Source: an uncultured Lewinella sp. (GTDB lineage: Bacteria > Bacteroidota > Bacteroidia > Chitinophagales > Saprospiraceae). From it: a DNA stretch of 64,000 bases. The translations under genes were made by a program, and so were the position numbers. This document shows positions 1-64,000 of this stretch, piece by piece. The notes beneath the pieces were generated by a model. It saw only the letters and a list, made by a program, of their open reading frames with translations. It made no database searches and was not told the origin of the DNA. The stretch lies in NCBI GenBank assembly GCA_913057725.1, contig CAJXOS010000018.1, positions 1-64,000 on the forward strand. The letters are read 5' to 3'. The stretch's first letter is position 1. Each line of letters opens with the position of its first letter.

Positions 1-302
1 ATATAGTCATTACCACCTACTTTGAATCCGCGTACTACATCCTCCGTTTCATTCTTGGCAGTCACAAAAAGAATGGGTGTGCTCTGATCGTTTTGGCGGA
101 TAATTTCGGCCAATTCAAAGCCATCTTTTTGTGGTAGCATTACATCAAAAACACAGATGTCGGGTTGCCATTCGGCGAATGCCTGGGGCACGCTTCCTCC
201 TTCTGTCACTAGACGTACTTCGTATCCTTTGCCTTCCAGGCCTTCCTTCACAATCTTGGCCAAGAAGACCTCGTCTTCTACGTATAAGATTCTAGGCTGC
301 AT
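1..302 (-). CDS. Response regulator, CheY-like receiver domain (partial, runs off left edge)
   Basis: Reverse strand reads MQPRILYVEDEVFLAKIVKEGLEGKGYEVRLVTEGG...PDICVFDVMLPQKDGFELAEIIRQNDQSTPILFVTAKNETEDVVRGFKVGGNDY; overlaps the HK gene end by 11 bp. Confidence 0.9.
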   Translation of the reverse strand, partial: MQPRILYVEDEVFLAKIVKEGLEGKGYEVRLVTEGGSVPQAFAEWQPDICVFDVMLPQKDGFELAEIIRQNDQSTPILFVTAKNETEDVVRGFKVGGNDY

Positions 303-1734
303 CGTCTTGACTTGGTAAGGTAATGGTAAAACAGGTGCCTTGCGGATCATTAGGACTAAGCTCAATCTGACCACCGTGTTGCTTGATGATGTCGGCCACG
401 TAGCTTAATCCCAATCCATAGCCCTTTACATCATGTCGGTCTCCAGTACTAGGTACTCGAAAGAAGCGATCAAATACTTTTGTGCGGTACTCTTTCGGTA
501 TGCCGATACCGTTATCACATACCCGCAAGATGACTTGCTGCTCCGCCGACTCCAGCTTGATGTCTACCTCAGGGGCATCCTTGGCGTATTTGAGGCTGTT
601 GTCAAGGAGATTAAATAAGACATTCGTCAAATGGACAGGGTCTGCAACAAGCTGAAATGATTCTCCTGAGCTGCTCACATTAAAGCGGCCACCGCGTTGT
701 TCCATCTGAATGCGCATCGCGTCTTGTACCTTGCCCACAATGTGCCGCAAGTCGATGACATCTCGCTTGAGTTTTGGTACATCGTTTTCGAAGAGCGACA
801 GCTTGAGGACTTTATCAACGAGTAGGCTGAGGCGCCCTAGTTCGTGCTGAGATATTTGCAGGTACTCATTTGTCTTTTCAGTATCCTCATTCTTTACAAA
901 GCCCTCCATCGCTTCTAGCGCTAGTCCAATGGTGGTGATTGGTGTTTTCAACTCGTGCGTCATGTTGCTCATGAAGTCACTCTTGAGCTGGGTGTATTGA
1001 AGGGCACGTTGATTGCTGCGGTGCAGCGTATAGAAAGCCAGACCAGTAAGGCAAAACAGGAAAATGCTGAATAACAGTTGGCCGGATATTTTACTCAGTA
1101 AGTAGGGGGTAGCTTGCGCGAAGATCACTTCTTCAGAGAGGAATGTATTAAAGTCGCCAGGAAAGAAACGCAGATCAGTGGTGTCTCTGCCCGAGGCTTT
1201 TTGCTGAATGTTGTACGCGAGTGGGAGTTCGTTTTTCACGAGGTAATTATCAAAACGCTTTAAGATTTGGTCTTGCAGTTGCTCGTCTCTTTTGCTCACC
1301 CCCAAGTGCTCAAATGCTTCTAGTTTTTCGATGAAGATCAAAGTGTCAGTTGAAATGGCGGTATCCGTAGTAATACTGAGACCCAACTGTCGAAAGCGGG
1401 TCTTTTCTTTTGTCGGAAACCTATCCTCTTCAACTCCCTCCTCGGTATCACCATCATAAGTGCTTAAGCGAACATCCACTTTTCCCAGGCCATGGGGCAA
1501 GCTATCAGCGTACCAGTTGTCGTTTGCTTCCGCCTTCTGAATGAATCCCTGTATGACGTAGCGATAAACTGAATCTTGTACCTCTCGTACCGACTCCAGG
1601 TACAGAGAGTTACCTCTTTCCGTTAGCGTCTCTTTGGCATTGCGGTAAGCACCGTTGAGCCAAAACGCCAGGAAAGCAGCCAGCACCAATAGGCTACTTA
1701 GCATTAATAATAGGGAGCTTCTTCTCTCTTCCAT
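292..1734 (-). CDS. Sensor histidine kinase
   Basis: H-box MTHELKTPITTI, N-box FNLLDNSLKYA, G-boxes DNGIGIP / GYGLGLSYV; N-terminal TM segments. Confidence 0.95.
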   Translation of the reverse strand: MEERRSSLLLMLSSLLVLAAFLAFWLNGAYRNAKETLTERGNSLYLESVREVQDSVYRYVIQGFIQKAEANDNWYADSLPHGLGKVDVRLSTYDGDTEEGVEEDRFPTKEKTRFRQLGLSITTDTAISTDTLIFIEKLEAFEHLGVSKRDEQLQDQILKRFDNYLVKNELPLAYNIQQKASGRDTTDLRFFPGDFNTFLSEEVIFAQATPYLLSKISGQLLFSIFLFCLTGLAFYTLHRSNQRALQYTQLKSDFMSNMTHELKTPITTIGLALEAMEGFVKNEDTEKTNEYLQISQHELGRLSLLVDKVLKLSLFENDVPKLKRDVIDLRHIVGKVQDAMRIQMEQRGGRFNVSSSGESFQLVADPVHLTNVLFNLLDNSLKYAKDAPEVDIKLESAEQQVILRVCDNGIGIPKEYRTKVFDRFFRVPSTGDRHDVKGYGLGLSYVADIIKQHGGQIELSPNDPQGTCFTITLPSQDDAA

Positions 1735-1858
1735 ACCCCAAAAGTACTGCTTACATCAGCATGCCGCTGGCCGATTAACCTTAATTAACCTTAAGCTAAG
1801 GTTGGTTAACCTGCTTCCTGATCCACTGCCCATAGATTTGTCAAAAAAACTTAGACAT

Positions 1859-2605
1859 ATGAAAATGATCAACCTTACACTTGGCCTTCTACTTAGCTTA
1901 TTTGCTACGAGCCTTACCGCACAAGCCACCACCGGCATGGTGCTATACGAAGAGACGATCGAACTTAACATCGAGCTGGATGAAGAAAACAGCCAATTCG
2001 CCGACCTTCTGCCGAGTAGCCAGTCCAATAACTTCATCCTTCGCTTTACTCCAGAGCATGCTCACTATACGGTAGATGAGCAAGTAGCTCCGCCGCCACC
2101 ACCGCAGCCAGAGGGCGAAGCGACCTTCCAGATTAAGATCATGCGCTCTAGCGATAATAGTGCCGTCTATACTGATCTGCAGAAGAATACAATGACCGAA
2201 CAACGCAACATCTTTGGCCGCCCGTTCCGCATCGAGCACGAACTGGATGGCGGAGAATGGAAACTGACCAATGAGCAGCGCGATATTCTCGGGTACACCT
2301 GTATGAAGGCCGTACGCGGACCGGACACACTACAGACCGTAGCATGGTTTACACCCCAAATTCCTGTCTCTGCGGGTCCTGCTACTTATGGTCAACTACC
2401 GGGAATGGTACTTGAAGTACAACGCGACAACATCACCATCACGGCCAAGGAAGTACTGGCGGAACTAACTGAGCCGGAACTAATGGTGCCACCTACTAAG
2501 GGAAAGAAAGTGAGTGAAGAAGAGTTTGACCGTATCCAGGAAGAGAAACTCAAGGAAATGAACCTACAGAATGGCGGCCGCCGAATTGAAATCAGGCGCG
2601 GATAA
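1859..2605 (+). CDS. GLPGLI family protein
   Basis: Signal peptide MKMINLTLGLLLSLFATSLTAQ; C-terminal YGQLPGMVLEV typical of GLPGLI; start moved from track start 1655 to the signal-peptide ATG. Confidence 0.85.
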   Translation: MKMINLTLGLLLSLFATSLTAQATTGMVLYEETIELNIELDEENSQFADLLPSSQSNNFILRFTPEHAHYTVDEQVAPPPPPQPEGEATFQIKIMRSSDNSAVYTDLQKNTMTEQRNIFGRPFRIEHELDGGEWKLTNEQRDILGYTCMKAVRGPDTLQTVAWFTPQIPVSAGPATYGQLPGMVLEVQRDNITITAKEVLAELTEPELMVPPTKGKKVSEEEFDRIQEEKLKEMNLQNGGRRIEIRRG

Positions 2606-2803
2606 ACCACCTATCCCTGTGCGGAGTGCATTCGCTTCGCGATGAAATTTAACACCCGATAATAAAGCAACATGAAACGAACATGATTTTATTTAATAGT
2701 AACATCACAATCGGAGATGATTAAAAAAATCATGTGAGAACGCAGTGGTTACAGATGTGCAGGAAATTATCTGCATGTTTTACTGCGGATAATTTTTAAA
2801 CAG

Positions 2804-5575
2804 ATGAAATTTTTCACTCGACTGTTTTTCGTGCTCTCCCTCTTTTTTTCATTCGCGTTTGGCCATGCCCAGAATACGTCAATTCAACTGAAAGGTGTCG
2901 TAACGGGCAGCGATCAGGAACCGCTGACAGGAGCTACGGTAGTAGTTCTTAATCCTTTGGATTCGGCCTTGGTTTCTTTTGCAATCTCTGATGGCCAGGG
3001 CCGCTTCGTTCTCAACCGTGTGCCCGTGCAGCCGGCTGTGCTGCAGGTTACCTATATCGGCTTCGGTAGCTTCCAGCAAGAATTGGATCTAAATGGTGCT
3101 GAGCGTATTGTTGACTTAGGTGAGATTTGGCTTTCGCCAGAAAATCTGATGTTAGAAGAAGTGGTCGTTAAAGGCGAACACGTTCCTGTTTTGATCAAAG
3201 GAGATACCATCTCCTATCAAGCAGATGCCTTCGCAACTCGACCCGATGACAATGTGGAACGACTACTCCGAAAACTCCCTGGTGTAGAGGTAGAGCGCGA
3301 TGGCAGCATCCGCGCCCAGGGAGAGGATGTAGAGAATGTACTAGTAGACGGCAAACCGTTCTTCGGAAACAACGCCCAAGTAGCTACGCGCAACCTCCCT
3401 GCTGATGCCGTAGAAGCTGTGGAGGTTTATGACCAGGCCTCGGAAATGGAGGAGTTCTCGGGAATCGAAGACGGAGATGAGGAGAAGACCATCAATCTGG
3501 TTCTGAAGGAAGATAAGAAGAGTGGCCAGTTTGGAGAACTCACCGCTGGTTATGGTACGGACGGGCGCTACCAGGCTAGGGCGAATGTAAATCGCTTTAG
3601 TGGTACAACCCAGGTGTCGCTGTTAGGTAGTGCCAACAATCTGAATGAGCCGGGCTTTTCAGTCTTTGATTACATCGACTTCATGGGCGGCTTCGAGCGT
3701 CTCATGTCGCAGGGCGGTGGCATGCTGCAACTCTCGCAGGATGATATTGGTATTCCACTGGACTTTGGCAATGGTGGCGGCCTGAATACTTCAAAAGCAC
3801 TTGGGTTGAACCTCAACCACGATTTCAGCGAGAACACACAGTTTAGCACCAACTATTTTGGCAGCCGATTGCAGCGTGATCTGCGGCGCTCCTATACCCG
3901 TGATAATTTCTTGGGCGATGGCGCCTTTGCTTCGCAAGGCAGTAATGTAGAAGATAGTCGAGCTGATGGGCACCGCCTAAATCTGGATCTAGAACAAAAA
4001 TTTGGTGAACGCCAACGATTGGATTTTCGCTCCGGTATTAGCTATAACACCAGCCGCAACCTGCGGACCCAACAGCTAAGCAACCTGGACCTAAACGAAG
4101 TTCCTATCAATGAAAGTGACCAGTACAATTTGTATACGCCTGATCGTTGGATGGCAAACGCCAATCTGCAGTACATGCTCAAGTTTAAAAAACTGGGCCG
4201 CTTTGTAGCCTTGACCTTGGATTGGGAGCAACAGAACGATGACGCCGAGACACTCCTCAATAATCGAAACCGATTTTGGGATGATCCGAGTAGTAGCTGG
4301 CTAGCCGATTCTGTTTGGCAGCGACAAACCCGGATCGATGATCAACGTTTTTGGCAAACGCGCTTGTCCTTCACCGAGCCATTGAGCGATCGCTGGTACT
4401 GGCAGAATAGACTTACCGTTTCCGGCGAAAGCCAGGATCGCGGCAAAGATTTTCTGGATATTACAGATAGCAAAGAGACGCTGAATACACTACTCAGTGG
4501 GCAGTTTGATCGTGGCTTCCAGCAGCAGCAATTTGAGACGGGCTTTATGTACAATGGTACCAAGTCGCGCTGGAATTTCTCCGTGACGGGCCAACGAGCG
4601 CTGCTGAACAGCATGGCAAGTAACAACAGTACTCCGCAAGAGCGAGACTTCTACTATCTCCTACCACGGCTTGGCTGGGAATACGAAATGGAGGGTTCTA
4701 AGAACTTGGACATCCGTTACCGAACCAACATCGTAGCACCAAGCCTGGACCAGCTTCAAACTTTGGTTGATAATACCAATGCGCTGAACATCTTCCAGGG
4801 TAACCCCAACTTGGAACCGGAGTATCGTCACAACCTTTCAGCAGGCCTCACTATTATTGATGCCTTTAGCTTCACCAACTTCTTTGCCAATGTGCAGTCG
4901 ACTTACATCCAAAATCGGATTGTGAATAGCCTCACCTTTGACGACCTGCTTCGCCAGGTAACCCAACCGGTGAATACCGACTATGAGTGGCAAAACCAGA
5001 TGTTCGCGTCTTTCAGTACGCCTATTAAGCCGTTGGATATTGCTTTGCGCTTGCGCGGAAATCTATCCTTCACACGTGGCTTGGTACGAGTGAATACTAT
5101 TGAAGATCAGGTAGATCGCTGGGGGCAAGAGTGGTCCTTTAGTTTTGGCAACCGTAAGAAGAATGTGGTAGACTGGGAGTTGGGAGCTCGCTGGAATTAT
5201 AATCAGGCTAGCTATGAGATTCAATCTAGCTTCGACCAGAATTACAACCGACAAGATCTATTCGGGCTCTTCACCTGGTTTATGCCAAAGTCCTGGGTGT
5301 TGAGCACAGAAGTGGAATACCAAAATTTCTCCAATGAACGCTTCGGTCAATCCGACCGCTTCACGCTTTGGCAGGCTAGCATAAGTAAGTCATTGATGAA
5401 GAACGAACGCCTGTTGCTGAAGCTGAGTGTTTTTGATTTACTGAATCAGAATACGGGTATCCAGCGCCAAAACGCCTTCAATTACTTTGAAGAGAGCCGA
5501 GCAAATGCGCTTGGTCGATACGCCATGCTTACGGCTACCTTCAAAATTGGTCGCGTTGGCGGCGATGATTTCTAG
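2804..5575 (+). CDS. Outer membrane beta-barrel protein with N-terminal carboxypeptidase-regulatory-like domain (TonB-receptor-like)
   Basis: Signal peptide; GVVTGSDQEPLTGATVVVLNP...; plug-like and barrel-like C-terminus. Confidence 0.9.
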   Translation: MKFFTRLFFVLSLFFSFAFGHAQNTSIQLKGVVTGSDQEPLTGATVVVLNPLDSALVSFAISDGQGRFVLNRVPVQPAVLQVTYIGFGSFQQELDLNGAERIVDLGEIWLSPENLMLEEVVVKGEHVPVLIKGDTISYQADAFATRPDDNVERLLRKLPGVEVERDGSIRAQGEDVENVLVDGKPFFGNNAQVATRNLPADAVEAVEVYDQASEMEEFSGIEDGDEEKTINLVLKEDKKSGQFGELTAGYGTDGRYQARANVNRFSGTTQVSLLGSANNLNEPGFSVFDYIDFMGGFERLMSQGGGMLQLSQDDIGIPLDFGNGGGLNTSKALGLNLNHDFSENTQFSTNYFGSRLQRDLRRSYTRDNFLGDGAFASQGSNVEDSRADGHRLNLDLEQKFGERQRLDFRSGISYNTSRNLRTQQLSNLDLNEVPINESDQYNLYTPDRWMANANLQYMLKFKKLGRFVALTLDWEQQNDDAETLLNNRNRFWDDPSSSWLADSVWQRQTRIDDQRFWQTRLSFTEPLSDRWYWQNRLTVSGESQDRGKDFLDITDSKETLNTLLSGQFDRGFQQQQFETGFMYNGTKSRWNFSVTGQRALLNSMASNNSTPQERDFYYLLPRLGWEYEMEGSKNLDIRYRTNIVAPSLDQLQTLVDNTNALNIFQGNPNLEPEYRHNLSAGLTIIDAFSFTNFFANVQSTYIQNRIVNSLTFDDLLRQVTQPVNTDYEWQNQMFASFSTPIKPLDIALRLRGNLSFTRGLVRVNTIEDQVDRWGQEWSFSFGNRKKNVVDWELGARWNYNQASYEIQSSFDQNYNRQDLFGLFTWFMPKSWVLSTEVEYQNFSNERFGQSDRFTLWQASISKSLMKNERLLLKLSVFDLLNQNTGIQRQNAFNYFEESRANALGRYAMLTATFKIGRVGGDDF

Positions 5576-5643
5576 TGAGTTTATTTAAGGTTGATTCGGA
5601 AGTTGGTGATAGCCATAGGCCATCGACCAACTTCCTCTAGTCC

Positions 5644-8600
5644 TTATTTCACAATAACAAGCGGTGTGACGCTTCCCTCCGCTGATCGTATCCAATAGCT
5701 TCCAGCAGGAAGGAAGCTTACATCTAAGTTCTGAACACGTTCTTCTACGCTGATTTGACGTAGAATCTGCCCGGAAGTGCTGTACAAACTCAATTCTTGC
5801 GGTAGGGTCAAATTGCCACAATCGATTCGAATAAGTGAGCTGGCTGGATTCGGATTAATTGTGATCATATCCGATGCCTGTAGATTATCCGCCGAGGTAA
5901 TCATGATGTTTACTTCCTCGCAATGTTGTGCGCTACCCCAAACATTACCGGCCGTCAGGCATACGGTATAAGTGCCATCCGTCAGGTAGGCGTGGGTGGG
6001 GTTCTGGTCGGTACTGGTGCCACCATCTCCGAATTCCCAAAACCAAGTGTCCGGGTTATTGCTGGAGGCATCGGTAAATGTAGCCTCTAGCTCGTTGGTG
6101 TTGTATTCAAAATCCGTTACCGGTGTAAAGTTGGGTAGTGTTTCTACTACGATATTTTCCACAGTGTTGGTAATGATCGGTGGGTTGAAATCAAAGTAGA
6201 TACCTGCCGAATTTTCAATGACGGTACCTTCTTCTAGGTCTGGCTGAACCGCGATCTCGAACTGCACAAATCCATGGCTGCCGGGCTCGTTGGTCGTGCT
6301 ATCTACCAAAAGGATATCCCGGAAGTGGAATTCCAATAGCCCATCGTCATGCAAAGTGGCTTCGTATGGGTGGCTACTGCTGCCCGGTTCGAAGGTGCTC
6401 CAATCGAGCTGCGGGGAAAGCTGGTCGCGAAGCACGATGTTAAAGGCGGTGTCGGTACCCGTGTTTTGGAAACGGAGGGTGTACAGAAGCTTTTCATCGT
6501 AGAGCGTGTAGTTCTCCGTAAAAGGTGGTTGTTCCGAACGATTTGGGTACACCAATTTATCGTTCGGGTCATAGGCGCAATTGATGATGGAGAGGAAATC
6601 AAAAGTAGTAGCTGGAAGTGGCTGCCCACTAGCATTAAGCGGGATTACACCTGAAGCGATCTCCAAAGGAGAGCCCAGGAACTCAACTCCAGCTATGGTC
6701 ATCTCTAGCTCTACTGAGCGACTGGTGCCAGGGGTGAGGTTGGCGAAGTTCCAAAAGAGGGTGTCACCATTGGTACTACTAGGCTCAGGCGATGCCGAAA
6801 TGAAAGTGGCCAAGTCGTTCAATACCAAATAGGCTCGGCCATTAAAAATCCAACAGCCGTCATTACGATAGTTGAGCCAGAATGGAACAGTGAATCCACA
6901 ACGTGTCGGTGCAGAGGCCAGCGTCACCGCACCTTCGGGTAGTTCCGTGTTGGGTGCTACACCAAAACGCAAGGTATCAATGCTCGTGGTGCCGTCGAAA
7001 TCTATGTTGTAGCTTTCTGGAGAGGTGGTTAGCGTCCAACATTCTTCTAGTTCAGGACTTAAGGTGTAGTTGCCGGAGGCTCCGTATACGGTAAAACGCC
7101 CGTCATTGTCAGAGAAGATTGCCAGGGCATCTGGAGTTACCTGGATAGGGACACTACCAATACCAGCTTCATCATTATCCTGCACACCATTCGCATTTTC
7201 GTCATAAAAGATGGTGCCAGAAATGCTTTCGTCATTAGCGAGGTTGTAGGAAATGAAAAGCGCTTCCTGACTACTAAATATTTCTTCATTACCCTTGCCA
7301 ATAATATCAAGGTCACCATCTTCGTCAATGTCATGCATGATAAAACCACGCACCTCTGGCATAGTACCGACTAGTTGTATCGGTTCGGCAAAGACACCCG
7401 TGCTTGTTTGTGGTATCCACTGCATCGGTTCATTGTAGTAAGAAGCAAAGATGATGTCCTTTAAACCATTGAGGTCAAAGTCGGCGTAGGCAAATTGTAC
7501 CGCTGGTGGGTTGCCTTCGTATATAATCTCCTGGCTGCCGAAAGAACCATTGCCCAAGTTGGGCCACCAGGATATGTTTGCGGTGCCACCACCACCGGCA
7601 TCATTAGAGGCAATAAGGTCTGGTAGACCATCTCCATTTACATCTCCGGCTTCTGCGTACAGAGCAGTTGTAAAGTTGCTCGGGATGCCCTGCAATGGCC
7701 CATAATTGCCATTAGAGGTATGCTCCATCCGTCCAAGTAGAGGTGCATCATCTTTTGATATGATCAGGTCGAGTTGTTCATCTTGGTCAAAATCAGCGAT
7801 AAGGATGTCGAGTGGACCGGTGATATTATTGAGCAAGAAGATCGATTCCGACCAACTGCCGCCATCATTGCGTTGCCAGCCAATAGCACCGTTTGGTTGC
7901 CCTACGAAGCCAGGCTGCACCCACAGCATATCTAGATCGCCATCATGATCTACATCTACCAATTCCATCTCTCGCTGAGGGTTAAAGAAGGTCGGGAAGG
8001 GAGTAGAATCGCTAAATGATCCGTCTCCGTTGTTCATGTAGAAGCAGAAGTCCGAAGCGCTAGATGCACCATCCTGGATACTTCCTGAGAGAACGTCCAT
8101 CCATCCATCATTATTGATATCTGCTACCGCAACTGTATTAGGAGCATAATTGTGGCGGCGAGCAATCAACTTCGGCTGAGAAAAGGAATCGCCTAGGTTC
8201 TTGAACCAAACCAGGGCATCAGTACCATCGGAACCGATTACAATGTCTGTACGACCATCATTGTCAAAGTCTGCTACGCGGGGTGAACTTAAGGTGCGTC
8301 CACCAATAGTTATTAGAGCCGGAGGCTTAAACTCCCCTCCACCTGTCGATTCTCGCCAGAGCACGGCTTCCTTGGGTGGGCTGTTACTGTTGATGCCGTA
8401 AAGTAGGTCGGGAAAACCATCGTTGTTGAGATCAGTAGCTTCCATAAAACGCATATAGGCGGCCCATATCTCAAGTTGAACGGTCTCGCCAAAGTTGCCA
8501 TTGCCATCATTAGCGCGCCACTCAATTTCGTCCAGGCCATGGCAAGAAATGATATCCAAATCGCCATCCATGTCCATGTCCGCAACTTCAACATAGTTAT

Positions 8601-9444
8601 GCCAGCCTCGAGAATAAAGGGTGTCCACCAGCTCAAAATCGCCATCTCCTAGGTTGCGGTACCATACCAGGCCAGCCCCTACTTCATTGTCTTCGCCCCA
8701 GTTGGCACAAACAATATCCGGCATTTCGTCCCCATCAAAGTCTGCGGCATATACAGATCGGGGATAGTCATAATTAGCCTCAATAACTTGATAGTCACCA
8801 AAGCTTCCGTTGCCCAAGTTTTCGTGCCACACCAGCTGGTCATTGCCCGCTGCGGTTAGCAAAATGTCCACGTCATCATCACCGTCAAGATCCTCAGTAA
8901 ATACAGAGGTAACTGTTGTGTGCTCGTCGGAGAGTAACTGCGGAGACCCAAAACTGCCATTACCATTACCTGCTAACCAACGCGCCTCTTCCGCGCGCCC
9001 AACGACCACATCAAGGTGGTTATCGCCGGTAATGTCCGCTACGTAGAAATCAATAATTGCGCCCGGAGAGTAGATCAGCTCTACTTCGCTCAAACTTCCA
9101 TCGGCAGTGCCAAAATAAACGCCGAGACCTGTTTCAGTACTGCAATAGAGGAGGTCTTCGTAGCCGTCCTCATTAATGTCAGCGGTAATTAAGGTACGGT
9201 AGCGCTCTCCCGTAGTTGAGAGCACATTCTGTCGTGAATAAGTGCCATCTTCCAATTGTGCTAACCAAAAGAGGCGCTCGGAAGAGGCTACTACTACATC
9301 GAGTGCTCCGTCTTGATTAACATCCATTGAAGTGGTAAATAAGACATCGCCTACGGGCTCGAAAAGTAAATAGGGTGGGGATACCTGCGCTGATAATGCA
9401 GTAAAGGCAAAGAATAAGAAAGAGAGGAGTAGAGTTTTCTTCAT
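5644..9444 (-). CDS. FG-GAP/VCBS repeat protein with PKD domain and T9SS C-terminal sorting domain
   Basis: Many D-x-[DN]-x-D-G repeats (DVNQDGALDVV, DINEDGYEDLL...), PKD (WEFGDGGTSTDQNPTHAY), C-terminal INPNPASSLIRI... Confidence 0.9.
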   Translation of the reverse strand: MKKTLLLSFLFFAFTALSAQVSPPYLLFEPVGDVLFTTSMDVNQDGALDVVVASSERLFWLAQLEDGTYSRQNVLSTTGERYRTLITADINEDGYEDLLYCSTETGLGVYFGTADGSLSEVELIYSPGAIIDFYVADITGDNHLDVVVGRAEEARWLAGNGNGSFGSPQLLSDEHTTVTSVFTEDLDGDDDVDILLTAAGNDQLVWHENLGNGSFGDYQVIEANYDYPRSVYAADFDGDEMPDIVCANWGEDNEVGAGLVWYRNLGDGDFELVDTLYSRGWHNYVEVADMDMDGDLDIISCHGLDEIEWRANDGNGNFGETVQLEIWAAYMRFMEATDLNNDGFPDLLYGINSNSPPKEAVLWRESTGGGEFKPPALITIGGRTLSSPRVADFDNDGRTDIVIGSDGTDALVWFKNLGDSFSQPKLIARRHNYAPNTVAVADINNDGWMDVLSGSIQDGASSASDFCFYMNNGDGSFSDSTPFPTFFNPQREMELVDVDHDGDLDMLWVQPGFVGQPNGAIGWQRNDGGSWSESIFLLNNITGPLDILIADFDQDEQLDLIISKDDAPLLGRMEHTSNGNYGPLQGIPSNFTTALYAEAGDVNGDGLPDLIASNDAGGGGTANISWWPNLGNGSFGSQEIIYEGNPPAVQFAYADFDLNGLKDIIFASYYNEPMQWIPQTSTGVFAEPIQLVGTMPEVRGFIMHDIDEDGDLDIIGKGNEEIFSSQEALFISYNLANDESISGTIFYDENANGVQDNDEAGIGSVPIQVTPDALAIFSDNDGRFTVYGASGNYTLSPELEECWTLTTSPESYNIDFDGTTSIDTLRFGVAPNTELPEGAVTLASAPTRCGFTVPFWLNYRNDGCWIFNGRAYLVLNDLATFISASPEPSSTNGDTLFWNFANLTPGTSRSVELEMTIAGVEFLGSPLEIASGVIPLNASGQPLPATTFDFLSIINCAYDPNDKLVYPNRSEQPPFTENYTLYDEKLLYTLRFQNTGTDTAFNIVLRDQLSPQLDWSTFEPGSSSHPYEATLHDDGLLEFHFRDILLVDSTTNEPGSHGFVQFEIAVQPDLEEGTVIENSAGIYFDFNPPIITNTVENIVVETLPNFTPVTDFEYNTNELEATFTDASSNNPDTWFWEFGDGGTSTDQNPTHAYLTDGTYTVCLTAGNVWGSAQHCEEVNIMITSADNLQASDMITINPNPASSLIRIDCGNLTLPQELSLYSTSGQILRQISVEERVQNLDVSFLPAGSYWIRSAEGSVTPLVIVK

Positions 9445-9634
9445 TGTGTTAGAATTGGTGGTCGGAGCACAGGAGTAAAATTAGGATGAAGATCAATAAA
9501 TGAAAGCCATGCGGCTGTTTTCTTCATTCGATTCATTGTTTTAATTGTTTTGCTCCGCAAAAAGTAACCGTGCTTTGGAGGTATATTTTCCATTAGCATT
9601 GTTTTTGTGATAAGCTCAAGTACAAAGGCTTCTT

Positions 9635-9722
9635 TTGGGGGTTCCACCGAGCGCCAGATGGCGCTGGTGTCAGGCTATCCGGGCGCTCCTGCTGTCGGCC
9701 CTTCTATCCTTTACCCTTGCGC
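9635..9722 (-). repeat. Dispersed structured intergenic element, copy 1
   Basis: Box A ctatcctttacccttgcgc (9704-9722, rc), box B gctatccgg (9674-9682, rc), hairpin AGCGCC-agat-GGCGCT (9650-9665), box C TTGGGGG (9635-9641, rc). Confidence 0.7.
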
Positions 9723-10306
9723 ACTCCGTGCACCGGGCTCACCGCAAGCGGTTCGCAAATATGAATCAACTTTGATTGCTATATCACTACTATATCATCA
9801 GGCAAAAACTTTAATTTGTTTTCTTAATATCTAATAAATAATATTTGTTTAACAGGGCGCAAGTCTATATATTTACAATCTAGGCAAAAGCAATAGACGA
9901 CTTGCAGCCTAGTCGGAGCTATTTACCCTTGCTCTTTCGTCCGAGTAAGGCATTCAGTGGAATAATTATGTAAGTTTCGTCACACACAATCTTCCTACAT
10001 AAGTGACGAACAAGGCTGGCTCATCTGCAAGCAGGTGAGATGATAAAGTAGTGTCTTCATTCATCCTGAATAGAAGGCACGAGGTCACTCGGATTGGGAT
10101 ATCCAATCAACGGGGCGGGCCCACCCGCCGGGAGCTTACCCCACTTACACGCCCTACTCAATAACGGAACCTCAAATACTACATTTACACGACAGCATTT
10201 CCTGTGTTCCCCTTACTTGAGACATTCATAGCAGTTCATCTTTATCCATTTGAGTTTCCGCAATGCCTGTTGTATCTTCCCCAACTATACTATATCACCT
10301 TCTCCT

Positions 10307-11695
10307 ATGAAAGTAAAGTTTTGCGGCGCAGCGCGCGAAGTGACGGGTAGCTCTCACTTGATCACTCTAGAGGACGGTTATACCATTCTTCTAGATTGTG
10401 GCCTTTACCAAGGCAATGACAAGGAAATGAAAGACTTTAATGAAAGCTTTCTCTTTGACCCGGCCGAGGTAGATTGCCTGATCCTTTCCCATGCTCATAT
10501 TGACCATACTGGCCGAGTGCCAAAACTGGTCAAGGATGGTTTTCAAGGTGCCATTTATGCGACGCATGCAACGCGAAGCCTGTGTGCAATTATGCTCATG
10601 GACAGTGCCATGATCCAAGAGCGTGATGCTGAATATCATAATCGCCGGAATCCCAAGGAACGCCGCGAGCCTTTGTATAAGACACAGCATGTACACGAAA
10701 CCATGCAGCTCTTCAATGGCTGTCCGTATAACAAGTGGATTCCTATTCGGGATAATGTAGAAATTCAATATCGTGATGCGGGACATATCCTCGGTAGTGC
10801 GAGCGTAACCCTGCGGATTCACGAGAGCAACCGCACAATTCACTTCGGCTTTACTGGTGATATTGGCCGCCCAAATCGTCCTATTCTACGCGACCCACAG
10901 AAGATGCCAGCAGTGGATTATATGATCTGCGAATCGACCTATGGTGATCGTCTACACGACGAAAAGCCTAAGGAAGTGGAGAAGTTCTTGCGCATTATTC
11001 AAGAAGCTTGTGTAGAACGGAAAGGTAAAATGCTGATCCCCGCCTTTAGTGTGGGACGTACCCAGGAGATTGTCTACCTCATGGATCGCTTAGAGTCGGA
11101 AGGTCGCCTACCGCGCATCCCCGTCTTTGTGGATAGTCCTTTGGCCGTAAATGCTACCACGATCTTTGGTGCCCACCCAGAGTGCTATGATGAAGACCTG
11201 GAACGCTATCTCTTGATTGACGATAATCCTTTTGGTTTCAATGATCTACAATACATTAAGCGGGTAGAGGCCTCGAAAGCGCTGAATGGGATGAATGAGC
11301 CTTGTATTATCATCAGCGCGTCGGGTATGATGAATGCTGGTCGCTCCAAGCACCATTTGTCCAATATGATCGAAGACCCGAAGAACACCATCCTCATTGT
11401 GGGATATGCCTCGCCACAAACACCAGGAGGTAAAATTCGTAACGGTGCTACCGGCTTAAAGCTCTTTGGTGATTACAAACAAGTCTTAGCTCATGTGGAA
11501 ATGATGGATTCCTTCAGTGCCCACGCCGATCGAGATGAGATCCGTGAATTCCTCCGTGGACAGGAACAACATATCAAGAAACTCTTCCTGGTGCACGGCA
11601 CTATCGAGCGGCAAGAGAGCTTAGGTGGTTTACTTAGCGACGTGGGCTTCCGCGACGTACAGATTCCAGAATTAGGGCAAGAATATCATCTGTAG
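10307..11695 (+). CDS. MBL-fold metallo-hydrolase, beta-CASP / RNA-specific ribonuclease-like
   Basis: SHAHIDHTG motif, GFTGDIGRP, beta-CASP region, C-terminal FSAHADRDE; start set to MKVKFCGAAREVTGSSH. Confidence 0.9.
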   Translation: MKVKFCGAAREVTGSSHLITLEDGYTILLDCGLYQGNDKEMKDFNESFLFDPAEVDCLILSHAHIDHTGRVPKLVKDGFQGAIYATHATRSLCAIMLMDSAMIQERDAEYHNRRNPKERREPLYKTQHVHETMQLFNGCPYNKWIPIRDNVEIQYRDAGHILGSASVTLRIHESNRTIHFGFTGDIGRPNRPILRDPQKMPAVDYMICESTYGDRLHDEKPKEVEKFLRIIQEACVERKGKMLIPAFSVGRTQEIVYLMDRLESEGRLPRIPVFVDSPLAVNATTIFGAHPECYDEDLERYLLIDDNPFGFNDLQYIKRVEASKALNGMNEPCIIISASGMMNAGRSKHHLSNMIEDPKNTILIVGYASPQTPGGKIRNGATGLKLFGDYKQVLAHVEMMDSFSAHADRDEIREFLRGQEQHIKKLFLVHGTIERQESLGGLLSDVGFRDVQIPELGQEYHL

Positions 11696-11746
11696 AGTCC
11701 TACCTTTGCGCTTATCGAAAAGAACGCAAAGCATACCCATTCTACC

Positions 11747-12544
11747 TTGCGCTGGCAGCAGGGCCAATGGCATCAGGTACCAGCCGATCCTATTGCCCCT
11801 GAGGCGCCATTAGCTATTCGTTTGCTCTATGATACAACGGATGCTAGGCGCAGCCTTGATTTTGCCATTACGATGCGCAGCCCTGGAGCAGATAAAGCGC
11901 TAGTGCTAGGGTATTTGTACAGTGAGGGGATTATTCAACGAGCTGATCAGGTAGAGCGCATTGAACTTGCGTCTGAGGAGGCAGCAAATGTATACTTGTC
12001 TACTGAAGTATCCTTTGATCCAGCAGCTTATCAGCGCGTTGGCTATGCCAATTCCAGTTGTGGTCTTTGTGGGAAAGCGGACCTGGGGCAGATTCAACAG
12101 ACGATTCCCTTCTTTCCGGCGAAGGCCAAACCTAGGGTCAGTCCAGAGTTAGTCCGACAGTTACCAGCTACGCTGCTTCAGCATCAGCAGTTATTTGCAG
12201 AAACGGGTGGCATTCATGCTACAGCATTATTTGATGAGAACGGCCAATTGCTGCATTTGACGGAGGACGTAGGACGCCACAATGCATTAGATAAGCTCAT
12301 TGGTCGTGCACTACAAGAGGGGCAGTTCCCCTGGCGCAAAAACATTATCCTTTTAAGTGGACGAATTAGCTATGAATTGGTACAAAAGGCGGCTATGGCC
12401 GGGACGCCAATTGTCGCTGCTATTGGCGCTCCGTCCAGTGCGGCCATTAAGCTTGCCGAAGCTACCGGAATGACACTAGTTGGCTTCCTGAAGGAAGATC
12501 GGATGAACGTATATACTTATCCTGAACGCCTGGTCGAGGCTTAA
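11747..12544 (+). CDS. fdhD: Formate dehydrogenase accessory sulfurtransferase FdhD
   Basis: SSCGLCGKADL, GGIHATALFDENGQLLHLTEDVGRHNALDKLIG; probable TTG start. Confidence 0.92.
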   Translation: MRWQQGQWHQVPADPIAPEAPLAIRLLYDTTDARRSLDFAITMRSPGADKALVLGYLYSEGIIQRADQVERIELASEEAANVYLSTEVSFDPAAYQRVGYANSSCGLCGKADLGQIQQTIPFFPAKAKPRVSPELVRQLPATLLQHQQLFAETGGIHATALFDENGQLLHLTEDVGRHNALDKLIGRALQEGQFPWRKNIILLSGRISYELVQKAAMAGTPIVAAIGAPSSAAIKLAEATGMTLVGFLKEDRMNVYTYPERLVEA

Positions 12545-13479
12545 TCACGCTGGCGGTGCTCACGCATGAAATCAGGTAGTCTACGCACGGCAGCCATTTC
12601 TTTGAATGCTATTCGAGCTTCCTGTGCAGGTGCGCCAAAATAGGCCTTACCTTCTTCTAGGTCTTTACCGACACCAGCTCTCGCCAATACGACTACATTG
12701 TCTGCAATGGTGATGTTTTGAGCAATGCCAGCCTGGCCGTACATAGTTACGCCATTGCCAATATTACAGTTGCCGGCGACCCCAACTTGTGCTGCGAAAA
12801 GGCAGTTTTTGCCGATTTTAGTATCGTGCCCAATTTGTACTAGACAGTCAAACTTGGTACCCGCGCCAATAATCGTGTCGCTGGAGACACCTTTATTGAT
12901 GGTGCAGTTGGCGCCGATGTCGACTCGGTCTTCGAGAATCACTCGCCCACCTGAGCGCCATTTATGATAACCCTCGACCGTCTTCTTAAAGTAAAAGGCA
13001 TCCGTTCCGATGGCGGCACCCGCTTGTACAATCACCTCGTCGCCAAGGATCGAGTATTCTCCGATGTAGGCATTAGCCTGGATGTAGCAATTCTTACCAA
13101 TCTTCACTTGCGGGCCAATCACCGCACCAGGTTCAATCACCGTACCTTCTCCGATTTCGGCATCGGGGGCAATTTGGGCAGTAGCTGGGCGAAAAGGGCG
13201 ATATCGCCAGACCAAATCATTGAAGGCCTTGAAGGGATCATCGACGATCAGTAGCGCCTTGCCAGGAGGTGGATCTGTTTGTTTGTTAATCAACACTACA
13301 GTGGCTGGCGACTGTAGTGCCTTTTTATAGTATTTCTCCACGTCGACAAAAGTGATATCACCTGGGCGAAGGTGGTGTACCTCATTGATGCCGGTGGCTT
13401 GAATGGTGCTATCGCCGAGTAACTCTGCGCCAATTTGGTCAGCGAGCTCTTGAACGGGAATGGGGATTGGGAAATCCAT
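12541..13479 (-). CDS. UDP-3-O-acylglucosamine N-acyltransferase-like (LpxD family, left-handed beta-helix)
   Basis: Hexapeptide repeats (IGEGTVIEPGAVIGPQVKIGKNCYIQANAYIG...), N-terminal INEVHHLRPGDITFVDVEKY. Confidence 0.88.
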   Translation of the reverse strand: MDFPIPIPVQELADQIGAELLGDSTIQATGINEVHHLRPGDITFVDVEKYYKKALQSPATVVLINKQTDPPPGKALLIVDDPFKAFNDLVWRYRPFRPATAQIAPDAEIGEGTVIEPGAVIGPQVKIGKNCYIQANAYIGEYSILGDEVIVQAGAAIGTDAFYFKKTVEGYHKWRSGGRVILEDRVDIGANCTINKGVSSDTIIGAGTKFDCLVQIGHDTKIGKNCLFAAQVGVAGNCNIGNGVTMYGQAGIAQNITIADNVVVLARAGVGKDLEEGKAYFGAPAQEARIAFKEMAAVRRLPDFMREHRQRD

Positions 13480-13490
13480 GGGGTTGTAAT

Positions 13491-14039
13491 TTACTGTGGT
13501 TCGTCGACTGAAATAACGCCTTCTACTTGCTGAATGCGGGCATTGGAAAAGTCTTGGTTAGCTCGGAAGCCATGACCATATATGATCTCTGTGGGAGTAG
13601 TAATACGGGCAAATTTTCGAGTGAATATTTCGGCATCTCGCTCCTGCCAGATCAGCTCCTCCGTCTCGAGTTTTTGACCATCAATACTTTCCCATACTAC
13701 ACTATCGCGAGCGATGACCTCGCCACGGCGTTCAAAGCGAATGGCATAGCGAGCGACCATTGTACTGGTGATCTGATTGTTGAGATCGAAAAACTCAACG
13801 AGGACTCCATCAATAAACTCTTGATAAGGCTCGGTTCGGTCCAGGTTGTTGAGCATAGTCGGTCCGGTAACGCGTACGCGTACTTGAGCAGAATCGCTGT
13901 AAAGAATTTCCACTTCCTTTACGGTTTCCACCTGAACGTTCATGCGCTCCTGCAAGGCCTCTACTTCAGCTAGATCATTCTCACAACCCCAGCCAAAAAT
14001 CAGGCAACAAACCAATAAGCTTAAAAGTCGCTTTTTCAT
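13491..14039 (-). CDS. lptC: LPS export ABC transporter periplasmic protein LptC
   Basis: Lipoprotein signal (CLIFGWGCEND), VEILYSDSAQVRVRVTGP..., YGHGFRANQDFSNARI. Confidence 0.85.
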   Translation of the reverse strand: MKKRLLSLLVCCLIFGWGCENDLAEVEALQERMNVQVETVKEVEILYSDSAQVRVRVTGPTMLNNLDRTEPYQEFIDGVLVEFFDLNNQITSTMVARYAIRFERRGEVIARDSVVWESIDGQKLETEELIWQERDAEIFTRKFARITTPTEIIYGHGFRANQDFSNARIQQVEGVISVDEPQ

Positions 14040-14265
14040 GCCGCAAAAATAGGTATTAATCAGAGAACGTTGAGCAAGCAGATTTCATACGAGATCAGTA
14101 AGTTTTATGGTTTTATCCTGACTACCAATAGCTAGTCTTTAACGTCTGTTTGCTGTGCTTGACTTGGTTTCCCTTACTCCAGCGAAAGAAAAGAGCTATT
14201 CGTCGATGCCACTAAAGGTTCAAGGTTGATTATCCGTATTTTGGAAGGACGTAAATGCAACACAC

Positions 14266-15435
14266 ATGAGACTTACTACTCTATTTCTACTTGCCCTCAT
14301 ATCCTCAGGGCTTCAAGCCCAGGAAAAACCGATTTGGGATGTACTCATAACCGATGCCCAGATTTTTACTGGAAGCGAAACGCTGGTGAGAACAGATATT
14401 GCCGTCCATAATGGTACAATCGTAGCAATTGGGCCGGAGCTTGATCGGCAGCAACGTGCCAATCAAATGATTGACGGGACGGGCAAGACGCTTATCCCTG
14501 GATTGATGAATACCCATGTCCATACCTGGTTTCCTGCGCACTTGCAGCAGGCGGCGAAGGCTGGTGTGTTGGGCGTTTGTGATATGCATGGTTCGGCATT
14601 TGCAGTCCAATGGCTAAGTCAGTTCAATGATTCCATCGGCTATGCAGATTATCATGCGGCGGGTTCTGGTGCGACAGTGCCTAAAGGTCATGGTACACAG
14701 TTTGGCATTCCGGTGCCAACCATTGATAGTACGCGTTCGGCTCGCGAGTTCGTGTTAGAACGTATTGCAGAAGGGGTAGACTACATCAAGATTCTTCGAG
14801 AACCAATGCGGCCTACATTAACCTTCGAACAAATTGACACCATTATCCAAACAGCCCATGAAAATGGTGTGAAGGCAGTAGCTCACGTATCACGCTGCGG
14901 AGATGGAGTGGAACTCGCCAAACGCGGAATCGACGGCCTGGTACACATATGGTTCGACCGCACCATGACGGAGGAGGAACTTGAAATATTTGCTACTAGA
15001 GATGATATGTTTATCGTACCCACCGCTCTCACCAATATGAAGCTTCTGGAGTTTCTGAAAGAGCAAGATCGAGATATGGGATCGGTGATTGATAGTACGA
15101 CACTCTTGAAAGAAATCGGTCGTCTTTATGATGTCGGCATTGATGTATTAGCCGGTACTGATCCACCGAACTTCAATATTAATCACGGGACTGACTTATA
15201 CGAAGAGCTACGCCTTCTGGCTGCTGCTGGCATCCCGGTGGATGACTGCCTTGCTGGTGCAACGGCCAAGAGTGCCGACCACTTCGAATTGCCCGGTCAA
15301 CACCGATTGGAGGTTGGTTCACCCGCAAGTTTTATTCTTTTGCCCGGCAATCCACTCCAAGATTTGGGTATTCTATATGATCTGGAGCAGGTTTGGCAAG
15401 ATGGGAACCTTATATTTGACTCGTCTAAGCCCTGA
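14266..15435 (+). CDS. Amidohydrolase family protein
   Basis: Signal peptide; DGTGKTLIPGLMNTHVH; late LAGTDPPNFNINHGTDLYEELRLL. Confidence 0.88.
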   Translation: MRLTTLFLLALISSGLQAQEKPIWDVLITDAQIFTGSETLVRTDIAVHNGTIVAIGPELDRQQRANQMIDGTGKTLIPGLMNTHVHTWFPAHLQQAAKAGVLGVCDMHGSAFAVQWLSQFNDSIGYADYHAAGSGATVPKGHGTQFGIPVPTIDSTRSAREFVLERIAEGVDYIKILREPMRPTLTFEQIDTIIQTAHENGVKAVAHVSRCGDGVELAKRGIDGLVHIWFDRTMTEEELEIFATRDDMFIVPTALTNMKLLEFLKEQDRDMGSVIDSTTLLKEIGRLYDVGIDVLAGTDPPNFNINHGTDLYEELRLLAAAGIPVDDCLAGATAKSADHFELPGQHRLEVGSPASFILLPGNPLQDLGILYDLEQVWQDGNLIFDSSKP

Positions 15436-15495
15436 TCATCAAGTATTTGGTGACCAAATAACCTTAGCAACGTCCTAACAGCAAAGCTGTTATCT

Positions 15496-16488
15496 ATGAA
15501 AACTACACTCACCTTTGCAGTCAGCTTTTTGCTGGCTATGAGTCTGCTTGCCCAGCAGCCTACTGTACAACGCGATACCGTGCCAGCGCTCCGCTTGCCC
15601 GGAGATACGCTTGTTCAACGCAAAGGCTGGGAAATTCGCCGTCCGCTCACACAAGAACAAGTGCAGCGCCGTGCTGATAACCGCGCTGAAGTAGAGGATA
15701 TGAAAGCCCGTTTTCGCCAGTTTCATCAAGAAGAAGAAAAACAAAAGACGGCAGCGGATGTAGCCGCCGAAGATGAAAACTACCTGTGGTCAGAAGGACA
15801 GGCTGGTGGGCGAGTGCAGCCTAAAGGAACCGGTGCTGAAGCGAATGGCCGGGGAACCAATACCGAAGAACTAAGAATGGAGATTGGGCGGAACCTACAA
15901 GAAGGGCGCCGAATGGTGCCGGATCAGCAACCGGCATCGCCTGCGTACCCCAATGAACCCATGCCGGCTAGTTATGACTATCCCTCTTCGCCACCGGCAG
16001 CACAGGAAGATTGGCAGGAAACCATCCGTTATTCACTACAAGCAAAGACGCCACAGGGCAATGACCAGTGGCAAGCGCGGTCTACTGGTGTTGGTGCTGT
16101 AGGTTTGGTGAACCCCGAAACAGGTCAAGTACTGCAAGCAGGACAGACATTGCAGCTTACGAGAGTATCGTTTGTTGAAGGTGGGGCAGATCTAACCCCC
16201 GCTGCCCAGGATGCCTTGTATCAATGGGCAAGTATTCTGCAGCAGAATCCAGGTTTGATTGTACAAGTTCGAGCACATACCCACAGTGATATAGCCACCT
16301 TTGAAGCCCAGCAGCTGACCAATCAGCGGGCTGAAGCGATCACCCGTTTTTGGCAACAAGCAGGCGTGCCAGCACAACAGATTGGCTACCGTGGCTATGG
16401 CCGCCTTTCTCCACTGGTTTCATCTGCAGATCCACTGGCAAAGCAAAAAAATGAACGAATCGAGTTGGTAATTTTGGAAATGCCCTAG
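15496..16488 (+). CDS. OmpA family protein
   Basis: C-terminal OmpA-like domain (VQVRAHTHSDIATFEAQQLTNQRAEAITRFWQQAGVPAQQIGYRGYGRLSPL...KNERIELVI). Confidence 0.85.
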   Translation: MKTTLTFAVSFLLAMSLLAQQPTVQRDTVPALRLPGDTLVQRKGWEIRRPLTQEQVQRRADNRAEVEDMKARFRQFHQEEEKQKTAADVAAEDENYLWSEGQAGGRVQPKGTGAEANGRGTNTEELRMEIGRNLQEGRRMVPDQQPASPAYPNEPMPASYDYPSSPPAAQEDWQETIRYSLQAKTPQGNDQWQARSTGVGAVGLVNPETGQVLQAGQTLQLTRVSFVEGGADLTPAAQDALYQWASILQQNPGLIVQVRAHTHSDIATFEAQQLTNQRAEAITRFWQQAGVPAQQIGYRGYGRLSPLVSSADPLAKQKNERIELVILEMP

Positions 16489-16500
16489 TGGTGGATATCT

Positions 16501-17016
16501 TTGAGCGAGGGCATCAGCAAAAAGGCCCTCCTCCGCTACATGATAGAAGCGTTCATAATTGATGAGGTGACCGAAGAGCTCAGTGCTTCGGAAAAGGCTG
16601 TCGAAAAAACGTTGGATATGATGAATGAGCAGCAGCCGATACTGCTGGCTTATCTGTTTTCAGAATCCTTCGAAGTCTTCACCGAGCAAGAACGCGAATT
16701 CATCCTCTTTCTAGTTTGTGTTATTTGGAAATCGATCTTTCGGGTGTTTGGCCCGCAAGAGATCGTTCGGGAAACGCATCTATCCGCGGCTGATGATGCC
16801 AACTGGGGGCTACTGAATGAAGTAGAGGGGCATCGTTTTCGCGAGCGACTTGATGTTTTCTTTAAGCAGCATCCAGAAGAAGAGGAACTACTAGCTTTCA
16901 TAGAAGACGCCATTCTGGACGATGATGAGTCTCCAGTCACAAACGAGGGGCGTGAACCTATCTTCGTAAGCCTCAAATCAATCGTCGACTGTTTGCTGCT
17001 TCCTAATCTCCGCTAG
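16501..17016 (+). CDS. Hypothetical protein
   Basis: 171-aa ORF, TTG start, colinear with the upstream gene. Confidence 0.65.
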   Translation: MSEGISKKALLRYMIEAFIIDEVTEELSASEKAVEKTLDMMNEQQPILLAYLFSESFEVFTEQEREFILFLVCVIWKSIFRVFGPQEIVRETHLSAADDANWGLLNEVEGHRFRERLDVFFKQHPEEEELLAFIEDAILDDDESPVTNEGREPIFVSLKSIVDCLLLPNLR

Positions 17017-17212
17017 ACCTACTCGAGGTAGATCATAGTGTAGGCTCCTTCTCTGCCTATTTGTCTTGTTTTGTGGATAACTTCCACGCTATTCCCTGTC
17101 ATAAGGCTTGAAAAGTCGGTAAATTTAAGGGTGGCATAGATATTGTTTGTATAGCCCACACAAAATCCAGTAGGTCACCCTGCCATTATGGCAATGCTGT
17201 GATCGCATTGGT

Positions 17213-19651
17213 ATGCATAAATGTAGAAGTTGTATGTTTGAAGAGCTGCTGCTGCACCGACAATTAGAAGATGAATCTGATTTTCTGCCTTTCATTTCAG
17301 TAGAAGAGGAGGAAGAAGATAAGAATGAATATATCCCCGAAGAATTACCCATTCTGGCACTGAAGAATACAGTGCTTTTTCCCAATAATGTTATTCCCAT
17401 TACGGTAGGCCGAGATAAGTCGATTAAGGCTATCAATACGGCTTATGAGGAAGGGCGGAAAGTGGCTGTATTCTCACAAAAGGATATGAATCTTGAGGAA
17501 CCTACCGAAGCGGATCTATACCGCGTAGGAACGGTAGCCCATATCCTCAAGCTACTGAAGATGCCGGATGGCACAATCACCGCTATTTTGCAAGGGCGGA
17601 AGCGTATTCGTCTGGAGAAGATGGTCGCTGAGGATCCTTACATGGTAGGACAGGTGAAAGTGCTGTCTCAAATTCCAGCGAGCGATAAGATGGAGTTTGA
17701 AGCGCTGATTTCCAGTATCAAAGATCTTTCACAGAGCATCATTGACCTCTCACCGAATATTCCATCCGAAGCGGTGGTGGTTTTGCGGAATATTAAGGGC
17801 CCTGATTTCTTACTCAACTTCATCGCTTCCAATATGGGAGCGGGATTGGAGTGGAAACAAAAGGTGCTCGAGATTGCTGAGTTGCATGATAAGGCTGAGG
17901 TGATCCTCAAGCAGTTGAACAGCGAACTGCAAATCTTGGAGCTCAAGGATCAGATTGAGAGTAAGGTTCGCGGTGATATTGAAAAACAACAGCGCGATTA
18001 CTACCTAAATCAACAGCTGAAGACGATTCAGGAAGAGTTGGGTAACAATCCGCAGCAAGAAGATCTTGCCAAACTTAAGACTCGCGCGGAGGCTAAGGAT
18101 TGGCCTGATGAAATAGCGGAGGTCTTTGGCAAAGAATTGGATCGCCTGCAACGCATGAACCCACAGGTGCCAGACTATAGCGTTCAGATGAATTATCTGG
18201 AACTAATGCTGGACTTGCCGTGGAATCAGACCACTGAGGACAACTTTGATTTGAAGAATGTCCGAAAGGTTTTGGATAAAGATCATTACGGCCTGGATAA
18301 GGTCAAAGAACGGATACTGGAGCACCTCGCAGTCTTGAAGCTGAAAGGTGATATGAAAGCGCCAATTCTATGCTTGGTTGGCCCTCCGGGAGTAGGTAAA
18401 ACATCCCTGGGGCGTTCTGTAGCTGAGGCGTTAAGCCGTGAATTCGTACGAATTTCCCTGGGCGGTTTGCACGACGAAAGTGAAATTCGCGGACACCGCC
18501 GTACGTACATCGGTGCGATGCCTGGCCGGATTATCCAGTCGGTGAAGAAGGCTGGTGCTGCTAACCCGGTTTTCATCCTGGATGAAATCGATAAGGTAGG
18601 AAAGAGCTTCCGTGGTGATCCAAGTTCTGCACTCTTGGAGGTGCTTGACCCCGAGCAGAATGGTGCCTTCCATGACAACTACTTAGATTTGGACTATGAC
18701 CTCTCTAAGGTGTTGTTCATTGCCACCGCTAACTCTCTAAATACCATCCAGCCTGCTTTGCTGGACCGGATGGAGATCATTGAGATTAGTGGCTATTCTA
18801 CCGAAGAAAAAGTAGAGATCAGTAAGCGCCACCTGGTACCTAAGCAACGCAAAGCCCACGGCGTAAAGGCAGAGCAGGTGAAACTACGAGATACTGTCCT
18901 AAAGAAAATTGTTGGTGATTACACCCGTGAATCAGGTGTGCGATCTCTAGATCGACAGATTGCTGGTGTAATGCGATTCGTGGCTAAGTCGGTTGCCCTG
19001 GAAGAAGAATATGATGTGAATATTCAAGCGGACCAGTTACCTGATATTCTAGGGCCACGCAAGTTTTCGCGTGATGCTTACCAAGCGGTGAAAGTGCCAG
19101 GAGTAACTATTGGCCTTGCCTGGACGAGCGTCGGGGGTGAGATTCTGTTTGTGGAAGGAAGCCTCAGCCCGGGGAAAGGAAAATTGACCTTGACCGGTAA
19201 CCTGGGGGAAGTGATGAAGGAGTCGGCAGTAACCGCATTGAGTTTCTTGAAGGCGAATGCCAAAGCGTTAGGGCTGGATCATGAGCAATTTGAGAAAAAT
19301 GACATTCACCTGCACGTTCCAGAAGGAGCTATTCCCAAGGATGGTCCATCGGCAGGTGTAACGATGTTGACTACTTTGATGAGTCTCTTCTCTGGCCGGA
19401 GGGTAAAGCCATATTTGGCTATGACTGGCGAGATCACTTTGCGGGGTAAAGTACTGCCAGTAGGTGGTATTAAGGAGAAAATCCTAGCTGCTAAGCGCGC
19501 TGGTATTAAGGAGATTATTCTTTGTAGTGAGAACCAAAAGCACGTTGACCAGATAAACGAGCGTTATTTGAAGGGCTTAACCTTCCATTACGTGGATCGG
19601 ATGGAAGATGTGCTTAGTATCGCCGTGCCTGAGAAAACAAAAGGCAAGTAG
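17213..19651 (+). CDS. lon: ATP-dependent endopeptidase Lon
   Basis: LAN domain, Walker A GPPGVGKTS, catalytic GPSAGVTM; acidic N-terminal extension, start possibly 17234. Confidence 0.97.
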   Translation: MHKCRSCMFEELLLHRQLEDESDFLPFISVEEEEEDKNEYIPEELPILALKNTVLFPNNVIPITVGRDKSIKAINTAYEEGRKVAVFSQKDMNLEEPTEADLYRVGTVAHILKLLKMPDGTITAILQGRKRIRLEKMVAEDPYMVGQVKVLSQIPASDKMEFEALISSIKDLSQSIIDLSPNIPSEAVVVLRNIKGPDFLLNFIASNMGAGLEWKQKVLEIAELHDKAEVILKQLNSELQILELKDQIESKVRGDIEKQQRDYYLNQQLKTIQEELGNNPQQEDLAKLKTRAEAKDWPDEIAEVFGKELDRLQRMNPQVPDYSVQMNYLELMLDLPWNQTTEDNFDLKNVRKVLDKDHYGLDKVKERILEHLAVLKLKGDMKAPILCLVGPPGVGKTSLGRSVAEALSREFVRISLGGLHDESEIRGHRRTYIGAMPGRIIQSVKKAGAANPVFILDEIDKVGKSFRGDPSSALLEVLDPEQNGAFHDNYLDLDYDLSKVLFIATANSLNTIQPALLDRMEIIEISGYSTEEKVEISKRHLVPKQRKAHGVKAEQVKLRDTVLKKIVGDYTRESGVRSLDRQIAGVMRFVAKSVALEEEYDVNIQADQLPDILGPRKFSRDAYQAVKVPGVTIGLAWTSVGGEILFVEGSLSPGKGKLTLTGNLGEVMKESAVTALSFLKANAKALGLDHEQFEKNDIHLHVPEGAIPKDGPSAGVTMLTTLMSLFSGRRVKPYLAMTGEITLRGKVLPVGGIKEKILAAKRAGIKEIILCSENQKHVDQINERYLKGLTFHYVDRMEDVLSIAVPEKTKGK

Positions 19652-19831
19652 TTAAATACTAGATTGCCGTTAACGTCAAGTTAAGCCCGTATTCGCTTTA
19701 TGCGCCTGACTTCTAGCAGACCGTTAGGCTAAAAAAAGCGTAGCTTTGAAGGTCAAAACAAACCAAATGCGTTTGCAGACCGTCTTATGTTTGGATGAGG
19801 TGCGAAATCTTGTCCTGAGATTTAATTTGCT

Positions 19832-20482
19832 ATGATGCGTAAGCTTACAATTCTCCTCGGTTTTCTTACTCTGTGCGCGTTGCCACAATTGACCGCGCAG
19901 GTAGATTCGAACTTGGTACAATTTTCCGGAATGGTACTTGATGGTACTACACAGGAATTGGTGCCTGTTCCCTACGTTAATATCCTTGTGAAGGAAAAGG
20001 GCCGAGGATCCTATTCTGATTTTAACGGATTTTTCTCGATAGTAGTGGAAAAAGGCGATGTTATCGTCTTTTCTGCGGTAGGATATCGCACGGTAGAGTA
20101 TACTATTCCAGACTCTCTTTCTGATAATAGATACTCTTTAGTGCAACTTATGACGCAAGATGCCGTAAACCTACCCGAAACCGTCGTCTTTCCCTGGCCC
20201 AGTCGTGACCATTTTAAGCTAGAGTTTCTAGCGATGGATGTCACACCGGAACTCCAGGAACGAGCCAGCCGCAACCTGGCCAATGAAACCTTAGAGCGCA
20301 TGCGCTCAGAAGTAGCATCTGACGGATTTGAAAACTCTAGCTACTATCTACGACAGCAGTCCCGAGAATATTATTACATCGGTCAACGACCTCCGATGAA
20401 TATCTTCAGTCCGGTTGCCTGGAAGCAATTCTTTGACGCCTGGAAACGAGGAGATTATAAACGGAAGCGTGACAACAGATAA
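19832..20482 (+). CDS. Carboxypeptidase-like regulatory domain protein
   Basis: GMVLDGTTQELVPVPYVNILVKEKGRGSYSDFNGFFSI. Confidence 0.85.
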   Translation: MMRKLTILLGFLTLCALPQLTAQVDSNLVQFSGMVLDGTTQELVPVPYVNILVKEKGRGSYSDFNGFFSIVVEKGDVIVFSAVGYRTVEYTIPDSLSDNRYSLVQLMTQDAVNLPETVVFPWPSRDHFKLEFLAMDVTPELQERASRNLANETLERMRSEVASDGFENSSYYLRQQSREYYYIGQRPPMNIFSPVAWKQFFDAWKRGDYKRKRDNR

Positions 20483-20657
20483 TATTCAATTAAAAACCTT
20501 ATCTTCGGTGTTTGAAATGCGAATTTCAGGCCGAACACTGGTAGGGAAATAGCATTTTATTCTAACTATGAACGACGATTTTTTCGAGAAAGCTACTTCA
20601 AAAGGCTATAGTGCTAACACTACCCTAAAACATTAAATTGCACACAGAGCAACTCGA

Positions 20658-21542
20658 ATGAAAAATCTGAGTGGAAAAGTCATTGTAATTACCGGAGCAG
20701 GATCAGGAATTGGGCGAGCATTGGCTCTCCAACTGGCAAGCAATGGTGCGCACTTGGCTTTAAACGATTGGAACACAGAAACACTATCGGAGACACTTGC
20801 TTTAATCCAGCAGCAAGGTCAAGGGACTGCTATTACTCATCCTTTTGATGTGAGTGATCGCCCAGCCTGGGAGCAGTTTGCGAAAATAGTACAGGAACAT
20901 TACGGGAAAGTAGATGGCTTGATTAACAATGCAGGCCTTACCGTCTTTCCTGAAACCATTCCCGAAACACATACGGTAGACTTTGAGCGCGTACTTCAAG
21001 TAAATGTCTGGGGTACAATTCATGGCTCACAAGTCTTTCTGCCATTGCTAATGGAGCAGCAAGAGTCTTTGCTGGTTAACATTAGCAGTATACTAGGTAT
21101 TGCCGGCTTTGCTGGCCAAGGCCCTTATGTTACCTCTAAGTTTGCCGTACGCGGCTTCACGGAGACCCTTCGTCAAGAGCTCGCTGGTACTGGCGTACAG
21201 GTGGTTTGTGTACACCCTGGTCTGGTGAAAACCAACTTGACCCGCAATATCAAGACAGAAGACAAGCAACTGCTGGAGCAGTTGTCCAAGTTCTTTGAGG
21301 AGGCTGCTAAGACTACGCCTGAGCAGGCGGCTGAGCAGATCATTGCTGGTGTAAAGAGAGGTAAAGTCCGTATTGTATTTGGTCAGAACACTTGGTTCCT
21401 TGATCGCATATCGCGCTTGTTGCCAAGTCGTTACCACAAATTAATGCCTCGTACCTTCCGCCCAGGAAGATTGATCAAGAAGGCGCTTGCTGCACGTAGT
21501 GCTGCTAAAAGCAATAAGAAGAGGACTCCTGTCAATAAGTAA
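20658..21542 (+). CDS. SDR family NAD(P)-dependent oxidoreductase
   Basis: TGAGSGIG, NNAG, YVTSKFAVRG. Confidence 0.95.
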   Translation: MKNLSGKVIVITGAGSGIGRALALQLASNGAHLALNDWNTETLSETLALIQQQGQGTAITHPFDVSDRPAWEQFAKIVQEHYGKVDGLINNAGLTVFPETIPETHTVDFERVLQVNVWGTIHGSQVFLPLLMEQQESLLVNISSILGIAGFAGQGPYVTSKFAVRGFTETLRQELAGTGVQVVCVHPGLVKTNLTRNIKTEDKQLLEQLSKFFEEAAKTTPEQAAEQIIAGVKRGKVRIVFGQNTWFLDRISRLLPSRYHKLMPRTFRPGRLIKKALAARSAAKSNKKRTPVNK

Positions 21543-21603
21543 GAGCTTAGTTAAACTAAGTTGATTAGAGTTGAGTAAGTTGATCTTACCTCAAGCGCTG
21601 TTG

Positions 21604-22989
21604 CTATTCTTCTTCCCCTTCCGGTAATATCCAATCTGAGGGCCTAAGCATCGACCATTCCTCGTGGGCTAAATCACGTTCACTGTCTACATAGGGGTGA
21701 TATTTCCCATCATTGAGCTTCACTTTCACATGTGCGAATACAGCCACTTCTCGCCCTTCGGCTAAAGCCTGATCACGAAGGTGGTGAGCGTACTGCATAA
21801 TCATGTCTGGATGAGTCCACATCTTTCGTGCTTGTTTGGGAAGCAGTTCACTACGTGGGCGAATACGCTCTTCATCGCCTGTTTGTACGTCTTTGACAAT
21901 AAAATGGCCCCGACCACGCTTAGCGCGTAGCATCATACGCCAGGCGTAACGATGTCCTTCTTCCGTCCAGGCTACATCACCGGGATACAACCAGTGGCGA
22001 AGTGGCAGGAAGGTATGTACGAGTATTAAGGCAATGAAGGCCAATCGTAGACTAGGCCTCCAGGCGGGAGAATTTTGCCAAAAGCGCTGTGGGTTAGCAA
22101 CAGTCCCTTCAACTCGTTCTTGCCAGTCTTGTAAGCGCACTCTAGCCTTGGTCCATCGCTCACTGATCCAACTTAGAATGCGCCGTGGCCAGCTAGGACC
22201 AAAGTAGAGCGAAGTAAGAATTACCGACAGGTAAGGAAAGATGCCAATATTAAATATCAAATGGTTGCTGAAATGAAACAGTACAACAATGCCGAAGGCC
22301 CATTTCCGGGTCCGTTTGTTGAGGAGAAAGAACACCACGAAGAAGTCCAGTAGGGCACCACCCCAGGACATGATCCAAGGCACCCAGTCTTGCGCTACAA
22401 TTGGGCCAATTAGAAAGAGGTCGCTTTTGGCTTTCATCCATAGTTTTAGGGGCATGGCATTAAGTAGCCAATCAGCATTAATCTTCGCTATGCCACCAAA
22501 GAAGTAGACTACACCCATCAAGAAGGGGAGAATGACAAAGCTCCAGCGCGGAATGGAGGATGATCGTTCTGCTGGGTTCTGCAAAATGTCGACGGAAAGG
22601 GCTCGCCAGGCGGGGAGTAAAGCCATGATCCAGCTGATCCAGCAAAAGAGATAACCGTGATTGAGATAATGAGCCTTCTCCAGTAGGAAATAGTAAGTAA
22701 AAAATAAGGCAAACAACGGAGCTGTCCACCGATATCGCCAACCAATCGCTACAGCTAAGGCCAGCCCCATACCAATGATGAAATATAAGCTCATGAAGGG
22801 CTCTGGAAAGGAGGGAAGCCACTCGAAACCGTAGTAACGGAATTGGAAGTTTTCTGGATTAAAGGCATCTACCCATAGGTGGTAATACGCAAAACCACCA
22901 AGGAGGTCAGCGAAGCCAAGTACGCCAAAAACAATGCGGAAGAAGACCAAGCCTGCGATGTCTACGGGTTGCCAAAGCCAGTTTTTCAT
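21604..22989 (-). CDS. HTTM domain / vitamin K-dependent gamma-carboxylase-like membrane protein
   Basis: MKNWLWQPVDIAGLVFFRIVFGVLGFADLLGG; multi-TM; start in an ATGA overlap with the upstream stop. Confidence 0.85.
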   Translation of the reverse strand: MKNWLWQPVDIAGLVFFRIVFGVLGFADLLGGFAYYHLWVDAFNPENFQFRYYGFEWLPSFPEPFMSLYFIIGMGLALAVAIGWRYRWTAPLFALFFTYYFLLEKAHYLNHGYLFCWISWIMALLPAWRALSVDILQNPAERSSSIPRWSFVILPFLMGVVYFFGGIAKINADWLLNAMPLKLWMKAKSDLFLIGPIVAQDWVPWIMSWGGALLDFFVVFFLLNKRTRKWAFGIVVLFHFSNHLIFNIGIFPYLSVILTSLYFGPSWPRRILSWISERWTKARVRLQDWQERVEGTVANPQRFWQNSPAWRPSLRLAFIALILVHTFLPLRHWLYPGDVAWTEEGHRYAWRMMLRAKRGRGHFIVKDVQTGDEERIRPRSELLPKQARKMWTHPDMIMQYAHHLRDQALAEGREVAVFAHVKVKLNDGKYHPYVDSERDLAHEEWSMLRPSDWILPEGEEE

Positions 22990-24041
22990 CCTTTGGCTTT
23001 TTTGCATATCTCACGTAGTAAACGGAGCTGCTCTTCGCTACCCAGAACGATGAATGCCTCTCCTGGTTGGAGGCTAATCTCTGGTGTAGGGTTTACTTGA
23101 TAACGCCCCAAATGATCGCGGTAGCCAATAATATTAGCCCCCGTTTGAGAGCGGAGATGTAGATCACGGATCGGACGCCCCTGATAGCTCTCTGGCAAAT
23201 CATGATAGTGGAGCTCTTCAAAGCCCATATCGGAGTGATATTCGCTGGTGATAAAGGAGAAAAACTCCACTGCACCAGGTTTGTTCATGAGCATGGCCAT
23301 GTAGAAACCACCAATGTTTTCAGGCATCACTACATGGTTGGCGCCTGCTTTAATGAGTTTGGCCTGCGAACGCTCCTTTATGGCCCGGCTGACAATGGTC
23401 AACTTAGGATTGAGTTGGCGGGAGGATAATACAATGAAGAGGTTTTCGCTGTCTTCGCCCAGTGCCGCTATGAGGCCACGTGCATTGGCAATGCCTGCTT
23501 CAAATAGCGTGTCATCTTGGGTAGCATCTCCCTCCAGATAGAGAATGTCCTGATCCATCTCTTGAATCAGCTGGATCTTCTCCGGATCATTTTCGATGAT
23601 GACATAAGGGGTTTGATGCTCATTGAGGTTGTTGGCAATTTCCTTGCCGTACTTGCCGAAACCGCAGAGGATAATGTGATTTTCGAGCTGCTGAATCCGT
23701 ACGGTGATTTGATTGAGGTGCATGCGCTTGAAAATTTCGCCTTCGACAATAAAATAACTCAGAACCGCCAGTAGATAAGCAAAGACCGCAATGTTGACAA
23801 AGATAAGTCCGGCGGTAAAGAAACGGCCCACTTCGCTGAGTGGTTCTACTTCGGTAAAACCAACGGTGGAGATAGTGATGACGACCATGTAAAAGGCGTC
23901 GCCCCAGCTGTAGCCTTCTAATAAGACGTACCCCATCGAGCCCAATAGCAACTCACCTGCTACCAATAATACGGCGATCCGCAAGCTCAAAAAGTTGGCG
24001 GGTACGCGATAAAAGTGGAGTAGATTTGACTTGGCAGGCAT
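22986..24041 (-). CDS. Potassium channel family protein with TrkA-N/RCK domain
   Basis: Pore MVVITISTVGFTEVEPL, RCK ILCGFGKYGKEIANNL, TrkA-C-like end. Confidence 0.95.
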   Translation of the reverse strand: MPAKSNLLHFYRVPANFLSLRIAVLLVAGELLLGSMGYVLLEGYSWGDAFYMVVITISTVGFTEVEPLSEVGRFFTAGLIFVNIAVFAYLLAVLSYFIVEGEIFKRMHLNQITVRIQQLENHIILCGFGKYGKEIANNLNEHQTPYVIIENDPEKIQLIQEMDQDILYLEGDATQDDTLFEAGIANARGLIAALGEDSENLFIVLSSRQLNPKLTIVSRAIKERSQAKLIKAGANHVVMPENIGGFYMAMLMNKPGAVEFFSFITSEYHSDMGFEELHYHDLPESYQGRPIRDLHLRSQTGANIIGYRDHLGRYQVNPTPEISLQPGEAFIVLGSEEQLRLLREICKKAKG

Positions 24042-24079
24042 TTACAGGCTTTGCTTGTCCTGCCCAAAAATACTCGCTT

Positions 24080-26233
24080 TTATTGAATCACAATCAGCAA
24101 AGTCTGTCCGATCAAACTATTGTCGTGTTGCACCGAAATAAGGTGGGTGCCTTGGGGTAAAGCAGGGTCTCTAATTTCAAAAAATGTTTCACCGCTTTCA
24201 TCAATTTCGATTGGCCATTGTCGTAGTAATTGACCATCGAGTTGATGTAGTTGAACGGTGTAACTTCCTATTTCTTGAGCCTCCCAATGCAGTCGAAATT
24301 GGCAGCAGCCCGGGTTCGGATAAACTTGTACAGCATTAGCATCCAGTCGCGTGAATGACTGTATGGGGAGCTTTTCGGGAGCATAGACCTGAGCTCCACT
24401 ATAATGCGCAAACCAGACTCGGCCTTGAGGATCAGGAAGTACCTTTGAGATTCTACCGTGGAATAGCGGAGTGTTTTCGTGATTCCAGAATTCCCATTCC
24501 TCGCCATCATAGTGCAAGACTCCCTCAATCTGTAAAATGGCCCAGGCTTCCGGATAGGGGCCAATGGCAATACTCTGGACATTAAGGTCTTGATTGGTGC
24601 CGAAGGGGAGGGCTTCCTGTACCCATGAGTCTCCTTCTTGTCGGATAATGCCAGCCCGCCCAGCCGCTAGCCACATTCTGCCCTCCTCATCGAAGTCGAT
24701 ATCGAGAATTCCGAAGTGCTCGATCCCCATGTCTTCGGCAGAGATGTGCTTAAATTGGAAGCCATCAAAATTTAGGAGACCGTTGTTGGTGCCTATCCAC
24801 ATGCTTCCGTCGGGGCCTTCCTGAAGGCAGACGAAGAAGTCGATGCCAGCTGCTTGTACGTCAGTAGTCGCATAACGGAACCACTGGCCCTGATAGCGCA
24901 CGGAAAACTCATCATCGAAAGGGAGTACGAGCCAGAGGTTGTCGTTTCGATTTAGTTCCAGCTCAATATTACTGGCAAAATTTTCGAGCGGGACTGCTTC
25001 GTGCAGGGTGTCCCAGCTGGTGCCATTCCATTCCCTGACAGCCTGCTCCGGGAAGCCGAAGAACTGCAGCGTGCTTACGCCTACTATTGGATTGCCGTCT
25101 GGGTTGAACTCAATACTATTTACCTGCTCCAGGGAGAAATCAGTAGTGGTTAGGGGTAGGTGCGTCCAACGGCCACCCATAAGATAAGCCAGGCTGTTGG
25201 CTCCTCCCATCCAGACCTTCCCTTGTTGGTCGATGGCTATTTCGGTCGGTTGCGGTACGGGTATCCAGCTACTGATAACTGCCTTTTTAGGAGTTGGCCC
25301 TTCGGCAATCGACCATTTCCAAAAACGGAGTAGGTGATCCACAAACCAGAAGTTGCCTTCCGTGTCAAAGAACGGACGAGAATTGTAGAAGACGGGCTCA
25401 GCAAAGTCTGGAGGGGTTAGTTCTTGATTGATAATGCCCTCTCCTTCATAAGTGAGTTGCATCCATTCACCATAATTGAATAGCCTCATACCATTAGGCA
25501 GGGAAGAATCAGGGTAGAGTGTGTTATTACCAGCGAGATTGGCGTGCCAGATTATCACTTCCGCGGTATTATCCCAGAAGTACAACCCTTGGCTCGTAGC
25601 CAACCAGACATTTCCAGAGGGATCAAATTCTAAGTCGGTGGGTTGAGGATTACCGAGTGGGAAGTCGTGTAATAAGGTGCCATTTTCAGCGAAACACATC
25701 AGGCCATAGTTAGTACTCACCCAGGTACGATACTGTTGGTCAATTTTGGCGATTGCGATGCCATAGTCGATTTGCGTATTGATGTGTAGCCATTCCAGTT
25801 CGTTGTTATCATCCAAGGCGTACAGGTCGTTTCCCGATGCAAGTAGCAAGCGACCGGCTCGGTCTTGACCGACGATGCTGTTTAGAAAGTGATTAGAATT
25901 AATCAGTTCTAGTTGTTGTTCGGTCCATTGTCCATTGCGCCAGCGTTGCAGTCGGTTGCGCCAGTTGATTACGGTCACTTCATCAGGGCCAGTAGCTTTA
26001 ATATCCTGGATATAGTTGACTTGCTCGCTTTCGGCGAAATAATGGAGCTGTTCCTCGCCGGTGTTTTTGTCTATTTGCAGGATGTAGGCAGAATTGGCCA
26101 ACCACAGTTGTCCGTTCGTCTCTGCTCCGTTAACGAGGCCTCCGGGGTACATATAGGTTTGCCAGTGGCCCGCATCTTGGGCTTGAAGGAGAGAAGTGCA
26201 GAAAAGTAAAAAGAAGAGTAGGCGGTTCAACAT
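24080..26233 (-). CDS. Two-component-regulator-propeller-like surface protein with T9SS sorting domain
   Basis: Signal peptide MLNRLLFFLLFCTSLLQAQ; repeats such as GNVWLATSQGLYFWD, GSMWIGTNNGLLNFD; C-terminal VYPNPGCCQFRLHWEAQ... Confidence 0.85.
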   Translation of the reverse strand: MLNRLLFFLLFCTSLLQAQDAGHWQTYMYPGGLVNGAETNGQLWLANSAYILQIDKNTGEEQLHYFAESEQVNYIQDIKATGPDEVTVINWRNRLQRWRNGQWTEQQLELINSNHFLNSIVGQDRAGRLLLASGNDLYALDDNNELEWLHINTQIDYGIAIAKIDQQYRTWVSTNYGLMCFAENGTLLHDFPLGNPQPTDLEFDPSGNVWLATSQGLYFWDNTAEVIIWHANLAGNNTLYPDSSLPNGMRLFNYGEWMQLTYEGEGIINQELTPPDFAEPVFYNSRPFFDTEGNFWFVDHLLRFWKWSIAEGPTPKKAVISSWIPVPQPTEIAIDQQGKVWMGGANSLAYLMGGRWTHLPLTTTDFSLEQVNSIEFNPDGNPIVGVSTLQFFGFPEQAVREWNGTSWDTLHEAVPLENFASNIELELNRNDNLWLVLPFDDEFSVRYQGQWFRYATTDVQAAGIDFFVCLQEGPDGSMWIGTNNGLLNFDGFQFKHISAEDMGIEHFGILDIDFDEEGRMWLAAGRAGIIRQEGDSWVQEALPFGTNQDLNVQSIAIGPYPEAWAILQIEGVLHYDGEEWEFWNHENTPLFHGRISKVLPDPQGRVWFAHYSGAQVYAPEKLPIQSFTRLDANAVQVYPNPGCCQFRLHWEAQEIGSYTVQLHQLDGQLLRQWPIEIDESGETFFEIRDPALPQGTHLISVQHDNSLIGQTLLIVIQ

Positions 26234-26456
26234 AATGCGCGGATTTGGGTTTTCAGAGGGTCGGTAAGCAACTGTACTTAATAATAGTGCTTTGTTGCAT
26301 AGCCTGCAAGTGCTGCTGAGTGGTAAGACATTATGAATGCGCGAAAGCGTTTGGTGGGAAGGCCTAAGAATTAGAAAACGGCAAGCTGTCAAAACTTTTT
26401 GGCGCCAGAAGCAGTATAAAACCTATAGTTTTAGATGACTTCATTACAGAAACGGG

Positions 26457-27359
26457 ATGGATAAGGCAATGGATAACACGCAGCAGCGTCAGTTGGCTGC
26501 CTGGCAAGCTTGGGGTATTCTGGTCTTGCTGAGCCTTATTTGGGGTACATCCTATGTGCTCATAAAATGGGGGCTGATCTACTTTCCGCCTATGCAGGTG
26601 GCGGGTATCCGCCTGGGTGTTTCGGCACTGGCCTTTATGCCGGTTCTTTATCGCGAGCTCCGCAAAATTGAGACGGAGCAGCTGCCGCTACTTTTTCTGG
26701 TGGGGTTAATGGGCACTGGCCTGCCAGCCTTTCTGTTTCCGGCAGCTCAGGAAGAGGTCAATAGCTCGCTGGCCGGTATTCTGAATTCTCTCACGCCACT
26801 TTTTACACTCTTTCTTGGTATTCTCTTCTTTGGGAAGCGGTTCACCTGGTCGAAGACCTTAGGGATTCTGATTGGTTTAGCAGGGGCGATTTGCCTATTT
26901 GCCTTTGGCGAGCAAGCCGGATTGGGCGGCAAATGGACCTACGGCCTACTCATTGTTTTGGCGTGCCTGTGCTACGCGGCTAGTAGTAATATTGTGGGCT
27001 ATCGCCTGCGAGGGCTCAATGGGCTTACCATTAGTGCAGTCTCCTTCTCACTGGTGGGTATCCCGGTCTTATTGTACTTGCTTCTGGGCACAGATTTTAT
27101 TAGTACGCTGCAGGCGCAACCAGAGGCCTGGAAAGGTGTGGGTTACATCAGCGTGCTGGCGCTCTTCAGTACCGTTTTGGCGGGTATTATCTTCTTTCAG
27201 CTTATTCAGTGGACTAGCCCTGTTTTTGGTAGCACGGTGAGCTATCTGGTGCCGGCGGTAGCCATGGGCTGGGGTGCGCTAGATGGTGAGGTGATTGCAC
27301 TGGTGCATTTCGTAGGTATGGGCCTGATCTTGGCCGGCGTGTACTTGAGTAAGAATTAA
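26457..27359 (+). CDS. DMT family transporter (EamA)
   Basis: 10-TM EamA pattern, LSLIWGTSYVLIKWGL. Confidence 0.92.
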   Translation: MDKAMDNTQQRQLAAWQAWGILVLLSLIWGTSYVLIKWGLIYFPPMQVAGIRLGVSALAFMPVLYRELRKIETEQLPLLFLVGLMGTGLPAFLFPAAQEEVNSSLAGILNSLTPLFTLFLGILFFGKRFTWSKTLGILIGLAGAICLFAFGEQAGLGGKWTYGLLIVLACLCYAASSNIVGYRLRGLNGLTISAVSFSLVGIPVLLYLLLGTDFISTLQAQPEAWKGVGYISVLALFSTVLAGIIFFQLIQWTSPVFGSTVSYLVPAVAMGWGALDGEVIALVHFVGMGLILAGVYLSKN

Positions 27360-27402
27360 GGCGATAATTTCCAACCAACCAACTCGCCCCAAAGTGGCAA
27401 AC

Positions 27403-27437
27403 AAAAAAACGCTCCGAACACCTGAGCATCCGGAGCG
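27403..27437 (-). terminator. Rho-independent terminator of the 27467-27997 gene
   Basis: CGCTCCG...CGGAGCG stem with A7 tract on + strand (T tract on minus). Confidence 0.8.
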
Positions 27438-27466
27438 CCATTGCTTTCCATTATGTATTTAGCGGC

Positions 27467-27997
27467 TTAGATGTCTTCTAGTACACCTTTCCACTCGCCG
27501 GTGAGGGTTTTGCCGTCGGCGGTAAGGGTGAAGGTGATGGTTGTTTCGGTACCATCAATGGCAATATCTACGGTGCCATCGGTGAAGGCTACCTTGGTGC
27601 CGGAGAAGGTGTCGAGGTTGTAGTCGAGAAAAACTTCCGAACCAGGAACGATCGTGAAAGCATTGCGGACATCAGCCCAGTTGTAGGTGCCGGCCTTGAG
27701 CCCCGTGGAACTATCCGTGTTGAGATCCAGATAGACGATTTCTCCCTGACCAGTGAGGCTGAAGCCAGACTTATCTACTCCCGCTGTAACGAGGAAGATA
27801 TCCCAGTCGTGGGAGCTGTTGAGGTTGGCACCCACATCGTTCAAGAAGCCCTTGGCTAGGGCGTAGGTAGTGCCGTCGTAGGTGAACTCATTCTTGATGG
27901 TGGTGCCAGGATCGTCGTCGTCATTGTTACAGCCAGAGAATACCGTGAAGGCAGTGATTGTTAATAGGGCAAAGAATACATTTTTCATCAGTGTCAA
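27467..27997 (-). CDS. Surface lipoprotein, paralog of 28576-29100
   Basis: Lipobox FSGC, acidic CNNDDDDPG; EFTYDGTTYALAKGFL...HDWDIFL. Confidence 0.8.
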   Translation of the reverse strand: MTLMKNVFFALLTITAFTVFSGCNNDDDDPGTTIKNEFTYDGTTYALAKGFLNDVGANLNSSHDWDIFLVTAGVDKSGFSLTGQGEIVYLDLNTDSSTGLKAGTYNWADVRNAFTIVPGSEVFLDYNLDTFSGTKVAFTDGTVDIAIDGTETTITFTLTADGKTLTGEWKGVLEDI

Positions 27998-28217
27998 TTT
28001 TACGGGGAATTCCCCTTAGGGTTTACGTTTGAAAACAGGCGCTCATCGGCGCTTTCGATGGTATATGTGTGTTAGGTGACCGGAGGTAAGTACCGGTGTT
28101 GATTTTTTTGAAAAAAAGTTGAAGCGGCACTCTTCGGGAGGTGGCGACTGCCTGGTATTTCTCTAAGCAGCACGCCATTTGGGAGCAAATGTAGAAGCCT
28201 ATCTAAAACTGGCAAGC

Positions 28218-28277
28218 GAAATGTTCTGAATCGACACTTTTGCAAAAAAAAGGAACTGGAAATGTTCTGAAATGACA
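28218..28277. repeat. Direct repeat GAAATGTTCTGAA[TA][CT]GACA x2, 41-bp period
   Basis: 28218-28236 and 28259-28277, 17/19 identical. Confidence 0.6.
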
Positions 28278-28371
28278 TGCAGGTGTGCCGTTCGGCAGGC
28301 TTTGGCCTGCAAATGATAGGGACGACCCGCTGAATGGGCGACTGCCCTGGCAGGAGCGCGGCGCAGGGACT

Positions 28372-28455
28372 GCGCAAGGGCTAAGGATAGGAGGTGCGCG
28401 CAGGCGTGCCGGATAGCCTGGCGCTACGCCCGCGGGCGTAAAGCGAAGCCCCCAA
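28372..28455 (+). repeat. Dispersed structured intergenic element, copy 2
   Basis: GCGCAAGGGCTAAGGATAG (28372-28390), CCGGATAGC (28409-28417), palindrome TACGCCCGCGGGCGTA (28425-28440), CCCCCAA (28449-28455). Confidence 0.8.
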
Positions 28456-28575
28456 CAGGAAGTCGGAAGATGAAGTTTGAATTGCGCAAGAGTGTGATGA
28501 AAGGTGCTAACATCCAAAAAAATACCCCGCCTACTGCAAGCAGCGAGCGGGGCCATGAAAGGGGAAAAGTAACGC

Positions 28576-29100
28576 TTACACATTTTCTAGTGTTCCGGAC
28601 CATTCGCCGGTAACGGTGCTTCCATCAGAGAGCGTCAGGGTAAAGGTGATCGTCGTATTAAAACCGAGGGTGCGAATATTGACAGTGCCATCGCGGGCGT
28701 CAATAGCGGTGCCCTCGAAGGTGCCGAGGTTGTAGTCGAGGCCCATAGTGCCCACGACGAGCGAAAAATCGCGTCGGGTGGCCGACCAGCTGTAGTTGCC
28801 AGCGAGCAGGCGTTCGGAGCTACTGACGTTGAGGTCGAGGTAGATATAGTCGCCGATGCCCGTGATACCGAAGGCGTCACCCTTGGTGATGCTTTCGGAA
28901 GTGAGGTAGACATCCCAGTCGTGGATGGCGCCGCCGTTGGTGCCAAAGTCGATCAGGTAGCCATTGGGTACATCATAGGTGGTATCATTGTAGGTGAACT
29001 CGCGGGGGCCACCAAAATCGTCGTCATCGTCCCTGGGGTTACAGGAGGTAAGGACCGAAAAAGCAAAGAGCACAAAGAGCACGTAATAGACTTGGTTCAT
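28576..29100 (-). CDS. Surface lipoprotein, paralog of 27467-27997
   Basis: MNQVYYVLFVLFAFSVLTSCNPRDDDDDFGG; EFTYNDTTYDVPNGYL...HDWDVYL; start trimmed from 29283. Confidence 0.8.
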   Translation of the reverse strand: MNQVYYVLFVLFAFSVLTSCNPRDDDDDFGGPREFTYNDTTYDVPNGYLIDFGTNGGAIHDWDVYLTSESITKGDAFGITGIGDYIYLDLNVSSSERLLAGNYSWSATRRDFSLVVGTMGLDYNLGTFEGTAIDARDGTVNIRTLGFNTTITFTLTLSDGSTVTGEWSGTLENV

Positions 29101-29301
29101 GATCGTGGACATAAGTGGGTGCAGTGAGCGTGATGTTCTTTTAAGTATAACGAAGGTAAGTCTAAATTGTGCGTACGAGGGTTGATTGTGCGGCGGTGGG
29201 AATGGTAACCAGCCGGGGGGCAATTTTTTCAAAAAAAGGAGCTGGTCGCTACAAGTAGGGGCTGATTTTGCGATCTTTCTCATTCAAAAACCGCCGGACC
29301 T

Positions 29302-30765
29302 ATGCTACGCTTGCTCGCCTTACTGCTGCTGACTACCCATTGCTATGTGCCCCTGAGTGGCCAGCCCGACTGGCAGGCGACGGTAGACGAATGGGTGCAG
29401 GACGAGTACTTTAGGCACGCCAGTGTGGGCGTAGCGATAGCCGATGCCAGTACCGGCCGCCTGCTGGCGCACCATCGTGGCGGTAAGAGCCTGATACCCG
29501 CCTCGAACCTGAAGCTACTGACCACGGCCACCGCCCTGGCAGTGCTGGGCCCCGACTACCGCTTTGAGACGCAGCTGGCCCACGACGGCTATGTGGATGC
29601 AGAGGGCGTACTGCACGGCAACCTGTACCTGGTAGGCAGCGGCGACCCGACGCTGGGCTCGCCGGAGATGGAAGGCACCCCCAGCTGGCGGACGCTGCTA
29701 GAGCGCTTTCGGCTAGCCGTGCAGCAGGCCGGCATACGCCAACTGACGGGCCGAGTGGTAGCCGATGACAGCGCCTTCTCGAGTGCGGCCAATGGCAGCC
29801 ACTGGCAATGGCTGGATATGGGCAACTACTACGGCTGCGGCACCTTTGGGATAAATGTACACGACAACCTGTACTACCTGCGCTTTAGGCAGCAGGGCAG
29901 CCTGGGCGCTACGCCCCCCGTAGCCCGGGTGGAGCCTGCCATACCGGGCCTGCAGTTTGAGAACGAAGTGACCAGCGCCGCGCGCGGCAGCGGCGATAAT
30001 GCCTACATCTACGGCGCGCCCTATACCTACCAGCGGCACCTGCGGGGCACCATACCGGTGGGGAGTGGCTTGTTTAGTATAAAGGGCTCCATACCGGACC
30101 CACCCCTATTTGCGGCCCAGCAGCTGCAGCAGGCGCTGGAGGCCGTGGGCATTGTGAGTCTGCGCCCACCCAGCACCATACGCAAGCTGGAGCCCGAAGC
30201 GGCACAAGACGAGCGCCGGACGGTACTGTACCGGCACCAGAGCCCCAGCCTGGCGGCCATAGTAGACCGCACCAACAAAGAGAGTGTGAACCTGTACGCG
30301 GAGGCCCTGCTGCGGGCCATAGGTCTGGCTAAGCAAGGCGAGGGCAGTGAAGCGGCCGGCTTGGAAGCCACCTATAGCTACTGGCAAGAACGCGGCCTGC
30401 CCACGGCGGGCGTGCAGCTGTACGATGGCTCGGGCATGGCCCCGCGCAATGTGCTGCCGCCGGCCTTCTTCACTAAACTACTGAGCAGTATGTACCAGGA
30501 TGAGCGCCTGCGCGAGGCCTACTGGGAGAGCCTGCCGGTGGCGGGCCGATCGGGCAGCCTGCGCAACAGCCTGCGCGGTACTGCGGCCGAAGGGCGCCTG
30601 CGCGCCAAGAGTGGCTCGCTGGAGCAGGTGCGTGCCTATAGTGGCTTCGTGAGCCGGCGCGACGGGCAGGTGCTGGCCTTTAGTGTGATGCTGAATAACT
30701 ATGAAGGGGGTGGCGGTGATGCACGGCGGGAGTTGTTGGGGTTGATGCGGGAGTTGGCGGAGTGA
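29302..30765 (+). CDS. dacB: D-alanyl-D-alanine carboxypeptidase/endopeptidase (PBP4, S13 family)
   Basis: SLIPASNLKLLTTA (SxxK), second motif, late SGSLEQVRAYSG (KSG). Confidence 0.92.
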   Translation: MLRLLALLLLTTHCYVPLSGQPDWQATVDEWVQDEYFRHASVGVAIADASTGRLLAHHRGGKSLIPASNLKLLTTATALAVLGPDYRFETQLAHDGYVDAEGVLHGNLYLVGSGDPTLGSPEMEGTPSWRTLLERFRLAVQQAGIRQLTGRVVADDSAFSSAANGSHWQWLDMGNYYGCGTFGINVHDNLYYLRFRQQGSLGATPPVARVEPAIPGLQFENEVTSAARGSGDNAYIYGAPYTYQRHLRGTIPVGSGLFSIKGSIPDPPLFAAQQLQQALEAVGIVSLRPPSTIRKLEPEAAQDERRTVLYRHQSPSLAAIVDRTNKESVNLYAEALLRAIGLAKQGEGSEAAGLEATYSYWQERGLPTAGVQLYDGSGMAPRNVLPPAFFTKLLSSMYQDERLREAYWESLPVAGRSGSLRNSLRGTAAEGRLRAKSGSLEQVRAYSGFVSRRDGQVLAFSVMLNNYEGGGGDARRELLGLMRELAE

Positions 30766-30776
30766 CCCACCCCAAA

Positions 30777-30806
30777 CCCCTCCCTGGGAGGGAGGGGCTT
30801 TATAGG
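30777..30806. terminator. GC-rich hairpin between dacB and the EamA gene
   Basis: CCCCTCCC-tgg-GAGGGAGGGG followed by cttta. Confidence 0.5.
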
Positions 30807-30830
30807 GAGGTGAATGAATGAGTAAAAGGT

Positions 30831-31787
30831 ATGAACGAAAGGAATAAGGGAATAGTAGCGGTGGTGCTGGCGGCACTGGTGTGGAGTACGGCGGGGCTGT
30901 TTATCAAATGGTTGCCGCAGGATGCCTTCACGATATTGTTTGTGCGGGCTATCTATACGATGCTGGTGTTTTATGCGGTGTACCGCCTGGAGGTGCTGCG
31001 CTTTAATAGGCAGACCTTCATCAATATGCTCTTTTATGCGGGGCTGCTGGTGTGTTTTGTGACCTCCACGAAATGGACCACCGCGGCTAATGCCATCTTT
31101 TTGCAGTATACGGGCGTGGCCTACGTACTGCTGCTGGAGCCGCTGTTGTTTAAGCTGCCGTACAGGCGCATCAACATCATCACTACCGTGGTGTGCTTTT
31201 TGGGGATGAGCCTCTTCTTTATGGAAGACTTTGATGCCAGTGGCGGCTGGGGGCTCATCATAGCGGCGGTATCGGGCGTGGCCTATGCGGGTTTTATGCT
31301 GGGCCAGCGTGCCAACCCGCCGGAGTACCACGTGGCGGCGGTGTTTTGGGGTAATCTGCTGGTGGCGGGCATAGGGCTGCCGAGCTTCCTGGCGGCGGGG
31401 AGCTTTACGATGGAGGCACAGCTGATGCTGGCCTACCTGGGCCTGATACAGATGGGCTTGGGCTATCTGCTATTCACCTACGGCCTGAAGCGGACCACCG
31501 CCACGGAGACCTCGCTAATAACCATGCTGGAGCCGCTCTTTAACCCGGTGTGGGTGGCAGTGGGGTACGGGGAAAAGCCTAGCGTGCTGGCGATAGTAGG
31601 CGGGGTGATAATAGTGGTGGCGCTGATTGTGCGGATTTTGGTGCTGCGGAAAACGGTGGGGCGGGAGCGGAAGGTGGAGAAATTGGGTGAGGGTACCCTG
31701 TACTACGTACCTAGTACTAAACAATCTTACTGCTTGATGATCATTTGCTGCTGGATATCTTTGCCTGCTTGTACCTGTAAGAAATAG
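30831..31787 (+). CDS. DMT family transporter (EamA)
   Basis: 10-TM EamA pattern; abnormal C-terminal tail overlapping the next gene. Confidence 0.9.
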   Translation: MNERNKGIVAVVLAALVWSTAGLFIKWLPQDAFTILFVRAIYTMLVFYAVYRLEVLRFNRQTFINMLFYAGLLVCFVTSTKWTTAANAIFLQYTGVAYVLLLEPLLFKLPYRRINIITTVVCFLGMSLFFMEDFDASGGWGLIIAAVSGVAYAGFMLGQRANPPEYHVAAVFWGNLLVAGIGLPSFLAAGSFTMEAQLMLAYLGLIQMGLGYLLFTYGLKRTTATETSLITMLEPLFNPVWVAVGYGEKPSVLAIVGGVIIVVALIVRILVLRKTVGRERKVEKLGEGTLYYVPSTKQSYCLMIICCWISLPACTCKK

Positions 31788-33307
31788 GTGCCTGCTGGCA
31801 GATTCGCTGGTGTATACCACTGCAGCTCGGTGAGCTCCTGTTGGTTGGGGATGTGCTCTTCTGCTACCAGCTGGCCCACACTGTTATAAAGGCTTACCTG
31901 TGCCGATACACCCACCGGTACCTCCATTGTGACCATGCTCACTTGGGAGAATGGGTTGGGGGAGGTTTGGAGGGTGAGGTGGGTAAGTGTTGGATCGGTC
32001 TCTATACGTCTAGTCCCACCGTCGGCTTCAGATTGTGAGAAATAATTACTAAGATTCAGAACTTGTCCATTCTCAACGGTTGTGTTTAGTGCGGGAACAA
32101 TGTCGGCATTCGATAAAAGCAGGCTCTTTATTTCGACCATGGATGAGTTAGGATTAGCTATAGCTAGCTGAGCAAGTGCAGCAGTTACTTGAGGTGCGGC
32201 AAAAGAAGTACCCGTAGATAAATAATAATTTGAGCCATCATTGGTGAGAATGTCTACAGCCTCTGTTGCAATTTCATAAAACTCTGGATTGGAATTTGTT
32301 CCTTGCCAAGGTTGAGTGAAGCACTGTTCTGTACCAGCAACGGATATTTCCGTCGCTAGGGCTATTTCGCCTGGAAAAACATTCCTTCTCGAGTCAAAGC
32401 CTTGATTACCAGCAGCACTGACTAACGTGATATTATCAAATGGAATAATTGGGGAACTACCTGCGGTAGTACCAAAAATTTCCGCCCATTCTTGCTTTAA
32501 TGTCGAAGAACCTCCAGCTAGGTGTCCTGTTGTAGTAATTAGGTTGGCACTGAAATTAACGATGACTCTATCTTCTGGCCCCCAGTCGCCGGACTCGAAT
32601 TGATCTTCCAAATAACCAGCCAGTTTTAACAAAATGTCTGAGGTACTTTGCCCTGTGTTTTCGAAAGTCACGAGGTTCAAATATTCAACTCCTGTAGCTC
32701 CAGTCTGTGTCAGGATATTTTCGATCACGGAAAATACTTTTAGACCATGAGTTCCCCCTAAAACTGTTGAATCATTAAACAAATTGATTGTAGTCATTCC
32801 AGGTATATATTGATCAGCGATGATGACCTTTATTCGTTCTTGGTTGGAATTCACAGACTGATCTTGACCAATAAGTCGATTATTGTGACTATCGTCACAG
32901 TTTGGAAGAGGGTCGAATGTTCCATTAGAATATAAAAGCCCACCATCTCCTATGAATAGTAGCATTTGCAAATCTCCGTCTTGGACATTGCTACGAGCTG
33001 TCGAATTTCCTTGTTCCCCATTTTGGATATTGATGTGCCAAAGCAATTCCTCAACATTATTAATGATTGAGGATTCACCATTTTCGGTGTAAGTGATGGG
33101 GAAGTTAATATTTGCCCAAAGTTCAAGTCTATTGTCAGAGTTTATCGTTGAATATTCCGAAATTCCGTACAGGTCGCGCAGCACTTGTTGGTTAATAGGT
33201 GATGCGCTAGAAGTATACCGAACAATAAACTCACTGGAAGAATAACTTTGGGCGGTAAGTTGAAACGCTAATGATAGTCCTAGGAGCACTTTTACAATTG
33301 TGTTCAT
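31727..33307 (-). CDS. S8-like (subtilisin-like) serine protease with T9SS sorting domain
   Basis: GGTHGLKVFSVI (His), VSAAGNQGFD, GTSFAAPQVTAALA (Ser); C-terminal LQTSPNPFSQVSMVTM...GTYFLQVQAGKDIQQQMIIKQ. Confidence 0.85.
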   Translation of the reverse strand: MNTIVKVLLGLSLAFQLTAQSYSSSEFIVRYTSSASPINQQVLRDLYGISEYSTINSDNRLELWANINFPITYTENGESSIINNVEELLWHINIQNGEQGNSTARSNVQDGDLQMLLFIGDGGLLYSNGTFDPLPNCDDSHNNRLIGQDQSVNSNQERIKVIIADQYIPGMTTINLFNDSTVLGGTHGLKVFSVIENILTQTGATGVEYLNLVTFENTGQSTSDILLKLAGYLEDQFESGDWGPEDRVIVNFSANLITTTGHLAGGSSTLKQEWAEIFGTTAGSSPIIPFDNITLVSAAGNQGFDSRRNVFPGEIALATEISVAGTEQCFTQPWQGTNSNPEFYEIATEAVDILTNDGSNYYLSTGTSFAAPQVTAALAQLAIANPNSSMVEIKSLLLSNADIVPALNTTVENGQVLNLSNYFSQSEADGGTRRIETDPTLTHLTLQTSPNPFSQVSMVTMEVPVGVSAQVSLYNSVGQLVAEEHIPNQQELTELQWYTPANLPAGTYFLQVQAGKDIQQQMIIKQ

Positions 33308-33554
33308 GCTTTTGAATGATTATTTAAGAATATATATCATTACTATAAGCTCGTGTACTTTAAAACGTGACTACTTTTTTAGAATATTTCTTGCAATTCT
33401 GTAGTTGCAACAGATAAGTGTTTTTGTATTGTGTGATTTTGTCATTTATATAATTCTCTAGGTAAGAAAAGAAAAAACTTAGTAAATGTAATAGTTAATA
33501 TAATTGATATGCCATTCTTAGTAACAGGATCTAATCGATCCCTTGCTTATTATT

Positions 33555-33598
33555 AACCATGTGTCGTTTTGTTTTTTCTTGCAAAACGACACATGGTT
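33555..33598. promoter_or_regulatory. 17-bp perfect inverted repeat in a divergent intergenic region
   Basis: AACCATGTGTCGTTTTG-ttttttcttg-CAAAACGACACATGGTT. Confidence 0.9.
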
Positions 33599-33839
33599 TT
33601 GCGACGGGGCGAATTACTTTAGTTTTTGAAAAAATGAATCCATGTTGCTAAGTTGTAGATTTCTATTTTGAGAATTTTCTAACTTTTATACGCAAAATGA
33701 CTGAAAACGTCTGGACTCTAGAACAGGTTAATTAAATTACTCGATTTTCTGTTTCATTACTTAGTGTAGTATTTATGATCTAGCTCTATCTGCCACCCTA
33801 ATTTCTTATTTCGCTTTATTTATTACGTAGAAAACTGAA

Positions 33840-36755
33840 TTGAACATGATCAGATGTCTAAAAATAAGCATAGTATTGATTTGTTGCAGCTTTCAACTCT
33901 TAAGCCAAAATGGTGATGCGTCTGTCTTTCAATTAATTGCCAAAGCTAGGACGACAGACAACAAAGAAAGTTTACCATTTATTGATGAAGGCTTTATAAT
34001 ATGCAATTTACGATCTTGTTCAGATTCAATAATTGGAATGCTCTATCAGAGAAAAAGTGTCGCGTTTTACAGAGACTATATTGATGATAACTTAGCTGTA
34101 TTGTATGCTGATTCTGCCACGCTTTATTATGAAAGAGCTTTTACTAATCCTAATATGCTCATTGCAAACTCTTACTTTAATAAAGGTACAATGCAACGAG
34201 AAATCGGAAGAATTGAAGAGGGAAAGGAATCAATAGAGATAGCGCTCGATAGATTACAACAGATACAGAGACAACTTCCAGATGAGGACTTAGACTCAAT
34301 AAAGGTCAATTGGAATTTTGATCTTGTTAGGATTTATACTCAGAAAGGAGACTTCAAAACGGCACTCGAAAAGGCTCGACAATTGATCAGCGAAAATGAG
34401 CTGAATAGATTTAACGAGAAACGATTCACAAATCAATTAGGCTTGATAAACCTTGCACAAGGCAATTATCGATCTGCAAAAGATAGATTCTCTTACCTAG
34501 TTGAAGTTCTTCACGCGGATGAGGATATTACCTACAGAGGAAATTTAGGCCTTGCATTTCTGAATCTGCAAGACTTTGATAAAGGCGCAACATATTTAGA
34601 AGAAGCAAATCAGGCATGGAAAAATCTCTTGAACCAGACGGACAACAATTACAATAGGAGATATTTATCAAATTCTCATTCTAATCTTTTCCAGCTATAT
34701 CTGGAGTTAGGAGATTGGAACAAGGCCGATTATCATATTACTGAGGCATTAGCTCTCCTTCGTAAAGTTGACAATACCGAGAGTATGATTCGCTTCGCGG
34801 AGCTCTATTTTAAGAAATCTAGGCTGGAACATGCTTTAGGAGACTACGATAGTAGCCTTTTTTTTCTAGAAACGGCAATTGATATCGTAGCCCCTGAACT
34901 GTTCCATACTGGTACCGAAGAGCAGATTAGCATTATTGGTAACTTTAAAGAAGCCCTCGAAATTATCGCCTTCCGTGCTCAAGTCCTGGCGGAACAGGGA
35001 GAATTGAATAAAGCCTTGGATGATGTGATGCTCCTCAATCGGCTGGTGACACAAAGTAGGAGAACGTACCAATCTTCCCTCTCTAAGTACTTTTTGATTC
35101 AGAAGGTGGTGCCGGTGTATGAGTTGGGGATCAGGCTGAACCGAGAGCTGTATGCCCAGACGGGGGACCGAGAGTATCTGGAGCAGGCCTATGCGCTGAA
35201 TGCCAGAAACAAAGCCATACTGCTACTGGAAAGCCTGCAAAGTGAACGGGCCATGACTTTTGCTGGGCTACCCGCGGAAATACAAGGACAAGAACGAGAA
35301 TTGCGGGATGCGGTTTCGGAGCAGGAGAGCTTGCTGTATCAAGCTTACCAGCAGGGCGATGATATTGATAGCCTACAAAGTGTGGTGTTTGAGCAGGAGC
35401 AGGCCTACTATCAGTTTATCCAGCAGCTGGAACGGGACTACCCGGCGTATTACGAACTGAAATATAGCGCGGATCGGCCACCGGTAAGTAACGAAATACA
35501 AGATAAACTAGAGAGCGATCAGGTACTGCTAGAGTACTTTACGGGTCAGGATAGTATCTATACCTTCCTGATGGATGGACGGGAAATGCGGGTATACAGT
35601 AAGGCAAAGCCAGCGGGTTTCGTGGATTCGGTAGCGCTGTTTAGGGAGTTGCTAACAAATGGAATTGAGAAAGATTGTGAGCAGACCTACATCCGTCTGG
35701 GGCGGTATTTTTATGATCTCTTGCTGGCTGAACCGCTCGGGAGCCTTGGAGAGCATAAGCAGCGCCTGGTAGTAGTGCCAGACGGATTGCTGAATTTCCT
35801 TTCTTTTGAGGCTTTCATCTATAAGGATCTGGAACGTCTGCAGGGTGCTGAAGGCTTCTTGGTGGAGAAATATGCTTTTAGCTATGCCTACTCCAGTAAG
35901 CTGCTCCTAGAGGAAGAATATTATCCGCGGAGCGCGACCAAAGGCTTTGCAGGATTTGGGATGGAGTACGACGACTACACCCTGGATTATCTGCAAGAAC
36001 TGGAATATGGTGATTGGAAGTACGTAGATACTACCCTGGTACTGCCATGTGGCCAACTGAAGGATACCACGCGCTATTATGGAAAGCTAATCTACTCGGA
36101 TGATGAGGTACGGGATATCGCTGCCTTGGCGGAGGGTGACAGCTGGCTAAACGAAGAAGTGATGAAGCAAAGCTTCATGGACAATGCCAACGGCTATAAG
36201 CTCCTCCACTTGGCTATGCATGGCACCTATGATTTGGAGTTTCCGATGAACTCATCGCTCATCTTTAGTCGGAGAGATTCGACTGATATTTTCTTGCGGG
36301 CAGCCGACATCTATAACATGGAACTGGATGGTGATATGGCGGTGCTGAGCGCTTGCAATACGGCCTATGGAAAGCTGCAAGCAGGGGAAGGTCCGATGAC
36401 TTTGGCGCGGGCATTCCACTACGCCGGCATACCAGCAGTAGTGGCCAGTCTCTGGAGTATACCTGATAACTCGACCTCGCGGATTATGAGGTTGTTTTAT
36501 CAGGAGCTGGATAAAGGACTGTCAAAGGATGTGGCCTTGCAGCAAGCAAAGTTGGCATACCTGGCCAGTGATGATTTAAGCTCGCCGAATTCCAGGCAGC
36601 CGCTACACTGGGCACCTACTATAGTGATCGGGGATGTAGCGCCGGTGCCGATTTCGCCGCGTTCGAATTGGTGGTGGATTTTGCTGGGGGCTGGAATTCT
36701 GCTTGGCGGATATTTGATGGTGAGAAGAGGGAAAGCGAACGATGCGATAAGTTAA
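33840..36755 (+). CDS. TPR-CHAT domain protein with signal peptide and C-terminal TM helix
   Basis: TPR-like N-terminal half; CHAT motifs HLAMHG (His) and LSACNTAYG (Cys), ARAFHYAGIPAVVASLWSI; C-terminal NWWWILLGAGILLGGYLMVRRGK. Confidence 0.92.
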   Translation: MNMIRCLKISIVLICCSFQLLSQNGDASVFQLIAKARTTDNKESLPFIDEGFIICNLRSCSDSIIGMLYQRKSVAFYRDYIDDNLAVLYADSATLYYERAFTNPNMLIANSYFNKGTMQREIGRIEEGKESIEIALDRLQQIQRQLPDEDLDSIKVNWNFDLVRIYTQKGDFKTALEKARQLISENELNRFNEKRFTNQLGLINLAQGNYRSAKDRFSYLVEVLHADEDITYRGNLGLAFLNLQDFDKGATYLEEANQAWKNLLNQTDNNYNRRYLSNSHSNLFQLYLELGDWNKADYHITEALALLRKVDNTESMIRFAELYFKKSRLEHALGDYDSSLFFLETAIDIVAPELFHTGTEEQISIIGNFKEALEIIAFRAQVLAEQGELNKALDDVMLLNRLVTQSRRTYQSSLSKYFLIQKVVPVYELGIRLNRELYAQTGDREYLEQAYALNARNKAILLLESLQSERAMTFAGLPAEIQGQERELRDAVSEQESLLYQAYQQGDDIDSLQSVVFEQEQAYYQFIQQLERDYPAYYELKYSADRPPVSNEIQDKLESDQVLLEYFTGQDSIYTFLMDGREMRVYSKAKPAGFVDSVALFRELLTNGIEKDCEQTYIRLGRYFYDLLLAEPLGSLGEHKQRLVVVPDGLLNFLSFEAFIYKDLERLQGAEGFLVEKYAFSYAYSSKLLLEEEYYPRSATKGFAGFGMEYDDYTLDYLQELEYGDWKYVDTTLVLPCGQLKDTTRYYGKLIYSDDEVRDIAALAEGDSWLNEEVMKQSFMDNANGYKLLHLAMHGTYDLEFPMNSSLIFSRRDSTDIFLRAADIYNMELDGDMAVLSACNTAYGKLQAGEGPMTLARAFHYAGIPAVVASLWSIPDNSTSRIMRLFYQELDKGLSKDVALQQAKLAYLASDDLSSPNSRQPLHWAPTIVIGDVAPVPISPRSNWWWILLGAGILLGGYLMVRRGKANDAIS

Positions 36756-36774
36756 ACCTAACGTTATTCGTTCT

Positions 36775-36820
36775 CCACGCTTTCGCGTGGATGGGGATTT
36801 GTTGTCAGCCTGAAGGCTGA
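36775..36820. terminator. Two tandem perfect hairpins downstream of the CHAT gene
   Basis: CCACGC-tttc-GCGTGG (36775-36790) and TCAGCC-tgaa-GGCTGA (36805-36820). Confidence 0.5.
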
Positions 36821-36914
36821 AGAACGTAGGGAGGATTGGGCTTCGCGTCGGGGGACGCTCAGGAACGCTCAGGAACGGGACGCGAGCCGAACAGGCGAGC
36901 ACGGCGTGTGGAAC

Positions 36915-37019
36915 GCGCAAGGGCTAGGGATAGTAGGTGCGCGATCGCGTGCCGGATAGCTCGACGCTACGGACCGCCGCCAATTGGCGGGTAAAAGGGA
37001 AGTGAAGCGGAGCCCCCAA
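36915..37019 (+). repeat. Dispersed structured intergenic element, copy 3
   Basis: GCGCAAGGGCTAGGGATAG (36915-36933), CCGGATAGC (36952-36960), palindrome CCGCCAATTGGCGG (36977-36990), CCCCCAA (37013-37019). Confidence 0.8.
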
Positions 37020-37082
37020 AGGGAGGAGGTATACCTCATTTTTGCAGCCCTGTGAATTCTCTTACCTTAGTCGGAAAAACAG

Positions 37083-38900
37083 ATGCGCACCCGACTTGTA
37101 CTGATCTTTTTGCTGGGCGTAGGCCTATCGCTGCCAGCACAAAATAGCATTGAATACCAACTGGACCTGGATAATATACAGCACCATGAGCTGGGTATAC
37201 AGGTGAGCTTCAAGGCCTTGCCGCCACAGCCGCTGGTGGTGCGCATGCCCACCTCCTCACCTGGGCGCTATGCGGAGCACAACTTTGCGAAAAATGTATA
37301 CGATGTAGCAGCCCAGGATGCGGATGGAGCAGACCTGCCCCTGAGCCGAACGGGGATCAACGAATGGACGGTGAGTGGCCACGATGGGGTGGTAATGCTG
37401 AGCTATACCCTGTACGCCAACCGAGCTGACGGCACCTACGCTAAGGTGGACAACCGCAAGCTGCACCTGAATATGCCCGCCACCTTTGTGTACGGGGTGG
37501 GGCTGGATGAGCGGCCCGTGGAGCTGCTATTTCCTGAGAATGAACAAGCGGACTGGAAAGTAGCGACCCAACTGGAGCAGGTGACGGAGCATCGCTACCG
37601 GGCACCGAATTACTACTACTTTTATGATAGCCCTACCTTCTATGGCGATATACGGTTTCGGAGCTGGGAGGTGCCACATAAAGACGGCAGCCAGACGATA
37701 GAGATGGCTTTCCTGACCCCTGACCCCGATAGCTTGCTGGACGCCTACGCGGAATGGACGAAGAAGATCGTGGCGGAGCAGCAGGCGATATACGGTGAGC
37801 TGCCCGACTTTGACTTTGGACGCTACACCTTTTTGTGTGCGTATAACCCCTATGTGAGTGGCGATGGTATGGAGCACCGCAACAGCACGGTATGTAGTGC
37901 GCCGGTGCCGCTGGAGGGCTATAGTGAGCGACTGATAGGCACGATATCGCATGAGTTTTTTCACTGCTGGAATGTAGAACGGATACGCCCAGCCAGTCTA
38001 GAACCTTTTGACTTTGATCGGGCGAACCAATCGGGCGAGCTGTGGTTTGCGGAAGGCTTTACGAGCTATTTTGATGACCTAACGCTGTGCCGCGCGGGCA
38101 TCTTGAGTGAGGAGGAGTACGTGGAAGGCTTGCAAGGTATGCTAAACTATGTACTACTACGCCCCGGTACGCGCCACCGGGGTCCGATAGGGATGAGTCA
38201 ATGTGCACCATTTGTGGATGCAGCCAGCTCGATAGACCCCGATAACTTTGATAATACCTTCATTAGCTACTACTCTTATGGGGCGGTGCTAGGTATGGCG
38301 CTAGACCTGGAGCTGCGCCGGAGCCATGATACAGACCTGAACGCGTACATGCAATTGGTGTGGGATGAATACGGACAGCCAGAGATACCGTACAACATAC
38401 CCGACCTCAGGAACGCCTTGGGCAAGCTAACGGAGGACGAAACCTTTGCCAAGGAATGGTTTGCGAAGCATGTGTATGGCAGTCAGCTGCCGGATATGGC
38501 TGGGCTGCTGGCGGAATTTGGTGTGCGGGTGCTAGTAGAAGAACCCGATTCTGTAGGCTTTCTGCAGTTGAGATTGCGCGATACCGAAGAAGGCTTGGAA
38601 GTGCGAGGGACGGTGTACGAAAACAACCCACTATATGCAGCTGGCCTGGAAACGGGCGACATCATTACGGCACTAAACGGCGAAGCCGTAACTACACAAG
38701 AGGACTGGGATGCAATAGTTTCGGGACTGAGTTTAGGAGAACGCTATAGCATAGCCTATACGCAGAACGGAGTGGCCAGCACGGGGATGTTTACGGCAGG
38801 AGCAGATCCGAGTTTTGAGGTGATGATGATGCCTAAGCGAAAGATGGATAAGAAGGCGGCAGAACGCCAAGCTGCCTGGTTGGCGCCTAGTGGACGATAG
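37083..38900 (+). CDS. M61 family metallopeptidase with PDZ domain
   Basis: HEFFHCWNVERIRP zinc motif, LWFAEGFTSYFDDL; C-terminal PDZ. Confidence 0.95.
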   Translation: MRTRLVLIFLLGVGLSLPAQNSIEYQLDLDNIQHHELGIQVSFKALPPQPLVVRMPTSSPGRYAEHNFAKNVYDVAAQDADGADLPLSRTGINEWTVSGHDGVVMLSYTLYANRADGTYAKVDNRKLHLNMPATFVYGVGLDERPVELLFPENEQADWKVATQLEQVTEHRYRAPNYYYFYDSPTFYGDIRFRSWEVPHKDGSQTIEMAFLTPDPDSLLDAYAEWTKKIVAEQQAIYGELPDFDFGRYTFLCAYNPYVSGDGMEHRNSTVCSAPVPLEGYSERLIGTISHEFFHCWNVERIRPASLEPFDFDRANQSGELWFAEGFTSYFDDLTLCRAGILSEEEYVEGLQGMLNYVLLRPGTRHRGPIGMSQCAPFVDAASSIDPDNFDNTFISYYSYGAVLGMALDLELRRSHDTDLNAYMQLVWDEYGQPEIPYNIPDLRNALGKLTEDETFAKEWFAKHVYGSQLPDMAGLLAEFGVRVLVEEPDSVGFLQLRLRDTEEGLEVRGTVYENNPLYAAGLETGDIITALNGEAVTTQEDWDAIVSGLSLGERYSIAYTQNGVASTGMFTAGADPSFEVMMMPKRKMDKKAAERQAAWLAPSGR

Positions 38901-39014
38901 TGACTGCTGCGACCAGAAAGTGTGGATGTTAGAGCGCGGACAATATTGACTACTCCGAAGCAACTATTCAGGGGACTGCCGGGTTGTAATGAGGCACGAA
39001 AACCAAACTGAAAC

Positions 39015-39653
39015 ATGACACATATAGATTGGCAAAACCTGGAGGGCCGCTACACCTATGAAGAATTCCGTCAACTGACGGATAACCTGCTTGCCGAAGG
39101 CAAAACGACGGGAGAGGATCACAGCCCTGCGATGATCAATTACACCGAACTCAATGTAGTGCGTATGCGCAGACTGGATAAGCGATCGCGACTGACGGAG
39201 GAAAGCCAAACGGCCTTGGCTGGTATCCAGCGCCCGATGATATGGCTGAGCATAACGGAGGCCTGGTGTGGCGATGCGGCTCAGATCATACCCGTGTTGC
39301 AGCAGATGGCCGATGAGCATCCGTTAATTGAGCAGCACCTAATCCTTCGCGATGAGCACCTAGATATTATGGATGCTTTCTTGACGAATGGCGCCCGTTC
39401 TATCCCGGTAACCATAGTGCTGGATAAAGAGACGAACGAGGTACTGGGCCACTGGGGCCCACGCCCGTCGGAACTGCAAGCACAGGTGATGGCAGCGAAG
39501 GCAGCTTCCATAGCTGCACCGACACCAGAAGAGCGTCGAGAAATAACAGCTCAATCTAAGGTGGAGACTCAGAAGTGGTACGCCCGAGATAAGACCCGCT
39601 CTACCCAGAACGAGATGCTACAAACCGTAGCTGCCCTGACGACTGAGGAGTAG
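39015..39653 (+). CDS. Thioredoxin family protein
   Basis: PMIWLSITEAWCGDAAQIIPVLQQMA...IPVTIVLDKETNEVLGHWGPRP. Confidence 0.85.
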   Translation: MTHIDWQNLEGRYTYEEFRQLTDNLLAEGKTTGEDHSPAMINYTELNVVRMRRLDKRSRLTEESQTALAGIQRPMIWLSITEAWCGDAAQIIPVLQQMADEHPLIEQHLILRDEHLDIMDAFLTNGARSIPVTIVLDKETNEVLGHWGPRPSELQAQVMAAKAASIAAPTPEERREITAQSKVETQKWYARDKTRSTQNEMLQTVAALTTEE

Positions 39654-39667
39654 ACTGACGGTAGTTG

Positions 39668-40633
39668 CTAAAAAGGCAGTTTTCCTACATCGACATTACC
39701 ACCGGTAAGTATGATGCCCACGGTCTTCCCTTTGAACTGTTCGGGATAGGAGAAGACAGCTGCTAGTGGTACCGCACAGCTGGGCTCTATGATGATTTTC
39801 ATGCGCTCCCATACCTGACGCATGGCATGGATGATGGCTTCTTCGTCTACTCGTAGAATATCGGTCACATGCTCCCGAATAATCCCAAAGGTTTTTTCGG
39901 AGAGCGGGGTGCGAAGGCCATCGGCAATGGTGTTGGTGGTCTCGTTTCGCTGGATAGTACCGCTGTGGAAAGAGCGATAGGCATCGTCTACCTCAAAAGG
40001 CTCGGCTGCAAGTACGGTAATGTCTTTGGCAAAGTAGTGTGCGGTAAGGGCTGTACCACTAGCGAGTCCGCCTCCCCCAACAGGGGCCATGAGAATGTGG
40101 AAGTGATCTGGCCCATCCTGTAGCAGCTCTAAAGCTGTGGTGGCCTGGCCAGCAATGACATTATAATCGTCGAAGGGATGGATGAAGTAGGCTCCTTTCT
40201 CTGCTACGACCTCTTCTAATTTGGCCTGCCGACCTTCTGGCGTACTCTCGCAAAAAATAACCTCTGCACCGTAGCCGCGGGTTGCGGCTACCTTAACGGC
40301 TGGTGCATTCTCTGGCATTACGATATAGGCGGGTACGCCCTTGACCTGAGCAGCACGGGCCACAGCCTGGGCATGATTGCCGGATGAGTGGGTGGCAAGC
40401 CCCTTAGCTAGTTGTTCTTCGCTAAGTCGGCTGGCGGCATTGGCTGCACCGCGCATCTTGAAAGCGCCAATCTTCTGGAAATTTTCGCATTTGAAGTAGA
40501 TATCAGCTCCGGTCATCTTATTGATGGCTTCGGACGTCATGACCGGTGTGCGATGCACCAAGGGTTGGATGAGGCGATGACTGGCACGGATATCTTCGAT
40601 GGTAGGTACGCTGGTCAGCAGCTTAGCAGACAT
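39668..40633 (-). CDS. Threonine/serine dehydratase (PLP-dependent, fold type II)
   Basis: FKCENFQKIGAFKMRGA, SSGNHAQAVA, PVGGGGLASG. Confidence 0.93.
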   Translation of the reverse strand: MSAKLLTSVPTIEDIRASHRLIQPLVHRTPVMTSEAINKMTGADIYFKCENFQKIGAFKMRGAANAASRLSEEQLAKGLATHSSGNHAQAVARAAQVKGVPAYIVMPENAPAVKVAATRGYGAEVIFCESTPEGRQAKLEEVVAEKGAYFIHPFDDYNVIAGQATTALELLQDGPDHFHILMAPVGGGGLASGTALTAHYFAKDITVLAAEPFEVDDAYRSFHSGTIQRNETTNTIADGLRTPLSEKTFGIIREHVTDILRVDEEAIIHAMRQVWERMKIIIEPSCAVPLAAVFSYPEQFKGKTVGIILTGGNVDVGKLPF

Positions 40634-40889
40634 ACTTCAGGCTTTTTGATCAAAGGTAGGAAAAGGAGAGGGATAAGGAAGCGGTTGGGGTGTGTGGGGG
40701 GACCGTGTGAAGAAGTGGTTGGATCTAAACTCTGGAGGATGTGTTTGGGGCATACCGCCTGCGGCGGGCCCACCCTCTTGGTCCGGTTCACCAGTAATCC
40801 CCATCCTTCTCGGATTAAGGACACGCCAACTCCGTTCTGCCACTGATTTGTCAGTGCAGTCAAAAGCTGTTCTATACACCTCATAAGTC

Positions 40890-42582
40890 TAAGTGGGCCA
40901 TCCCTGTAAATTACCCTAAGACTAGTGGTTCGGAATAAAATTTGGCTTAACAAGACCAGTCAATAGCCGAGGTGTACACTTTGGGGTGTCGATTTTTGGC
41001 TTTTCTGTGATTTGTAGATTTGATAATGGGCTTATAGTGGGGATTCTTGAGAGGTATGGACATAGGTCTTCCATGGTCTAAGTGGTCAACTTATCAAGAA
41101 GTGCATTCAGGCTGCTTGTTGCTGCTGCTGAGCAGCGGTGCGTTTTGCGATTTTCACGGCGGAAGCCGTCCACACTCCAAAGTGTATCCACAGTTTCTGG
41201 GTATCGGCTCGCGTAGCTTTGATTCGATTGAGCCCGTAATGGAGTTTTTCATTGCCGATAGCTCCCTCCATGTGAGCTGCTCTGGCACTTCGCAGTTGCT
41301 TTTTGAGCTTTCGCGCTACTAGGTCAGGTACTTTAGGCTTGCGTCCTTTAGGTACAAAAGTGGTAGTCATACCTGCGCAGTAGCGCCGATTAGTATTGGT
41401 ACCATAGATGTTATCAGCTCCCAGTTGCCGACACTTTTTAAAGTAGCTTTCGTGGCGCTCGACTGTGGCGGATAAACGAAGTGCTTCATTAAAATTGTCA
41501 AAGCTGAAGTACTCAACGAAGCTGATCCCATCCACATTAAAGAGGTGAACTTTGGGACCAAACTCTACCTTTTTAATCTCTTTGCCTCTCACGATAGGTC
41601 TTACCCAGGGTTGAGATAGACTCACAATACGGTCGTGGATCTTAGCTTCGGGGTCTTGAAAGTGGAGTAGTTGCTGCTCATAGATTTGTTCAACGGTTAG
41701 TTTACGCAGCATCTGTCGGGTAGACAATACAATAGCTGAGCCGTGAGTTTGCTTAAGCTTAGCCCAGCAGGTCAACCCTTTTTTCAACAATCGCAACAAG
41801 GAGCGAGTAATGGAGATACGACGTGAACGCGGCTTGCGCCTGAGTTTTTGAAAGGCCACGTAACGTTCGTAAACCGGTTTTTGCTTACGCCGCAGACGGG
41901 GTTGATTGAGTTTACCGGTCCACAGGTCGATCAATGACCATAACCACTCACAACACTCCCACAATAGTTTTGTATCCGTAGGATAGCGAATGGCTAGCTC
42001 ATAGCTAGTGGCGTCCATTAATGTAGCAGATTGCTGTTGAATATGAGTACTCCAGTAACTAGCCAGTTGCTCTTGGAAAGCATCATAGTCAATTTGCTCA
42101 GCCAAATAACGCCGGCAACGACCAACAATATCCTTATCCTTAATCATCTGGCCTGGCCCTAATCGTATGCCACAGAAGTACTGCAAGGCCCAATCGGTAT
42201 TGATGCGCTGACGAAGTTTATCATCGCTCAAGTTCAGGTAGGCTTTTAGTACCTGAAGACCGATCATACCCTCGATACCAAAAAAGCTTGGAGCGCCACG
42301 AGATGGTGGGGCTGGAAATAAGGTGGCTAAACTTGAAAAAGGAATGGCTTGGTACAACTGGCCCAGCTCCGTACTCAAAAAGATATCCCAACGAAAATCG
42401 CGGCCAGCTTGTGTACAGAAAATTTGGTTTTCCATACAATATTTGCTCTCTTGCTTGTCTGTAAAATATGTTCAGCCCCGAAAATCAGCCTTATTGACTG
42501 TTTTCGGGGCTTTTATTTCACCTGCAAGTTAAGTAACTCGCTGGATATTAGTCCATTATAATTTACAGGGATGGCCTAAGTG
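40890..42582. mobile_element. Complete IS element (40896-42576, 1681 bp) with 18-bp TIRs and 6-bp TSD
   Basis: Left TIR GGCCATCCCTGTAAATTA (40896-40913), right TIR TAATTTACAGGGATGGCC (42559-42576), flanking direct repeat TAAGTG (40890-40895, 42577-42582). Confidence 0.92.
41107..42435 (-). CDS. DDE transposase, IS5/IS1182-like
   Basis: N-terminal DUF772-like domain (GIEGMIGLQVLKAYLNLSDDKLRQRINTDWALQYFCG), DATSYE, GADNIYGTNTNR, AIGNEKLHYGLNRIKA. Confidence 0.9.
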   Translation of the reverse strand: MENQIFCTQAGRDFRWDIFLSTELGQLYQAIPFSSLATLFPAPPSRGAPSFFGIEGMIGLQVLKAYLNLSDDKLRQRINTDWALQYFCGIRLGPGQMIKDKDIVGRCRRYLAEQIDYDAFQEQLASYWSTHIQQQSATLMDATSYELAIRYPTDTKLLWECCEWLWSLIDLWTGKLNQPRLRRKQKPVYERYVAFQKLRRKPRSRRISITRSLLRLLKKGLTCWAKLKQTHGSAIVLSTRQMLRKLTVEQIYEQQLLHFQDPEAKIHDRIVSLSQPWVRPIVRGKEIKKVEFGPKVHLFNVDGISFVEYFSFDNFNEALRLSATVERHESYFKKCRQLGADNIYGTNTNRRYCAGMTTTFVPKGRKPKVPDLVARKLKKQLRSARAAHMEGAIGNEKLHYGLNRIKATRADTQKLWIHFGVWTASAVKIAKRTAAQQQQQAA

Positions 42583-42956
42583 AATAGAATTACGGGGTCC
42601 AGCAAGCGTTGGTGAGCTGTCAGAAGACGAGCTCAGAATGGCGGTTGTAACCTTCAGCTGATTGTTGCAATCGCCTCTCTGAAATTCTGAGCAAGACCTT
42701 ACTCAGAATCAATAGTGTCTGGAATGTCCCATCAAAACCTCAAAAGATAATCTTCCAGACACCTGCCTGTTGCGGTAAAGATGGGCTTACTTTGATTGCT
42801 TAAGCATCTAGTGAATAGACGAAAAACGGCTCCCATCGGCTCGGGCATGTGCATTGATGTGTTCACTATGTCTTGGTTTCTTGACCATAGATAGTTGAGG
42901 ACTACCCAGTAATGTGAACCACACGAATATAAGCGACTAGTTACTGCAATGCAAGA

Positions 42957-42977
42957 CGGTGTCAAAAATTGACACCG
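42957..42977 (-). terminator. Hairpin downstream of the epimerase gene
   Basis: CGGTGTCAA-aaa-TTGACACCG. Confidence 0.45.
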
Positions 42978-42988
42978 GGCACTCTTTA

Positions 42989-44161
42989 CTACCGGGCCTT
43001 CCAACTCGCAATAATGTCAGCTTCTCTTTGTAGGATAGATTTAGGATCTAACTCTACCTCATCACGCTTTTCCTGCGTAATGGCATCAGAATTCCACCAT
43101 TGGTAGGTATCCTTGATTGTCTGTGTAAGCGGACGGAAGGTTAATCCATTTTCTTTGGCCTTTTCATTGTTGATGGCTGCCGTGCCAGCATTATTGCCAG
43201 TAGGCATGATCCAAGGCACGATATAATAAATTTCATTCTCTTTTAAGAAGTCATAATCGTCAACATAGACCAACGTGGACTCTACATCGAACGCTCCTTT
43301 TGCCTCATCGATGAAAGCATGGATGTTTTGCGATTCCTTGGGACCTACGGCGTTAAAGGTGCCGGTGTTGCGTTCTTCGATCAAACGAATCATCCATTCT
43401 GCCACGTCTCTTACATCGGCATATTGCACAGCATCCTCAGCCTTGCCAGGAACCATTACTTCGCCACCTCTACTTAACCGGATCGGCCAGTGAATAAAAC
43501 GATCTGATTTATCAGCTGGGCCAATCATGTAAGTGGGGCGAACTATGATGGTATTCTCTTCGCCAAAGGCATTGATCGCTGCTTGCTCTGAGTTGGCCTT
43601 CATGACACCGTACCAGTACTCGATCTTTTCTTCGGAATCATCGCTTAAGCCTTCTGGCTCTTCCATGAGTACCGGAGAGGTTTCTTTGAATTCGCTATCT
43701 ACATAAGGATAAAAGACACCTGTCGATGAAGTATAAACATATAGGTCGCAACTGTTCTTTAATAACTCTGCCGTTGCTTTTGTCCATTCGACATCGCGGC
43801 CAGAGTTATCAATAACTACGTCCCACTGACGATCATGCAGTGCGGTCAAATTGTCTTGGCGATCACCAATTAAGGATTCAACTTGCTCGAAGAGCTCCTG
43901 GTGAACGGTGGGCTTAGATTTTCCGCGAGTAAAAGTGGTTACAGAGTGCCCTCTTTCTAAGGCATAAGCAATCTGATGAGGACCAAGGAAACTTGTTCCG
44001 CCCAAGATGAGAATACTTAGTTTTTTGCTTTCCGGCGTTGTTTCTTCTGCTTGTTCTTCAGGAGTGGAATTACAGCTGTATAGCCCAGAGAGTACCAATG
44101 GCAATGCAATTGCCGATTTGATGCTGGTTTCCACAAAAGCTCTTCTTGATTGCTTTTTCAT
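42989..44161 (-). CDS. NAD-dependent epimerase/dehydratase family protein with Tat/lipoprotein-like signal
   Basis: MKKQSRRAFVETSIKSAIALPLVLSGLYSCNS; ILILGGTSFLGPHQIAYALERGHSVTTFTRG. Confidence 0.88.
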   Translation of the reverse strand: MKKQSRRAFVETSIKSAIALPLVLSGLYSCNSTPEEQAEETTPESKKLSILILGGTSFLGPHQIAYALERGHSVTTFTRGKSKPTVHQELFEQVESLIGDRQDNLTALHDRQWDVVIDNSGRDVEWTKATAELLKNSCDLYVYTSSTGVFYPYVDSEFKETSPVLMEEPEGLSDDSEEKIEYWYGVMKANSEQAAINAFGEENTIIVRPTYMIGPADKSDRFIHWPIRLSRGGEVMVPGKAEDAVQYADVRDVAEWMIRLIEERNTGTFNAVGPKESQNIHAFIDEAKGAFDVESTLVYVDDYDFLKENEIYYIVPWIMPTGNNAGTAAINNEKAKENGLTFRPLTQTIKDTYQWWNSDAITQEKRDEVELDPKSILQREADIIASWKAR

Positions 44162-44260
44162 GTTGCTTCCGATTAGCCGTACTGGAAAGTAGGCGATTTG
44201 AAATGAAATACAAGATAGGAAAACCGGAATAGAGGCTAGCAGGGGAGCATAAGCCCCCAA

Positions 44261-45514
44261 TTAGTCAAGGCGGTAATAGATGCACTTTAAGTATGCCCCT
44301 TCAGGAATACTGATTGGATGATCGATATCATGAAAAGTGCGCTCTTGCTCTTGAAATCGTCGACCAGATTGTTGCAAGGCCGCTTCTGCGACTGCGAAAA
44401 AATCGTCCGCGCTTACCCTGCTGGAGCAGGAAGCCAGGACCAGGATACCATTCTTCTCTACTAAAGGAATTGCCAACTTAGCCAGCCGTTCGTAACTACG
44501 AAGAGCACCAGAAACTTCACTGGCTTTTTTGGCGAAGGAAGGAGGGTCCACAACGACAATGTCGAATCGCTTACGTTGCTTTTGCAATTCTTCCATTGCA
44601 ACAAAAGCATCTTTGGCAATGGTGTGCAGCGTAGGATCAGGGAGGTTCAAAAGTGCATTTTGGCGAGCAGTTTCAAGTGCTTGAGCACTGATATCCAGAC
44701 TGTACACTTCTTTCGCACCACCAGATAGAGCATGCACCGAAAAACCTCCGGCATAAGAGAAGATGTCCAAGACACGTTTATCCTTTGCAAGCTCTCCAAC
44801 ACGCTTCCGGTTGTGCCTATGGTCTAGGAAATATCCCGTTTTATGACCGGCAATGACGTTGGCGCTGAAACGAACACCATGTTCTCGGAAGATGACCACA
44901 GGGTCTTCTAATTGGCTATGCAGTACTTGTCCGTCTTCCAGGCCTTTAAGCGCAGCTGTTTCGCGTTGCACATTTCTACTCAGCCGAAGCACGAGTGTTT
45001 CACACTTGGTGATTTGCAGAATGATCGGAAGAATGATTGACAGATACGGAAGCCAAATGAGGCTATACAGTTTTACTACTGCTACCGTATCATATATATC
45101 CGTCACAAAACCTGGCAAACCATCGTTCTCTCCATAAAGCAGCCGGTAGCTATTGGTATCGGTGGCTAGTAGCGGCAGTCGCTTATCGTAGGCTTGCTGG
45201 ATTTTTTCCTCAAACCAGTTTTCATCGATGTTAGCACCTTTGTGAAACTGAAGGAGTTTGATTCGAATAGGAGAACTTGGATCATATAGCCCGAGTGCCA
45301 GGAATTTGTTCTTCTTTTGATCAAAGACGATGGCTAGGTCACCCGCTTTACCTTCTTTATTTTGTTTGGTGATAGAAGCTTCAAATACCCAGGGGTGTTG
45401 CTTTCGAACCATGCGTTCCGCTGCCGGTTTCAAGCGAATCGCAAGACGTTCTTGTGTTGGAAAAGAGGGTAGAGAAAAAGATACGATCACCTTATTGGCA
45501 TTAGTGCTCCGCAA
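44261..45514 (-). CDS. Class I SAM-dependent rRNA methyltransferase (RlmI-like, N-terminal PUA)
   Basis: RKQHPWVFEASI, VLDIFSYAGGFSVHA, VVDPPSFAKK. Confidence 0.93.
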   Translation of the reverse strand: MRSTNANKVIVSFSLPSFPTQERLAIRLKPAAERMVRKQHPWVFEASITKQNKEGKAGDLAIVFDQKKNKFLALGLYDPSSPIRIKLLQFHKGANIDENWFEEKIQQAYDKRLPLLATDTNSYRLLYGENDGLPGFVTDIYDTVAVVKLYSLIWLPYLSIILPIILQITKCETLVLRLSRNVQRETAALKGLEDGQVLHSQLEDPVVIFREHGVRFSANVIAGHKTGYFLDHRHNRKRVGELAKDKRVLDIFSYAGGFSVHALSGGAKEVYSLDISAQALETARQNALLNLPDPTLHTIAKDAFVAMEELQKQRKRFDIVVVDPPSFAKKASEVSGALRSYERLAKLAIPLVEKNGILVLASCSSRVSADDFFAVAEAALQQSGRRFQEQERTFHDIDHPISIPEGAYLKCIYYRLD

Positions 45515-46190
45515 AGTTATCCAAATTCTCTTCCCAGTTGTAATCCGTAAAAATTATGCGACTATTGGCTTGCCCTAGGTTGAGGTGTCGTTGTACAATT
45601 TTTCGGAGCCCTCGCCGACCACCAAAATCTCCTAGGTACCAGAGCCCTAGACGAGAAAAATGAAGCTCATTTACTTTTTCGTCAAAAGAGGTTTCTGTTT
45701 CCAGAAAACTATGGGTCGCCAGTTCTAGCTGTTGCTCAATGTAATCGGATCGGTAAAAAGCAATTGGAGGGCAGCTTTGTGCGCCGCAGTTTAGGGCAAA
45801 GTGAATCCGAAAGTCAATCTTCTTGACTGCTAATTTTCGAATATGCCCTGGAGTAAAGAGATTGGGTAAAAAGCCAAGCCCCAGCTTCGCACGATAGCGC
45901 CTCAAAATGCCGTGCTCAATCTCATCCAAACTAAAAGCCAGTCCGGCAATATGACAAAGGCGTTCACGATAAATAGCCGGCTTGTTTACTCCTTCGTCTC
46001 TACGCAAGTGAAGAAAGAAGGCATTGTAGCCATTAATCCAAAATGCCTTCTTCTCTTGGTCCGTAGAAAGAGACAGAGCGAGGTCATTCGTAGGGTGGTT
46101 AGCTAATGTTTCCAGGAATGGACCAGCGTCTTCTCTTTTTTTAACAGCGAGCAGAAAATCTGCTGCCATTTGTTGTAGCGGCATGAGCAA
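45501..46190 (-). CDS. DUF547 domain-containing protein
   Basis: KKAFWINGYNAFFLHL, LDEIEHGILR, RIHFALNCGAQSCPPI. Confidence 0.92.
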   Translation of the reverse strand: MLMPLQQMAADFLLAVKKREDAGPFLETLANHPTNDLALSLSTDQEKKAFWINGYNAFFLHLRRDEGVNKPAIYRERLCHIAGLAFSLDEIEHGILRRYRAKLGLGFLPNLFTPGHIRKLAVKKIDFRIHFALNCGAQSCPPIAFYRSDYIEQQLELATHSFLETETSFDEKVNELHFSRLGLWYLGDFGGRRGLRKIVQRHLNLGQANSRIIFTDYNWEENLDNFAEH

Positions 46191-46238
46191 GCTTGATTTA
46201 ATTGATGAACGGAGAACGCTTGTTTCCCGTTCGTCGTT

Positions 46239-48650
46239 TTATTCCCCACTTGGAACTAGACGGTATTGCTCAGTCCGGACACTTTCTATCTTTTCTCTGC
46301 TGTAGTAAAGTGGGAAAAAACCATCAGCCGCCCATTGCTCATACAGGTTTCTGTAGTAAGGGCTACTGGGGTCACCAGATTGTCCTGGAGCGTTCATGCC
46401 CACAGATTTATCCCAGTCGTTTACGTCTACAATTATCCTAAAGGTGGCACCATGGGTTTGGCCGTTATTGCCGCCTGTTGCACCTGGAGTAAATCCGTTC
46501 CCTCCTCTTGGAAGGATGGCTGTATTGAGCTGGGCTTTCAATTCTTCATTGACGACCTTTCCTAGTGGGTGCATGATCTGTACATGTTTGTAAGCTGCTT
46601 GCCCATATTGCCACTGATCCATATTGGCCCCGAACTGATCCTCCATCGACTGAACGGCAGAGTTGAAGGTTCCGATTAAGTAAGCGTTGATGTCCTCGGC
46701 CGAAGGGCTGCCCATTTTACTGCTGGGATCCAAAACCCATTGGATGATTTTTGTGAGTTGTACATTAGGGTCTACCTGTTCGGCTTCCGGGTCCGGAAAG
46801 TAGTCAAATAAGCGATCAAAGAGTTCGTTTTCCCAGCGAACATATATACCTGCTTCCACAGATGTAGGGGCCAGAACAAAATCCCAATTCATCAAGCGAT
46901 CTTTTGCTGATGCAGCAGCGGCATTAGCAGGCTCAATGTCTTCTAGCAAAGGCACCAGTGTTCGAGCGGGAATTGACAGGTAATCTGTTTGCAGGTGCTG
47001 CATATCATCCATCGTTAATGCTTCTCCAGAGCGGAGAACTTCTTCTACTCGTTCTCCTCGGAAAGGATCAGACCAATTGAATCCGATAGCGTCCCACTCG
47101 GTGTAGGAATCTGGCGTTACATTCTGGTTGGCAGTAGCGAAATAACCCTCTTCTGGGTTAAAGACGTTGGGTTTTTCCTTTATCGGCAAATAGCCATCCC
47201 ATTCGTAGCGACCATCTCCAGACACGGGGACCATACCGCTAAAGTTGCGTCGTACTGGAGCGATACCAACAGCTTGCCAGCCGATATTACCCTCGCGATC
47301 TGCCCAGATCATATTCTCTCCTGGAATGTGGCTGTAGTTACAGGCCTCGCGAAATTCTTCCCAGTTCTTGGCTTGATCCATTCGTAAAGATGCCAGATAT
47401 GGTGAGCCGCCTGGTTCTAGCCAGGCACATCGTACGGCATAAGCTTTGTGGTTTATACTGTCGATATAGGTGACCGGACCGTGCCGTGTGTAGTGGAGAT
47501 CAACGGTAGTGTTTTCCTGTCCCTTTACTGGAATTGTTTCCGTAATTGTTCGCATGCTTTCCCAGTCTCCATAGTAGCGGTACTCCTGTGGGTTGTCAGG
47601 GTTAATGTCATAGACATATAAGTCTTCTCCATCCGTGCGGAAGACCGTTAGGCCCCAAGCGCCATATTCATTATGCCCAATAGAAACACCGGGGATTTCT
47701 GGCTCTCCACCACCAATTACATTCCACCCTGGTGCTGATAGATGTACCCAATAGCGGAGGGATGGAACGGCCAAACGGCGATGTGGATCGTTGGCCATAA
47801 ATGCGTGTCCATCTTGACCTAAGGCTGGTCTGGTAACCCAGTTGTTGGAACCTAGCCACCATTGCACCCTGCGAGAGTTATCTACTTCTTCAATACTGCC
47901 AATAGATTGGTCCAGTTCTTTTGTGCGGTAAGCTGGAAGTACATCCTCGGGTTGGAAGACTACTGATTTACGGTAGGCACCATAGAGCTCCAATATTTTA
48001 TCGGAGAGTAAAAGTTCACCGTTGATGGCAGGGTCTATGTCAAGCACTGGGTCTTTCGGGTGGAACCAATAGTATTCCTTGGTTTTTTCTACTCCCATTT
48101 GCACGACAGATTGTGCTACTTCAAGTTCAGTTTCGATATTTCCTAAAAGCCCCTGGTGCCGCGAGATTACCACCTCAGGCCCCCATTTTTCAGGTAGGAT
48201 ACCCAGCGCTTTAAAAGTGACAGGTAGTAGCGTACTGTCTTGTAGCACTTCTTCGATATAGGCGTTGACACCATCCGTGTAAGCGTTAATGATCTCAACA
48301 CCATCTGGATGGTAATATTGGAATTCTGTTTCTAAATCTCCGCGGTACATAAACAAGCGCGTACCGATATCGCGCTTTAGCTCTCTTGGGCCCAGAATTT
48401 CTGCGACAGTGCCAGTAGCCTGTCGTCTCCAGACCTCGAACTGGAATAGTCGATCTCGGGCTGCACAATAACCTTGGGCAAAAAATAGATCACGCTGATT
48501 ATTTGCATAAATGTGGTTAAGGCCGAATTCGTCACGAATGACTTCAACTTCTTCAGTGAGCCCAGAAAGGGTTAGCACTTCTTGATCGGAAGTTGGACGG
48601 CAGCCGGAGAATATGGTCAAAAGGATAAGGCAAGATAGAATTGATCTCAT
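46239..48650 (-). CDS. Penicillin acylase family protein (Ntn hydrolase)
   Basis: AQGYCAARDRLFQFEVWRR, WWLGSNNWVTRPA autocatalytic region, ANDPHRRLAVPSLRYWVHL. Confidence 0.95.
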   Translation of the reverse strand: MRSILSCLILLTIFSGCRPTSDQEVLTLSGLTEEVEVIRDEFGLNHIYANNQRDLFFAQGYCAARDRLFQFEVWRRQATGTVAEILGPRELKRDIGTRLFMYRGDLETEFQYYHPDGVEIINAYTDGVNAYIEEVLQDSTLLPVTFKALGILPEKWGPEVVISRHQGLLGNIETELEVAQSVVQMGVEKTKEYYWFHPKDPVLDIDPAINGELLLSDKILELYGAYRKSVVFQPEDVLPAYRTKELDQSIGSIEEVDNSRRVQWWLGSNNWVTRPALGQDGHAFMANDPHRRLAVPSLRYWVHLSAPGWNVIGGGEPEIPGVSIGHNEYGAWGLTVFRTDGEDLYVYDINPDNPQEYRYYGDWESMRTITETIPVKGQENTTVDLHYTRHGPVTYIDSINHKAYAVRCAWLEPGGSPYLASLRMDQAKNWEEFREACNYSHIPGENMIWADREGNIGWQAVGIAPVRRNFSGMVPVSGDGRYEWDGYLPIKEKPNVFNPEEGYFATANQNVTPDSYTEWDAIGFNWSDPFRGERVEEVLRSGEALTMDDMQHLQTDYLSIPARTLVPLLEDIEPANAAAASAKDRLMNWDFVLAPTSVEAGIYVRWENELFDRLFDYFPDPEAEQVDPNVQLTKIIQWVLDPSSKMGSPSAEDINAYLIGTFNSAVQSMEDQFGANMDQWQYGQAAYKHVQIMHPLGKVVNEELKAQLNTAILPRGGNGFTPGATGGNNGQTHGATFRIIVDVNDWDKSVGMNAPGQSGDPSSPYYRNLYEQWAADGFFPLYYSREKIESVRTEQYRLVPSGE

Positions 48651-48826
48651 GATATGGTGTTGTGGTGTGTTTAGAGTATGTTTAAAATTTGTTCGAACTG
48701 ATTATCAATAGATTAAGGTTTTTACAAAAGAAAAACAAAGGAGCTTGGCGGGTCAAGTGACTGCGTTTTTCTGAAGTGAGGTTCTTAAGATATTGGTCAT
48801 CAGAAAGTAGAAATTTAGACATGCTC

Positions 48827-49774
48827 TTATTCAAAAAGACGTTTCCAATCAGCTTCAGCGGCGAGGTATGCAAAGGAGTAAGGGTTACCCTTATCGAGCA
48901 GTATGCCGAATTGTTGTTGGGCGGCAGCGGTGTCTTGTTGGTGGTAGAGATGCCAATTCCCGAGCCCGTACATTAAGACATCATCAGAGGAGGGCCTTTT
49001 ACCTTCGGGAATGAGGTCGCTGGTCTGTAGGGCTCCTTGGTAGAAACGACACATTTGATAGTAACTCCCATTTTCGATAATGTCCATCTCACCGTGTACT
49101 GGTGCTAAGATGCTATCAGCTGCGGCCTCCTGATTGAGCTTCCGATTGATCATGTATAACCAATGACCTCCAGATACGATATTGTCATCGTACTTGTGAG
49201 TCACTGTTCGATTTCCAAAGGCTTCGAGTGCTTTAGGAAGATTGTCTTGCAAGTAATAAGCTAGGCCCAGGTGGTACCAAATATTACCGTGCAGGGTGCT
49301 CAATGGAATGTTTCTATCGTTGGGCAAGCCATCTGGCTCCGTTTCATCTTCCTTTCCCTGAATTTGACTAGCTGCTTTTTCAAAGTCAGCAATAGCCTTG
49401 TCGTATTGACGGGTAGAGATGTAGCGATGCCCACGGTGCCGATACATGCGAGCATCCTCTGGATGTTTTTCGATGCCCATGGTATAGATATCAATGGCCT
49501 CTTGATAGTGCCCCAGATAAGCAGTGCGTCGACCAAACCAAATCAATGCATCCGGGTCATTAGGTTGTTCTTGATAAGCGGTGAGCGCAGCACTATAGTT
49601 GTCAAGAGCTTGTCCTTTCGCGGGAGTGTCACTGTATAAGGAGTCTCCCCGTAAAGTGACGGCTTCCAACCGTGGTGCTAGGTTGAACGGGGCTTCTTCG
49701 GTAGTTGATGATGTTGTGCTGGGTTGCTGGCAAGCGAATAGGAGTGTCAAGATGAATAATGGGAGGTACTTCAT
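48827..49774 (-). CDS. Tetratricopeptide repeat lipoprotein
   Basis: LLFACQQPS; TPR ALIWFGRRTAYLGHYQEAIDIYTMGIEKHP. Confidence 0.85.
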   Translation of the reverse strand: MKYLPLFILTLLFACQQPSTTSSTTEEAPFNLAPRLEAVTLRGDSLYSDTPAKGQALDNYSAALTAYQEQPNDPDALIWFGRRTAYLGHYQEAIDIYTMGIEKHPEDARMYRHRGHRYISTRQYDKAIADFEKAASQIQGKEDETEPDGLPNDRNIPLSTLHGNIWYHLGLAYYLQDNLPKALEAFGNRTVTHKYDDNIVSGGHWLYMINRKLNQEAAADSILAPVHGEMDIIENGSYYQMCRFYQGALQTSDLIPEGKRPSSDDVLMYGLGNWHLYHQQDTAAAQQQFGILLDKGNPYSFAYLAAEADWKRLFE

Positions 49775-49898
49775 AAGCGTTTATTGGTGTGGTGGTCGCT
49801 TGGGGTAGGTTTCCCAAAATACGGTATAAATGCATTAATGTACTTATACCGCAAGTGTCCACCTTGATTTGAGTCTTTATACCAACCCACATAAAATG

Positions 49899-49926
49899 CG
49901 ACGAGGCGTTCCTGAACGCCTCGTCG
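49899..49926 (-). terminator. 12-bp perfect hairpin downstream of the alpha/beta hydrolase gene
   Basis: CGACGAGGCGTT-cctg-AACGCCTCGTCG. Confidence 0.65.
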
Positions 49927-49988
49927 TTATTACGTCATGCTGCTAAGGCATGGTATAGTCTATTGTTCCACATGGAACGAGATAGCTT

Positions 49989-51899
49989 CTACTTCGACTG
50001 TAAGTAGTCGACTACTTTATTAATAGCGGCGTTTACAGCCTCCTCTTCATAATACAACTGCTGCTGATTGTATTCATTGAGCCAAATTGCTTCCTTGTTT
50101 CCAGGAATTTGTTCCAAGAACGCCTTAGCACCATGAGGTACAGCGCCTTGCTCACTGTGCACCACTAATACGTCTTGCTTGATATCCGCACCGGCAGCAA
50201 TACCGTCGAAAGTCAACCATGGCTCCCAGCTGCTTACGGCAAAACGATTATCATAATATTGGCCAGCAGCTTTTGCTGGGTTCAAGTAGTAGTCAAATGC
50301 GTTCTCTGGTACGTACATGGCACTTAGAGGGTCTAGCTCGCTAGCGGCCAAAACGTAAGGCATTTCACCGGTGGCAGCATAGGTTTCTTTGGCGTCTTGT
50401 GCGGCTTGCAATAAGCCTTCTGTTCCACCCGGGCGCATATCATAGATACTCTTCGCGATTTCCGGATTATGTAGCCAAGGAGCGATCAACACCAGGTTGT
50501 TAATCCGTTCGTCTTGCGCTGTAGCGTGGGCCATATAGCCAGCACTTGCACATACACCCACACCAGAGATGGCAGTCTTCTGAACATTTGGATGTGTAGC
50601 TAGATAATCAACGGCAGCTGTAATGTCATTAATCTTCAGATGATAATCTTCCACCTGCCGAGGCTGTCCTTCACTTTGACCAAAACCAGTAAAGTCGAAT
50701 GTCAAAGCTAGAATGCCTTGTTGAGCCAATAAACTGGCGTATTCATCAGGCATTTGCTCTTTCACACTCGTCCAGCTACCCGTAACGATAGCGGATGGAT
50801 ATTGAGCAGTCTCATCAAAGTTTGGAGGAAGGAATAGGTGACCGACTAAGTGTACTCCCGCACTCGTGAAGGTGACTTCCTGCATGGTTACCCCTCCATC
50901 GCGAGCGGCTCCGGCAGCATGTACGGAATAGTTGGTAGGCTGTAGCCCCGTCCAGCTAGAGAGGAGGATGTCAGGATTGAAGTGCTCTACATTTCTGATG
51001 GTTTTTCCCTCAGTATCTACTTCGAATAGACTCACGTAGGCATTGTTGTAGTCCTTTCCTGATTCTGTTTTAACCGTCCCTTGGTATTTCACCAAAACAA
51101 CTTGTGGATTCTGCGTTGGATAGTAAGTACGATCGTAGCGCTGATCATATTTCATAACCAAGTTATACTGCTGCTCTAGCGCTGATTTTCCATCAAGTTC
51201 TTTGGGGAAGTTGGTAGGAGCTAAAGGCATCTGCTGAACGGCATTCGTGCTCAGGTTCTCTAGGAACGCTTCGAAATTGGTAGTCTCTAAGGCGGTGAAA
51301 AAGCGTTCTACGCTGGCCTCTGCTTTGGACGCTGTTGCTAGATCCTGTATCTCACCATTGGCAACGCGCTCTAAAGCAACCATAGGTAGGGATTCATTGC
51401 CAGCTTGGCGATAAAGGCTAAGGTCGATCCGTGCTAGTTTCCAGGCACCATTCTCTTGTACAAATTCGGTGTCATACCCAGCAAAAATAGTCCAGTAGTC
51501 ATCTCCATCAGCTACTTGCAGGTAGTGTACGGCAATACCGTCAAAGGTGCTGGTAGCGCGGTCGTCGGCTACCCAGATGGCAAAGTTGTGGATTTGGTGC
51601 ACGGTACGCTCAAAACCAGGAAGTAAGCCAGCCCAACCGTTGACGATTTCATCTGGTGTTTGAAAACCAGGCGTACCACCCAGATCACTGTAGTCCGTGT
51701 AAACGCGTTCCGCCATTAGTGATTTTGCGGCATCCCAATTGCGAGCATCAGCTGCTGCGAATAGTTGCTCCAATAAAGCCTGAATGGCCTGTTGATCTTT
51801 ATCGAAATTCATATTTGGTGAAGTTGTGTTTGGCAAATTGTTATTCCCCAGAAGGGAAAAAACGAATAGGTTAAGAAGGAGGAAGAATGAGTATTTCAT
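49989..51899 (-). CDS. Alpha/beta hydrolase with two N-terminal SnoaL/NTF2-like domains
   Basis: Two NTF2-like stretches, then hydrolase domain with AISGVGVCASAGYMA. Confidence 0.82.
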   Translation of the reverse strand: MKYSFFLLLNLFVFSLLGNNNLPNTTSPNMNFDKDQQAIQALLEQLFAAADARNWDAAKSLMAERVYTDYSDLGGTPGFQTPDEIVNGWAGLLPGFERTVHQIHNFAIWVADDRATSTFDGIAVHYLQVADGDDYWTIFAGYDTEFVQENGAWKLARIDLSLYRQAGNESLPMVALERVANGEIQDLATASKAEASVERFFTALETTNFEAFLENLSTNAVQQMPLAPTNFPKELDGKSALEQQYNLVMKYDQRYDRTYYPTQNPQVVLVKYQGTVKTESGKDYNNAYVSLFEVDTEGKTIRNVEHFNPDILLSSWTGLQPTNYSVHAAGAARDGGVTMQEVTFTSAGVHLVGHLFLPPNFDETAQYPSAIVTGSWTSVKEQMPDEYASLLAQQGILALTFDFTGFGQSEGQPRQVEDYHLKINDITAAVDYLATHPNVQKTAISGVGVCASAGYMAHATAQDERINNLVLIAPWLHNPEIAKSIYDMRPGGTEGLLQAAQDAKETYAATGEMPYVLAASELDPLSAMYVPENAFDYYLNPAKAAGQYYDNRFAVSSWEPWLTFDGIAAGADIKQDVLVVHSEQGAVPHGAKAFLEQIPGNKEAIWLNEYNQQQLYYEEEAVNAAINKVVDYLQSK

Positions 51900-52012
51900 G
51901 TCGTGTCTTATTCTTTATTTCAGATTACACGACAAAAGTATAGGCGGGCTGTACTCGGGGAAATACAGATATCAAAGCAGGAAATACGGAAATCAAAGAT
52001 GAGGGAGAGTAA

Positions 52013-52930
52013 CTACTTTTTACGGTAGGTGTTGGGAGTCATTCCAGTGCTTTTCTTGAAAAAAGCGGAGAAGTGATTGGGGTAACTGAAGTACAGCTCG
52101 TACGCAATTTCCTTGACCGAAAGTTGTGTGTTTTGCAACTTGGACTTAGCGAGTGATAAGAGGTGCTGCTGGATCAGATCCGATGCTGAATGGGTAGTGA
52201 TTCGCTTAACGAGGGCATTGAGGTGGTTGGGATGAATGAGGAGGCGTTCGGCGTAGAACTGCACCTGATGAGGAGAGGCCGGCCCGTGATTTTGGTCTGG
52301 ATAAAAGGCAGTTTCAATCAGCGCCTTGAACCGGCTGACAGTATTGAGGTCATTGTCTCGTTGGGTGGTATTCCCATAGCTCTTTGGAGCATAATTATTG
52401 AAAAGGCGAGCAGTAAGCAACAAAAGGATTTGAATATAATGCCTGATAACTCCTTCTTGATGTATGGCATCTTGCTGATGCTCCAGATACAGGTTTTGAA
52501 AAACGCGAAGAAGTTCTGCTTTTTCCTGTTCGTTTGGTGCCAACGGATAAGTGTTGTCATTCAAAAGGAACGGGAAACGTTGAGTGAGCTGTGTAGGGCT
52601 TCCTTGATGGTTAATGAAATCTTCAGAAAAGATAACATAGTAGCCTTCCCAATCTGGAGCAATGTCCCAGTGCAGAATTTGATAAGGGGAATTAAAGAAT
52701 ACTGTAGCTTCAAAATCGCTTGCGATATGGTTTCCGGTAGTGACTGACCCACCTCCTTCTAGTTTTAATGCCAGCGCATAAAACTCGTGTTTAAAGGGTG
52801 GCATGGAAGGGTACACTGTTTCCATGTTTTCCGCAAAACTGCGGATGTCATAGAGCGCGTGCTTTGGTGGAGGGATACCAATTGCATTACAATACGACTG
52901 CAACGTAGAAAAGTGCTTAACCTCGGCCAT
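52013..52930 (-). CDS. AraC family transcriptional regulator
   Basis: C-terminal HTH: LSVKEIAYELYFSYPNHFSAFFKKSTGMTPNTYRK. Confidence 0.95.
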   Translation of the reverse strand: MAEVKHFSTLQSYCNAIGIPPPKHALYDIRSFAENMETVYPSMPPFKHEFYALALKLEGGGSVTTGNHIASDFEATVFFNSPYQILHWDIAPDWEGYYVIFSEDFINHQGSPTQLTQRFPFLLNDNTYPLAPNEQEKAELLRVFQNLYLEHQQDAIHQEGVIRHYIQILLLLTARLFNNYAPKSYGNTTQRDNDLNTVSRFKALIETAFYPDQNHGPASPHQVQFYAERLLIHPNHLNALVKRITTHSASDLIQQHLLSLAKSKLQNTQLSVKEIAYELYFSYPNHFSAFFKKSTGMTPNTYRKK

Positions 52931-53035
52931 CCGTAAGGACTAGTTGAATAGAATTATCTAAGAAACGGAAAAGTAATAATCAGGGTTCAGGGTTATTGGG
53001 ATGGGAATTTGTGCCCCATCCCAATAAACAAGTTT

Positions 53036-54958
53036 CTAGTACTTCTCTAAATCTAAGAGCTCGTATCCGTCTTCGACGAGTGGGATGTGTTTGTCATTTA
53101 CCCAATCGCCCATTAGGATATTGAACCAGCGAGCCTCACCCTCAGAGGCCGGCTCCCAAACACCGGCAAACTTTCTTTGGCCGTTCACCAAATACGTTTC
53201 TACATCAAGCAAGCGGTAGCCATTATCTACACGTTCGCGGCAGAGCTCAATAAAATCGTCTTGACTGTAGTTGCGATTCAATAGAGAGGTTCCTGTGCCT
53301 AACCACACCCCAGCCCACTTTCTACTTGTACCGATCTTGTATGTTTCAATGTCAATAAGCTTTCGGCCTTCGTCGCGCATTTCAAAGTACTTGTCACCAA
53401 AGTCGCTGGTGCTGAAGTTTCGCCACATGGCATAGTTGTCACTATTGTCTGCTTGAAACAGCCCTGCCCATTTTGTGTTGGGGCCTACTTTGTACATTTC
53501 CAGGTCAATCAATCGGCGACCGGCATCGTTTTCTTCTTCCCATTTTTCAAACCAACCTTCTGTGCTGAATCCACGCCAGATGGATGTAGAAGTAACATCT
53601 TTTCGAAAAATGCCATCCCATACCTGTGAGCCATTTTCCTTGTAGGTTTCCATGTCAATCAAGTACCATCCTTTTTCTGCCAAGGCATTGCGCTCGGCTA
53701 GAAAGTCGCTGTGACTTAGTCCGCGGCGGATTACGGTTTCATCACCGTTTCCATTGTCTCTCCAAATGGAGACCATACGATCACCGCATTCTACGCTTTC
53801 TCCATTATCCGTAAGTGGAAGATCAGAGCGGGTAAAGCCGTAGCCCATGGCTGCGAGCAGCTTTTCTCCGATGCGATAAGAATTACCGTTTCCACCGGTA
53901 TTCATCATCAGGCAAACTCCGTTGCCGTCTCCAGGGAAGAAGCCTATATAAGACCGAAGGTCATCATGCGCCCCGCCATGGCTAATGTAGTCGGCATTAT
54001 CGCGGCTCTTTTTGCGGAAGCCATATACATAGTCGTCGTTATCGGTGGCAAATGTAACGGGTTGCCAAAGCGCGTAAGACGCGGGAATGAAATCGTTATT
54101 GATCACGCCGGCCATAAAACGGGCAAGATCTCCAATGTTGCTACTCCAGCCGCCACCAGGGATTTTTATACTTACATCGCCTTCGTTTTCAACGGTGCGA
54201 TTAAGATTGCAATCCAAGTCATATCCTCCCGGACTAGCAGCAAAGCCGGAAAAGCTGTTCATGCCAGCAACATTCTTTACGTGTGTGTTCACGTAAGCGA
54301 TATAATCCATGCCGGTAGCTTCTTCGATTGCGGCGCCTAATAGGTCATAGGCATAGCTGCTATAATTATTTTCGGTGCCCGGAGTAAAGGTCAAAGGACA
54401 ATGCTTAAAGCGGTCAACACTAGCACTAGCATTAAAGGAAGATGTGGGTAGAGGATTGACGTCTAAAGGATCACAAACCTTATCATCGTCTTCATCATAT
54501 CCGTAGTGGACAATGCCACTGCGATGGCTCAGTAAGTGAGCAATAGTAATATCGCCCTTAGAGCCTGTAGATGGCCAGAACGACACATGGTCGGCGACTT
54601 TGTCGTTGAGCCCCATATGCCCATCTGTAATCGCCCTGAAGGTGGCAATGGCCGTTACTGGTTTGGATATAGAAGCATAGCGAAATTTAGAGCTAGTGGT
54701 TACTGGGTTGGTACGTGCCTGATCATGATGACCATAGGCACGGGTATGTGTAACTATGCCGTTTTCGACGACACCTACTGTAATACCCACAATGTTTTGC
54801 AGGACCATCTCTTCCTCAACAATAGCATCGATCATTGCTGGTGTGAGGTCGACAACCGTTGCTGTGCTGGGAGGGTAAAGCTTTTCGTGGCAAGTAGTGA
54901 AAATTAGGATAGCCGTTATGGCCAATAGGCAGGATAAGCCCAAAGAGTGGAGTCTCAT
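53036..54958 (-). CDS. Serine hydrolase (class C beta-lactamase-like) with C-terminal tandem repeats (BTRD1/polyglycine-hydrolase-like)
   Basis: SISK motif (FRYASISKPVTA), YSSYAYDLLG; C-terminal repeats RLIDLEMYKVGPNTKWAGLFQ / KLIDIETYKIGTSRKWAGVWL / RLLDVETYLVNGQRKFAGVWE. Confidence 0.88.
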   Translation of the reverse strand: MRLHSLGLSCLLAITAILIFTTCHEKLYPPSTATVVDLTPAMIDAIVEEEMVLQNIVGITVGVVENGIVTHTRAYGHHDQARTNPVTTSSKFRYASISKPVTAIATFRAITDGHMGLNDKVADHVSFWPSTGSKGDITIAHLLSHRSGIVHYGYDEDDDKVCDPLDVNPLPTSSFNASASVDRFKHCPLTFTPGTENNYSSYAYDLLGAAIEEATGMDYIAYVNTHVKNVAGMNSFSGFAASPGGYDLDCNLNRTVENEGDVSIKIPGGGWSSNIGDLARFMAGVINNDFIPASYALWQPVTFATDNDDYVYGFRKKSRDNADYISHGGAHDDLRSYIGFFPGDGNGVCLMMNTGGNGNSYRIGEKLLAAMGYGFTRSDLPLTDNGESVECGDRMVSIWRDNGNGDETVIRRGLSHSDFLAERNALAEKGWYLIDMETYKENGSQVWDGIFRKDVTSTSIWRGFSTEGWFEKWEEENDAGRRLIDLEMYKVGPNTKWAGLFQADNSDNYAMWRNFSTSDFGDKYFEMRDEGRKLIDIETYKIGTSRKWAGVWLGTGTSLLNRNYSQDDFIELCRERVDNGYRLLDVETYLVNGQRKFAGVWEPASEGEARWFNILMGDWVNDKHIPLVEDGYELLDLEKY

Positions 54959-55106
54959 GGTGTAATAGGTATTAGATGTTTAAAATTAATGAAAAAACTA
55001 AGGAGAGGGAGTTGGCTATTATTCAGATGGATCTTGAACTGAAGGACGTACTTTTTATTGATCCGAACGTTTTGCTAGAGGTTACCAGGCCGTCTAGAAT
55101 GATAAT

Positions 55107-56420
55107 CTATTTGCGAAGAAAATTGTCGACTTGGCTCGCTAAATGAGCTCTCCGAGTGGTTAGATCTGCTGCCATTTCTGGGTTCCGTTTCCTGAATTGT
55201 CGCCATTGCCAAGCTTCAATCCGTGGCTGTACGTGATAGGCATAAGCCCAAGCCCCAATGCCAGATAGCGGTAAGCTTATTAAATACCAAATAGCCGTGC
55301 GGGAATCCGTTAGGTAGTGGACGAGTTTGTACTGCAAAAAGTAAAACAGCGGAAATGCAATTAAAGCACCTAGCACTTTTACGGTAGTTCGATAACCAAT
55401 GTACAAGTCCATTTTGCGCTCAAGCCAACGCGGAATTTCGTAGACAAAGATATTGTTTAGACGTCCGTACAGCCACAGTGGCCAAGCCAATACGCTAATA
55501 GCTGTTATAAGGCCTTTGTCTTGCTGGCTAATGCCACGATCAGTCACTTTATTCTGGCGGAGGGCCTTACGATATTCAGCCACAAAGCTTTGCAGTTTAC
55601 CGTAGTCATCAGCTTGGTTTTGAGCTAGCTGTTTAAGGCCCGAAAGTAGTTGTTGAATGCGGTCGTAATGCTGATCAATCGATAGAGGTGTGTCGTGTTG
55701 GACAATGCGCTCTAGACGATACAGCAGTTGGTCTTGCTCATCATTATCAGTATGTACAAGAAGACTTCTCATCTGTTCTTCTAGATGGTCCGTCATATCG
55801 CGAGCGGCCTGTACTGGGTCCTGCTCGTAGGCGGTTTGCCAGTCGGCAACCGTAATCGGTTCTCCTGCCTCCATGTAAAGTCGACTCCCACAACGGGTTG
55901 GATGCTCGTAGGTCAGGCCCGCAGGATAGATTTTCAAGCCTAGGCCAAAGTTATGTCTGGCTTCAGTGCCCAGCGCAATTCGTGCCGTGCCGGTTTTGAG
56001 TGGTCGAAGACGGCGTTCCATTTCGCTGCCGCCTTCCGGTGCGATATAGATTACTCCACCCTTTTCCAGGTGCTCATAGGTAGCCACAAAGCTTTTCTCA
56101 TTATCTATTTTCTCTACGCCTTTATCTCTTCCTGGCCGTGCAATCGGAATACAGTAGAGGTACTTGAGTAGAAAACCCGCGATGGGGTTTTTAAACATGC
56201 TGGCATTCGCTAAAAAGAAGGACTGCCGAGGCGTCCTGGAAATGACATGGAGAGGGTCAACCATCGTGTTGGGATGGTTGGAAACTACAATGCCTGGACC
56301 TTTAAAATCTAACGTTTCGCGTTTGCGAAAGACGGTAAACGGGAAATAAAAGGTCTGGTAGAAAATGACCAGGCCTTTGAGCAGCTGATAGATAATGAGC
56401 AGGAAAAATCGTAGGATCAC
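55107..56420 (-). CDS. 1-acyl-sn-glycerol-3-phosphate acyltransferase (PlsC domain)
   Basis: VVSNHPNTMVDPL (NHxxxxD-like), IYIAPEGGSEMERRL. Confidence 0.9.
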   Translation of the reverse strand: MILRFFLLIIYQLLKGLVIFYQTFYFPFTVFRKRETLDFKGPGIVVSNHPNTMVDPLHVISRTPRQSFFLANASMFKNPIAGFLLKYLYCIPIARPGRDKGVEKIDNEKSFVATYEHLEKGGVIYIAPEGGSEMERRLRPLKTGTARIALGTEARHNFGLGLKIYPAGLTYEHPTRCGSRLYMEAGEPITVADWQTAYEQDPVQAARDMTDHLEEQMRSLLVHTDNDEQDQLLYRLERIVQHDTPLSIDQHYDRIQQLLSGLKQLAQNQADDYGKLQSFVAEYRKALRQNKVTDRGISQQDKGLITAISVLAWPLWLYGRLNNIFVYEIPRWLERKMDLYIGYRTTVKVLGALIAFPLFYFLQYKLVHYLTDSRTAIWYLISLPLSGIGAWAYAYHVQPRIEAWQWRQFRKRNPEMAADLTTRRAHLASQVDNFLRK

Positions 56421-57484
56421 ACCTTGAAGTTGAGCAGGTACTGACGAACCAATTCGTCGAACTGAGGGCCTTCATCAAAGTGAAAGCGAACCTCCGTGGG
56501 CAAAACAAAGATAGGCAAGCGCTCTTTAATCAAAAACTCACGGTGAAGCTCCAAACGCATAGCATCCTTCTCCGTGGTGATAATCACCTTGCGGTTGCTC
56601 TCAATGTTCTTGAAAGTGCGCAGCAAGTTGGAAATGTCCTCTTTGTCAAAGTAATGATGATCCGCAAATTCCAGACTACGGACACTACCCGTCTGTGATT
56701 GCAGGTAATCTACGAGATAATCAGTCTTGGCAATGGCACAGATTAACAGCACCTCCAATTTATCATCGAGTTGTAGACGATAACGAGGGTTAAACTGATA
56801 GTATGGTGCTTTATAGGCGTAATAAGAAAAGAAGAGTTGCTGGTGTGGTAGAGGATTAATCTCCCGCGTGATTTCTTCCTTTTCGGCCTCACTTAAGGTA
56901 TTTGGGCATTTGCTCACTACAATCACATCTGCCCGCTCATAGGCGCTGGGCCATTCCCGTAATCGCCCTGATGGTAACAGGAAGTCTTTCGTGAAAAGAT
57001 TAGCATATTCGGTGAGCAAGATATTTACGCCAGGCTTCACCGATCGGTGTTGGTAGGCATCATCTAAAAGGACCAATTGTGTGTCTGAACGCTTCATCAT
57101 GATTTGCGGAATCGCAAATGCACGATCTTCTGCTACATAGACTCCAATATCCGGATACTTTCGCTTAAACTGTAGTGGCTCATCACCAACCCGCTCGGCA
57201 TTGTTGTTGCGCTGGACTTCCAAAAAACCACGAGTCTTACGGCTATAACCCCTACTCAAAGTAGCTACTTTGATATGCTCTCGTAGTAGCCGGATCAAGT
57301 ACTCTATGTGTGGTGTTTTCCCTGCTCCGCCAACGGAAAGGTTGCCTACGGAGATTACAGGGATATTGAAGGTCATCGACTTGAGTAAACCAGCACGATA
57401 AAAGGCATTGCGCAGGCTGATTCCAAGGCCATATAGCAATGAAAATGGAGCTAATAATATTTGTACGAGCCTACGCTGAATCAT
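56417..57484 (-). CDS. lpxK: Tetraacyldisaccharide 4'-kinase
   Basis: ISVGNLSVGGAGKTPHIEYLI, LSRGYSRKTRG, LDDAYQHRSVK. Confidence 0.95.
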   Translation of the reverse strand: MIQRRLVQILLAPFSLLYGLGISLRNAFYRAGLLKSMTFNIPVISVGNLSVGGAGKTPHIEYLIRLLREHIKVATLSRGYSRKTRGFLEVQRNNNAERVGDEPLQFKRKYPDIGVYVAEDRAFAIPQIMMKRSDTQLVLLDDAYQHRSVKPGVNILLTEYANLFTKDFLLPSGRLREWPSAYERADVIVVSKCPNTLSEAEKEEITREINPLPHQQLFFSYYAYKAPYYQFNPRYRLQLDDKLEVLLICAIAKTDYLVDYLQSQTGSVRSLEFADHHYFDKEDISNLLRTFKNIESNRKVIITTEKDAMRLELHREFLIKERLPIFVLPTEVRFHFDEGPQFDELVRQYLLNFKV

Positions 57485-57589
57485 TTTATACCTTTAATCT
57501 ATCGTTATCTTTTGGCGTGATTGCGGACCTACGTCAAAATGTATCTGAGGCTAATCCGTTACCTTTAGTAAACCAATCGTCTCACCTTC

Positions 57590-57621
57590 AAACCATCTAA
57601 CTACCAAACCTTCTAACTTAT
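57590..57621 (+). repeat. Imperfect 16-bp tandem repeat upstream of the nucleotidyltransferase gene
   Basis: CAAACCATCTAACTAC / CAAACCTTCTAACTTA, possible degenerate third copy at 57574-57589. Confidence 0.5.
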
Positions 57622-57626
57622 CCAAT

Positions 57627-58346
57627 ATGAAAGCAATGGTCTTCGCCGCTGGTCTTGGTACGCGCCTTCGCCCTTATACCAACGACCGACCTAAAGCCTT
57701 GGTTGAGGTGCAAGGTAAGACCTTATTGGAAATTGTTCTCCGCCGCCTAAAGTCTTTCGGTATCAAGGAGGTGGTTGTCAATGTCCATCACTATGCGGAT
57801 ATGGTCGAGCATTACCTGTTTGATAAGGAGTACTTTGGTATGCGGATTCATATTTCTGATGAACGTGAGGAACTGCTCGACACAGGAGGAGGACTATTAA
57901 AAGCAAAGTCACTTTTGTGCGATGCGCCCTTCCTTATTCATAATGTGGATATCATCAGCGATCTTGATCTCAACGAATTCTACAGTCATCATGAGCGAGA
58001 CCCATCCCTGACGACGCTGGCGGTTCGCCAACGGGAAACCTCACGCTATCTAGAGTTTGATCAGCACGGCCGCTTAAGTGGTTGGGTAAACAAACGTACT
58101 GGAGAACGAAAGGTGAGCCGAGAGGCACAAGAGATCACGGAATGGGCTTACAGTGGCATGGCGATTATCGACCCAGCACTCTTCGCTTACTTCCCTTCTG
58201 ACAAGTCAGTGTTTTCTATTATTGAGGTATGGCTCGAGGCCGCAAAGCACGGATTTATTCGTAATTTTCCTCATGATGAGTCGAGCTGGCTCGACGTTGG
58301 GAAACCAGAAGCATTGGAAAGGGCTACTAAGGAGTTTAAACTTTAG
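57627..58346 (+). CDS. Sugar-phosphate nucleotidyltransferase family protein
   Basis: MKAMVFAAGLGTRLRPYTNDRPKALVEVQGKTLLE. Confidence 0.94.
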   Translation: MKAMVFAAGLGTRLRPYTNDRPKALVEVQGKTLLEIVLRRLKSFGIKEVVVNVHHYADMVEHYLFDKEYFGMRIHISDEREELLDTGGGLLKAKSLLCDAPFLIHNVDIISDLDLNEFYSHHERDPSLTTLAVRQRETSRYLEFDQHGRLSGWVNKRTGERKVSREAQEITEWAYSGMAIIDPALFAYFPSDKSVFSIIEVWLEAAKHGFIRNFPHDESSWLDVGKPEALERATKEFKL

Positions 58347-58381
58347 ACAAGCTCTTTGCTAATCCATCTTAGCACATACAT

Positions 58382-59038
58382 ATGCGTACTTTTTGGCGAT
58401 ATTTCAAATGGCTGCTCTTAGGCATTTTGGGTTTAATCCTTTTGTATATAATAGTTGCCCTTATTGGCTCACTATGGACCACTAATCCTAAAGCCGAGGC
58501 CTGTGATCAAAAAACACACGAGGTGTTTATCACAACCGGGGGCATTCACCTTGATATCGTAGTACCCGTCAAGGATCTTCCCGCAAACCTAATACACACG
58601 TCTTTCCAGAATGACACTACCACTCATGTTGCGTACGGATGGGGAGAACGAAATTTCTATCTAGAAACACCAACTTGGGGTGATTTAACCTTTGAAAATG
58701 GGGCTAAAGCGCTGTTGGTAAGTAGTGAGCCGATTATGCATATTACCCGCTACTTCAAACCACGCGATGCCTGGAAGCGTCTAGAGTTATGCGAGGAGGC
58801 AATGAATTCATTGTTCCAGTACCTAGACGAATCTTTCCGAAAAGGCACCAATCAGGATTGGACAGAGATCGCCAGTGAGGGCTATTCTCGTCACGACTTC
58901 TTTTACGAAGCACATGGGCAATATCATGCTATCAATACTTGTAATACCTGGCTGAATAATGCTTTGAAAGCGGCAGATGTGAAAACGGCTCCGTGGTCAC
59001 CACTGACCTATGGCATTTTGTGGCATTTGGATGAGTAA
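58382..59038 (+). CDS. TIGR02117/DUF2459 family protein
   Basis: HEVFITTGGIHLDIVVPV, YGWGERNFYLETPTWGDL, NTCNTWLNNALKAA. Confidence 0.85.
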   Translation: MRTFWRYFKWLLLGILGLILLYIIVALIGSLWTTNPKAEACDQKTHEVFITTGGIHLDIVVPVKDLPANLIHTSFQNDTTTHVAYGWGERNFYLETPTWGDLTFENGAKALLVSSEPIMHITRYFKPRDAWKRLELCEEAMNSLFQYLDESFRKGTNQDWTEIASEGYSRHDFFYEAHGQYHAINTCNTWLNNALKAADVKTAPWSPLTYGILWHLDE

Positions 59039-59290
59039 TGCACTACTCTCTCTAATCATATAACCTCGACTTCTGCTACAAATGCAATGGCTCCCGGTAA
59101 ATTCCTACTTTTGTGCCTGCTTTTTGGAGGTGAACTATTTTTCCTTCAATTATGTATAGAGACATGCTAGTATTTGCATGATCGATACGGGCACCGAGAT
59201 TTATGTAACTACCAATTCACGTCCTTGATCTCTAAGATTCTTCAGCGTTTTGTTCAATTTTTTCGTCAACCGGAAATTACTCCCGACCCC

Positions 59291-59854
59291 ATGAAGTACC
59301 TCATCGTCGGCATCGGAAATATGGGTGCTAAATACGATAACACCCGCCACAATATTGGTTTTGATGTAGTGGACCACCTGGCTGCGTCCAAAGAAGCCAC
59401 CTGGCAAAATGATACCCAGGGAGATGTGGCTCAGATTAAACATCGTGGTCGTACATTCATATTACTAAAGCCATCTACTTATGTAAACCTGAGCGGCAAG
59501 GCTGTTCGCTATTGGTTGCAAAAAGAGAAGATTGATAAGAAGAACCTTCTTGTGGTTTTGGATGATTTGAATTTGCCTTTCGGCAAACAGCGCCTGCGAG
59601 CCAAAGGCAATGACGGTGGCCATAACGGCCTTAAGAACATTGACCAGGTAACAGGTGGAAATAACTATGCGCGCCTACGATTCGGGATTGGTAGTGACTT
59701 CTCCAAGGGCCGTCAAGTAGACTTTGTCTTGGGAGAATGGTCAGCGGAGGAAAAAGAACAGCTCGCTGACTTGGTCAAGTACGCTGCGGACACTGTTCTG
59801 AGCTTTGGAGCCATTGGTATTAATCACACCATGAATAAGTATAATAAGAAGTAG
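59291..59854 (+). CDS. pth: Aminoacyl-tRNA hydrolase
   Basis: MKYLIVGIGNMGAKYDNTRHNIGFDVVDHLA, LLKPSTYVNLSGKAV, LDDLNLPFGK. Confidence 0.95.
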   Translation: MKYLIVGIGNMGAKYDNTRHNIGFDVVDHLAASKEATWQNDTQGDVAQIKHRGRTFILLKPSTYVNLSGKAVRYWLQKEKIDKKNLLVVLDDLNLPFGKQRLRAKGNDGGHNGLKNIDQVTGGNNYARLRFGIGSDFSKGRQVDFVLGEWSAEEKEQLADLVKYAADTVLSFGAIGINHTMNKYNKK

Positions 59855-59911
59855 GCCAGAATTCAGACCTGGTTCGTCTAACTTTTGCGCACTCATAGTT
59901 AAACAAAACTG

Positions 59912-59955
59912 CAAAAGTCCTGTTATGCCCATATCACAAAAACAGGACTATTTTG
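59912..59955 (+). promoter_or_regulatory. Hairpin enclosing the putative SD and TTG start of crtI
   Basis: CAAAAGTCCTGTT (59912-59924) pairs with AACAGGAC-ta-TTTTG (59941-59955), 2-nt bulge. Confidence 0.5.
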
Positions 59956-61425
59956 TCAAAAAATGTTGTTGTCATAGGTGCGGGCTTTGCTGGTTTAGCA
60001 GCAGCGTCTAGCTTGGCTCAGAAAGGTTATCAGGTTACCATTCTGGAAAAGAATAGTGGGCCTGGTGGTCGAGCGCGTCAGTACAAAGAACAAGGCTTTA
60101 CCTTCGATATGGGGCCGAGTTGGTACTGGATGCCCGAAGTGTTTGAGAACTATTTCCAATGCTTTGGTAAATCAACCTCCGATTATTACGACCTCATTCG
60201 TTTAGACCCTTCCTACATCGTCTACTTTGAGGATGGGGAAGAAATGGAGGTGCCAGCAAAGATGGAAGAACTATACGCGATGTTCGAATCTTACGAGGCA
60301 GGCAGCAGCGCTAAGCTCAAGCAGTTTCTTTCTGAGGCCGCCTATAAGTATAAGGTAGGTATGAACGAGTTTGTGTTCAAGCCGAGTCACAACATCCTCG
60401 AATTTGCTGATCCTCGTATTCTCTTAAGCTTATTTAGATTAGAAATGTTCTCAAGCATTTCTACATCTATCCGGAAGCTGTTTAAGAATGATAAGCTCAT
60501 CAAGTTGCTCGAGTTTCCTGTTCTTTTTCTTGGCGCTACTCCGCAGAAAACGCCAGCACTGTATAGTCTGATGAATTATGCTGACCTCGCTCTTGGTACG
60601 TGGTACCCAAAAGGGGGAATGCACGAAATCGTCAAGGCCATGGTGAGCCTGGCTGAGGAACTTGGCGTTGAGATCAAGTACGACGAGGAGGTCAAGGAGA
60701 TAATTGTCCCTAATGGTCATGCGACGCAAGTAATCACTGCTAACAACAGATATACTGTTGACGCCGTAGTTGGTGGTGCTGATTACCATCATCTGGAGCA
60801 AGCTGTATTGCCTCCAAAACTTAGAAACTATACAGAGTCCTATTGGCAGAAACGAACCATGGCGCCTTCAAGCCTATTGTTCTATGTTGGCGTTGATAAG
60901 AAGCTGCCTGGGCTTCATCACCATAACTTGTTCTTTGATGAAGATTTCGGGCTGCATGCGCACGAAATTTACGAAGAGCCCAAATGGCCATCTAGGCCAT
61001 TGTTCTACGTCTGTGCGCCATCGGTAACCGACGACTCAGTAGCACCAGCTGACCATGAGAATTTATTCTTCCTCATACCATTGGCCCCCGATCTGGAAGA
61101 TACCGATGAGCTACGCGAAAAGTATTTCGATATCATCGTAGATCGCTTTGAGGCGATAACGGGTCATGCTATCCGCGACCATATCATCTACAAGCGTTCC
61201 TATGCGCACCGCGATTTCAAAAAGGATTATCACGCCTTCAAAGGCAATGCTTATGGGCTTGCTAATACTTTGCTCCAAACAGCATTTCTCAAGCCCAAAA
61301 TGCGCAATAAAAAAGTGAGCAACCTCTTCTACACCGGACAACTAACGACACCTGGCCCTGGTGTGCCGCCGTCCTTGATTTCCGGCCAAGTTGTGGCGGA
61401 AGAGGTAGACAAAATTCTGCATTAA
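59953..61425 (+). CDS. crtI: Phytoene desaturase family protein
   Basis: VVVIGAGFAGLAAASSLAQKGYQVTILEKNSGPGGRARQ, C-terminal GQLTTPGPGVPPSLISGQVVAEEV; TTG start. Confidence 0.95.
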   Translation: MSKNVVVIGAGFAGLAAASSLAQKGYQVTILEKNSGPGGRARQYKEQGFTFDMGPSWYWMPEVFENYFQCFGKSTSDYYDLIRLDPSYIVYFEDGEEMEVPAKMEELYAMFESYEAGSSAKLKQFLSEAAYKYKVGMNEFVFKPSHNILEFADPRILLSLFRLEMFSSISTSIRKLFKNDKLIKLLEFPVLFLGATPQKTPALYSLMNYADLALGTWYPKGGMHEIVKAMVSLAEELGVEIKYDEEVKEIIVPNGHATQVITANNRYTVDAVVGGADYHHLEQAVLPPKLRNYTESYWQKRTMAPSSLLFYVGVDKKLPGLHHHNLFFDEDFGLHAHEIYEEPKWPSRPLFYVCAPSVTDDSVAPADHENLFFLIPLAPDLEDTDELREKYFDIIVDRFEAITGHAIRDHIIYKRSYAHRDFKKDYHAFKGNAYGLANTLLQTAFLKPKMRNKKVSNLFYTGQLTTPGPGVPPSLISGQVVAEEVDKILH

Positions 61426-61465
61426 TCTTTGGTAAACTTTCACCAAGTAAAAACCTAAGTCCACT

Positions 61466-62302
61466 ATGTTTGAGTTGTATCGTAAAGTGTGTATGGAGTC
61501 TAGCAAGCTGATCACTCAGCGCTACAGTACTTCTTTCTCACTAGGAATCCGTGTGTTTGACAAGCGCTTCCGCAATCCTATTTATGCTATTTATGGTTTT
61601 GTGCGTTTCGCCGATGAAATCGTTGATACTTTTCACGATTATCCTAAGGCTGAATTGCTATCCCGTTTCTGGAAAGACACATATGTAGCCATAGAAGAGG
61701 GAATTAGTCTTAACCCCGTTCTTCAGTCGTTCCAAGAGGTTGTCAATAAGTACAATATTGAAAGAGAGCTTATCGATGCCTTTTTGCGTAGCATGGAGAT
61801 GGACCTTCACGAGAATACCTATGATCAAGCAGGTTACGAAGAGTACATTTATGGCTCTGCTGAAGTGGTAGGGTTGATGTGCCTACGGGTCTTCTGCGAA
61901 GGTGACAATGAAAAGTATGAATCCTTGAAAGACTCCGCACGGAGCTTAGGTTCTGCTTTCCAAAAAGTCAACTTCTTGCGTGATTTGAAGAGCGACTTTG
62001 ATGATCGTGGGCGCGTTTATTTTCCAGGTGTGGATTTTACGGAATTTACGGCTGACGCAAAGGCGCAAATCGAGGCTGATATCCGTAGGGATTTTGATCA
62101 TGCTTATCAAGGTATTATCCGTTTGCCAGAGGGAGCTCGCTTCGGGGTTTACCTGGCGTATGTGTACTACTTGAATTTGTTGAAAAAGATTAAACAATCT
62201 CCTGCTCATCGAGTAGCTGAGGAGCGGATCCGTGTTAATGATGGTCGTAAGATGGTCTTACTCTTCAGTAGTGCGGTGCGCAATAGTTTGAATCTACTAT
62301 AA
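61466..62302 (+). CDS. crtB: Phytoene/squalene synthase
   Basis: RFADEIVDTFHD, AFQKVNFLRDLKSDFDDRGRVYFP. Confidence 0.95.
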   Translation: MFELYRKVCMESSKLITQRYSTSFSLGIRVFDKRFRNPIYAIYGFVRFADEIVDTFHDYPKAELLSRFWKDTYVAIEEGISLNPVLQSFQEVVNKYNIERELIDAFLRSMEMDLHENTYDQAGYEEYIYGSAEVVGLMCLRVFCEGDNEKYESLKDSARSLGSAFQKVNFLRDLKSDFDDRGRVYFPGVDFTEFTADAKAQIEADIRRDFDHAYQGIIRLPEGARFGVYLAYVYYLNLLKKIKQSPAHRVAEERIRVNDGRKMVLLFSSAVRNSLNLL

Positions 62303-62304
62303 AT

Positions 62305-63000
62305 ATGGCTGAACTGGCAAGTAAAATAAACCGGCGTCTTGAGTACTGGACCACTCGTTTAGAGTTAAGTCAAGCGGAGTTGTTTTTTGCTGTTTTTCTG
62401 GTGTTTTCGTTTCTGTCAGGTGTGCAGGCTCACTTAATGCCTGCGGTATATCCGCTGACTACTCAGATCACCGATTTTTTACTGCTGGTTGTTTGCTTGC
62501 CAATACTGTATTTCATTCACCAGAAGCACCAAGATTTTCGTCTCCTTTGGTGGGTAGCAGTTACTTACTGGGGAACCTTTTTTATTGAGGTGGCTGGTGT
62601 TGCAACCGGACGAATATTTGGCGTCTACCATTATGGTGCCACAATGTGGATTCAATGGTTGGATGTTCCCCTTGTTATAGCACTCAACTGGACATTACTG
62701 ATACTTGCTACTAACGACCTTGCTGCCCGTTTTCTTTCTTCCCCCTTGTTGGCTGCGGTCGTTGCTAGTGCGCTTATTGCACTCTATGACTTATGTATTG
62801 AACCAGTTGCCGTAGCATTAGATTATTGGCAATGGGCTGGAGGCATAATTCCAACCCAAAATTACATAGCATGGTCGTTGGTGGCACTTTTCTTTAGCAT
62901 TCCCTTACAGCTTCTACAGATACGTTTTCGGCACCCCTTGTTGCCCATTTATGCTGGCGCACAATTGGTGTTTTTCCTCCTGTTATTATTGTTCTTCTAA
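62305..63000 (+). CDS. Carotenoid biosynthesis membrane protein (CruF-like, 1',2'-hydratase family)
   Basis: Multi-TM, GVATGRIFGVYHYG, ALYDLCIEPVAVALDYWQW; cluster context. Confidence 0.8.
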   Translation: MAELASKINRRLEYWTTRLELSQAELFFAVFLVFSFLSGVQAHLMPAVYPLTTQITDFLLLVVCLPILYFIHQKHQDFRLLWWVAVTYWGTFFIEVAGVATGRIFGVYHYGATMWIQWLDVPLVIALNWTLLILATNDLAARFLSSPLLAAVVASALIALYDLCIEPVAVALDYWQWAGGIIPTQNYIAWSLVALFFSIPLQLLQIRFRHPLLPIYAGAQLVFFLLLLLFF

Positions 63001-63012
63001 ACGAACGCTTAG

Positions 63013-64000
63013 ATGGCATCCGTAGAAAAGCATTATGATTTCATAGTTACCGGAGCTGGCGCGGCTGGCCGTAGCTTTGTGTATCAGCTTTTACATTCTC
63101 CACTAAAGCATAGTCGAGTACTGCTGATCGATCAGGAACGTAAACAATCTGATGATCGGACTTGGTGTTTTTGGGAAAGTACGCCAGGCCCCTTTGAAGA
63201 GATCGTACACTATTCCTGGCCAAAATTATGGTTCCATACCTATGATTATACCAGGCAATTGGATATTGCTCCGTTCTCCTATAAGATGATAAAGGCGGCA
63301 GACTATTACAGCTATACGGATGAATGCTTTGCTAAGCATAAAAACGTAGTCTCTATTATAGCGGATGTAGCGTCAGTTGAGGAGTTGCCCGATCAGAAAG
63401 GAGTCCTTGTACATACGAGTGAGGGAGACTTCTCTGCGCCATGGTGTATCAATAGTATATGGAGGGGTACAATTGATAAGAGTAAGGTGCAATACCTAGA
63501 CCAGCATTTTAAGGGCTGGTTCGTACGAACGAAAGAACCAATCTTTAAAGATGGTGATGCCACCTTGATGGACTTCAGAGTGCCACAGCATGATGACTTC
63601 CGTTTTATGTATGTATTTCCAGATACCCCCAATACAGCTCTATTTGAGTTAGCCATCTTTTCTAACGAGCATCTTTCTTCAGATGGCTATGATGAAATCA
63701 TCCGTACTTATATAAAGGAGTGTTGGTCGCATATAGGAGAATTTGAGATCGTGCGGGAGGAACAGGGTGTGATACCGATGACGGACTATTCTTTTTCGAC
63801 CCGTAACGGCCCCATTATACATGTCGGAACAGCAGGCGGTGATACCAGAGCCTCTACAGGCTACACCTTTTTATATATACACCGTCGTATCCAACGGTTG
63901 CTTCAAGCTCTGGCTAAAGGCGATAATAGACTTGGTGATTTGAATTGGTTTGACCAACGACACCAATACTATGATAGCCTAATGCTAAAGGTGCTGGCGG
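63013..64000 (+). CDS. crtY: Lycopene beta-cyclase (partial, runs off right edge; absent from the ORF track)
   Basis: MASVEKHYDFIVTGAGAAGRSFVYQLL...DDRTWCFWE..., GVIPMTDYSFSTRNGPIIHVGTAGGDTRASTGYTFLYIHRRIQRL. Confidence 0.92.
   Translation, partial: MASVEKHYDFIVTGAGAAGRSFVYQLLHSPLKHSRVLLIDQERKQSDDRTWCFWESTPGPFEEIVHYSWPKLWFHTYDYTRQLDIAPFSYKMIKAADYYSYTDECFAKHKNVVSIIADVASVEELPDQKGVLVHTSEGDFSAPWCINSIWRGTIDKSKVQYLDQHFKGWFVRTKEPIFKDGDATLMDFRVPQHDDFRFMYVFPDTPNTALFELAIFSNEHLSSDGYDEIIRTYIKECWSHIGEFEIVREEQGVIPMTDYSFSTRNGPIIHVGTAGGDTRASTGYTFLYIHRRIQRLLQALAKGDNRLGDLNWFDQRHQYYDSLMLKVLA

What the first reader, a model, noticed from the sequence alone, without database searches (positions are those of the whole stretch)
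31727..36755. Divergent pair: T9SS-exported S8-like protease and membrane-anchored extracytoplasmic TPR-CHAT protease
Seen: a subtilisin-like ORF with a C-terminal T9SS sorting domain (minus) faces a TPR-CHAT ORF (plus) with intact His (HLAMHG) and Cys (SACNT) motifs, a signal peptide and a C-terminal TM helix. Known: CHAT is a caspase-like clan CD protease domain and TPR-CHAT proteins are often effectors gated by a sensor or partner. Inference: the pair may be a two-protease module in which the exported protease and the envelope CHAT protease activate or regulate each other. The predicted topology (CHAT outside the inner membrane) is unusual compared with cytoplasmic CHAT effectors.
Basis: partly seen in the sequence, partly recalled or inferred. 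Interest (0 to 1): 0.75.

Follow-up and report, generated by a model that had tools for sequence, protein, structure and literature searches.

The report
Paired envelope proteases, subtilisin and caspase-like
Two neighbouring genes in a Bacteroidota bacterium (Lewinella group) encode an exported subtilisin protease and a membrane-anchored caspase-like protease predicted to face outside the cytoplasm; they are kept, duplicated and diversified together, and belong to a large, so far apparently undescribed set of envelope gene modules in this family.

Summary
At 31727-33307 (-) lies a subtilase with signal peptide, intact Asp/His/Asn/Ser and a T9SS sorting domain; at 33840-36755 (+) a signal peptide-TPR-CHAT-TM protein with intact His794/Cys839. 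The divergent pair is conserved in the genus (Lewinella; G001 twice, G002); in G001 the extra copy was duplicated as exactly these two genes. Elsewhere in the family the usual form is a tandem S8->CHAT operon: 13 tandem, 4 divergent and 1 convergent pairs in nine genomes against about 4 expected. So the link is not chance. But the topology is not unusual (46 of 59 sampled CHATs have it), and S8 is one of several exported partners (others: CDC-like pore-former, DUF7619-T9SS proteins). Many such loci carry an ECF sigma factor and a membrane TPR anti-sigma-like protein; the closest solved CHAT is the transmembrane anti-sigma factor DdvA. The two G001 pairs differ mainly in the S8 catalytic domain and CHAT N-terminal TPRs; the rest is nearly identical, marking these as specificity parts. 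Best reading: a partner-specific envelope protease module in which the TPRs recognise the exported S8 and CHAT processes or gates it. Mutual activation is possible but untested. New variant of a known kind.

The parts
31727..33307 (-). S8 (subtilisin-like) serine protease, 526 aa, exported, T9SS type A sorting domain
   Evidence: ORF and Pfam/NCBIfam matches; orthologues in G001 (two) and G002
33248..33307 (-). signal peptide of the S8 protein (residues 1-20, MNTIVKVLLGLSLAFQLTAQ)
   Evidence: sequence and hydropathy; inference, no SignalP
32813..32815 (-). catalytic Asp165 of S8
   Evidence: alignment of CHAT-linked S8 proteins, coordinates
32747..32749 (-). catalytic His187 of S8 (GGTHG)
32405..32407 (-). 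oxyanion Asn301 of S8 (SAAGNQ)
32204..32206 (-). catalytic Ser368 of S8 (TGTSFAAP)
31730..31960 (-). T9SS type A C-terminal sorting domain (Por_Secre_tail)
   Evidence: PF18962 and TIGR04183 matches
33308..33839 (.). divergent intergenic region, 532 bp here against 115-150 bp in the orthologous pairs
33840..36755 (+). signal peptide-TPR-CHAT-TM protein, 971 aa (TTG start; the ATG at 33846, two codons on, is as likely)
33846..33908 (+). signal peptide-like N-terminus (MIRCLKISIVLICCSFQLLSQ)
   Evidence: hydropathy; inference
33915..35474 (+). TPR/alpha-solenoid region, residues about 26-545; residues about 1-290 are the segment that varies between paralogous pairs
   Evidence: Pfam TPRs, AlphaFold2 model pLDDT 81, identity profiles
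35697..36635 (+). CHAT caspase-like protease domain (residues 620-932)
   Evidence: PF12770 E 1.5e-52; fold match to Csx29/TPR-CHAT and separase
36219..36221 (+). catalytic His794 (HLAMHG)
36354..36356 (+). catalytic Cys839 (SACNT)
36666..36725 (+). C-terminal TM helix followed by RRGK
   Evidence: hydropathy, helix 944-970 in the model

Best explanation
The pair is a functional unit and one member of a modular family in Saprospiraceae: a constant inner-membrane-anchored, periplasm-facing TPR-CHAT cysteine protease plus a changeable exported partner. Both proteins cross the inner membrane by a signal peptide. The S8 protein must pass the periplasm on its way to the T9SS, where the CHAT protein stands. 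I think the N-terminal TPR superhelix recognises its own S8 partner and the CHAT domain then makes a limited cut in it, or holds it and is switched by it, so that the S8 protease becomes active only when and where it is exported. Shown: both genes, intact catalytic residues, predicted topology, recurrent linkage, duplication as a two-gene unit, divergence concentrated in the S8 catalytic domain and the TPR N-terminus. Inferred: physical contact, direction of cleavage, and timing.
For: Pair conserved as neighbours in the genus, 4 of 4 copies found; the extra G001 copy was duplicated from about 220 bp beyond the S8 stop to about 300 bp beyond the CHAT stop, without the M61 neighbour. In nine genomes 18 S8-CHAT pairs within 4.5 kb against 4.0 expected, Poisson P 2e-7; 13 are tandem with S8 upstream, 12 of them with no gene between, median gap 95 bp, against about 0.23 expected, gene density assumed. 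S8-linked CHATs need 10 label changes on the CHAT tree, at least 5 forced by well-supported branches. All 17 linked S8s keep Asp/His/Asn/Ser. G001 paralogues: 95-100% DNA identity in the S8 tail and the last 2 kb of CHAT, 77-94% in the S8 N-terminal part, but 45-68% in the S8 catalytic domain and 52-66% in the CHAT TPR N-terminus. Other exported partners sit in the same place. Precedent: envelope clan CD proteases of Bacteroidales (C11) activate exported CDC-like toxins (PMC11169675).
Against: No interaction or cleavage was tested. In G001/G002 the two variable segments do not co-segregate strictly: G002 has an S8 domain nearer G001 copy A but TPRs nearer copy B. Co-divergence of S8 and CHAT over distant pairs is weak (r 0.30, 93 of 2000 permutations as high, one pair per genus clade). 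Most sampled CHATs have no S8 neighbour. The S8 structure model is poor (pLDDT 57).
Confidence: 0.45

Rival explanations
1. Sigma-factor signalling: the periplasmic TPR-CHAT protease cuts a transmembrane anti-sigma factor and so releases an ECF sigma factor, like DegS/RseA or Craspase (Csx29 cutting Csx30, which holds CASP-sigma). The exported S8 would be a sensor component or a regulon product. At the window locus the sigma/anti-sigma pair would be elsewhere in the genome.
For: ECF sigma plus a TM-TPR protein next to many CHAT loci: in the own genome 8 of the 13 best TM-TPR hits lie by a CHAT gene (my count); sigma factors confirmed by Pfam; two TM-TPR-like proteins have sub-threshold zf-HC2 motifs. 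Closest solved CHAT domain by sequence is DdvA, named 'transmembrane anti-sigma factor' (8rot, E 2.1e-9), i.e. the two functions fused in one protein. Csx29 precedent in PMC10028731.
Against: No sigma gene was found in the sampled neighbourhood of the window pair or its divergent orthologues. Does not explain why an S8 gene is the immediate partner so often.
Confidence: 0.25
2. Two-protease cascade: the S8 protease activates CHAT (or each activates the other) by cleavage.
For: Both enzymes look catalytically intact; pairing is recurrent; the S8 protein passes the CHAT compartment.
Against: CHAT with the same architecture occurs with partners that are not proteases (CDC-like, DUF7619-T9SS), so an S8 activator is not a general need; direction untested.
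Confidence: 0.2
3. The two genes are neighbours without functional link.
For: S8 and CHAT families are both large in these genomes (8-28 and 11-27 copies).
Against: Observed 18 against 4.0 expected pairs, unit duplication, repeated pairing on the tree.
Confidence: 0.04

Closest known systems
DdvA, transmembrane anti-sigma factor with a CHAT domain (PDB 8rot, 8rw5; DdvS/DdvA of Myxococcus xanthus)
   Same: TM protein with a TPR-like region and a C-terminal CHAT domain retaining the aligned His and Cys; best sequence match of the CHAT profile among solved structures and third in the fold search
   Different: DdvA is itself the anti-sigma factor (PMC4374960); the window protein has a signal peptide and a C-terminal TM instead of an anti-sigma domain, and an S8 gene as neighbour
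Csx29 / TPR-CHAT of type III-E CRISPR (Craspase)
   Same: TPR solenoid followed by CHAT, same overall fold (8eey, 7y8t; best E 2.9e-15, TM-score 0.4-0.5); Csx29 cuts an inhibitor of an ECF sigma factor (PMC10028731)
   Different: cytoplasmic, RNA-guided through Cas7-11; no signal peptide or TM; no CRISPR genes among the neighbouring ORFs
C11 surface proteases (fragipain, DpnB) that activate Bacteroidales CDC-like toxins
   Same: clan CD cysteine protease in the envelope acting on exported proteins (PMC11169675)
   Different: C11 lipoproteins, not TPR-CHAT; no stated gene linkage to the substrate in the passages read
HetF of Anabaena
   Same: CHAT and TPR domains with one TM segment (PMC8406250)
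   Different: other domain order (CHAT first); window protein matches the HetF model only at 15 bits against a cut-off of 1200
Ietas-type anti-phage S8 peptidase (IetS)
   Same: S8 peptidase encoded with a partner protein
   Different: window S8 matches IetS models only marginally (E 8e-4); partner here is CHAT and the protein is exported

Membership tests
Peptidase family S8 (subtilases) | catalytic Asp, His, Ser and oxyanion Asn in a subtilisin fold | tested here: met
   PF00082 E 1.9e-10; residues aligned with the other linked S8s; subtilisins are the top solved relatives by profile and by fold, though the model is weak
T9SS cargo | signal peptide plus C-terminal T9SS sorting domain in an organism with T9SS | tested here: met
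   TIGR04183 over cut-off; SprA present; export itself not testable
CHAT domain proteases | CHAT domain with catalytic His-Cys dyad after a TPR region | tested here: met
   PF12770 E 1.5e-52; His794/Cys839; fold. Activity not testable
Type III-E Craspase | association with Cas7-11 and CRISPR, cytoplasmic TPR-CHAT | tested here: not met
   signal peptide and TM present; no such genes among neighbouring ORFs
DdvA-type anti-sigma CHAT | anti-sigma domain and TM ahead of the TPR-CHAT, cognate ECF sigma gene next to it | tested here: not met
   window protein begins with a signal peptide and has its TM at the C-terminus; no sigma gene in the sampled neighbourhood
Saprospiraceae envelope TPR-CHAT plus exported partner modules (described here) | signal peptide-TPR-CHAT-TM gene with an exported protein gene directly beside it | tested here: met
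Known anti-phage defence systems | match to PADLOC models above noise | tested here: not met
   no match for the window CHAT; only marginal subtilase/IetS matches for S8

The most novel reading that the evidence does not exclude
Saprospiraceae carry a dozen or more envelope 'caspase modules' each: a periplasmic TPR-CHAT protease with an interchangeable exported effector (subtilase, CDC-like pore-former, adhesin-like protein), often wired to its own ECF sigma/anti-sigma pair. The window pair would be a streamlined, recombining member whose TPR sensor and S8 catalytic domain diversify as specificity cassettes: an extracytoplasmic counterpart of Craspase and DdvA signalling.
Probability: 0.3. Interest if true: 0.82.

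Novelty: new variant of a known kind. Interest (0 to 1): 0.6.

Why it matters
TPR-CHAT proteases are known mainly as cytoplasmic, RNA-gated enzymes (Craspase) and as relatives of eukaryotic separase. Here is a large branch predicted to be extracytoplasmic, with 11-27 CHAT genes per genome in the nine Saprospirales-type genomes counted, tied by gene order to exported effectors and to ECF sigma/anti-sigma-like genes. It connects two solved systems, DdvA and Csx29, and poses a simple testable question: what does an envelope CHAT protease cut? I found no paper in the open library that describes S8-CHAT pairing or envelope TPR-CHAT modules in Bacteroidota.

Tried and rejected
Scan of named genomes with the window CHAT alone found nothing; with the genus alignment one locus, Lewinella cohaerens DSM 23179, whose contig has the same length as G002:C13. 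Strict co-variation of S8 and TPR segments: rejected, because G002 combines an A-like S8 domain with B-like TPRs. Deep co-phylogeny: only weak. S8-CHAT pairing outside the family: among 20 loci from a phylum-wide sample two had an S8-like gene two genes away, separated by an unrelated-looking gene, which I treat as doubtful; sigma-CHAT neighbourhoods did recur there. Defence system: no PADLOC support. The intergenic hairpin as a repeated mobile element: rejected, its arm occurs nowhere else in the genome. The TM-TPR proteins do not match DdvA or another solved anti-sigma factor by sequence beyond their TPRs, so their anti-sigma role rests on gene order, topology and two weak zf-HC2 motifs.
Full report
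Observation. The window holds, back to back, an S8 protease gene at 31727-33307 on the minus strand and a TPR-CHAT gene at 33840-36755 on the plus strand. The S8 protein has a signal peptide-like start, a Peptidase_S8 domain (E 1.9e-10) and a C-terminal T9SS sorting domain (Por_Secre_tail E 2.6e-6; TIGR04183 38.5 bits, cut-off 23). The Pfam match begins late in the model, so I checked the catalytic residues by alignment: Asp165, His187, Asn301 and Ser368 are present and conserved in the genus copies and in all 17 S8 proteins paired with a CHAT in tandem or divergently; the one convergent neighbour (L127) lacks the standard Asn motif (coordinates). The T9SS translocon protein SprA is encoded in the same genome. 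The CHAT protein scores E 1.5e-52 to PF12770, keeps His794 and Cys839, starts with a signal peptide-like stretch and ends with a TM helix followed by RRGK. An AlphaFold2 model (pLDDT 81) gives one long TPR/alpha-solenoid, residues about 25-545, followed by the CHAT fold and the terminal helix.

Where it comes from. The genome is 7.19 Mb in 340 contigs. A same-genus genome, G002, matches Lewinella cohaerens DSM 23179: the named contig found has the same length (345091) as G002:C13. I call the family Saprospiraceae after that placement (own knowledge of the taxonomy).

Recurrence in the genus. The pair has orthologues as divergent neighbours in G002 and twice in G001 (S8 44-51% identity, CHAT 59-60%). 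The window copy, one G001 copy and the G002 copy share the downstream M61 peptidase gene and a following gene of about 211 aa. The other G001 copy sits elsewhere; the DNA similarity between the two G001 copies begins about 220 bp beyond the S8 stop and ends about 300 bp beyond the CHAT stop. So the two genes moved or duplicated as a unit.

Recurrence in the family. In nine genomes I listed all S8 and all CHAT domains. Eighteen S8-CHAT pairs lie within 4.5 kb, against 4.0 expected from gene numbers and genome sizes (Poisson P 2e-7). Thirteen are tandem with S8 upstream of CHAT, four divergent (the genus pairs), one convergent. Twelve of the tandem pairs have no gene between them and a median gap of 95 bp, against about 0.23 expected for a co-directional direct neighbour (assuming 1.25 kb per gene). 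Orthologous loci are counted more than once, so these P values are guides only. On a tree of 60 CHATs the S8 label needs 10 changes and at least 5 are forced by well-supported branches. The S8-CHAT link has therefore formed, or been lost and re-formed, several times.

S8 is one partner among several. The genes directly upstream of other TPR-CHAT genes encode, in place of S8, a protein with a thiol-activated cytolysin (CDC) domain (L106, L109; E 3e-36 and 3e-37), DUF7619 proteins with T9SS tails (L103, L104, L105, close relatives of the window CHAT), and others. The constant part is the envelope TPR-CHAT protein: 54 of 59 have a signal peptide-like start, 46 have this and a C-terminal TM, and the tail after the TM is net positive in 45.

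Sigma factors. Many of these loci also hold an ECF sigma factor gene and a gene for a protein with an N-terminus of about 60-100 residues, one TM helix and C-terminal TPRs. Two such proteins show sub-threshold zf-HC2 matches, a typical anti-sigma zinc finger. In the window's own genome 8 of the 13 best TM-TPR hits lie next to a CHAT gene (my count). Sigma-CHAT neighbourhoods also occur in other Bacteroidota. None was found near the window pair.

Structural relatives. By fold the CHAT protein matches Csx29/TPR-CHAT of Craspase best (E 2.9e-15), then the transmembrane anti-sigma factor DdvA (8rot) and separase. By sequence profile of the CHAT domain alone DdvA is the best solved relative (E 2.1e-9), ahead of Craspase TPR-CHAT (E about 2e-5), and it keeps the aligned His and Cys. 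DdvA is the anti-sigma factor of the ECF sigma factor DdvS; the signal that inactivates it was not known in 2015 (PMC4374960). Csx29 cuts Csx30, an inhibitor of an ECF sigma factor (PMC10028731). So the membrane setting and the sigma link of CHAT have precedents, although the topology of DdvA rests on its title and description, not on a test of mine.

Which parts vary. The two G001 pairs are 95-100% identical in DNA over the S8 tail and the last 2 kb of CHAT and 77-94% over the S8 N-terminal part, but only 45-68% over the S8 catalytic domain and 52-66% over the first 290 codons or so of CHAT. Such sharp borders suggest recombination: cassette exchange, or conversion of the flanks. The S8 catalytic domain and the N-terminal TPRs are therefore the parts free to differ, as expected of recognition surfaces. 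They do not travel strictly together: G002 has an S8 domain like copy A and TPRs like copy B.

Mechanism. The best-supported model is that the N-terminal TPRs recognise the cognate exported partner in the periplasm and CHAT processes or gates it, here the S8 protease on its way to the T9SS. A Bacteroidota precedent is the activation of exported CDC-like toxins by envelope clan CD (C11) proteases (PMC11169675). The genetic unit, the predicted topology and the catalytic residues are shown; contact, direction and timing are inferred. I give these 0.45, 0.25 and 0.2.

Novelty. The families are known; I found no description of S8-CHAT pairing or of envelope TPR-CHAT modules with exchangeable exported partners in the open literature held. 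Subscription journals are mostly not in that library. I rate it a new variant of a known kind.

Noticed in passing
window 33555-33598: Perfect hairpin with an 18-bp stem in the divergent intergenic region (DNA fold -18.7 kcal/mol, z -7.3); its arm occurs nowhere else in the genome, and the intergenic region is about 400 bp longer here than in the orthologous pairs.
   Followed up: partly
L099 10186-11796 and 7099-10035 against L100 6762-8345 and 8496-11426 (G001): Paralogous S8-CHAT pairs in one genome with near-identical flanks but strongly diverged S8 catalytic domain and TPR N-terminus.
   Followed up: yes
L106 5147-6973 and L109 4961-6763: CDC-family (thiol-activated cytolysin domain) genes directly upstream of TPR-CHAT genes, with ECF sigma genes nearby.
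   Followed up: partly
L103 5242-6774, L104 5845-7377, L105 3500-5170: DUF7619 plus T9SS-tail proteins as CHAT partners; DUF7619 also occurs in the large FG-GAP/PKD T9SS protein at window 5644-9444.
   Followed up: no
window 41107-42435: Transposase gene (DUF772, DDE) about 4 kb downstream of the pair.
   Followed up: no
window 27467-27997 and 28576-29283: Two similar small lipoprotein-like genes close together on the minus strand.
   Followed up: no
window 37083-39653: M61 peptidase plus a following gene of 212 aa, conserved downstream of the CHAT gene in G001 (L100) and G002 (L101).
   Followed up: partly
L113 139-6153 (G006): 2005-aa protein with MG2/A2M, carboxypeptidase-regulatory and TonB plug domains directly upstream of a TPR-CHAT gene.
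   Followed up: no

Follow-up and report, generated by a model that had tools for sequence, protein, structure and literature searches.

At a locus of Lewinella that encodes an S8 subtilase and a divergently transcribed TPR-CHAT protease, domain cassettes appear to have been replaced by recombination, and the replaced parts are candidate exchangeable specificity domains; we give this reading a probability of about 0.7. The locus was analysed in a 64,000-nucleotide stretch of DNA from an uncultured Lewinella sp. (the window) and in its relatives. That the subtilase is exported, that the TPR-CHAT protease is periplasmic and that the specificity of the pair changes are inferred here, and the variable parts probably decide what the proteases recognise.

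A subtilase-CHAT gene pair

Pfam bore out the domains proposed by an earlier, sequence-only reading, namely Peptidase_S8 with Por_Secre_tail in one gene and TPR with CHAT in the other. The subtilase (526 aa; 31727..33307, minus strand; PF00082 and PF18962) has a C-terminal sorting domain that scores over the cut-offs (PF18962, 28.1 bits against 27; TIGR04183, 38.5 against 23), by which it qualifies as predicted T9SS cargo. In an alignment, D, H, S and N of S8 are conserved in all four copies of the locus; judging by eye, we take D, H and S to be catalytic and N to be the oxyanion residue. The TPR-CHAT gene (33840..36755, plus strand) is listed with a TTG start, and an in-frame ATG lies at 33846. 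Its 971-aa product carries TPR families and a CHAT domain (PF12770, residues 620-932, 179 bits) in which H794 and C839, presumably the catalytic His and Cys, are invariant in 4/4 copies; with both residues kept, it qualifies as a putative CHAT protease. The protein, in which an N-terminal signal peptide and a C-terminal membrane segment were recognised by eye, looks periplasmic and membrane-anchored. Structure models of the two proteins, built from 2-row alignments, were too poor for use (pLDDT 37 and 40).

The 532-nt intergenic region (33308..33839, GC 0.29) corresponds to 150 nt in the genus mate G062. On the strand of the subtilase it holds a motif resembling a promoter, GTCACGTTTT ... CTTATA (33344..33371, minus strand); the same motif occurs in G062 and in L. 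cohaerens (G199) upstream of a sigma gene assigned to sigma-70 ECF. A perfect 17-bp inverted repeat with a 10-nt loop (33555..33598) was found at one place in the window's genome and was unmatched in three other genus genomes.

An AT-rich island with breaks inside both genes

The sequence-only reading had placed an AT-rich island at 32035-35090 with both composition breaks inside genes, and the island is real and lies nearly there. A two-boundary fit over 26-42 kb set it at 32040-34960, with a GC content of 0.372 within against 0.536 beyond, and of all 3056-base stretches in the window, the one with the lowest GC (0.375) begins at 32040. GC3 change-points fall at codon 441 of 527 in the S8 gene (0.33 to 0.64) and at codon 371 of 972 in the CHAT gene (0.34 to 0.57). 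For each gene, 0 of 1000 permutations gave an equally strong break, and the lnLR values of 13.9 (S8) and 24.9 (CHAT) compare with a maximum of 6.9 among 31 further long ORFs, taken from a mechanical ORF list for the window. The rise predicted for the CHAT side at 35090 is present, but it is gradual and without a step, and GC3 puts the change near 34953. In the cassettes, GC3 is 0.23-0.32, against means of 0.48-0.51 for the neighbouring genes (listed ORFs).

The GC3 contrast was seen in all four Lewinella copies and in none of 77 other CHAT genes of the family; the AT-rich island is specific to the Lewinella S8/CHAT locus type. This CHAT set retained the 81 of 85 profile matches that were over 700 aa. 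S8 matches had to reach an E value under 1e-50 and contain a GTS-type motif, which 26 of 72 did; those left out looked mostly like sorting-tail matches. A rule for S8-CHAT pairs at large was rejected, as no difference in contrast was seen between CHAT genes with and without an S8 neighbour (p 0.58). Because 13 of the 20 places were picked for a nearby S8 match, the 26 of 81 CHAT genes with an S8 neighbour represent no frequency.

Mosaic copies of the locus in relatives

The decisive evidence for exchange comes from G062, a single-contig genome that holds the locus twice (copies A and B). Identity between the two is about 95-97% in the S8 pro-region, the sorting tail and two-thirds of the CHAT gene, and these near-identical segments surround strongly diverged domains. 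Cassette 1 is the AT-rich catalytic core of the subtilase (about codons 86-442; 31982..33052, minus strand), with 59% nucleotide identity between the copies. It is bounded by the GC-richer T9SS sorting tail (about codons 443-526; 31727..31981, minus strand; 97.2% nucleotide identity) and by the AT-rich signal peptide and pro-region (33053..33307, minus strand; 95.2%); the window edges of tail and core are projected from the alignment. Cassette 2 is the AT-rich N-terminal TPR part of the CHAT gene (about codons 1-274; 33840..34661, plus strand), also 59% identical, and past its boundary identity is 97.4% over the inner TPR repeats, the CHAT protease domain and the C-terminal anchor (34662..36755, plus strand). 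Fourfold-site divergence is 0.08-0.10 in the constant parts, against 0.56 in the S8 core and 0.67 in the TPR part, where silent sites are saturated; this six- to eightfold contrast within genes leaves protein constraint as no explanation.

Composition follows this mosaic imperfectly. In the window, GC3 of the subtilase is 0.63 in the sorting tail against 0.32 in the core, and AT-richness runs past the edge of cassette 2 to about 34953. The pro-region is AT-rich (window GC3 0.38) despite its constancy between the G062 copies, so low GC does not correspond one-to-one to the cassettes.

Similarity of the G062 copies extends into the non-coding outer flanks, with an identity of 94.4% over 213 nt in one and 90.2% over 254 aligned nt in the other. 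The flanks of copy A adjoin each other in L. cohaerens (46-nt gap) and in genome G000 (98-nt gap), indicating that copy A is an insertion. A contig scan of genomes for the locus found one, that of Lewinella cohaerens DSM 23179. The analysis covered four copies in three species. At its single locus (copy C), L. cohaerens combines an A-type S8 core with a B-type TPR part, showing that the variable domains assort independently; this counts against the two cassettes being matched to each other for recognition.

The trees of the segments conflict. For the CHAT N-terminal part, B groups with C (100/99) and A+B is rejected (p 9e-5), whereas for the C-terminal part A groups with B (100/99) and B+C is rejected (p 9e-4). 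The S8 tail likewise unites A and B, and the S8 core places A with C (87/87). There A+B is rejected (p 0.043), a marginal result in that B+C or A+B+C together was unrejected (p 0.07 each). These trees used 9 of 22 outgroup S8s and 9 of 77 outgroup CHATs, which we chose, and mixture=False. The A and C cores differ at fourfold sites by 0.51, equal to the species background; they are thus orthologue-like and both AT-rich, so AT-richness persists in inherited cassettes and is no marker of foreign import.

The window itself is less telling. Its CHAT protein is 31-34% identical (amino acids) to its relatives in the TPR half and 69-70% in the rest, whereas its subtilase diverges from them about evenly along the whole length; silent sites are saturated. 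An identity collapse limited to the island, as the sequence-only reading expected, therefore holds for the TPR half and fails for the subtilase. Neither the S8 core nor the CHAT N-terminal part conflicts with the genus order, and the window's own cassettes would fit vertical descent equally well. The swap ending in conserved sequence which that reading proposed is thus evident in relatives, while replacement in the window is only inferred. Its single cassette of about 3 kb was rejected: the pro-region lying between the cassettes is 93-97% identical in nucleotides and the adjoining first part of the intergenic region is constant in the G062 copies, and the two cassettes assort independently. 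A programmed shuffling system also failed to find support, since searches of four genus genomes for silent copies of the TPR part (query copy A) and of the S8 core (query copy B) found none beyond whole loci.

A possible mechanism and its alternatives

The locus would code for two proteases with one exchangeable domain apiece: a subtilase that is exported, and a caspase-like TPR-CHAT protein that lies in the periplasm, anchored to the membrane. In relatives, diverged alleles have taken the place of the S8 core and, separately, of the TPR part, through recombination ending within conserved sequence at the domain edges; the flanks, the export segments and the catalytic part of CHAT were kept constant. 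Given the lack of silent genomic copies, the donors were presumably homologous alleles carried by other Lewinella cells. The exchanged parts would set the cleavage targets of S8 and the sensing of CHAT, and duplication, as in G062, would give one cell two specificities. The window's island would mark the same two cassettes. Their AT-richness could stem from long-lasting polymorphism: cassettes that seldom meet a homologous partner may escape GC-biased conversion and drift towards AT, while the constant parts recombine freely. Polarised A/B substitutions in the constant parts (22 AT>GC, 29 GC>AT) have no GC bias and leave the conversion step unsupported by this test, and we keep it as a presumed cause. 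A tentative extension, which we consider doubtful, is a two-gene system of self/non-self or target recognition in which cores and sensors recombine within a long-lived, AT-rich allele pool.

The same A/B mosaic would be predicted by concerted evolution, in which gene conversion recently made the constant parts and flanks of two old paralogues, A and B, alike, while the cassettes were too different to be converted and went on diverging; the raised GC3 of the constant parts in G062 (0.65-0.77) could be an effect of such conversion. This explanation is rather unlikely, as it must also homogenise both non-coding 3' flanks, accords poorly with recent changes free of GC bias, and, with the site of copy A empty in L. 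cohaerens and G000, implies two losses or a copy never shared. Moreover, the combination in L. cohaerens requires recombination within the locus anyway. It is still less probable that nothing was exchanged and the cassettes are simply domains that evolve quickly because selection on them is diversifying or relaxed, and are AT-rich for an unspecified cause. The window genes do match the genus order, and the TPR part of B and C has diverged more than CHAT (70% against 89% identity) at an ordinary orthologue distance. The fourfold-site contrast and the conflicting trees contradict this account in G062, and in other genera TPR identity stays at 0.67-0.87 with a CHAT-part identity of 0.75-0.88, compared with 0.33 and 0.70 for the window. 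Import of the cassettes from an unrelated low-GC organism would agree with their GC3 far below that of the neighbouring genes. It is very improbable, since an S8-core profile matched only 5 of 398 family genomes (three from Lewinella, the other two with weak and partial matches), the four cores group together in a single clade (100/100), and cores A and C, though orthologue-like, are both AT-rich. The profile search yielded no closer external donor among the 398 genomes.

Comparison with known systems

Replacement of cassettes by homologous alleles, the reading we prefer, has counterparts, as restriction specificity genes and toxins are well-known cases in which domains are exchanged while the ends stay constant. 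In type I restriction, target recognition domains of hsdS are exchanged (PMC7557576, PMC7394358). As in hsdS, variable recognition domains would lie amid constant segments, recombination in conserved sequence would make new combinations, and duplicated copies occur within one genome. However, hsdS concerns DNA recognition and switches in culture, whereas here a protease pair is involved and exchange is seen between species and copies. Polymorphic toxins of Bacteroidota, such as TANFOR/BaCT (PMC7073777), share a constant delivery part and a swapped active part. Unlike in these toxins, the swapped part of S8 is internal, the sorting tail at its C-terminus stays constant, and in L. cohaerens the cassette of the partner gene does not travel with it; Pfam named no toxin or immunity family in the S8 and CHAT proteins. 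In multicellular bacteria, CHAT-bearing sensors are diversified by diversity-generating retroelements (PMC10907252). The present protein resembles CHAT and caspase-like proteases of conflict systems in having CHAT within a protein with a diversified part, but it varies by domain replacement and looks periplasmic. Against PADLOC defence models, S8 gave weak matches only (17.4 bits or less) and CHAT matched 0 families; with no strong match for either gene, the pair does not qualify as a known anti-phage system. A literature search for a T9SS subtilase adjoining a CHAT protease found nothing relevant.

If the preferred reading is true, an intragenic GC3 break may flag such loci from one genome, the S8/CHAT pair offers a model in which combinatorial specificity can be tested in bacteria that live on surfaces, and an AT-rich segment need not be of recent foreign origin.

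A further likeness to polymorphic toxins is that, among the Lewinella genes sampled, PT-HINT genes of G062 are the only others in which GC3 breaks strongly within the gene, the PT-HINT genes having been identified in L122; two G062 copies of the promoter-like motif adjoin PT-HINT genes.

AT-rich island within both divergent genes

In the 7.19-Mb genome carrying the window (G000), domain searches identified a subtilase with a type IX secretion (T9SS) sorting tail (31727-33307, minus strand) and a TPR-CHAT protease (33840-36755, plus strand), encoded by divergent genes facing each other. A signal peptide and a C-terminal membrane segment are recognisable by eye in the CHAT protein, which is therefore probably periplasmic. 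A perfect 17-bp inverted repeat with a 10-nt loop lies between both genes (33555-33598); it was found at a single place in G000 and had no match in three other genus genomes.

The AT-rich island that the sequence-only reading had placed at 32035-35090, with breaks inside both genes, was recovered within about 130 bases: over 26-42 kb the best fit was 32040-34960 (GC 0.372 versus 0.536), and a GC3 change-point was detected in each gene, with 0 of 1,000 permutations reaching either. The subtilase breaks at codon 441; the CHAT shift is gradual and best placed at codon 371. Across the 81 family CHAT genes measured, the GC3 of the C-terminal part (CHAT C) exceeds that of the N-terminal TPR part (CHAT N) by 0.25 in the window, by 0.37 and 0.33 in two copies from a Lewinella genus mate (G062), by 0.26 in Lewinella cohaerens (G199), and by no more than 0.13 in the remaining 77. 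Likewise, the excess of subtilase tail over core is 0.31 to 0.52 in the window, both G062 copies and G199, and at most 0.08 in 22 other subtilases. Genes of this kind do not generally show the GC3 contrast. Among the Lewinella genes sampled, the sole others with a strong intragenic GC3 break are the polymorphic-toxin-type PT-HINT genes of G062 (stretch L122:5543-12712; lnLR 21.0, 11.0 and 9.8).

Mosaic histories of the relatives' loci

The divergent pair is present twice (copies A and B) on the single contig of G062. Two-state segmentation of codon alignments between A and B gave subtilase identities of 95.2% (columns 0-253), 59.0% (254-1393) and 97.2% (1394-1649), and CHAT identities of 59.1% (0-865) and 97.4% (866-2951). 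Fourfold-degenerate sites, which are blind to the protein's task, also diverge unequally (0.09, 0.56 and 0.10 for the subtilase parts; 0.67 and 0.08 for the CHAT parts), indicating that the segments of both genes have different histories, with the subtilase core and CHAT N as cassettes and the subtilase pro-region, sorting tail and CHAT C as constant parts.

The single G199 locus (copy C) combines an A-type core with a B-type TPR part, at fourfold divergences of 0.51 from A and 0.49 from B, respectively, against a species background of 0.48-0.57. The CHAT N tree groups B with C (100/99; A+B rejected, p 9e-5), whereas the CHAT C tree groups A with B (100/99; B+C rejected, p 9e-4), as does the subtilase tail tree (98/94). 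The core tree supports A+C (87/87), rejecting A+B at p 0.043 but not B+C (p 0.07), and places B outside a cluster formed by A, C and the window (91/92); the pro-region tree leaves the grouping undecided. In the simplest account of these trees, a new TPR part would have entered copy A, whose core stayed native, and a new core would have entered copy B, whose TPR part stayed native.

In four genus genomes, the known loci gave the only strong matches to the TPR part of A and to the core of B, and among 398 family genomes a profile built from the four cores picked up no close relative beyond Lewinella; the source of the cassettes thus seems to be a pool in other Lewinella strains or species.

Copy B occupies the position of the G199 and window loci, beside an M61-type peptidase gene. 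In G199 and G000 the outer flanks of copy A adjoin each other, 46 and 98 nt apart, respectively, which marks copy A as an insertion of roughly 5.2 kb. The non-coding ends of A and B are 94.4% identical over 213 nt and 90.2% over 254 aligned nt. Just 3' of CHAT copy A, L062:7884-8101 is similar to many short dispersed G199 stretches, and this repeat may have helped the insertion.

Possible exchange in the window, and AT-richness

In the window itself, the divergence pattern expected from a cassette swap was seen in one gene: CHAT N is far more diverged from relatives (31-34% identity) than CHAT C (69-70%), but the subtilase diverges from A and C about evenly over its full length. In other genera, CHAT pairs whose C identity is 0.75-0.88 retain N identities of 0.67-0.87. 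The CHAT divergence would fit replacement, but also fast evolution, since the window's position in the trees is as genus order predicts and its silent sites are saturated. We infer exchange in the window from its relatives.

The AT-richness of the cassettes extends to all three species, in replaced and inherited ones alike; it is therefore a lasting feature rather than a sign of recent import. Cassettes that lack a homologous partner may escape GC-biased conversion, which has been described in bacteria (PMC4450053), and so become AT-rich. A/B differences in constant parts, polarised with G199 (22 AT>GC, 29 GC>AT), did not support GC-biased conversion. Changes on the older branch lean towards GC in the A/B lineage (CHAT C, 56 AT>GC versus 41 GC>AT) and towards AT in the G199 lineage (46 versus 88). 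The constant pro-region is AT-rich as well (GC3 0.35-0.42), which this idea leaves unexplained.

Neighbours, working model and regulation

Among non-Lewinella subtilase-CHAT neighbours of the family, at places partly chosen for having them, 20 of 22 are co-directional, with the subtilase gene leading, and the remaining two comprise a divergent and a convergent pair. Ten T9SS-tailed CHAT neighbours scanned comprised six DUF7619 proteins, three with the tail only and one subtilase (a chosen control). Having an exported partner thus looks like a wider theme among CHAT genes. T9SS-tailed DUF7619 proteins lie directly 5' of CHAT genes in stretches from other genera (L143, L145, L141, L188, L191 and L192). 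Literature searches on CHAT together with type IX secretion and subtilisin, and on Lewinella together with the CHAT domain, found no papers, and broader searches, judged from listings, turned up nothing on the subtilase/CHAT pair. In our unproven working model, the subtilase would be exported to the surface and CHAT would sit in the periplasm; an exchanged core would alter what the subtilase cuts, and an exchanged TPR part what CHAT senses.

In each of the four copies, the motif GTCACGTTTT...CTTATA lies upstream of the subtilase; G062 and G199 also have it upstream of an ECF sigma gene (the G062 gene giving an ECF match), and this sharing suggests that the subtilase belongs to the same regulon. 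Two facing motif copies separate the sigma gene from a divergent gene (L123:7345-7411 and L124:6157-6212), suggesting a small autoregulated regulon. G062 has eight sites of the subtilase-type motif, two at the sigma/divergent gene, two at the subtilases and four elsewhere; two ECF-type motif copies lie in or beside its PT-HINT stretch.
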